NCBI GenBank assembly: GCA_002796125.1
Contig: PCWA01000052.1
Coordinates: 1-34,392, forward strand
DNA: 34,392 bases
Source of the DNA: Candidatus Ghiorseimicrobium undicola
GTDB lineage: Bacteria > Omnitrophota > Gorgyraeia > Ghiorseimicrobiales > Ghiorseimicrobiaceae
Direction of reading: 5' to 3'
Both the position numbers and the translations under genes were made by a program. Under the pieces are notes generated by a model that was not told the DNA's origin, searched no databases, and saw nothing but the letters and a program-made list of their open reading frames with translations. Positions within the stretch are counted from its first letter, which is position 1. Each line of letters starts with the position of its first letter. Positions 1 through 34,392 of this stretch are shown here, one piece after another.

Positions 1-828
1 TATGGCAAAGATGGATAACGCCGTCAGCTGCACATAAGGAAAAGGTACCCCCATCGCTGAGGCAAAAATTAAAAGTGAACCGGTAATTAAACAAATAAGG
101 TTTGAAGTAATCAGCCCCAGCGGTACAACCTCTTTGCCAAAAGTATCAATATTGCGCTTACCCAGGAAAAAAGCGCCCAGCCCGAAAAAAGGCGCCACCA
201 GCGCCAAAGCAGGAAGCATTCCTATAAACTTTGCCCCTACCAGCGGCCCTACAGCATTGGCGACATTATTGGTTCCCACGGCAAACGCCCCGTAACAACT
301 GATTATGATTGCTAAATAGCGCAGTTTTTTTTCGTGGGAGAAAATCTTCTGGTATAGCCATAAATTTTTCTCACTGGGAGGATAGATGCGCCGGTAAAGC
401 AAAAAAGTAAGAACAAAAGAAATTGCCGGAAAAGCTATCCAAACCGGGATTATAAATAAAAATGTTTTAAGCTGGATATGCTTGAAATAAAATGCCGCCC
501 CGGTTACCGCTCCAACCGTCACCATGCTCGTGGACTCTGGTATTGCCAAAATATTTGCCAAGGATAAACTTAAAGCCGCGGAAACTAAAATTATCAAAGC
601 CACATTCAAAGTAAGATAATCTTTAGGCAATATCCCCTGGCTTAGAGTCTTTACCACCCCGTTGCCCAAAATAAACGCCCCCAGGATAACAAATACGGTA
701 AATAAAATTACTGCTATACGCCTGCTCAAAATCTTCCCGCCGTAAACCGCGGAAAATGTGGGGGCAATACCGCTTGCCCCCATATTCATCGCAAAAAATA
801 CCGTAATCAAAATAAGGGCTGCCGGCAT
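1..828 (-). CDS. PiT-family anion (phosphate/sulfate) permease, partial (runs off left edge)
   Basis: Minus-strand frame opens with ATG at 828 (MPAALILITVFFAMNMGASGIAPTFSAVYGGKILSRRIA...) and stays open in the parts I translated, including the last codons at 1-75. Hydrophobic, with a PiT-like N-terminal motif. Start overlaps the upstream stop as TAATG. Confidence 0.75.
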   Translation of the reverse strand, partial: MPAALILITVFFAMNMGASGIAPTFSAVYGGKILSRRIAVILFTVFVILGAFILGNGVVKTLSQGILPKDYLTLNVALIILVSAALSLSLANILAIPESTSMVTVGAVTGAAFYFKHIQLKTFLFIIPVWIAFPAISFVLTFLLYRRIYPPSEKNLWLYQKIFSHEKKLRYLAIIISCYGAFAVGTNNVANAVGPLVGAKFIGMLPALALVAPFFGLGAFFLGKRNIDTFGKEVVPLGLITSNLICLITGSLLIFASAMGVPFPYVQLTALSIFAI

Positions 829-1550
829 TAAATTCCAGCCCCCTTATAGTTCTTAAGCGGCCGGGTATGTATACCGCATTCTCCGCCGCATTTGGAAGTG
901 CCTATCCAGCGTCCGGAACGCTCATTTTCATCGCTTGAGATGTGCGTGCAGGGAGCGCATCCCAGAGAACGGTATCCTTCAGCATAAAGCTGATTGACCG
1001 GAACCTGATAGATGGCTAAATACTGCCAAATCTCGCGCTCTTTCCAAATTAATATAGGGTTAAGCTTAATTAACCCCTTGTCTCTTTCCTCTACTTCCTT
1101 ATAATCGGTACGCGTCCTGCCTTCAGTACAACGCAGGCCCGTCACCCAGCAGGTTACATGCATTTCTTCTACTGCGCGCTTTACCGGCTCAACCTTGAGT
1201 ATATCGCAGCATTTATCCGGATCGCTCTTATAAAGGTCATTGGGAATCTTGGCATCACTTTCATAAACTTTTAGTTCCGGATATTTCGCGACTGTGCTCT
1301 GCATAAACCTTTTTGTTTCCTGCGGCTTAAACCGTGTCGTCACAATAAAACCTTTTATCTTAGGGCTAACTCTTTTAGCCAAATCCCAAACTGCGACCGA
1401 GTCCTTGCCTAAGCTATTTGCCACAACCAGGCCGTCTTTATATTTTTTGTAGGCCTCTTCAATTAAGGCAAGCGACCTGTCTACTTTTTCCTTGAAATTA
1501 AGCTTTTCCACTAATTCCTTTAAATCATCCTTGTTCTCTAACAAACCCAT
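828..1550 (-). CDS. cysH: Phosphoadenosine/adenosine phosphosulfate reductase family protein (APS reductase type)
   Basis: Translation has the PP-loop SLGKDSVAVWDL, KCCDILKVEPV and GCAPCT cysteine pairs typical of Fe-S-containing APS reductases. Confidence 0.88.
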   Translation of the reverse strand: MGLLENKDDLKELVEKLNFKEKVDRSLALIEEAYKKYKDGLVVANSLGKDSVAVWDLAKRVSPKIKGFIVTTRFKPQETKRFMQSTVAKYPELKVYESDAKIPNDLYKSDPDKCCDILKVEPVKRAVEEMHVTCWVTGLRCTEGRTRTDYKEVEERDKGLIKLNPILIWKEREIWQYLAIYQVPVNQLYAEGYRSLGCAPCTHISSDENERSGRWIGTSKCGGECGIHTRPLKNYKGAGI

Positions 1551-1574
1551 TTTTTCTTTCCCCTTTCTCTTTAC

Positions 1575-2015
1575 CTAAATAGAATAGACAAAATTTCTTC
1601 TATTAGCCCTTGCTTTTTCTACCAGTTCTTCAAAATTAACACTATCTATCACACTCTTGGTTGCCTCATCCACTCTCTGCCATACCGGACGGAATGCGCA
1701 TCGATATAAATCCCGGCAGCCTTTATATCCGTTTTCTATGCAGGCAATCGGCTCCACATATCCTTCCACAAACCTAACTACATCACCAACCTTTATCTTT
1801 GCCGGGTGCTTAGCCAAAAGGTATCCGCCTATTTTACCCCTTCTGCTTTCTACGAAACCGCCTTTTTTCAGATTAAGCAGAACCTGCTCTAAAAATTTTA
1901 CCGGTATGTCCAGGCGTTTAGCCAAATCATGTATAGTCACAACGCCATTGTTGTAATTTAAGGCCAAATCCAGTATTGTTTTTAAGGCATAATCGCCTTT
2001 ATATGTTATTCTCAC
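1575..2015 (-). CDS. Rrf2-family transcriptional regulator (CymR/IscR-like)
   Basis: MRITYKGDYALKTILDLALNY...FLEQVLLNLKKGGFVESRRGKIGGYLLAKHPAKIKVGDVVRFVEG plus C-terminal cysteines; Rrf2 winged-helix signature. Confidence 0.9.
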   Translation of the reverse strand: MRITYKGDYALKTILDLALNYNNGVVTIHDLAKRLDIPVKFLEQVLLNLKKGGFVESRRGKIGGYLLAKHPAKIKVGDVVRFVEGYVEPIACIENGYKGCRDLYRCAFRPVWQRVDEATKSVIDSVNFEELVEKARANRRNFVYSI

Positions 2016-2134
2016 CCAGCTCTTCCTTCTGTTTGTCTAGATGTTTAGATTATTTTTGTTCCCGATTTCATTCTTAGGATATAAACCATGCCCATTTCCT
2101 AGGAAGGGCTGGGCTCATTTTTACCCTATAATCT

Positions 2135-2177
2135 CTATCATATTGATAGAGTATACATCATATACCAGATTTGTCAA
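2135..2177 (-). promoter_or_regulatory. Sigma70-like promoter with overlapping palindrome upstream of the Rrf2-cysH-PiT operon
   Basis: Minus strand: TTGACA (2177-2172), 16-nt spacer, TATACT (2155-2150), followed by the perfect inverted repeat CTATCA-ATA-TGATAG (2135-2149). Confidence 0.6.
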
Positions 2178-2293
2178 GTAAATTTTAAATTATTTTTTGG
2201 GGAATAATTTTGGACAGGGGATTACTTACAGGCTTTAATATTGAAGTAAATTGCCAGACGGCACCCGAATCTTGCTAGCGGGTATTTTTCCCT

Positions 2294-3679
2294 CTATTTC
2301 TCATTTACATAATTCATGTAAGTCTCAATATCTATTATGCCTTTGTCACAAAGGCTTTTGATGCTACTTTCCATGGAATGCATACCGTATTGGCCGCCTG
2401 TTTGAATCATAGAATCAAGCTGTGAGAAATTCATGCCCCTGATGCAATGGCGTACGGCATCCGTCGCCACAAGGACCTCGGTTGCTACCGCCCTGCCGGA
2501 CTCCAACTTGCTGGGTAATAATAATTGCACAACCAGCCCCTGAAAACAGCGCGAAAGCTGCTGCGCAATCTGACGCTGCTGGTCGGCCGGAAAAACACCA
2601 ATCAGGCGATCGAAGGTCTGCGCGGCATCGGTAGCGTGCAAAGATGACAAAACCAAATGGCCGGTTTCCGAAGCTATTATCGCGGTTTCTATGGTTTCTT
2701 TATCGGACATCTCTCCTACAACTATTACATCGGGATCCTGACGCAATGTGCTCTGGAAACCGGAACTAAAAGAACACGTATCCATACCCACCTCGCGCTG
2801 CTTTATTATGCTTTTTTTGTTCTTGTGTATATATTCTACCGGTTTTTCCAGAGATATTATTATGGCATCCCTGTGGTTATTTATTAAATCAACCATCGCG
2901 GACAATGTCGTGGTCTTTCCTGAGTTAGTCGGCCCGGCTACGACAATAATACCTTTTTTAAGAAAAGCAAAATCGCTTATTATTTGCGGCAGCCTTAAGG
3001 CCTCTACCGTATTGGCATCCGTGGGAATAAAACGAAAAGCTGCCTCAACATTTCCCATTTGTTGGTGTACGTTAACGCGAAAACGTAAATCGGCGACAGG
3101 ATTAAATGCCAAATCAAGCTCTTTACCTTTTTCAAATATGGCAATTTGCTCCCGGCTTAAAATACTGTAAATAACATTTTTTAAGTCGGTCCTGTTAAAA
3201 GCCGGTACCTCCATTTTAACCAGCCGTCCGGCAACCCGCATAACCGGAGACAAACCGCAAGAAAGATGTATATCGGAAGCCTTATGCTCGACCGCTGTCT
3301 GCAGTATTCTTACAATATCCAGATGTTCAACAATCTTGGATATCTCTTGCACGTCTTCCGGTTTAATTTGTACAAATTGCACCCCGATATTGTATTGCCT
3401 TTTAAATTCCAGCTCTTCAACCCGGACAATTTTAGAAATCGCTTCAATATTGCGGCCGAGGCCGGGCAGGCTTAAAGTCAGCTTTATATCCGCGTCAATG
3501 GGTAAAACTTCACTGCTTTCAAAAAGCACTCCACCGACACTTATATCCTGAGTTAGAGTAGCAACAACATCACTTTTTCTACCGTCACTAAAAAGAATCT
3601 GGTAATTCATAGGCAACTGGTAATAAATCCTGATATTTTTTCTTGCTAGCCTGCCTAAATCGTTTTTGATATCTGCCAT
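2294..3679 (-). CDS. PilZ-PilT fusion: N-terminal PilZ domain and PilT-type twitching motility ATPase
   Basis: N-terminus has RKNIR (RxxxR) and DISVGG (DxSxGG). Downstream has SDIHLSCGLSPVMRVAGRL, Walker A GPTNSGKTTT, DPDVIVVGEMSDKETIETAI and SSLHATDAAQTFDR. Confidence 0.92.
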   Translation of the reverse strand: MADIKNDLGRLARKNIRIYYQLPMNYQILFSDGRKSDVVATLTQDISVGGVLFESSEVLPIDADIKLTLSLPGLGRNIEAISKIVRVEELEFKRQYNIGVQFVQIKPEDVQEISKIVEHLDIVRILQTAVEHKASDIHLSCGLSPVMRVAGRLVKMEVPAFNRTDLKNVIYSILSREQIAIFEKGKELDLAFNPVADLRFRVNVHQQMGNVEAAFRFIPTDANTVEALRLPQIISDFAFLKKGIIVVAGPTNSGKTTTLSAMVDLINNHRDAIIISLEKPVEYIHKNKKSIIKQREVGMDTCSFSSGFQSTLRQDPDVIVVGEMSDKETIETAIIASETGHLVLSSLHATDAAQTFDRLIGVFPADQQRQIAQQLSRCFQGLVVQLLLPSKLESGRAVATEVLVATDAVRHCIRGMNFSQLDSMIQTGGQYGMHSMESSIKSLCDKGIIDIETYMNYVNEK

Positions 3680-3717
3680 CTCAACCCTCCAAATTAAATA
3701 TAACTGCTTTTATTTTA

Positions 3718-4881
3718 TCATTTTTTAGCAGAAGATATAAAACTTCCTACGCGCGATAGCGCTTCTTTTAATTTTTCAATATCGCAAGCATAAGATATGC
3801 GGATAAATTCATTGCCGTTTTTACCAAAGGCCGTCCCGGGCACAACCGCGACTTTTTCTTTATCCAGTAATTTTTTCGCGAAGTCTAATGAGGTCATCCC
3901 GGTATCTTTTACGGAAGCGAACGCGTAGAACGCGCCATCAGGCTTCAGGCAGCTAAGGCCCAAATTATTCAGGCCGTCAACTACAAAATCTCTTCGCCTT
4001 TTATATTCTTTTTTCATGTGCTCAAGCGCGCGCCGGCCGGACTGAAGAGCTTCGCATGCGGCAAATTGAGACACCGTAGGAGCGCAAAGCATTGTATATT
4101 GGTGAATTTTAGTCATCGCGGCAATGATCTGGCGCGGGCCGCAGGCATAAGCTATGCGCCAGCCTGTCATGGCATAACCTTTTGAAAAACCATTGAGATA
4201 AACGGTATTCTTTTTTGCTCCCGGTAATACCGCAAAAGGGGTATGGCTAAAGTCATAAGTAAGGTCATCGTATATTTCGTCGGATATACAGATAAGATTA
4301 TTCTGTAAAATTACTTTTTTTAAAGCCTCAAGCTCCTTCTTGGTGTAAGATGCTCCTGTGGGGTTAGAGGGGTAATTGAGAACAACCGCTTTTGTTTTTT
4401 TATCTATTGCTGCTTTTAATAATTCAGAAGTTACTTTGAAGCCATTACTTTGTTTTGTATATATATATTTAGGTATTCCTCCGCATAAGCTTACAACCGG
4501 CCCGTATGAAACATAACTTGGCTGAGGGATTATCACCTTATCTTGCGGGTTAAGCAAGGCCCTTGCGGCTAAATCCAGCCCTTCGGAAACGCCAACGGTA
4601 ATTAATATCTCTTCCTCCGGGTCATATTCTAATTTATAATGGTTCTTTAAAAAACGCGATATTTGAAGGCGCAGCTTATACAGGCCCTTATTTGAAGTAT
4701 AAGTGGTATAACCGTTTTCCAGAGAAAAAATACCCGTTTCTCTAATACTCCACGGGGTGGCGAAATCCGGCTCACCCACGCCCAGAGAAATAACATCTTT
4801 CATCCCCAGCACCAGATCGAAAAATGCCCTAATGCCGGATGGCTGCATATTTTGGACTTTATGTGAAATGATGTCTTTCAT
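3718..4881 (-). CDS. Class I/II PLP-dependent aminotransferase
   Basis: GVGEPDFATPWSIRE, NYPSNPTGASY, ISDEIYDDLTYD, LNGFSKGYAMTGWRIAYACGP motifs. Confidence 0.92.
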   Translation of the reverse strand: MKDIISHKVQNMQPSGIRAFFDLVLGMKDVISLGVGEPDFATPWSIRETGIFSLENGYTTYTSNKGLYKLRLQISRFLKNHYKLEYDPEEEILITVGVSEGLDLAARALLNPQDKVIIPQPSYVSYGPVVSLCGGIPKYIYTKQSNGFKVTSELLKAAIDKKTKAVVLNYPSNPTGASYTKKELEALKKVILQNNLICISDEIYDDLTYDFSHTPFAVLPGAKKNTVYLNGFSKGYAMTGWRIAYACGPRQIIAAMTKIHQYTMLCAPTVSQFAACEALQSGRRALEHMKKEYKRRRDFVVDGLNNLGLSCLKPDGAFYAFASVKDTGMTSLDFAKKLLDKEKVAVVPGTAFGKNGNEFIRISYACDIEKLKEALSRVGSFISSAKK

Positions 4882-4936
4882 GTAATGAGCGCATAATTTA
4901 CGGAGTTCGAAGAACGACGTAAGTTATACGTGCAAT

Positions 4937-5422
4937 TTAATACGAAATATTTATCCTCTTATTCTCTTCCTTATGCTTTAAAATCACTCCGTCTTCTTTA
5001 TATTTTTTTAAAAGAAAATGCGTCACCGTGCCGCGCACATTTTCCATTGGGGCGAGCTTTTCCGAAACAAAATTTGATACCGTATGAATATTTTTGCCTT
5101 CCACCACAAGCAGCAAATCATATGTTCCGGAAATGAGATAACAACTGGCCACTTCAGGAAATTGGTAAATACGTTCGGCGATATGGTCAAAACCAAGGTC
5201 TTTCTGCGGAACCAAATTTACCTCTATTAATGCGCGCACGTAATTTTCTTCATCTCTGACCAATTCTTTATTTATCAACGCGCGGTATTTAAGTATGACA
5301 CCGTCTTTTTCATACTTCTTTATCGCGCTTTTTACGGATTTCACGTCTTTTTTAAGAATTTTCGCGATCTCTTCAGGTTCCAGCCGGGCGTTATTTTCTA
5401 ATAATTCTAATATTTCATCCAT
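4937..5422 (-). CDS. Lrp/AsnC-family transcriptional regulator
   Basis: N-terminal HTH (MDEILELLENNARLEPEEIAKILKKDVKSVKSAIKKYEKDGVILKYRALI) and a RAM-like domain (VASCYLISGTYDLLLVVEGKN). Confidence 0.88.
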   Translation of the reverse strand: MDEILELLENNARLEPEEIAKILKKDVKSVKSAIKKYEKDGVILKYRALINKELVRDEENYVRALIEVNLVPQKDLGFDHIAERIYQFPEVASCYLISGTYDLLLVVEGKNIHTVSNFVSEKLAPMENVRGTVTHFLLKKYKEDGVILKHKEENKRINISY

Positions 5423-5448
5423 ATTACGAGCCTCCTTAAGATTAAGAA

Positions 5449-6135
5449 TTACGGCAAGGCGCGCTTAGAGTTTCCCTTGCAGGCCTTTATGCAAATACCG
5501 CAAATATACTGATTTGCCGGTATCTTCTTTTGGAACGCTTTTAGTTGCTCAAAGCAGCTGATGTGGTCGAAATCTTCACAATTTTCCTTTATCGCATCCG
5601 CAGGACATACTTTAACACAACTGACGCATTCTGCGCAAGTTAAATCTTTGGGTTTATCCACCGCAAGAGGCATATCCGTAAGGATAGTCACCAGCCGGAA
5701 TTGACACCCATATCGCTCATTAACCAAGAGATTATTCCTGCCAATCCAGCCGATACCGGCTAAATAACCCATTCTTTTATGCGATAAATGAGCAGTCTGT
5801 TTTTTCCAATCTAAAATCTGTGAAGCCGGTATGGCAACTGCGCGATGCCCTTTATTTATAACATATTTGGCAACCTTAAGCGCTAATATATCTAAAAAGG
5901 TATTCGTAGTCTTATAATGATGCGAGTAGAGCCGGGTAGGAAGCTCTATTATGGCTGAAACAATAAATGGATTTAAGCTCACCCCTAAACATATGCCCCT
6001 ATTCAAATCCGGCAATACTTCACTATCTATCTCGATTTTATCCTTTTCTTTAGATAAATCTGCCACGCCAAACAACTCCGCCCCTAATCTCAAGGCGCAT
6101 TGCTTTAAATCATCGTAGAGCTCTTTATCATTCAT
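5449..6135 (-). CDS. Epoxyqueuosine reductase-like double [4Fe-4S] protein
   Basis: CAECVSCVKVCPADAIKEN and CGICIKACKG clusters plus HKRMGYLAGIGWIGRNNLLVNERYGCQFRLVTILTDMPL. Shorter than canonical QueG. Confidence 0.7.
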   Translation of the reverse strand: MNDKELYDDLKQCALRLGAELFGVADLSKEKDKIEIDSEVLPDLNRGICLGVSLNPFIVSAIIELPTRLYSHHYKTTNTFLDILALKVAKYVINKGHRAVAIPASQILDWKKQTAHLSHKRMGYLAGIGWIGRNNLLVNERYGCQFRLVTILTDMPLAVDKPKDLTCAECVSCVKVCPADAIKENCEDFDHISCFEQLKAFQKKIPANQYICGICIKACKGNSKRALP

Positions 6136-6151
6136 AACTTAACTCTCTAAA

Positions 6152-8083
6152 TTACTGCTGAAGATCAGCCTCAACAGATATCATCTTGTGCTTCCCAATG
6201 CCAGGCTTATATTCATAGCTCTGTTTTTTAAGCCAAACCATAAGCATGGATATTGCCGCCGGCGTAACACCTGAGATACGCGATGCCTGGCCCAAATTCA
6301 ACGGTTTGAAATTCCCTAATTTCTCCTTTATTTCACGGGACAGGCTGGGGATTAAAGAATAATTTAAGCCAGAGGGCATTTTTATCTTCTCCAGATTTTT
6401 AAAACGCGCTACTTCAACCAACTGCCTTTTTATAAATCCTTCGTATTTTACCTCTATTTCGACATCCTTTAATACCTCCGCGGAAATGCCATGTTTTATG
6501 CCATTTAACTGGATAATCTTTGTAAAATCTATCTTGGGCCTTCTTAGCAGCTCTTTTAAAGTGGCTGATTTACTCAATGCTGCCTCTCCCCATTCCGTAA
6601 GCAGCTTGTTCACAGAATAAGAGGGATTAACGCGCGCCGCGCTTAAAAACGCCATCCCCTTTGATATATCATTCTTCTTTTTCTCGACAAGTAAATAATC
6701 TTTTTTATCTACCAAGCCCAATCCGTAGCCTGTCTTAGCTAAGCGCAAATCAGCATTGTCCTGGCGCAAAATAAGGCGGTATTCCACGCGCGAGGTAAAC
6801 ATGCGGTAAGGCTCATTTGTCCCTTTAGTCGTTAAATCATCAATCAAAACTCCGATATAACTACTGGCCCTGTCTAAAATAAAAGGCTCTCTGTTTTTAA
6901 TATTTAAAGCCGCGTTTATCCCGGCAACCAAGCCTTGAGCGGCCGCTTCTTCATAACCGGTCGTACCGTTAAGCTGTCCGGCCAGATAGAGGTTTTTAAC
7001 TAATTTTGTTTCAAGAGTTGGATAAATCTGGGTCGGCTCAATTACCGTATGCTCTATGGCATAGCCAAAACGGATGACTTTTGCCCTTTCCATGCCTTCT
7101 ATTGAATGCAGCATCTTAAGCTGGGCATCTTCGGGAAGGCTGGTAGATAAACCATTGGGGTAAACTTTTATTGATTCTAACCCCTGCGGCTCTAAAAATA
7201 GCTGGTGGCGTTCCCTATCCGCGAACTTTACTATCTTATCTTCAATTGACGGGCAATAACGCACCCCGCTTGCCTTAATCTTTCCCGAATAAAGAGGCGA
7301 GTATTTTAAATTATCATTAATGATTTTATGGGTTTTTTGATTTGTATAAGCGATATGACAGGGGACCTGCTGTTGAGATAATTCTTTCGTCCGGAATGAG
7401 AATGGCTTGGGCGCTTTGTCTCCATTTTGCACGATTAAGCCTGAATAATCTATTGAATCTTTATCTATCCTCGGGCAGGTGCCGGTTTTAAACCTTAACA
7501 GGTTAAATCCCAATTTTTTAAAATCACGGGCAAGGGCAATAGATGCCGGCTCATCAATTCTGCCTCCTGAAAAAGACTCAAGCCCCCTGTGAATTTTGCC
7601 CCCCAGAAAAGTTCCGGCACAAATTATCACGCATTTGGCGCCAATCTCTTCTTTTTTATCGGTGATTACGCCGCAGACGCGCCCTTTCCTGATAATTAAG
7701 CTTTTTGCTTCCGTTTCTTTTATGACAAGATTTTCCTGAGCTGATACTAACTGCTTCATATGCTCATTGTATTTATACATATCTATCTGTGCGCGCGATG
7801 AATGTACCGCCGCCCCCTTTGAAGCATTAAGGATGCGAAACTGTATACCGCAGGCATCAGCCGCCTCGCCCATTACGCCGCCAAGAGCGTCTATTTCCTT
7901 AACCAGCTGGCCTTTGCCCACGCCGCCGATTGCCGGGTTGCAACTCATCTTCCCTATAGTATCCTGAGATAGAGTCAAAAGCAGTATGCGACAGCCCATT
8001 TTCGCGCCGCTTACCGCCGCCTCAATGCCCGCGTGCCCGGCGCCAACCACTATTATGTCGTATTCATCCATAAAATAACCCAA
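6152..8083 (-). CDS. mnmG: tRNA uridine-5-carboxymethylaminomethyl modification enzyme
   Basis: YDIIVVGAGHAGIEAAVSGAKMGCRILLLTLSQDTIGKMSCNPAIGGVGKGQLVKEIDALGG is the MnmG/GidA signature. True start is probably MDEYDI at about 8071. Confidence 0.97.
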   Translation of the reverse strand: MGYFMDEYDIIVVGAGHAGIEAAVSGAKMGCRILLLTLSQDTIGKMSCNPAIGGVGKGQLVKEIDALGGVMGEAADACGIQFRILNASKGAAVHSSRAQIDMYKYNEHMKQLVSAQENLVIKETEAKSLIIRKGRVCGVITDKKEEIGAKCVIICAGTFLGGKIHRGLESFSGGRIDEPASIALARDFKKLGFNLLRFKTGTCPRIDKDSIDYSGLIVQNGDKAPKPFSFRTKELSQQQVPCHIAYTNQKTHKIINDNLKYSPLYSGKIKASGVRYCPSIEDKIVKFADRERHQLFLEPQGLESIKVYPNGLSTSLPEDAQLKMLHSIEGMERAKVIRFGYAIEHTVIEPTQIYPTLETKLVKNLYLAGQLNGTTGYEEAAAQGLVAGINAALNIKNREPFILDRASSYIGVLIDDLTTKGTNEPYRMFTSRVEYRLILRQDNADLRLAKTGYGLGLVDKKDYLLVEKKKNDISKGMAFLSAARVNPSYSVNKLLTEWGEAALSKSATLKELLRRPKIDFTKIIQLNGIKHGISAEVLKDVEIEVKYEGFIKRQLVEVARFKNLEKIKMPSGLNYSLIPSLSREIKEKLGNFKPLNLGQASRISGVTPAAISMLMVWLKKQSYEYKPGIGKHKMISVEADLQQ

Positions 8084-8343
8084 AACTTATTTACAATACG
8101 AAACCAAAATTCCCTTCTTAAACGAACTTCGTATTTTTCGTTATTATAGAGCAATCACGAAAATAAACAAGGGATTTTTATTGTTAAAGCGTAAAAATTA
8201 TGCTATATTCAAACCGTAGCAGGGCAAGATAACCATAAAACCAGAAGTTCGTATATTAATTGTTGCGCGGCGCAGCGCCGCGGCCGTTTAAGATGGACCG
8301 ATGAGGGTTAAATAAAAAAATTAATGAATTACAGTTCGGCGCC

Positions 8344-8388
8344 GCGCAACGCGGAGCTAAGCATTCGCTTCTTCGCGCTCTGTTGGGC
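8344..8388 (+). other. Short attC-like recombination site (weakest-structured of the left set)
   Basis: R''-like GCGCAAC (8344-8350) and R'-like GTTGGGC (8382-8388). GCGCAAC is the exact reverse complement of GTTGCGC at 8262-8268, as expected for the two ends of one cassette. Confidence 0.45.
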
Positions 8389-8466
8389 CGGGTAGAGATA
8401 TAAAAAAATAACAAAGCTATAAAAATTGGCAAGCGCTGTATAAATAACAGCTTTGGGCGCAGCGCC

Positions 8467-8562
8467 GCCCAACAAATCGCTCAAGCGAAACCGCGCGCCA
8501 ATATGCCGCGAAAAAAGATTTTCGCGCTCTTTACGCGCGGTTCGCTTAGCTCCGCGTTAGAA
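8467..8562 (+). other. attC-like site (integron cassette recombination site)
   Basis: R'' GCCCAAC (8467-8473) and R' GTTAGAA (8556-8562). Imperfect stem AAGCGAAACCGCGCG / CGCGCGGTTCGCTT has one extra unpaired A, i.e. an extrahelical-base arrangement. Confidence 0.78.
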
Positions 8563-8575
8563 GGAGATCAATTAA

Positions 8576-9148
8576 ATGGATAATAAAATAAGAAATATAA
8601 TATTAGCTACAGCAGCAATAATTGCTGTATCTATTTTTAACATTGTTTATTTGAATATATTATCAAATAAAATGGCACTTAGCCCCATATTTTTTGCAAT
8701 ATTAATCATTACTGGCATTAAAATTATTGGGTGGATTATATGCATGTATGGTATATGTTTCCCCATATTTGAACTATCAAAAAATAAAAAAATAATTGCG
8801 ATTTCAACAGTAATAATCACCTATCTAATAAAATTGTTCTTAAACTTTAGATATCTTAATGAAAATAATATAGGAAATATTATTGGAATTGTAGCTTTCT
8901 CCATGATTATGTTTAGTTTATTTATGCGCAGTACAGACGACCTCATTAATAAGCTAATTCTTTTGATAAATAAAAATCTCGTTGATCTTCCTGACAAAGA
9001 AAAAGCATCTTTAATAACAGAAAAACTTAATGAATTTGATGCGGAATATAAAACTGAAAAAATAGATGATTGTAAATACCTCGATGAGCTAGAAAAAATT
9101 TGCACTGAAATAGGTATAGACTTAAAACAAGAACTTAAAAGTAAATAA
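8576..9148 (+). CDS. Cassette-encoded hypothetical membrane protein (about 4 hydrophobic segments, charged C-terminal tail)
   Basis: 190-aa ORF, AAGGAG RBS at 8561, located between two attC-like sites. No family recognised. Confidence 0.75.
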   Translation: MDNKIRNIILATAAIIAVSIFNIVYLNILSNKMALSPIFFAILIITGIKIIGWIICMYGICFPIFELSKNKKIIAISTVIITYLIKLFLNFRYLNENNIGNIIGIVAFSMIMFSLFMRSTDDLINKLILLINKNLVDLPDKEKASLITEKLNEFDAEYKTEKIDDCKYLDELEKICTEIGIDLKQELKSK

Positions 9149-9150
9149 AC

Positions 9151-9227
9151 TTCTAACAAGGCAATCCAGCGGACATTTTTTGCGGTTTTTCAAACCGCAA
9201 AAAACGCCGCTGATTTCTGCGTTATGT
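9151..9227 (+). other. attC-like site (integron cassette recombination site)
   Basis: R'' TTCTAAC (9151-9157), exact reverse complement of the cassette's 5' R' GTTAGAA (8556-8562). Central stem CAGCGG...TTTTTTGCGGTTT / AAACCGCAAAAAA...CCGCTG. Closes with GTTATGT (9221-9227). Confidence 0.8.
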
Positions 9228-9295
9228 TGAAAAATAATAATAAATTAAAACTTTAATATGTTTCCTGCGTTATATTATTATCGGGGGTAATAAAT

Positions 9296-9868
9296 ATGAA
9301 GAAAAGCGTTTTGTCCCTTTTCCTTTTAATCTGCATTTTTTCATCAAAAGCATACCCTGGATGCTATGGGGGCTACTATATAAGAATAGTAGAGAAACCT
9401 TCTGACAGTTGCATTGCGGTAGAGAGGAATGACTGTATTAGTACGATTACCATAAAAAACTCATGCGATGAAGCATTGCAAATTCTTAGTTTTAAAGATC
9501 CCATTATATTTCCGTATGTGCATTCACCTCGTGAATGGGAAATGTCGCCCGATGCAATGAGATCGTTATTGAATCCTGAATACATAATGCTACCCCCTGG
9601 CGGCAAGCTGTGGTTTTATGTTCCGATAAATGAGGAAGTAGGCGGATTACTGGATTGGCAAAAAAATCTTTCACCCGATATAGAACCTTATTATCAAAAA
9701 TTATCATCAAGTAGGATGAACTATATATTTGGCGAGCTATCTTATAACGGTAAACGTTGCGGTTTTGCTTCGGGTTCGAAGTCAATAAACTTAAATGAAT
9801 TTAACATTAACATAAAAAAAGGCAATGATACATATGCTACCAAAGGAAAATTCAAAAAGAAAGAATAA
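9296..9868 (+). CDS. Cassette-encoded hypothetical secreted protein with signal peptide
   Basis: 190-aa ORF, MKKSVLSLFLLICIFSSKAYPGCYGG N-terminal signal sequence, several Cys, GGGGGT RBS upstream. Confidence 0.75.
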   Translation: MKKSVLSLFLLICIFSSKAYPGCYGGYYIRIVEKPSDSCIAVERNDCISTITIKNSCDEALQILSFKDPIIFPYVHSPREWEMSPDAMRSLLNPEYIMLPPGGKLWFYVPINEEVGGLLDWQKNLSPDIEPYYQKLSSSRMNYIFGELSYNGKRCGFASGSKSINLNEFNINIKKGNDTYATKGKFKKKE

Positions 9869-9983
9869 CGCAAACATGAGGGCAGGTATTTTGGTAGAGA
9901 TGGTAGGACATAGAACATAGAAGGCGTTGTCCATGCTAAAGGGGACAACGCCTCAAAACCAAACAGGACAGTGTTTGTTAGAA
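9863..9983 (+). other. Possible degenerate distal attC-like site
   Basis: GAATAAC (9863-9869) overlaps the ORF stop; GTTAGAA at 9977-9983. AAACA/TGTTT arms and a strong internal hairpin AGGCGTTGTCC / GGACAACGCCT. R'' matches the cassette 5' GTTATGT at only 5 of 7 positions. Confidence 0.35.
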
Positions 9984-10024
9984 CGCGATAAGCTATATAT
10001 AGGTCACAGTTAAGAGCTAAATTC

Positions 10025-10085
10025 AAAGGGGCACTGTCCCGATTAAAATTAAGACACTGTCCCGAATGATTCGGACAACGTCTCT
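10025..10085. repeat. CACTGTCCCGA short direct repeats (REP-like)
   Basis: GGCACTGTCCCGATTAAAATTAAGACACTGTCCCGAATG contains two CACTGTCCCGA copies. GGACAACGTCTC nearby also echoes GGACAACGCCTC at about 9940. Confidence 0.5.
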
Positions 10086-10107
10086 CCTCTCGGATTCGGA
10101 ACGGCGC

Positions 10108-11391
10108 TTATGATTTGGCAAGTTTAATAAGCAGGCTCATTAATTCCCGGCCCAGTATCTCACCCAAAGAACCAAGCTTTGCCGTCCTTTCAGAAAAGCT
10201 CATTGAGCCGTCAGGCTTGATATTGCCTCCCGATATAACAAGAGGAACAGGGTCTGCGGAGTGCGCCTTCATATTGCAGGGAGTGGAGTGGTCTGCGGTA
10301 ACACAAACAATGCTGTTTTTAATATCTATTTTTTCCAGTAATTTTTTAAAGAAAAATTTATCTATTTGTTCTATCGATTCCTTTTTTTTGGCAAAATTTC
10401 CGTCATGAGCCGGCTCATCCGGCCCTTTTATATGTATATACAGGCCGTCGTAGTCCTTTATTTTATCGGCTGCCAGTTCTGCCCAGATATTGTAATCTTT
10501 CTCAATATCCCCGGTTTTCGGAGGTACCTGCACTATTTTAATTCCGGTTAAAAGGGCAATCCCTTTTTCAACCGGCATCTCCACGAAAGAGCCGAAATTA
10601 ATTCCGTAATTCTCGGATACCGGGGGAAATTTCGGCAGCCTGTCTCCGGCATCGCGCGAGACGATAATATTGGCAGAAAGCTTCCCTTCGGCAACGCGTT
10701 TTTTATTAATAGCCGCTTCATTTAAAATTTTACGCGATTTTTCCGTAAATTCATTCAGAAGCCGGGCGGCATCAATCGCCTTAGAATCATTTTCATGACC
10801 CTTATAAGGCTTTGCTTCCAATATCTTCTTCTCAAATTTCTCCAGGGCTACTCCAAATACGCCTTCCTTTTTATAGGCTGGGTCAGGATTAGTAATCCAG
10901 CCGGATAAACGGTTGCGTATCCCTCGTATTACCAAAACTCCGCGATGGCCGATGGTATTTTTAAACTCAAAAGTAGCGTCTGACAAAACCACCTTGCTAT
11001 TTACCTCCTTGGCAAGCTCACCCGCTTCTTTAGTGCTTAAATTCCTTCCCACGCGCCTGTCTATTATAACCGGGCCTTCTTTTTCCGCGGTCGCGAAATT
11101 AACCCTTAACGCCAAATCTCCGTCATTAACAACTAAGCCCTCGGCATAAGACTCTAAAGGGCCGCGGCCGGTGTAATACTTGTGCGCGTCATAACCCAAA
11201 AGGCTGATTACCGCGACATCAGACTCCGGCGCTAAGCCTTTTTCAACAGGGTGCAAAAGACCGGTATTACCCGACTGCGCCAGCTTATCCATATTAGGTG
11301 TAAGCGCCGCCTCTAAAGGCGTTTTATCATTTAATTCTTTAATCGGTAAGTCTCCCAAACCATCCAAAACAATATAAAAAATCTTTTTCAT
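10108..11391 (-). CDS. Cofactor-independent phosphoglycerate mutase, archaeal type
   Basis: MKKIFYIVLDGLGDLPIKELNDKTPLEAALTPNMDKLAQSGNTGLL...SDVAVISLLGYDAHKYYTGRGPLE...VTADHSTPCNMKAHSADPVP. Confidence 0.92.
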   Translation of the reverse strand: MKKIFYIVLDGLGDLPIKELNDKTPLEAALTPNMDKLAQSGNTGLLHPVEKGLAPESDVAVISLLGYDAHKYYTGRGPLESYAEGLVVNDGDLALRVNFATAEKEGPVIIDRRVGRNLSTKEAGELAKEVNSKVVLSDATFEFKNTIGHRGVLVIRGIRNRLSGWITNPDPAYKKEGVFGVALEKFEKKILEAKPYKGHENDSKAIDAARLLNEFTEKSRKILNEAAINKKRVAEGKLSANIIVSRDAGDRLPKFPPVSENYGINFGSFVEMPVEKGIALLTGIKIVQVPPKTGDIEKDYNIWAELAADKIKDYDGLYIHIKGPDEPAHDGNFAKKKESIEQIDKFFFKKLLEKIDIKNSIVCVTADHSTPCNMKAHSADPVPLVISGGNIKPDGSMSFSERTAKLGSLGEILGRELMSLLIKLAKS

Positions 11392-11522
11392 CTTATTTAA
11401 TATAGGATTATTTTGAGCGGATAAGAAAGAATTGCTACAGATCCAAACGGATATAACAATGGACTATCCGCGACATCCGCAATCATCTGTTTGAATCCCA
11501 TTATTTTTTAATTATCCATTGA

Positions 11523-13817
11523 CTAACACTTACTGTACCCACAGCCCTGGCATTTCATACAGCCCTCTTCATGCCGCAAAGCTCCGCCGCAATCGGGGCA
11601 TACGCCTATAATATTTTTAGAAATACGGGAAGGCGCCTTAATAACGCCGGCTAACTCATTAACATTAACAGGCATTGTTTCTTTTACCGGCTCTTTTAGC
11701 GAATGGTCCATTAATCTTCTCTCTATGACACGGGCAATGGCATCGGTACAGGAAAAAATACGCACGCCTTTTTCCCATGACGGAGACGGGCACCTAATAC
11801 CTCTTAACTGTTCAATCATTGCTTTTAAATCCACCCCGGACCTGAGCGAAAGAGAAACCAGCCTCCCCACCGCCTCCAATTGGCTAGCCGCGCACCCTCC
11901 GGCTTTGCCCATCTGGGTAAATACCTCAAACGGCTTGCCTGCCTCATCGCTATTTATGGTTACATATAGATTACCGCAACCGGTAGCTACTTTTGTCGTC
12001 GTGCCTATGGTAACTTCCGGCCTTGGGCGCGGGCCTACCTTAACGGAAAGATTTATTTCCGGGCTAGATTCTGATTTACCGATATTTAATACTTGCTCTT
12101 GGCGGGATTTATCCCTGTAGATAGTAACACCTTTGCAGCCAAGCTGATAAGCCAGAAGATAAACGGTTTTTACATCTTCAATAGTCGCATGTTGCGAGAA
12201 ATTAACTGTTTTGCTCACGGCATTATCAGTGTATTTCTGGAATACCGCCTGCATTTTTATATGCCATTCCGGGCTTATGTCATGCGCCGTAACAAATACG
12301 CGCTTTATATCATCAGGCACTTCCTCTAAATCATGGATAGTGCCTTTTTCAGCTATCTTTTCCATAAGCTTGCGTGAATAAAAACCGCGTTCTTTAGCGG
12401 TCGCTTCAAAAATATTATCCACTTCTATTAATTTATCGTTATCCATAACATTACGGTAATAAGAAAGAGCGAACAACGGCTCAATGCCGGAAGAGCAAGG
12501 CCCAGCGATAATGCTTATAGTACCGGTCGGGGCAATAGTCGTAAGGGTGGCATTACGCAGTTTAATTTTCTTATTACTTCTGGCGTATATACTTTGCTTA
12601 TAAGCGGGGAATACGCCCTTTTCTTTTGCCAATCTTTCTGATTCCGCCCTTGCCTCCTTTAAAACAACAGACATGATTTTATCAGCCAACTTCAAAGCCT
12701 TCTCGCTGTCATAAGGAATCTTAAGGCGGCAAAGCATGCTGCCCCAGCCCATGACACCCAAGCCTATCTTGCGTGTTCTTTTTGTATTTTCCTCTATGAC
12801 CGGAAGCGGAAATCTATTAGTATCTATAACATTATCCAGGAATCTAACGGCTATACGGGTAACTTCTTTTAATCTATCCCAGTTCACATCATGGCTGCCC
12901 TGAGTTTCATCTACCAATGAAGAAAGGTTTATTGATCCAAGGTTGCACGACTCATAAGGTAAAAGTACCTGCTCACCGCACGGATTAGTAGATTCATATT
13001 CTCCTAATTCCGGCGTCGGGTTAAATTCATTCATTTTATCAATAAATATAATGCCGGGTTCGCCGTTTTTATGCGCCTGTTTCACTATCAAATCAAAAAC
13101 TTCCTTCGCGTTAAGATGACCAACCGGTTTATGGGTATGAGGGTCGATCAGGTTATAATCCTGCCCTGACTCCATTTTTTTCATAAACTCATCGGTGATG
13201 GCTACGGAAATATTAAAATTCGTTATGTCTTTATTGTTTTCTTTACAGGTAATAAACTCCAATATATCCGGGTGGTCACAGCGTAAAATTCCCATGTTTG
13301 CGCCCCTTCTCATGCCGCCCTGTTTTACGGCTTGCGTTGCGGCATCAAAAACCTTCATAAACGAAACGGGGCCTGAAGCAACTCCCCCGGTAGATTTAAC
13401 CATGCTGTTTTTAGAGCGCAGGCGCGAGAAAGAAAAGCCCGTCCCTCCTCCGGATTTATGGATGAGGCTTGCGCTTTTAAGGGCCTCAAATATATCTTCC
13501 ATGGAATCATTAACCGGTAAAACATAACAAGCCGATAATTGCCCCAGCTCGCGGCCGGCGTTCATAAGCGTAGGGGAATTAGGCATAAATTCCAGATTGG
13601 AAATAATAGAATAAAAATCCTTCTCTATCGCTTTTATGCAAGCCGCGTCTTTGCCGTAAAGTTTTTCTGTCTGCGCTATCGTATGCGCCACTCTTTTAAA
13701 CATATCTTCGGTGGACTCGCAAACTTTTCCCTCGCTGTCCTTTTTAAGATAGCGCTTCTCCAAAACCTTCAACGCGTTGTCGGATAATTTTACAGGCATG
13801 TTCACACCTCCTATCAA
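11523..13817 (-). CDS. nrdJ: Adenosylcobalamin-dependent ribonucleoside-diphosphate reductase
   Basis: MPNSPTLMNAGRELGQLSACYVLPVNDSMEDIFEALKSASLIHKSGGGTGFSFSRLR, NPCGEQVLLPYESCNLGSINLS, C-terminal CPDCGGALRHEEGCMKCQGCGYSKC. Probable start MPVKL at about 13799. Confidence 0.93.
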   Translation of the reverse strand: MIGGVNMPVKLSDNALKVLEKRYLKKDSEGKVCESTEDMFKRVAHTIAQTEKLYGKDAACIKAIEKDFYSIISNLEFMPNSPTLMNAGRELGQLSACYVLPVNDSMEDIFEALKSASLIHKSGGGTGFSFSRLRSKNSMVKSTGGVASGPVSFMKVFDAATQAVKQGGMRRGANMGILRCDHPDILEFITCKENNKDITNFNISVAITDEFMKKMESGQDYNLIDPHTHKPVGHLNAKEVFDLIVKQAHKNGEPGIIFIDKMNEFNPTPELGEYESTNPCGEQVLLPYESCNLGSINLSSLVDETQGSHDVNWDRLKEVTRIAVRFLDNVIDTNRFPLPVIEENTKRTRKIGLGVMGWGSMLCRLKIPYDSEKALKLADKIMSVVLKEARAESERLAKEKGVFPAYKQSIYARSNKKIKLRNATLTTIAPTGTISIIAGPCSSGIEPLFALSYYRNVMDNDKLIEVDNIFEATAKERGFYSRKLMEKIAEKGTIHDLEEVPDDIKRVFVTAHDISPEWHIKMQAVFQKYTDNAVSKTVNFSQHATIEDVKTVYLLAYQLGCKGVTIYRDKSRQEQVLNIGKSESSPEINLSVKVGPRPRPEVTIGTTTKVATGCGNLYVTINSDEAGKPFEVFTQMGKAGGCAASQLEAVGRLVSLSLRSGVDLKAMIEQLRGIRCPSPSWEKGVRIFSCTDAIARVIERRLMDHSLKEPVKETMPVNVNELAGVIKAPSRISKNIIGVCPDCGGALRHEEGCMKCQGCGYSKC

Positions 13818-13863
13818 AGCCTAAAATTTGGAATGTTTATAATTTCAATTTACGGGGATTTTC

Positions 13864-13892
13864 AGTATAACACCACCGCGAAAAAAAATCAA
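13864..13892 (-). promoter_or_regulatory. Sigma70-like promoter of nrdJ
   Basis: Minus strand TTGATT (13892-13887), 17-nt spacer, TATACT (13869-13864). Confidence 0.55.
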
Positions 13893-13900
13893 GTAAAAAA

Positions 13901-13945
13901 TACAATATATTGTAGGCAAATATAAATATACTACAATTTATTGTG
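13901..13945. promoter_or_regulatory. Tandem NrdR-box-like operators upstream of nrdJ
   Basis: Perfect palindrome TACAATATATTGTA (13901-13914) and near-copy TACAATTTATTGTG (13932-13945), centre-to-centre 31 bp (about 3 helical turns). Confidence 0.65.
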
Positions 13946-15005
13946 CTTTGCCGATCAACCTGTCATTAAGCCTGGCTGATATTTCCACACATAAACTATT
14001 TATTTTCTCAGCCAGGGCTATATCTAAAGTGCCGCATCCGCAGCTTGGGGTAACCATGATTTTATCAATAGCGGCATGCCTTTGCATTGCCTGGGAGAGA
14101 CGGCGCAGTAATTCGCCGGATTCTCCCTCTGTGGCTGCCTCCGCATTATTGGGGACAATGCCGAATGCCAAGATGCCGCCTCGGTTTAAAAATTTATTTA
14201 ATTCTTCTCCGTAAAGAAACAAATTATCCATATAGCCGTAAGCGTCAAAATTAAGAATATCCAAATTCGTAGATAATACCAGCGACCAGTCCGTATTGGC
14301 ACAGCAATGTATGCCGCAAGTCGCGCCCTCTACATGAGCGGCATCAATAACCTCATTAAGGCAATTTATCACATCTTCTTTCTTGAGCGTGAAAAAACTT
14401 GAGCCGAAAGAAACCAAATATGGCTCATCTATAAAAATTATAGTTTTGAGTTTTGGGTTGTGGGTCCTGAGTTTTCGTATTTGCCATCTTGTTTTCATGG
14501 CTAAAAATTTAAGCAAAACCTCCCTTAATTCAGGATTATAAATTATCGGCTGGCCCGCATCAGTCAACAGCATCATCCCTAAAGTAATTGGGCCTACTGT
14601 CTGGCCTTTTATTAGGGACACATCCTGTTTTTCAGAAAAATAGGATGTGTCCCTATTTTTTAAAGCATCTACCAAAGCATATAGGCCAGAGGCGTATTCA
14701 GGCGATATGGCGAAATAATCTAGGCCGTCATTCAGATAATGCTGCAGGCAATCTTCAAGCTCTGAGGAAAAATCTTTTCTTCCGGTATCAACAAATATTT
14801 TTTTATCTTTTTGATTAACTGCTATGCCGGGAAACTTTTCCGAAAATTGAACCGTCATCTGTTCAAAGAAACTCTTTTTCGGCAGCTGAGGCCAAAAGAC
14901 AATATTTTGCCTAAAACATGTGAAGACATGTTCAACTGCTTGACGCTCATCAAGATAAGGAAGGCTTCCTATGCCGGTAGCTAATGTTTTATCCAGGGAA
15001 AACAT
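13938..15005 (-). CDS. MetE/UROD-superfamily (cobalamin-independent methionine synthase C-terminal-like) protein
   Basis: ATGIGSLPYLDERQAVEHVF, LIKGQTVGPITLG, FIDEPYLVSFGSSF, CGIHCCANTDW, TPSCGCGTLD motifs. Confidence 0.8.
   Translation of the reverse strand: MFSLDKTLATGIGSLPYLDERQAVEHVFTCFRQNIVFWPQLPKKSFFEQMTVQFSEKFPGIAVNQKDKKIFVDTGRKDFSSELEDCLQHYLNDGLDYFAISPEYASGLYALVDALKNRDTSYFSEKQDVSLIKGQTVGPITLGMMLLTDAGQPIIYNPELREVLLKFLAMKTRWQIRKLRTHNPKLKTIIFIDEPYLVSFGSSFFTLKKEDVINCLNEVIDAAHVEGATCGIHCCANTDWSLVLSTNLDILNFDAYGYMDNLFLYGEELNKFLNRGGILAFGIVPNNAEAATEGESGELLRRLSQAMQRHAAIDKIMVTPSCGCGTLDIALAEKINSLCVEISARLNDRLIGKAQ
14443..14477. repeat. Heptanucleotide degenerate tandem array inside CDS
   Basis: gttttga|gttttgg|gttgtgg|gtcctga|gttttcg: five 7-nt units, encoding RKLRTHNPKLKT on the minus strand. 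Confidence 0.7.
14613..14655. repeat. 43-nt near-perfect hairpin element inside CDS
   Basis: TAGGGACACATCCT g TTTTT cag AAAAA t AGGATGTGTCCCTA: 14-bp perfect arms plus 5-bp inner arms. Confidence 0.9.
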
Positions 15006-15044
15006 ATTATATTTTACTGCTTATGAGAAGCTAACGAATAATCT

Positions 15045-16043
15045 TCAACGGGGTGCGCACGAATCGCGGATTACAAGCTTAGTAGGTAGTAATATTTTTG
15101 AAATCTTACTATCTATCCCTTTCATCAAAACATCTAATTCTTTTACGGCAGTTTGCGCCATTTCCATCAAGGGTTGATGTATCGTCGTTAATGACACTGT
15201 GCCGTATATACTAATAGGATTATCATCAAAACCTATAATCGATATATCTTCGGGCACTCTCATGCCTCTTTCCATGATTGCCGACGCTGCTTCCTGAGCC
15301 ATATCATCGGAGGCGATAAATATTGCTGTGGGCTTTTTCTTGAGTGAAAGCAGTTTTTCTACGGCATCTCTGGCGGACTTACGCGAATAATCCCCTTGCA
15401 GCAAAAAACCGTCTTGAATATCTATGTTGGCGGTTTTTAAAGCGGTTTTATAACCGCCGGTCCTATCGCGTGCCGCCTGGGTAAGCGTTCCGCCGCCTAT
15501 ATGGGCTATATCCTTATGGCCAAGTTCAAGTAAATATTTTACCGCGTCCTCAGCCCCTTTTTTATTATCTATAGCTATACAGGAAACCTCTAAATCCTTA
15601 ATCAAATTATTCATTACCACGATAGGAACGCCTAAGCTCAAGGCTTCCTGCAGCTGCCCCTTATCCTCTTTAAAAACCTCCGCGAATATAACTCCTCCGA
15701 TATTCGAAAGATTAAGGTTTTTCTTGGGATCCGCTATATGCAGTAAAATATCCAGCTTTAGGCTGTCACATATAGCCCCTATCCCGCGTATTACCTCCAG
15801 GCCGTAGTATGAATAAAATATGCCTTCATAGCGAGGTATAACTAAAGCGATTGTGTCCGGCTTGCCTTTAACCAGCGCCTGAGCTATAAGGTTCGGCTTG
15901 AATTTAAGCTTTTTGATTGCTTCTTCGACTTTTATGCGGTTAGAATTCTTTACGGTGGAAAACTTGTTTATAACGCGGGAAACTGTCGCGACCGACACCC
16001 CGGCAACACGCGCCACATCTTCAATGCTTACTTGCTTCTGCAT
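15045..16043 (-). CDS. LacI-family transcriptional regulator
   Basis: VSIEDVARVAGVSVATVSRVINKFSTVKNSNRIKVEEAIKKLKFKPNLIAQAL HTH plus periplasmic-binding-like domain. Confidence 0.95.
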   Translation of the reverse strand: MQKQVSIEDVARVAGVSVATVSRVINKFSTVKNSNRIKVEEAIKKLKFKPNLIAQALVKGKPDTIALVIPRYEGIFYSYYGLEVIRGIGAICDSLKLDILLHIADPKKNLNLSNIGGVIFAEVFKEDKGQLQEALSLGVPIVVMNNLIKDLEVSCIAIDNKKGAEDAVKYLLELGHKDIAHIGGGTLTQAARDRTGGYKTALKTANIDIQDGFLLQGDYSRKSARDAVEKLLSLKKKPTAIFIASDDMAQEAASAIMERGMRVPEDISIIGFDDNPISIYGTVSLTTIHQPLMEMAQTAVKELDVLMKGIDSKISKILLPTKLVIRDSCAPR

Positions 16044-16081
16044 AATCTATAAGAATGTATAAAAAAATTAACCTTCTATTT

Positions 16082-17266
16082 TTATCTAATTAAATCTCCG
16101 ACCTGTATCTGCTGGCCCGGATAAATATATGTTATGTCCGCGGCCGAAATATCGCTCCTGACCTGAATTACTTTAATTGAAGCTATCTTTACATTGCTGC
16201 GATAAACATCAAATAACATGCCGGACCTTACTCCGGAAGATTCTCCCGCATCCATAACAACAAAATTATTTTCTTTATTTACTGCCAGGATTTGCGCGCT
16301 TACGCCCGCCCCGCTCATCGGCGAACCAGCCGCGGAACTATCGGCCTTGACAATTATCGGCGGAAGCTCCACTACTTTAGAACTTTTAGTTGAAATGTCG
16401 GTAGTTTGTGACCGCATAGTAGTAAGGCTGTCTTTTATTTTCATAATCTCGCCCATTCTATCCTGCAATACCTGATCCATTTCAGCAATCTTTTTAGTCA
16501 GAATTTTATTTTCTTCTTTAAAATCGCTGACCTGCCTTGCCAGCATCATTTTTGAGTTGTTTGTATCGCTCAGCTGCTGCTGCATAATATTATAATCCTG
16601 TCTAATCTTACCAAGCTCTTCGGAAAGGACCTTTCTGTCCTTCTTCTCTCTTACCAGTTCTTCAGACAAACTCTTGGATAATTTCTCGCTGTAAGAAATC
16701 TGCCTTTCAAGATCGGTTTTTATTCTATTAAGCTCGTTCAACTCAAACTCTAAATCAGTATTTTTCTTGGCCGCCTCTTCCATCTTCATATTCAAAGATT
16801 CCATTTGCTGTTTAAGGCCGGCAACTTCTATCTCAAGCCCCGCTTTATCTTTTAACACAGACGCCCAATAGGAATCATCGGAGGCGGAATAAGCGGCGGC
16901 AGAGCCTTTTTTATCTTCAACCGTCACGGACTCTTTGATTTTCTTGAGTTCTTCTATTTTATTTATCAATTCTTCCTTCTCGCCTAAAGCTACTTCATAT
17001 TTACTTTTCCAGTTTTCTTGTTCGGTTTTGATGCTGGTCATCTCCCGCTGCGCGGTTTCTAGCTTGTTTTGGAGGCTGGAAAGTTCAGAATTAGCTTGCT
17101 GTAATTTCCCTCTTAAATCTTCGCTCTCTCCCTGCGCCCTATCTATCTCCCGGGCATATTTCTTTCTTTCCGCGCTGAAAGACTGTATGGATTGAAACGC
17201 TATAACTCCAAGGACTACGGATATTACTCCCAGTACAATGATAATTATTTTACTCTTATTATCCAT
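16082..17266 (-). CDS. Membrane-anchored long coiled-coil protein with C-terminal beta domain
   Basis: Single N-terminal TM (IIIIVLGVISVVLGVIAF), long heptad coiled coil, C-terminal VVMDAGESSGVRSGMLFDVYR...VGDLIR. Confidence 0.75.
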   Translation of the reverse strand: MDNKSKIIIIVLGVISVVLGVIAFQSIQSFSAERKKYAREIDRAQGESEDLRGKLQQANSELSSLQNKLETAQREMTSIKTEQENWKSKYEVALGEKEELINKIEELKKIKESVTVEDKKGSAAAYSASDDSYWASVLKDKAGLEIEVAGLKQQMESLNMKMEEAAKKNTDLEFELNELNRIKTDLERQISYSEKLSKSLSEELVREKKDRKVLSEELGKIRQDYNIMQQQLSDTNNSKMMLARQVSDFKEENKILTKKIAEMDQVLQDRMGEIMKIKDSLTTMRSQTTDISTKSSKVVELPPIIVKADSSAAGSPMSGAGVSAQILAVNKENNFVVMDAGESSGVRSGMLFDVYRSNVKIASIKVIQVRSDISAADITYIYPGQQIQVGDLIR

Positions 17267-17351
17267 ACATTGCCTCCTTAAATATCCCTGCTTTTTTATT
17301 CAAGATGCCTTTTGTAAAAAAGTAGAATAAATCTGACCCTTTTTGCGAAAC

Positions 17352-18593
17352 TTAACTTTGCGAAAATACCTGCTTTATCACTAAATTCGCGGCCCCGAGC
17401 GCTACGGCATTTTCTCCCAGCGTCGAAGGAATAATTTTTACTTCGCGCGCCGTTTCTTCAAAAGCCCATTCAGAAACCGTTCCGCGCACTACGTCCAAAA
17501 ATATATCCGAAACAGCCTCCAGGCCTCCACCGATAATAAGAACCTGCGGATTAAACACATTAACTAAAAAAGCCGCCTTTATGCCAAGGCGTTTTGCCGC
17601 CTGTTTAATTATGGAAAGAGCCAAATCATCTTTTAATTTCGCCGCCTCAAATACATCGCGAAGCATTAAATTATCTATGGTTTTTGCTCTGTCTAATATT
17701 CTTGAATGTTTATTTTGCGCCAAGGCAACCTTTGCTTCTTTGAGTATATCCAAGTCCGCCTCCCAGCGCTCCAGTAAACAAGGCTTGCCTATATCACAGT
17801 TAAAATATTTATTTTCTAAACGGTTATAAATAGAAATTTCCCCCGCGCACCCCGAAGAACCGCGGTATATTTCTCCGCCAATCATGATCCCCAATCCAAC
17901 CCCTGAAAAAAGAAACAAAACATTTTTAATTTCCGGATCCAGCGCCAGCCACTGCTCCCCAAAACAGGCAACCGTCGCATCATTCTCAATTATGCAAGGC
18001 AGGTTAAATTTTTCTTCAATTATGTCCTTCAGAGGCAGGGTGATCATCGCGTAATTGTAGTTATCGTCAATCTTCTGCGGCCACCTTACTGTTTCCCTGT
18101 TTTTGTCAACGATGCCGGCAATACCCACGCCGATCCCTTTTATTTTATCTTTCTTTTCCACGCTATCCAGCGTTTTCTCAATAAGTTCCAATATTAAGCT
18201 TACAACTTCCTTAACATCGCTGCTCTTTTTATCTATTTTTATGCGGCTGACTATGTTACCGCTTAAGTCAACGCATGCTGCCACCATATCAAAAAGATTA
18301 GCGCCTACGCCTATAGCCAGGCCTGCTTCGGAATTTAACCCAAGCAATACAGGGCGCCTGCCGCCTCCGGAAACATCAAGTTCTCTTTCCAACACAAGAT
18401 GCTGTTTAAGAAAATCATCTATATAGTTTGAAATCGTAACTACATTCAGCCCGACAAGCTTGGATATCTCAGCTTTACTGATAGTGCCATTCCTGCGTAT
18501 CGCATCCAAAATACTCAAGTTTTTACGCGCTCGCTCGCTTAAAAAAATATCCTCTAGTCTTGACTCACGCATCGCATCATCCTTTAGGGCCAT
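17352..18593 (-). CDS. ROK-family transcriptional regulator/kinase-like
   Basis: N-terminal HTH plus GIGVGIAGIVD, NDATVACFGEQW, FLFSGVGLGIMIGGEIYRGSSGCAGEI, IIGGGLE. Confidence 0.92.
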   Translation of the reverse strand: MALKDDAMRESRLEDIFLSERARKNLSILDAIRRNGTISKAEISKLVGLNVVTISNYIDDFLKQHLVLERELDVSGGGRRPVLLGLNSEAGLAIGVGANLFDMVAACVDLSGNIVSRIKIDKKSSDVKEVVSLILELIEKTLDSVEKKDKIKGIGVGIAGIVDKNRETVRWPQKIDDNYNYAMITLPLKDIIEEKFNLPCIIENDATVACFGEQWLALDPEIKNVLFLFSGVGLGIMIGGEIYRGSSGCAGEISIYNRLENKYFNCDIGKPCLLERWEADLDILKEAKVALAQNKHSRILDRAKTIDNLMLRDVFEAAKLKDDLALSIIKQAAKRLGIKAAFLVNVFNPQVLIIGGGLEAVSDIFLDVVRGTVSEWAFEETAREVKIIPSTLGENAVALGAANLVIKQVFSQS

Positions 18594-18758
18594 ATCCTAT
18601 CTTACTGCAAATTAATAAGTAACTACGCTTCCGGCCCAAATTTTCGCATAGGGCTAAATTATTTTAATTACAGCTATATTAACATAAAACTAAAATTTAT
18701 TGCAATAGTTTTTTTAAAAAAGAGGTTTCTTAACTATAATCATCTTAATGCATGGAAG

Positions 18759-20006
18759 CTATTTTATCTTAAAACCCTGCCAGAGCTCTTTTAGTTTATA
18801 ATAAGCATCCCGCGGAATGCGCTTATTTACCCCGGACTCTTCTTCTTCGGATATCCCGACTATACCGAACCATTCTTCATTCATATTAAGATTTCTTTCC
18901 GCCTTTATATCCAAATAATAACTGCCGCTTGACCATCCGGCTTCGGTATCGTGCGCCTTCCATCCCGAAGGAGCCTCGGGATTATGCTTCCACCATTCAT
19001 CGCTCCATTCAAAAATTATTCCTCCCAGGCAAATTCCGGAACCCGCCTCGTCGAAAGCGGAATTTTTGTAAATTTCTTTCCACTGGTTTTCCAGAAAAAA
19101 GGATTGCATTTTCTGATCTTCTTCTTTTTTGTAGCTATTATAACTATCCGCGCCAAACTCAATGAACAATAACGGCTTATCAAAAACTTTTTTAAGAAAA
19201 TTAAATATATTGCCGAAAGACCTTCCTCTATACATAAGTATGCCTATGATATCGATATCGGGACAGGCCTTTGCGGCAGTATCTAAACAAAGCAGCTCTC
19301 CATTACCCAAAACCACGGGATGTAAAGGGTCTATCTCATGAATTGCCTTCGCTATCTCGTTTACAAAAGAATAATAAATTTCTGCCTTTATGTTTATCGT
19401 ATCAATCGGGCTGCTACCCGCAGCCTGAGGGCACAGCCAAGGATTCACCCTGCCGGAAAAAGAATAATTATTTTCATTGCCTAAAACCCAAAGCAATATT
19501 CCCTCTTCGTTTTTATAAGTTTCTACCATCTCCAAAACTTCTTCTTTTATTTTTTGGCGAAATTCCGGATCAGCATATGCCGGCTGGGGATATTCCCAGA
19601 AACCTAACCAATGGCCCAAAATAGTCCTTATACCGTATTTTTTGTATATATCGCCTATAGCTTCTTTAAGGCCGGCCGGATCTTCGCTTTGCTTATAAAG
19701 CCTTATGGTATTGATACCCATATCCCGCATAAGTTTGGCATCTATAAACCACGGTTTATTTGCGTCTTTACCCAAATCATAATCGTAGCTGGCTCCTATA
19801 GGTGCCGGATTATAACATACGCCTTTAATAAAATAAGGCGCCCCGCCTACTAAAAGTTGATAGCGGCCGTCTTTTAAAACAGCCACGGTTACTTTTTTAG
19901 GCCTGTATTTTAAAATTTCCGGCTTTAGAAAAATAAATATAGCCACACCGCAAACAAAAAGTGTGGCCATAATGATGAAAAATAATTTTCTCTTTTTCAA
20001 GATCAT
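18759..20006 (-). CDS. Membrane-anchored/exported clan GH-A-like glycoside hydrolase
   Basis: N-terminal TM; FIKGVCYNP, MGINTIRLY, WVLGNENNYS (acid/base NE pair), LLFIEFGADS (nucleophile-like E), FEWSDEWWK. Confidence 0.75.
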   Translation of the reverse strand: MILKKRKLFFIIMATLFVCGVAIFIFLKPEILKYRPKKVTVAVLKDGRYQLLVGGAPYFIKGVCYNPAPIGASYDYDLGKDANKPWFIDAKLMRDMGINTIRLYKQSEDPAGLKEAIGDIYKKYGIRTILGHWLGFWEYPQPAYADPEFRQKIKEEVLEMVETYKNEEGILLWVLGNENNYSFSGRVNPWLCPQAAGSSPIDTINIKAEIYYSFVNEIAKAIHEIDPLHPVVLGNGELLCLDTAAKACPDIDIIGILMYRGRSFGNIFNFLKKVFDKPLLFIEFGADSYNSYKKEEDQKMQSFFLENQWKEIYKNSAFDEAGSGICLGGIIFEWSDEWWKHNPEAPSGWKAHDTEAGWSSGSYYLDIKAERNLNMNEEWFGIVGISEEEESGVNKRIPRDAYYKLKELWQGFKIK

Positions 20007-20027
20007 TTTATGCCTAAAACGTTTTAG

Positions 20028-20114
20028 GGTTACGTAGCTGGAAACGCCTGTCGGTAATCGTAAACCGTAAAAAACGATAAACGAAAAACAAATTACGATT
20101 CAAGCTACGTAACC
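20028..20114. repeat. Heptanucleotide-rich segment bounded by a 12-bp perfect inverted repeat (intergenic)
   Basis: GGTTACGTAGCT (20028-20039) and AGCTACGTAACC (20103-20114) flank cggtaat|cgtaaac|cgtaaaa|aacgata|aacgaaa|aacaaat|tacgatt (20052-20100). Confidence 0.7.
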
Positions 20115-20133
20115 TATAAATGATATGCGAGCT

Positions 20134-21309
20134 TTACTCGTATCTTATCTCGTCCAGATAGAATGTCGCGCCTTCCGGATTTACGTCTACGTTAGTTGCC
20201 CAGCAAAAACCGCCGATTATATAAGAAAAATCCTTGCCGGTTAGATCTATCGTGTATTGCTTCCATTCCTTGGTAAGCAAGACCGGCCCTATCCCTGCCA
20301 CATCGGAATCGGAATATTCTCCAAACAGGCCTCCTGCCTTAAATTCCTCTAGGCGCTCACCGCCATTCTCACCCCTGGCCCAAAAAGTTATTTTAGTCGC
20401 ATTGGAAAGATCAAAACCTCCGTCTTTTTCTCCCCAGTTGTTCGGTGGATTCTGCCAATAGACTCCCGCCCAACGCGCCCCCTGAGAACCAACTCCGGAA
20501 TAAACAATCTTAATACAGCTATTACCCATATAAGGATCGTCTTTTGAGCCGGCATCAATTTTAATATCTCCGTAATCACCCATCCATCCCGATGGTATGT
20601 AGTGGTTATTTATTGAACCTTTATCAAGGTATATATAAAAAGGCAGTTCTTCCGGGCCTTTCATCTGCGGCTTAACTTCCGGGTCAGCAACATATTTTAT
20701 ATCGTCAATATAAAACTCGGCGCCTTCGGGATTTCTATCCGCGTTTATCACCCAGCCAAACCCTCCGGAAATATAACTCAGATTCTTACCGGCTAAATTA
20801 ACAGTAAATTCCTGCCATTGCGTGGTTAATTCTATAGGGCCTATTTCTATCTCATCCGAATCAGGATATACTCCTTTTATCCCCCCAACAATAACTTTAT
20901 CGATAATCTCGCCGCCTTTTGCTCCTCTTGCCCAAAAACTTAACTTTGTCATGCCGGATAAATCAAAACCTCCGTCTTTTGAACCCCAATTATTAGCCGG
21001 ATTCTGCCAATAGACTCCTGCCCAACCCTGTCCACCTGCTTTTTTGGCAGAATAGATAAATTTAATACTGGTTGATCCTGAGTGAGGATTATCCATTGAT
21101 TCATCAGTCATTTTGATATCGCCGTAATCGCCCATCCACCCTGAAGGAATGTAATGGTTGTCCGGTGACATTTTATCCGCATACACATTAAATACTTTTG
21201 CTTCCTGCGCAAAAACGCATAGCGCAGACATCATTACAAAAACCGTAATGATTACCGCTAAGACTCCAATTCTTTTCATAGCTACCTCCGATTCTGGCGT
21301 AAAACGCAA
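20134..21309 (-). CDS. Secreted tandem carbohydrate-binding-like (CBM-like) protein
   Basis: Signal peptide (MKRIGVLAVIITVFVMMSALCVFAQ, likely start at about 21279), then two homologous domains of about 170 aa sharing NHYIPSGWMGDYGDIK...WAGVYWQNP..NNWG.KDGGFDLS...FWARG...FYIDDIKY/FYLDEIRY. Confidence 0.75.
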   Translation of the reverse strand: MRFTPESEVAMKRIGVLAVIITVFVMMSALCVFAQEAKVFNVYADKMSPDNHYIPSGWMGDYGDIKMTDESMDNPHSGSTSIKFIYSAKKAGGQGWAGVYWQNPANNWGSKDGGFDLSGMTKLSFWARGAKGGEIIDKVIVGGIKGVYPDSDEIEIGPIELTTQWQEFTVNLAGKNLSYISGGFGWVINADRNPEGAEFYIDDIKYVADPEVKPQMKGPEELPFYIYLDKGSINNHYIPSGWMGDYGDIKIDAGSKDDPYMGNSCIKIVYSGVGSQGARWAGVYWQNPPNNWGEKDGGFDLSNATKITFWARGENGGERLEEFKAGGLFGEYSDSDVAGIGPVLLTKEWKQYTIDLTGKDFSYIIGGFCWATNVDVNPEGATFYLDEIRYE

Positions 21310-21331
21310 GCAATTCGGCGTACGGTTTTAC

Positions 21332-21400
21332 TACGCGCTATATGCTATGCGTCCGCCTTTGGCGAGACCTCGTCCCTGCAGGACGGGCTATACGCTATTT
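21332..21400. repeat. Compound repeat: heptamer-like tacgcgc|tatatgc|tatgcgt interrupted by TCCGCC..GCGAGACCTCG element
   Basis: Heptamers on both sides (ctatacg|ctatttt at right) flank TCCGCCTTTGGCGAGACCTCGTCCCTGCAGGACG. The latter is shared in part with 32639-32671. Confidence 0.55.
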
Positions 21401-23779
21401 TTTTCTCCACATTTCTTTATACAAATAATACCCTTTTCTTAAATGGCGAAGATACGGGCTCATTTTACCATCGCCCTGCCCGGCTATCCCAAGCCATTCT
21501 TCATACATAAATCCGTCAGGAAAAGGCCCTGCCCACAGGCGCCTGGCATCATGCAAAGACGGCTCATAGGCTTTCCACCATTCATCAAGCCATTCAAATA
21601 CTACCCCGCCCAGCGAATTGCCATACCCCGTAAAACCAGCTGAATTATTCATAATATCACCCCAAGCGCCTCTATGATAATCAGCCTGTGCCTCTTCCCC
21701 GTCCTCTAAGGGCCGCCCCGTCAGATAAGCGGCACAACCATACTCTGTTATGAAAGCCGGTTTTTTTGTTTCATCATATACCGCCTGCCAAAAGTCTACA
21801 AAACCGTAATTACCGCGATAGGAATTTGCGGCAAAGATATCAACATCAGGACAAAATTTAGCGAATAAATCCAAATACAGCGTGTCTCCGCTGGCAATGG
21901 CTACGGGGTGGTTCTTGTCTATTTTCTTTATTTCGATAGCTACTTCGTTAACAAACTTAAAGAAACTTTCCGGGTCCTTATCGGCATTGCATGCTACGCC
22001 GTATACATTCTCATTGCCCAGCAGCCAGATTAATATATACGGCTCATCTTTAAATTCTTTTACCATGTTCTTTACCGATTCAAGCATATTCTTTTTATGC
22101 TCCGGGTTCGCATAATCCGTGCCTTCATACCAGATGGCACCCGAACCTAAAGCGTATTTACCCAAAAAATCACCCATAATAACCCGAATCCCGTAATTCG
22201 CGTATAAATCGCGCAATAATTCTTTATTAATGCCGAACGGCTGATGATAAACCCTTATTGTATTTACGCCCATCTCATTCATTAAAGCAAAATCACCTGT
22301 AGCAGGCTCGTTTTTATCCTGTTGATTATTAGAATTTTTATCTACAAAAGCGTCATATGGGCCGTCTATCTTTCCATTACCGTTAAAATCATATTCCATC
22401 CAGCTGGTTAATGTCTGATTATCCGGGCTTTGGCCTGTTTTCACCGGTGAATATGTTATACCTTTAATAATGTATGGTTTATTGTTTACGCGTAACTGCC
22501 ATTGATTATTGACAAATTTAACAAGCTTGATATCACCTTCCCCGATTATGGTATCTATCTTTTTAAGCTCGCGGCGTTTTAAAAACCTTTCCTTTATTTT
22601 GCTCAAATTCTCTATCCAGGGAACAACCTTGCGCAATTTCCCCGGATCGGCTATAACAATATCATTTTTTATATCGGCATCAAAACCATTGACTACCCTC
22701 ATCTTAACATCTTCAAGTTTTATGCCCAGCCGGGGATATTTTTCTGTCAAATATTTTATTTTGTAAAGCGCCGCCTGCCCTACATACCACGGCGTATGCC
22801 AATATGTCCAGCCGTAGGCATCCGGAAAATGCACTAAAATCGCGTAATATGCTTTTATCGCGTGTTTAATATATCCGGCCTTTTCCAAAATAAGGGCGGT
22901 ATAAAAAAGCTTAACCGGTACCGGCTCAGGAGCAAAAGCCCATCTGAAAAACGCGGCTTCTATATCCGGGCTGTGTACTAAATCCCAGTGTGAATCCGCC
23001 AGCCTTCCCTCTTTCTTGACTATGCTAAATCTCGGATTCCAGCGCACGCTTGTGGTATTAGGGTATATCCCTTCACCTGTCGCGGCGGATAAACCCTCCT
23101 GGTCATCTATTACATACTTGTAATCTTTTGTACCCCTCTTTATAAACCTGCCGTATTTTTCATAATCAACTATTTCTTCTTTTCCAAAATCATGTAATGT
23201 TAGTTTTGTAGCCGGCTTTAGCACAAAGGGCTCAGGTGTATCTTTATCTTCCGGCTTTTTGCCGTGCTGGTTAATCTTCTTTACTGAATCCCGGCTTTTC
23301 TCGGCCAAAGAATAAAACCAACCCCTGGGATCCCAGGCATGGCTATAAGGATATTCCGCGATAATGATATTGAATGTTTTTTTTGCCTCTTCAAACTTCT
23401 CCTGCTCGAAATAAACTTCACCCTGTATAAAATAACTGGTTGCCACATCATTAAGGATTTGATATTTTTCTTCTTTGCCTGATTGCTGCGCCTGGCTGCT
23501 CAGCTCCGCATGCTGCTTTTTCGCTTGATCTTTAAAACTGTTTATGCATTCTGCTGTATATTTAAATACGGCATCATAGTCTTTTTTTGCCTGCGCCTCC
23601 CTTGCCTTAATGACTAATTGCTTGGAAGACAACCCCTGGGCATAACAGATGGCAGATGGCAGATGGCAGATGGCAGATAAAAAGCCGACAACCAACAACC
23701 AGCGATAAAATAAATGGTTTAAGCTTTGATATCTTGATTTTAAATTATAATTCTGCATTTTAAATTTTACATTTTGCAT
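21395..23779 (-). CDS. Exported TPR-like plus clan GH-A-like glycoside hydrolase with EF-hand-like insert
   Basis: TPR-like N-terminal half; DFNGNGKIDGPYDAFVDKNSNNQQDKNEP; FALMNEMGVNTIRVYHQP; WLLGNENVYG; AFITEYGCAAY; GVVFEWLDEWWK. Confidence 0.78.
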   Translation of the reverse strand: MQNVKFKMQNYNLKSRYQSLNHLFYRWLLVVGFLSAICHLPSAICYAQGLSSKQLVIKAREAQAKKDYDAVFKYTAECINSFKDQAKKQHAELSSQAQQSGKEEKYQILNDVATSYFIQGEVYFEQEKFEEAKKTFNIIIAEYPYSHAWDPRGWFYSLAEKSRDSVKKINQHGKKPEDKDTPEPFVLKPATKLTLHDFGKEEIVDYEKYGRFIKRGTKDYKYVIDDQEGLSAATGEGIYPNTTSVRWNPRFSIVKKEGRLADSHWDLVHSPDIEAAFFRWAFAPEPVPVKLFYTALILEKAGYIKHAIKAYYAILVHFPDAYGWTYWHTPWYVGQAALYKIKYLTEKYPRLGIKLEDVKMRVVNGFDADIKNDIVIADPGKLRKVVPWIENLSKIKERFLKRRELKKIDTIIGEGDIKLVKFVNNQWQLRVNNKPYIIKGITYSPVKTGQSPDNQTLTSWMEYDFNGNGKIDGPYDAFVDKNSNNQQDKNEPATGDFALMNEMGVNTIRVYHQPFGINKELLRDLYANYGIRVIMGDFLGKYALGSGAIWYEGTDYANPEHKKNMLESVKNMVKEFKDEPYILIWLLGNENVYGVACNADKDPESFFKFVNEVAIEIKKIDKNHPVAIASGDTLYLDLFAKFCPDVDIFAANSYRGNYGFVDFWQAVYDETKKPAFITEYGCAAYLTGRPLEDGEEAQADYHRGAWGDIMNNSAGFTGYGNSLGGVVFEWLDEWWKAYEPSLHDARRLWAGPFPDGFMYEEWLGIAGQGDGKMSPYLRHLRKGYYLYKEMWRKK
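23646..23707. repeat. Heptanucleotide array in signal-peptide coding region
   Basis: cagatgg|cagatgg|cagatgg|cagataa|aaagccg|acaacca|acaacca|...; encodes about residues 26-45 (RWLLVVGFLSAICHLPSAIC). Confidence 0.85.
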
Positions 23780-23781
23780 TT
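23739..23781. repeat. A/T-rich heptanucleotide array at start codon of the 21395..23779 gene
   Basis: ttaaatt|ataattc|tgcattt|taaattt|tacattt|tgcattt; encodes MQNVKFKMQNYNLK. Confidence 0.7.
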
Positions 23782-23783
23782 CT

Positions 23784-24728
23784 TTATCCTACTACCGCAC
23801 CTGCTGTTATGCCTTTTATGATATGCTTCTGGAAGATAAGATAAATTATGATTATCGGTATTGCCGTCATGGTCATGCCGGCCATAAGCAAAGGATAGTC
23901 AGTAACATGCATGCCCTGAAACACGATAAGCCCGCGCTGCAGAGGCATGGTTTCCTTGGATGAGAGTATAAGCTGTGCCAGTATATATTCATTCCATACA
24001 TTAAGCGCGTTAAATATCGTAATTACAGCCAAGGCAGGGCGCGCCAGAGGCAAAGCGACATGGCGCCATATGCCTAACTTATTGCAGCCGTCGATGCGGG
24101 CGGCATCTTCCAATGCGCCGGGCATCTTATCAAAAAATGTTTTGAGTATATAAATACTTAGCGATAACCCCACATTAATCATGCAAAATACATAGGCAGT
24201 CCTGGGGAATGCCTGATGCTGTATAAAGGCTATCGACTGCTGCACAAAATGAGCCGGAAAAATTTTTATTAAAAAAGGGCTGATCGCCGTTAGAAATTCA
24301 AGCAGTACCTTTCTTATGTTATTAACCAAAACATACAGCGGGACAAAACTTCCCGGCAAAGGTATCATCATGGCTGCCAGGAACATGTGGAATAATATAT
24401 TACTGCCGGGAAATTTAAGGCGGGAAAAGCCGTAAGCCGCCAGAGATGAAATAATGATAATGCCAAAAACAACAGCGGTTGTATAAAAAACGCTGTTTAA
24501 GAAATAAACTCCGAATTCACCCTTGGTCCAGGCAAGATAATAGTTATTCCATTCGGGACTGGCCGGTATTAGGCTCGGGTCAGAAAATACAGTGCTTTGT
24601 GTCTTTAGGCTTGAGCCAAGCATCCACAATAAAGGAAAAACACAAGTAAGCGCGACTATACTTAAAAGAACATAAATAAACGAAAGTTTTGTTCTTCGGA
24701 TTATGATATGTTTTAGGTTAATATCCAT
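23784..24728 (-). CDS. ABC sugar transporter permease, MalG/CUT1 type
   Basis: FPLLWMLGSSLKT, SSLAAYGFSRLKFPG, EDAARIDGCNKLGIWRHVALPLARPALAVITIFNALNVWNEYILA (EAA motif). Confidence 0.92.
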   Translation of the reverse strand: MDINLKHIIIRRTKLSFIYVLLSIVALTCVFPLLWMLGSSLKTQSTVFSDPSLIPASPEWNNYYLAWTKGEFGVYFLNSVFYTTAVVFGIIIISSLAAYGFSRLKFPGSNILFHMFLAAMMIPLPGSFVPLYVLVNNIRKVLLEFLTAISPFLIKIFPAHFVQQSIAFIQHQAFPRTAYVFCMINVGLSLSIYILKTFFDKMPGALEDAARIDGCNKLGIWRHVALPLARPALAVITIFNALNVWNEYILAQLILSSKETMPLQRGLIVFQGMHVTDYPLLMAGMTMTAIPIIIIYLIFQKHIIKGITAGAVVG

Positions 24729-24740
24729 AATTTTTAAAAA

Positions 24741-25622
24741 TTATGCCTGTTTTATTTTTTCGGAAAATTTCTTTTGCGTAAAAGAAATAATAATCAATAT
24801 AAGCCCGAAAATTATTCCCTGCGCGCAGGCATAGCCAAAACGCGAAGAGCCGGTCATGGCGCCCAGGATCCTTAATACAGGAACAGTCGTATGATAAACC
24901 AAACCCTGCCCCACCATGGCGATAATCAGAACAAATACCTGCATAGAACCCAAAATCGTAAGTATCACAACCATGGAAAACACCGGTATCATTAAAGGAA
25001 GGGTTACTTTGGAAAACATCTGCCAACTCCCCGCCCCGTCTACTCTTGCCGCTTCATAGAGCTGGCGGGGGATTGTCTGAAGGCCGGCAAGCATTATGAT
25101 AAAACCCCAGCCAAAACCTTTCCAGCTGTGCACTATCGCTATACAGGTAAGCGCTGTTTTAGGATCGCTTAACCAATTATGCACAAGGGAATGAAGGCCT
25201 ATGGAACTAAGCAGGTTATTCAGGATCCCGTAATTACCATCAAGTATCCACTGCCACACCAACCCCACGACTACTTCCGATAAAATCGGCGGAACAAAAA
25301 ATAACACGCGAAAAAAATTCCTTCCTTTTATTTCTCTGTCGCAGACAAGGGCCAGGAGCAACGCCAAACCATTTTGAAAAGTAAGGGCGATCAAGGTAAT
25401 ATACCCGGCATGCCACATTGAATCCCACCAAATCTTATCCTGCATAATTTCTTTGAAATTATCCAGGCCGATAAACTGCATCGTGGGAAGTATGCCGTCC
25501 CATTCAACCATAGACAGCTGAAATACTTTCAAAAAAGGATATATATAGAAAATCGCGAATATCAGAACTGCCGGCAGGACAAACAGATAATTTATCAGTG
25601 TGGATTTTAATTTACCGTTCAT
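24741..25622 (-). CDS. ABC sugar transporter permease, MalF/CUT1 type
   Basis: FIYPFLKVFQLSMVEWDG, YEAARVDGAGSWQMFSKVTLPLMIPVFSMVVILTILGSMQVF. Confidence 0.92.
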   Translation of the reverse strand: MNGKLKSTLINYLFVLPAVLIFAIFYIYPFLKVFQLSMVEWDGILPTMQFIGLDNFKEIMQDKIWWDSMWHAGYITLIALTFQNGLALLLALVCDREIKGRNFFRVLFFVPPILSEVVVGLVWQWILDGNYGILNNLLSSIGLHSLVHNWLSDPKTALTCIAIVHSWKGFGWGFIIMLAGLQTIPRQLYEAARVDGAGSWQMFSKVTLPLMIPVFSMVVILTILGSMQVFVLIIAMVGQGLVYHTTVPVLRILGAMTGSSRFGYACAQGIIFGLILIIISFTQKKFSEKIKQA

Positions 25623-25625
25623 TGT

Positions 25626-26984
25626 TTAATATTGGCGCCTCTTGTTTAATTCTTTTTCTTTGACCTTTTGCACTTCAACGGCAATTTCCGCGGGAGATTT
25701 TTCTCCTATTATAATCGCCTGTATCCCTTTATCGAATGCCTCTATAACAAGCGGAAATTCATGTACCGGCCAAATGTTAGGATGAGTCGTATCCTCCATG
25801 GCTTTGGCAAAACTTGCCAAAACGGGCGTTAACTTCGTAATGCAGTCTTTATTTGCCGGAAGGTTTTTTGTCACCTCGGCCAGATAAGCCTGTTGTTCAT
25901 CATCGCTTAACCACCTTAAAAAATCTATTGTTTCCTGCTTAAATAAAGAGCGCCCGTTTACCAGAAAAGACGAACCCGCGCCTCCCCAGGCTTTCATGAG
26001 AAAATCTCCTTTTGCAGGCGGGAACATCACCCCGTAATCCAAATCGGGATTCATCCCGGCATAGACATTGACGCACCAGGAACCGTTAAAAGCAAAAGCT
26101 GCCCGTTCGTTCGCAAACAGCTGTTCGGCGGTCTTATTAACCATAGTAACTATGCCGTTATATAAAATATTATTATCCGCCATCTCTTTAAATAAATTAA
26201 AGACTGCTATCCATTCTGGATCGGTATAGGGAATTTCGCCTTTAATCGTTTTCATCACCTTTTCTTCGCCCATAATATTAAAAGCATAATTAGAGGCAAA
26301 ACAGTCGATCATCCACATCTCTCCCCACCCTGAAACTAAGCCCTGGACACCGGATTCTTTAAATTTCTCCCCCATGGCCAAAAATTCATCCCATGTTTTC
26401 GGCGGCCTTTTAATGCCTGCGTCTTTAAGCAGCTTTTTGTTATAAAGCATCTGTATATTCATGACATCGAGCGGCACTCCGTAAACCCCCGGCTCTACCT
26501 TAAATTCATTATCCGGCAGAAATTCATTAACTGCTATGGCGCGCGAAAAAAATTTATTCTTCCAGGCGGCATTATCCCTTAACATTTCGCTATCCAGATT
26601 TGCCACGTGCCCTGCGATAACAAACGATGCAAAATCCCTTTTCTCGCCAAGCAACCCGAATATATCCGGAAGCGTTCCTGCCTGCGCCGCCGCCCTTACT
26701 TTCTGAGTATAAGAATCGCTCGGCGCGTATAATTCAAATTTAACTTTTACCCCTGTCTTTTTCTCATAGCGCGCGGCAAGCTCGGCAAAGGCGTCATCTC
26801 TATCGGTCATCCAGTGCCAGGCATTTATCGTAACCGCTGGCTGGATTCTATCCCCTTGCCCTGCGCCGCCTCCGCAACCGGTTAAATTAAAAATTAAAAA
26901 TGTAAAATTAAGAATAAGAAATAAAAATATAAAATTTTTAAATTTTACATTAAAATTATGCATTTTAGATTTTACATTCTGCAT
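25626..26984 (-). CDS. ABC sugar transporter substrate-binding lipoprotein
   Basis: Lipobox NLTGC; VTINAWHWMTDRDDAFAELAARYEKKTGVKVKFELYAPSDSYTQKVRAAAQAGTLPDIFGL is typical of extracellular solute-binding family 1. Confidence 0.93.
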   Translation of the reverse strand: MQNVKSKMHNFNVKFKNFIFLFLILNFTFLIFNLTGCGGGAGQGDRIQPAVTINAWHWMTDRDDAFAELAARYEKKTGVKVKFELYAPSDSYTQKVRAAAQAGTLPDIFGLLGEKRDFASFVIAGHVANLDSEMLRDNAAWKNKFFSRAIAVNEFLPDNEFKVEPGVYGVPLDVMNIQMLYNKKLLKDAGIKRPPKTWDEFLAMGEKFKESGVQGLVSGWGEMWMIDCFASNYAFNIMGEEKVMKTIKGEIPYTDPEWIAVFNLFKEMADNNILYNGIVTMVNKTAEQLFANERAAFAFNGSWCVNVYAGMNPDLDYGVMFPPAKGDFLMKAWGGAGSSFLVNGRSLFKQETIDFLRWLSDDEQQAYLAEVTKNLPANKDCITKLTPVLASFAKAMEDTTHPNIWPVHEFPLVIEAFDKGIQAIIIGEKSPAEIAVEVQKVKEKELNKRRQY

Positions 26985-26985
26985 T
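26881..26985. repeat. A/T-rich heptanucleotide array (15 units, 105 nt) covering the signal peptide of the substrate-binding lipoprotein
   Basis: gttaaat|taaaaat|taaaaat|gtaaaat|taagaat|aagaaat|aaaaata|taaaatt|tttaaat|tttacat|taaaatt|atgcatt|ttagatt|ttacatt|ctgcatt. Confidence 0.85.
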
Positions 26986-29447
26986 TACTGTTTTCCTCCC
27001 ATTGTAACTTTCACCTTATGCACTTTGCCGTCGGAATGCGGCTTAATTAAATTACCGTAAACTATCTCGCCGTCTACATACAGTTCTTTAACGCCTTTTT
27101 CAACTCCTGCTTTATTATCTATTTCTATATCATAAATCGCTCCGCGAAACGGACGCCTGAGAGAACAACTCTTCCAGCTTTTCGGTATGCAGGGGTCTAT
27201 GCGCAGGCCTTCAAAATCGCGCCGCACGCCAAGAAGCCATTCAGTGGCCGCCATAAATGCCCAGCCGCTAGTCCCGGTTATCCAGGTAAACTGCCCCTCT
27301 CCATAACGATAAGGACTCTCCGGGCCCACCAAATATTCCGCGTAAACATAAGGCTCTGCCTTATAACAGTCATAATCCTTCTGTTTATTCGGCATAATTT
27401 TCAGCATAGATTCATAAGCGCAAGTCCCCCGGCCGCTCATGCAATAGGCAACAACCATAAAATGCGCCGCGTGAGCAAATATGGCGGCATTTTCCTTCGT
27501 GCCTTCGGAAAACATGCTTATCCTTCCCAGCTCCGGATGAAACTTCCGATATGCCGGATAAAATAAGGCAAGCCCATGCGGCCCATCCAAATATTTATCT
27601 ACAGATTTAAGTATATTGCTCAGGCGCCTACCCTCTGCCACTTCACTAAGTATAGCCCATGATTGGGTATTTAAAAATATTTTGCCGGCTTCGTAATTTT
27701 TAGTACCGTAAGCGATGCCCTCATCTGTAAAACCCCGCGTATACCATTGGCCATCCCAGCATATTTCGTTTATCCGCTCAGCCATTGTCTTGGCCTTATT
27801 TAAAAATTCATGCGCTTTTTCATTTTTCCCTACAAAACTTGCCAATTCCGCGAAAAATTTTAAAGAACGCACCAATCCCTGGGCAAGCCAAACACTTTCG
27901 CCTTTATGTTTCTTTCCGGCGGCATCTATCGCATCGTTCCAATCGGCATGCCCTATCTTGGGAAGGCCTCTTTCGCCCACATCATTAAAACAATAATTAA
28001 GGTTCTTTTCCAAATGCTCAAATAAAGTCCCCTCTCCATCGATAGTTGGCCCGCCTTTAAAATTAACATCCGTATCCCATCCGTTTAACCATTTGTCCTT
28101 AAGATAAGGCACATACTCAAAAAGAATATCCTTATCTCCCGTTTCCTGAATATATGAACAGACTGTTGCTGTAAGCCATATCTGGTGATCTTTATTCGGC
28201 CTATGCCCTGCCGGGCCTGTTGTATCGGACCAGCCGGGAGCAGAGGTGCCGTCACGGCGGATAAGAGAAGCTATTTGTAAAATCTTTTTTCTTGTTAAGC
28301 CGTGGTTTATCGAAACTATGGCTTCGGAATCTTGGGCTGAATCGCGATACCCCCTGCCGCCTGAGCCCTCATGATAATAAGACGGGGAACGCGACCAGAA
28401 ATTGCATATATAAATCTGGTATTTAACCCAGATGTTTACCATATTATCAAAATCTTTATCCGGGGTCTTGACAACTATATTATCTACTATGCGCTTCTTC
28501 CAAATATTCTTAGTTTCTGCGAGGGCGTATTTGGCGCGCGATAGATCCCTGTATTTTTCTGCAAGTTTAACAGCGTTATTCTGGCCTTCGCACTCACCTA
28601 ATATAATCACAAATTCTTTGCTTTCTTTCGGGGCTATCTTAAAGGCATGCTTAAAACAGGCAATGCCGTCTTCTCCTGAACAAAGAACGCTATTTTTGAA
28701 TTTAGCTTCCAGTATTGCTTCAGGCCTCTCTTCCGTATTATAGCGGCCCAGAAAATCTCCTTTCCGCGTAGCAAAACCCTTCACATCCAGGCTTGAGGCA
28801 AAAAAAGCGTAATTTTTAAACTCTTTTATATTCATCCCCTGCCAAAACGCGGTTTTCCAGCCAAAAATAAGCTTATGCGCCTTGTCATACCACATGCGAT
28901 TGTAGAGATTCATGATATTTCGGTATCTTAATTCCTCCTGATAATCTCCCACAAGCCATTCTATGTAAGGATAAAGCTCAAGATTCTTCTCTTTATTAGA
29001 TTCATTAGTCAGTGAAACAAGCCAAATTTCACACTCATCATCAGACGGGACAAAATAAGTAATTTCAGACTTAACACCGCTGTGTTTAGTGGTGATAACC
29101 GTATATCCCAAGCCATGGCGCGCCTCAAAAAAATCCGGCTTAACCCGCAATGGCTGATAAGTCAGCGACCAAATTTTTTGACTCTTTGACTCTCTGGCTC
29201 TTTGACTCTTAATTTCCTTGGCATATATATACCGCCCCGGCCTGTCAAAATTCTTATAATCAGGCGCCCAGCGCAAAATTCTGTCGGTACGGCAATCACG
29301 GTAAAAACTATAACCGCCTGCGGTATGAGATATTATCGCGCAATATTTTTCGTTGGTAAGATAATTAATCCACGGGGTAGGCAAAACGGGATTTGTAATT
29401 ATGAATTCCAGGCCATCTTTGGAAAAATGTCCGTATTTATTTCTCAT
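26985..29447 (-). CDS. GH94-like (glycosyltransferase 36) disaccharide/oligosaccharide phosphorylase
   Basis: RHGLGYTVI, GSGGRGYRDSAQD, EGTLFEHLEKNLNYCFNDVGERGLPKIGHADWNDAID, GTKENAAIFAHAAHFMVVAYC, GTSGWAFMAATEWLLGVRRDFEGLRIDPCIPKSW. Confidence 0.92.
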   Translation of the reverse strand: MRNKYGHFSKDGLEFIITNPVLPTPWINYLTNEKYCAIISHTAGGYSFYRDCRTDRILRWAPDYKNFDRPGRYIYAKEIKSQRARESKSQKIWSLTYQPLRVKPDFFEARHGLGYTVITTKHSGVKSEITYFVPSDDECEIWLVSLTNESNKEKNLELYPYIEWLVGDYQEELRYRNIMNLYNRMWYDKAHKLIFGWKTAFWQGMNIKEFKNYAFFASSLDVKGFATRKGDFLGRYNTEERPEAILEAKFKNSVLCSGEDGIACFKHAFKIAPKESKEFVIILGECEGQNNAVKLAEKYRDLSRAKYALAETKNIWKKRIVDNIVVKTPDKDFDNMVNIWVKYQIYICNFWSRSPSYYHEGSGGRGYRDSAQDSEAIVSINHGLTRKKILQIASLIRRDGTSAPGWSDTTGPAGHRPNKDHQIWLTATVCSYIQETGDKDILFEYVPYLKDKWLNGWDTDVNFKGGPTIDGEGTLFEHLEKNLNYCFNDVGERGLPKIGHADWNDAIDAAGKKHKGESVWLAQGLVRSLKFFAELASFVGKNEKAHEFLNKAKTMAERINEICWDGQWYTRGFTDEGIAYGTKNYEAGKIFLNTQSWAILSEVAEGRRLSNILKSVDKYLDGPHGLALFYPAYRKFHPELGRISMFSEGTKENAAIFAHAAHFMVVAYCMSGRGTCAYESMLKIMPNKQKDYDCYKAEPYVYAEYLVGPESPYRYGEGQFTWITGTSGWAFMAATEWLLGVRRDFEGLRIDPCIPKSWKSCSLRRPFRGAIYDIEIDNKAGVEKGVKELYVDGEIVYGNLIKPHSDGKVHKVKVTMGGKQ
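29178..29209. repeat. 8-nt degenerate tandem array inside the GH94-like CDS
   Basis: ttgactct|ttgactct|ctggctct|ttgactct; encodes KSQRARESKSQ in-frame. Confidence 0.8.
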
Positions 29448-29501
29448 AATAAAAGTTTTTTATTAAGTGGGGATTATTTTTCATTGAAATTATAAAGCAC
29501 T

Positions 29502-29530
29502 AATGTAACATGAGCGCCTATAAAGGTCAA
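29502..29530 (-). promoter_or_regulatory. Sigma70-like promoter of the saccharide-utilisation operon
   Basis: Minus strand TTGACC (29530-29525), 17-nt spacer, TACATT (29507-29502), upstream of the GH94-like gene. Confidence 0.5.
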
Positions 29531-29596
29531 GTATTTAAATTTAATTACACCGGCGGGATGCTTCTTGGTTTATTTACAAAGGCTTGTTTATCTAAT

Positions 29597-29947
29597 TCAC
29601 CTGCCTAGAGTTTTAAAAACCCGGGATAGTTCCAATAGCCCCACGGAATCGAATTTCGCGCCTGCTTCATAAGTATCAGCCAGATTTTCTCTCGCCCAGG
29701 CCAATTGCGCTGTCTTATAAATCGGATCTTTACCGTCTGGAACAGTTATCCATAATTCCATGGAATCACGAAGTTTTATTCTTTGCTTAGTAATAAAAGA
29801 CAATCCGCCTGCTGAAATATCTTTTGTTACTCCTTCACAATCTTTGCCGTCTTTACCTAGCCTGAATTTTAAAAGCGAGCTAAAGTTCCTACGTTGAAAT
29901 ATGCGCCTGTCTTCATTTGACGATTCCAAGGGAATATTTTCTTCCAT
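29597..29947 (-). CDS. Small PilZ-domain protein
   Basis: RRIFQRRNF (RxxxR) and TKDISAGGLSF (DxSxGG). Start chosen at MEENIP, which has a good RBS, rather than the ORF-track start 30004. Confidence 0.85.
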   Translation of the reverse strand: MEENIPLESSNEDRRIFQRRNFSSLLKFRLGKDGKDCEGVTKDISAGGLSFITKQRIKLRDSMELWITVPDGKDPIYKTAQLAWARENLADTYEAGAKFDSVGLLELSRVFKTLGR

Positions 29948-30145
29948 TTTTCCCCTTTCTCCTTCATGGTTAATGAACACTTGCGCAATTTGCCGGTTAG
30001 GCAACAGCGGCGTAATACAATTAAGCGCCGGCTGCCTTATAAGCGCAAGGTGTATTTTATGCAGGATATTAAAATCTTTAATATTTAAATTTTTTTATTT
30101 TTACAATAATATTATACTGCTTTTTAGCTTTGCAAACAAGTTTTT

Positions 30146-30481
30146 TTATCCTTTTTCCTCCATGAGAGGCGCGAAATTCAGGAGTTTCAAATTAAGGAGT
30201 TTCAACCCCATGCGCCATAACCCCGGTATCTCCTGTTTTACCCAAACTACTTTCGCCTTCTGAGAAACATGGCTTTGCTTATCTGAAAGCCTAATCTTAA
30301 CTTCCAGCTCATCATTTAAGGCAAAAGCCCTGTCGGATAATATCCCCAGCCCCTCCGCGGAAAAATTAAACGCGCGCGCGCTGACCTTAAGATACATCAC
30401 CGGATTATAAACTTCTACATCACAATTACAAGGTATTCTTTCAAATAACCTGTTCTTTTCTTTTTCAAGTTTTAAAACCAT
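30146..30481 (-). CDS. Small PilZ-domain protein
   Basis: NRLFERIPCNCDVEVYNP (RxxxR) and AFNFSAEGLGI (NxSxxG). Start chosen at MVLKLEKEKN, just downstream of the preceding stop. Confidence 0.75.
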   Translation of the reverse strand: MVLKLEKEKNRLFERIPCNCDVEVYNPVMYLKVSARAFNFSAEGLGILSDRAFALNDELEVKIRLSDKQSHVSQKAKVVWVKQEIPGLWRMGLKLLNLKLLNFAPLMEEKG

Positions 30482-30482
30482 C

Positions 30483-33400
30483 TTACCCTCCTCTCTCTTT
30501 AAGAAAATCATCGTAATTGCCTTTGGAAAATTTGATTTTATACTTATTGCCTGATTTTTTATAGGCCATATACGATTTATACGGATCAACATAACCAACT
30601 AATAAATATCCGCCTTCAGCCAGATTACCTAGCAGAATATGTATATTTTGCCCGATATTTTTAAAGTATTCATTGGGAATCAACAAATTAAAACATCTTA
30701 TTATATTGGCTTTTTGCGGAATAGTTTTAAACGCGTCTTCCTGCGCGAGTATTATATTTTTCGGGTATGAATTTATTAATTCAGATAAACCAGGTACTAT
30801 GGCGCGCCGCGTACTTATGTGTTCGTTTTCAATAATGCTGCCGTATCCGCCTGCGGCATCAAATGCCCTGCGGAAAATAGTTTCTATTTTCTGAGGCATA
30901 TCCTCAAGCTGCGGGAATATCGCTCCATTGCCCCTGATAACATTTATCCCCAAAATATGCATGGGATTAGGCCTTATCTGGAGAATTCTGCCAAAGGCAT
31001 CATAAACAGCGATGTTGCCTTCTATATCTTTTACAATATAAAAATATATGGTAATATCGGAGGCTATCAGTTTTATTTTTTTTCTGAAAAATTTTGCTCC
31101 ATAACGCGCGATTATTTTTTCTATTAACGCTTCGGTAGTAATGCCGCTGGCTATCGCCTCATCGCGAATAATTATTTCTTCGCGGTCTTTGAATTCTTCA
31201 ATATACCCAAGTATTATTTCATCAATTTCGCCAAGCCAATATCTGTTGGTAATCTTACCTATTTCATTTTTAGTCTTATAGGCATTCCTTATGATGGATT
31301 TAATTATCTCTTCTATCTCTAAAACTTTTCTTTTTAGTCCTCTACCTGCAGCTTCTTTCCATAATCCGCTTAAAACCGGCACAAGCATCAAATCTTCGGA
31401 AGCGATTAATAATGAAACACCTTTCCCCGTTAACAGCTTTTCTATCAGTTCTTTTTGATCGCTATATAACAATGGATAATATTCGCTTTCACTCTTTATC
31501 GATAGATTTCTCGCTGTATTTGTTTTTCGTGGCCGCGCGTAGGGCTTTATTTTCTTCCTCGGCTCTTCGATAAACACCGCCTGCGCTCCAGCCGCTATTA
31601 AGCCCTGTTTTCTTTTATCAAATATTTGATGTTTTTCAAAAAAGCCCGCGATAACGCCGGCCTTATTTCTTATTTCCGGAGTTAATTCATCAACGCTGGC
31701 ATCGCGTATATACTTATCCATATAATAATCTATCTCTTTTATTCTTTCTTTATTGGATAAGCCTGCCAGCCGGAACTTAATAATCAGCTCATTAATGCAA
31801 TCGGGGATATTTGTTAGCGGAGAAGATGCTTTCTTCTTGGCTATAATCATAATATCCGTTAAAGTTATAATAATACTATCCTCCTTCTCTCTGAATTTAA
31901 CCGCTTCTTTAATTTCGCTATTTGCCTTATGCAAATATTCTTCTACTCTATTTTTAAAACGGCATTCACCTAAAAGTTCTGTAATATTTAAATCATATGC
32001 GTGCGTGCCGATTTTTTCAATTTCAAAGCCTGCCTTTAACAGCATTTCTTCAAATTGTGGCCGCGTATAATAAGCCATATCATCATGGCTCCTCTGTTTA
32101 TTAAAACCCAATATAAAATCATTAACTACTTGACTTTCGCTTGCTAAATCATCCATTATTATTAAGCGCCCGTTTTTATTTAAAATTTTGCTGGCGCATA
32201 TAAATCCCAGCAGGGGATCGGCTAAGTGATGAACCACGCCGCGCTTAATTGCAAGATTAAACTCATTCTTATAGAATAACGGCGCGGCCTCAATACGGCG
32301 AGGCGTAAAGGATAGGCGCGAATCATTTAATATTTTTTGCGCCTTGACAAAATACCTAAAATCTTTATCCAGCCACACGGCTTTTTTTATATTACCGCTT
32401 CTTAACAAATGCCTCAAGAATTCGCCGCTTCCCGCGCCTAAGTCGATTACTTTACCACCTACATCAACATTCCTATTTAGCCACTCCATATCATGTTTTA
32501 ATCCTTCATAGTAAAGTTCGTCTGACGGAGATTTTTTTATGATCGGCGAGGCGGAGGATTTAGGCTCCAGGCTACAGGCTGCAGGCTGCATACTTCCAAA
32601 CTTGCGGCTTGAAACTTGAAGCCTGAAGCTTAAAACTATCCGCCCAAATCGGAGATTTGAGCGAGACCTCGCTCGCCTCGGCTGAAGCCATTGGCTAAGC
32701 CAGGCCAAACTCTCCTGAATTTGGCGGGCCGGAGAGGACACGGAAATTTTTCTCGCCTTGTCCCGCAACACGAGCGATTCTTCTTCTGTCCGTTTCGTTG
32801 AAGTAAAAGAATACTTCTCTTTAACTTCTTCAATATATTTTTTCATTTTTCCTTGATTCCAAGTAAAATATGTTGCATAGAACATTCGCAGAAAAGAAAA
32901 CTTCTTCAGCCAAGGACAATGAGTATTCATTGGATCCATTCCAATCCTAAGATAGAACCGATCCGGGTCCCCATACCTGCCCTTTCTCGGTAAATTTGAC
33001 TCTAAAACTAATCTAATATCCGAAGCCGCGGTATCTGAACTAAAAAATAGAATCGGCTCCGTTATGGCTGCCATCAATAACGAACCGGCCCCTTTAAAAC
33101 GCGGGATTTCCTTGCCGTTATGTATACGTATTTTTTCATCATGGCGAGTCATGATAAAAAGGCATTCAATGATTTTATTATCTAAGATGGGGGCTTTCGG
33201 GAACCACTCCTCCATAAGCCAAGATAAAGCTGCTATTCTATAGGTCGCCACGCCTTCAATCCCTCTACATGCCGACTCAACAACCAAATTGATATAATCC
33301 GGATTTTTTAAATAAATGCGCTCTTTGAACAATGACAAACTATCCGGCAACGCGGACATGTCTTCTCTAGCGAGAAGCCGCACAAAAGCCGGTATTCCGT

Positions 33401-34391
33401 TATTCGTTTTCTGATCCAATAATTGCCCTGAAAATATAGAATCAATTATGATATTTTTTGTTTTCCTTATATAGCTATCCACCGGCGAAGCGGAGGATTT
33501 TTTACGCCAAATTAAAATTATAGGTCCGTGCAAAGCTGAAGTTATTTCAGTATTCTCATCTTCAACTATCTCAAGGCGAAGCTCGAAATTTAAGTTTATA
33601 AGGCTGGCGGGTCTTTTCTTCCACCCTGCCCATTCTTTATTCCAGATTGAGGCTATTTTCTCTAATGCTTTATTCCTGCCATAAAATTGCATATCAACAT
33701 CTGACTCTTCATCAGGCGTAATACGCCCCTTGACGGAATCAAAACTTGGTTGATCCTTGGCGTAACTACCCAATAGGCATACTCTATAAATGCCTTGCAG
33801 CTCTTCTTTTTTGATAACTTCTTCAACAAGATCCATAACTGCTTTTCTAACTTGAGCTATTTTCGGTTCAACCGGCGAGGAAACAAAACTTGCATCATCC
33901 AGCATTTGGTTATCTGATATATTGATTTTTTCTACCGAGAGAAGGTCTTTTTTAATTAATGCGCTGACAAATTCTAATTCCTCTTCACTACATTTTTCGT
34001 AATCCTGATACCACTTGCTTAACCTTGCTGCTTCGTCAATGGATAATACCAATACTTTAATATGCCCGCTCATAATGTAATCCGCGACATAAACCGGCGA
34101 GAATATATCAACAATAAATTTGATTTTACTTCTAGGCAATGTGACTAAAAGATAGTAATGTATGCCGGAATTCATCTTTTTTTGAACTAAATCTACTTCT
34201 AAATCCGGCCTGTGAAGAAGTATCCATGCCAAAAGAGCATTCATCATGCATGAACCAGCAAGAGATTTTACGGGTTCGACATTCTGCCCTGCTTCATATG
34301 AAACCAGGTCAAATAGTTTATCCCGAATCGGCGATGCGGAATGTTTAGTTTTAAGTAACTCATCTGCTCTTCTTGAAAACTTCCGCTGCTT
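30483..34391 (-). CDS. Large multidomain protein (NTase-like, SAM methyltransferase, second methyltransferase-like region), partial at right edge
   Basis: NTase-like LLGSYAKD...ESDVDMQF; methyltransferase KVIDLGAGSGEFLRHLLRSGNIKKAVWLDKD. The frame is open upstream of the annotated ATG (34247) to the window end (KQRKFSRRADELLKTKHSASPIRDKLFDLVSYEAGQNVEPVKSLAGSCMM). Confidence 0.8.
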   Translation of the reverse strand, partial: KQRKFSRRADELLKTKHSASPIRDKLFDLVSYEAGQNVEPVKSLAGSCMMNALLAWILLHRPDLEVDLVQKKMNSGIHYYLLVTLPRSKIKFIVDIFSPVYVADYIMSGHIKVLVLSIDEAARLSKWYQDYEKCSEEELEFVSALIKKDLLSVEKINISDNQMLDDASFVSSPVEPKIAQVRKAVMDLVEEVIKKEELQGIYRVCLLGSYAKDQPSFDSVKGRITPDEESDVDMQFYGRNKALEKIASIWNKEWAGWKKRPASLINLNFELRLEIVEDENTEITSALHGPIILIWRKKSSASPVDSYIRKTKNIIIDSIFSGQLLDQKTNNGIPAFVRLLAREDMSALPDSLSLFKERIYLKNPDYINLVVESACRGIEGVATYRIAALSWLMEEWFPKAPILDNKIIECLFIMTRHDEKIRIHNGKEIPRFKGAGSLLMAAITEPILFFSSDTAASDIRLVLESNLPRKGRYGDPDRFYLRIGMDPMNTHCPWLKKFSFLRMFYATYFTWNQGKMKKYIEEVKEKYSFTSTKRTEEESLVLRDKARKISVSSPARQIQESLAWLSQWLQPRRARSRSNLRFGRIVLSFRLQVSSRKFGSMQPAACSLEPKSSASPIIKKSPSDELYYEGLKHDMEWLNRNVDVGGKVIDLGAGSGEFLRHLLRSGNIKKAVWLDKDFRYFVKAQKILNDSRLSFTPRRIEAAPLFYKNEFNLAIKRGVVHHLADPLLGFICASKILNKNGRLIIMDDLASESQVVNDFILGFNKQRSHDDMAYYTRPQFEEMLLKAGFEIEKIGTHAYDLNITELLGECRFKNRVEEYLHKANSEIKEAVKFREKEDSIIITLTDIMIIAKKKASSPLTNIPDCINELIIKFRLAGLSNKERIKEIDYYMDKYIRDASVDELTPEIRNKAGVIAGFFEKHQIFDKRKQGLIAAGAQAVFIEEPRKKIKPYARPRKTNTARNLSIKSESEYYPLLYSDQKELIEKLLTGKGVSLLIASEDLMLVPVLSGLWKEAAGRGLKRKVLEIEEIIKSIIRNAYKTKNEIGKITNRYWLGEIDEIILGYIEEFKDREEIIIRDEAIASGITTEALIEKIIARYGAKFFRKKIKLIASDITIYFYIVKDIEGNIAVYDAFGRILQIRPNPMHILGINVIRGNGAIFPQLEDMPQKIETIFRRAFDAAGGYGSIIENEHISTRRAIVPGLSELINSYPKNIILAQEDAFKTIPQKANIIRCFNLLIPNEYFKNIGQNIHILLGNLAEGGYLLVGYVDPYKSYMAYKKSGNKYKIKFSKGNYDDFLKERGG
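32562..32638. repeat. Heptanucleotide array inside the large multidomain CDS (11 units)
   Basis: aggctcc|aggctac|aggctgc|aggctgc|atacttc|caaactt|gcggctt|gaaactt|gaagcct|gaagctt|aaaacta. Confidence 0.85.
32639..32703. repeat. Cluster of palindromes adjoining the heptamer array inside the large CDS
   Basis: CAAATC-GGA-GATTTG, GAGCGAG-AC-CTCGCTC and GGCT..AGCC arms in TCCGCCCAAATCGGAGATTTGAGCGAGACCTCGCTCGCCTCGGCTGAAGCCATTGGCTAAGCC. Confidence 0.75.
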
Positions 34392-34392
34392 T

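Follow-up and report, generated by a model that had tools for sequence, protein, structure and literature searches.

The signal peptide of an ABC sugar-type solute-binding lipoprotein in an Omnitrophota genome is encoded by a degenerate array of seven-nucleotide units, which forms two inverted arms and runs from the start codon up to the lipobox. From sequence comparisons we consider it probable that inverted heptamer arrays, which evolve fast and are tolerated where a leader is later removed from the mature protein, have repeatedly become the leader itself. This would be a natural case of export signals rebuilt again and again from simple repeat DNA, one in which the origin of signal peptides becomes testable across species. 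The window, i.e. the whole stretch of 34,392 nucleotides that was analysed (G000:C107:1-34392), belongs to G000, an Omnitrophota MAG of 1.83 Mb in 115 contigs. Genes and exported proteins were called with simple custom scripts, and all statistics are exploratory, the tests having been devised after the pattern was seen.

The lipoprotein gene (25626-26984, minus strand; Pfam SBP_bac_8 7e-40, SBP_bac_1 1e-31) follows a gene for a GH94-type phosphorylase, assigned from Pfam and the ORF table (26985-29447, minus strand), and itself lies upstream of two permease genes and a glycoside hydrolase. Because its ATG at 26984 directly adjoins the TAA of the GH94-type gene (26987-26985), and because a Shine-Dalgarno-like GGGAGG lies within the end of that gene (27000-26995, minus strand), the start is well supported. 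No later start, of the kind that the earlier note had considered, fits better. The N-terminus reads as a lipoprotein signal peptide: the start is rich in K, the hydrophobic core has a mean Kyte-Doolittle value of 2.45, and an LTGC lipobox (26874-26885, minus strand; pattern [LVI][ASTVI][GAS]C) stands in front of the SBP domain, its Cys37 (26876-26874) being conserved in the orthologues. An Rfam search of the window gave no non-coding RNA match.

Codons 1-35 (26881-26984, minus strand), which translate to MQNVKSKMHNFNVKFKNFIFLFLILNFTFLIFNLT, have a lag-7 identity of 0.649. Dinucleotide shuffles reach 0.399±0.047, and none of 2000 was as high; among lags 4 to 24, seven is the best. The periodicity that the earlier note had proposed to check by autocorrelation and Tandem Repeats Finder (TRF) is thus present, and so is the span that it gave. 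Its picture of 15 units with one consensus, however, gives way to two degenerate, inverted arms with indels, which TRF reports at 26884-26934 (7.3 copies, 77% matches) and 26936-26986 (7.4 copies, 64%). The first arm (26935-26984, minus strand, delimited by TRF and by a split in purine content) is A-rich, begins at the ATG and encodes the basic and polar n-region with ATGTAAA-type units. The second arm (26881-26934, minus strand, supported by TRF and the arm-swap test described below) is T-rich, with ATTTTTA/ATTTTAC-type units; it encodes the hydrophobic core and is roughly the reverse complement of the first. Its unit holds a stop in one phase, which is avoided through the degenerate spacing. 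The last codon of the array is that of the lipobox Thr. An mRNA hairpin as the main function of this locus was considered and rejected (z=-1.3 against dinucleotide shuffles).

Could a hydrophobic, lysine-rich leader written in AT-rich codons simply look seven-periodic by chance? Two results leave room for this: permuting synonymous codons inside the array segment only, which is short and offers too few alternatives to be informative, does not separate the array from its null (p=0.35), and the T-rich half by itself is weak, with p=0.006 turning into 0.15 once the choice of lag is allowed for. Against this, nulls based on base composition, codon order and genome usage all reject chance. Indeed, the array exceeds sequences with codon order shuffled within halves (0.409±0.042) with z=5.5, and synonymous recodings at genome codon usage (0.503±0.042) with z=3.3. 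In addition, relatives have leaders of this kind that are encoded by perfect heptamers rich in GC. The comparative data largely refute the chance explanation, which we regard as scarcely credible.

When the mature lipoprotein was used as query, matches were found in 78 of 99 relatives. The mature parts of the three same-family orthologues (L002, L003 and L004) are 78-81% identical, while their signal peptides are unrelated; the leaders thus differ although both the gene before them and the mature protein after them are conserved. L002 is built from AAAATCC and TTTGTCA-type units and L003 from AAAACTC/CAACTTT-type units, both significantly heptameric; L004 has only a short TATTTTC run over part of the core (p=0.19 across the whole signal peptide). 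Strong periodicity (z 3.7-4.9) is seen in the signal peptides of L001, L002 and L003 and in that of L036, which is more distantly related. The mature segments of the 33 orthologues tested show no 7-nt periodicity. Outside the family most orthologues have ordinary signal peptides, and because periodicity is absent from most of the 33, the ordinary signal peptide is the common state.

A second exported protein of the window repeats this behaviour. The glycoside-hydrolase-like gene at 21395-23779 (minus strand; Pfam Glyco_hydro_2_C), whose N-terminus reads ATGCAAAATGTAAAATTTAAAATGCAG, also has a heptameric signal peptide, with ATGCAAA/ATGTAAA-type units over codons 1-15 for the n-region (23736-23779, minus strand; TRF and sequence) and a perfect CCATCTG array of 4.7 copies (23646-23678, minus strand; TRF 100% matches) for the core (LSAICHLPSAIC). 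The orthologue in G001 carries ACAGGTT and then CTGTCCC, the one in G003 AAATTCG and then CTTCGCC, and the one in G002 an ordinary signal peptide. The replacement of leaders in these two window genes supports the suggestion of the earlier note that a repeat of non-coding type can give rise to an export signal or reshape one. The lipoprotein unit family is indeed also found between genes elsewhere in the genome.

Leader repeats with a unit that is not a multiple of three are known from the opa genes of Neisseria, whose leader sequence contains CTCTT repeats (PMC3745409). There, too, a short tandem repeat encodes part of a leader peptide; the opa repeat, however, is a single fixed, near-perfect pentamer, phase-variable and confined to one gene family (PMC3745409), whereas here we see diverse, degenerate heptamers that often form two inverted arms, occur in many genes unrelated to one another and have their units replaced between species. 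One may ask whether the arrays are contingency loci of the same kind, in which a change of unit number shifts the frame and switches the protein on or off. The unit of seven would permit this, and the perfect CCATCTG array would qualify as a near-perfect non-triplet leader repeat of the opa type. The lipoprotein array would not: with 64-77% matches and indels it is too degenerate for efficient slippage, and the frame is open in all four family orthologues. We therefore judge phase variation highly improbable.

Period 7 is not confined to these two genes. The genome figures given here come from samples, and in the 382-kb sample of G000 we counted 28 period-7 arrays (one N-run artefact left out), compared with at most 5 for any other period from 4 to 13 and 0-2 in shuffles; period 14 doubles period 7. 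The same-family genomes G001 and G003 resemble G000 in this, with 13.6 and 10.6 arrays per 100 kb, and the others range from 7.0 (G026) to 0 (G068); the density in G056 is underestimated because its sample contains 28 kb of N. In 50 kb of E. coli no period-7 array was found. The arrays sit between genes, at 5' ends, some of them of non-exported proteins, and in internal loops; leaders are hence not their sole hosts. Further examples in the window are an intergenic array of CGTAAAA/CGATAAA-type units (20050-20108, no strand assigned; periodicity statistics), arrays within the large ORF 30483-34247 (32552-32637, minus strand; TRF and array scan) and an array in a loop at codons 176-191 (14431-14476, minus strand; array scan and orthologue comparison) of the 355-aa ORF 13938-15005. 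This last loop holds differing heptamers in G000, G001, G003 and G033, and farther relatives have slightly shorter ordinary loops. The 355-aa protein has no Pfam match; it occurs in 43 of 99 relatives, and a FIDEPYL motif adjoining its heptamer loop is conserved.

Mostly intergenic heptameric repeats have been described from Xanthomonas and Nostoc (PMC4692102) and, with the unit TAACTGA, from Beggiatoaceae (PMC4679880). Our arrays share with them the seven-nucleotide unit, the genome-wide occurrence, the variability among relatives and, with Xanthomonas, the inverted pairs (PMC4692102, PMC4679880); the over-representation of period 7 above other periods, characteristic of the Xanthomonas/Nostoc type, is likewise found in G000. 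Those systems, however, have one dominant, mostly intergenic unit, and here many units are used markedly in coding 5' ends. When we looked for a single dominant, G-rich and mainly intergenic unit, we found diverse units with the highest coverage at exported gene starts. Even within one genome the units are very diverse and follow no common consensus. Near-identical units nevertheless reach 7.6% within a genome versus 3.7% between genomes (about 2.6% for composition-shuffled units), an excess that suggests some spread between loci or a shared bias.

This excess, together with the inverted arms and the Y1 transposases that are common in the class, would fit a mobile palindromic element, similar to a Rickettsia palindromic element or a MITE, that was inserted and captured in frame. 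Rickettsia palindromic elements are indeed palindromic repeats that are translated in frame inside unrelated genes, but they are about 150 bp long and form defined families (review PMC10969869), whereas here there is only the 7-nt periodicity and no fixed element, consensus or ends. Array density is also not tracked by the presence of Y1 transposases, and we rejected a Y1/REP-type transposase as the driver, as it is found in array-rich and array-poor relatives alike. A mobile element is accordingly an improbable source.

The placement of the arrays is uneven. At the starts of exported genes (first 45 codons) they take up 3.5% of the sequence, at other gene starts 0.5%; the figures for intergenic DNA and for gene bodies are 1.4% and 0.17%. 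Across five array-bearing genomes, an array within the first 50 codons was found in 24 of 253 exported genes but in only 6 of the 783 remaining ones (p=1e-10), an enrichment that is partly circular, as the export call is based on hydropathy and T-rich arrays raise it. Support independent of this call comes from the many array leaders that finish where a lipobox or AxA-like site can be recognised, and from two pseudopilin-like leaders in G003 (MIYSLLYAIRYTLNAKRRRGFTLME and MTAGLLLYAIRYTLYAKRRSGFTLVE), TACGCTA arrays that halt just before the GFTL processing site. Coding arrays are also free of stops more often on the sense strand (47 of 52) than on the antisense strand (30 of 52; p=2.5e-4). Such avoidance is expected if selection filters the units, for tandem copies of seven nucleotides run through all three frames. 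None of 62 intergenic arrays would serve as a ready-made signal peptide, which is below the shuffled null of 2.6%; capture thus needs stop-free units. A role of the intergenic arrays as terminators was rejected as well, as they are not enriched between convergent genes (4/58 convergent versus 47/729 gaps).

All of this might be purely passive: slippage would occur everywhere and its products last at any unconstrained site, signal peptides would merely be the most permissive coding sites, the arms would match through quasi-palindrome mutation, and the repeat itself would add nothing. The arrays in loops, N-termini and between genes agree with such a view, as do the turnover at the same loop of ORF 13938-15005 in several species and the avoidance of stops on the sense strand, which resembles a filter. 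Plain tolerance would, however, not predict a higher coverage at exported starts (3.5%, a partly circular figure) than between genes (1.4%). We hold the purely passive explanation to be rather unlikely.

Many arrays are two-armed with inverted arms. For ten signal-peptide arrays, picked for having arrays, we compared purine-rich with pyrimidine-rich arms, with row and column effects removed: cognate arms pair better than swaps between genes (p=4e-5, still 1.5e-4 when the strongest locus is left out). Applied to all predicted exported genes, the test gives a weak overall effect (p=0.08 in G000, 0.09 in G003); array genes alone give p=0.013 and 0.014, respectively, and non-array genes show no effect. 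Some array leaders lack matching arms. Purine-rich arms read K, N, Q, E and R and pyrimidine-rich arms F, L, I and S, in the order of n-region and then h-region. The layout supplies a physical reason for leader formation: as the two arms of an inverted repeat are complementary, one yields the basic and the other the hydrophobic half of a leader. Several intergenic inverted arrays also fold far better than half-shuffles. Among the sampled stretches, G001:39834-39906 and G003:103930-104017 form long hairpins (z -6 and -11 versus half-shuffles). The hairpin-forming intergenic inverted arrays are not enriched between convergent genes.

Going one step further, one could imagine that a process in Omnitrophota actively writes and overwrites inverted 7-nt arrays, keeps their arms complementary and so supplies many genes, time and again, with new signal peptides and with cleaved leaders of other kinds. 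Such a process would be a recurrent leader source because an array that runs from purine-rich to pyrimidine-rich reads basic and then hydrophobic. We offer this only tentatively, as a possibility on the doubtful side. SbcD, a subunit of the hairpin nuclease, passes the cut-off in none of 99 relatives, array-poor ones included, and in 8 of 14 control genomes; its non-detection is at most a permissive background for inverted repeats.

Our preferred explanation, that the arrays repeatedly became the leader, would work as follows. Heptamer arrays would arise and turn over at many sites in this Omnitrophota family and persist where sequence may vary, foremost in leader peptides, which the mature protein no longer contains. 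In the lipoprotein gene the inverted pair of arms at the 5' end would itself be the signal peptide, the purine-rich arm giving K, N, Q and M and the pyrimidine-rich arm, which reaches the lipobox, F, L and I. As units turn over between species, the signal peptide sequence would then be swapped, with export presumably kept. Slippage and hairpin-templated copying between the arms most likely write the arrays, with some spread between loci. The writing process, as well as translation, function and cleavage of the leaders in the cell, is what we infer here. With opa leaders and intergenic heptamers as known precedents, the new aspect is the diverse, often inverted heptamer leaders in many genes. 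In the open-access literature, outside which most subscription journals lie, we found no reports of repeat-encoded leaders or signal peptides, or of repeats, in Omnitrophota.

For annotation, caution is advised, as N-termini, loops and start sites in array-bearing Omnitrophota genomes may be repeat-derived. By sequence reading, in-frame heptamer arrays also occupy loop-like positions in apparent housekeeping enzymes, namely ArgRS, HisF, a glutamate synthase subunit and HemB (G000:C48:61858-61909, C82:85825-85871, C34:40445-40486 and C34:15777-15820). Beside the window, our ORF script finds a frame that stays open across an entire 20-kb stretch, for about 6,650 codons (G000:C107 ~34440-54390, L041), a gene for a giant protein.
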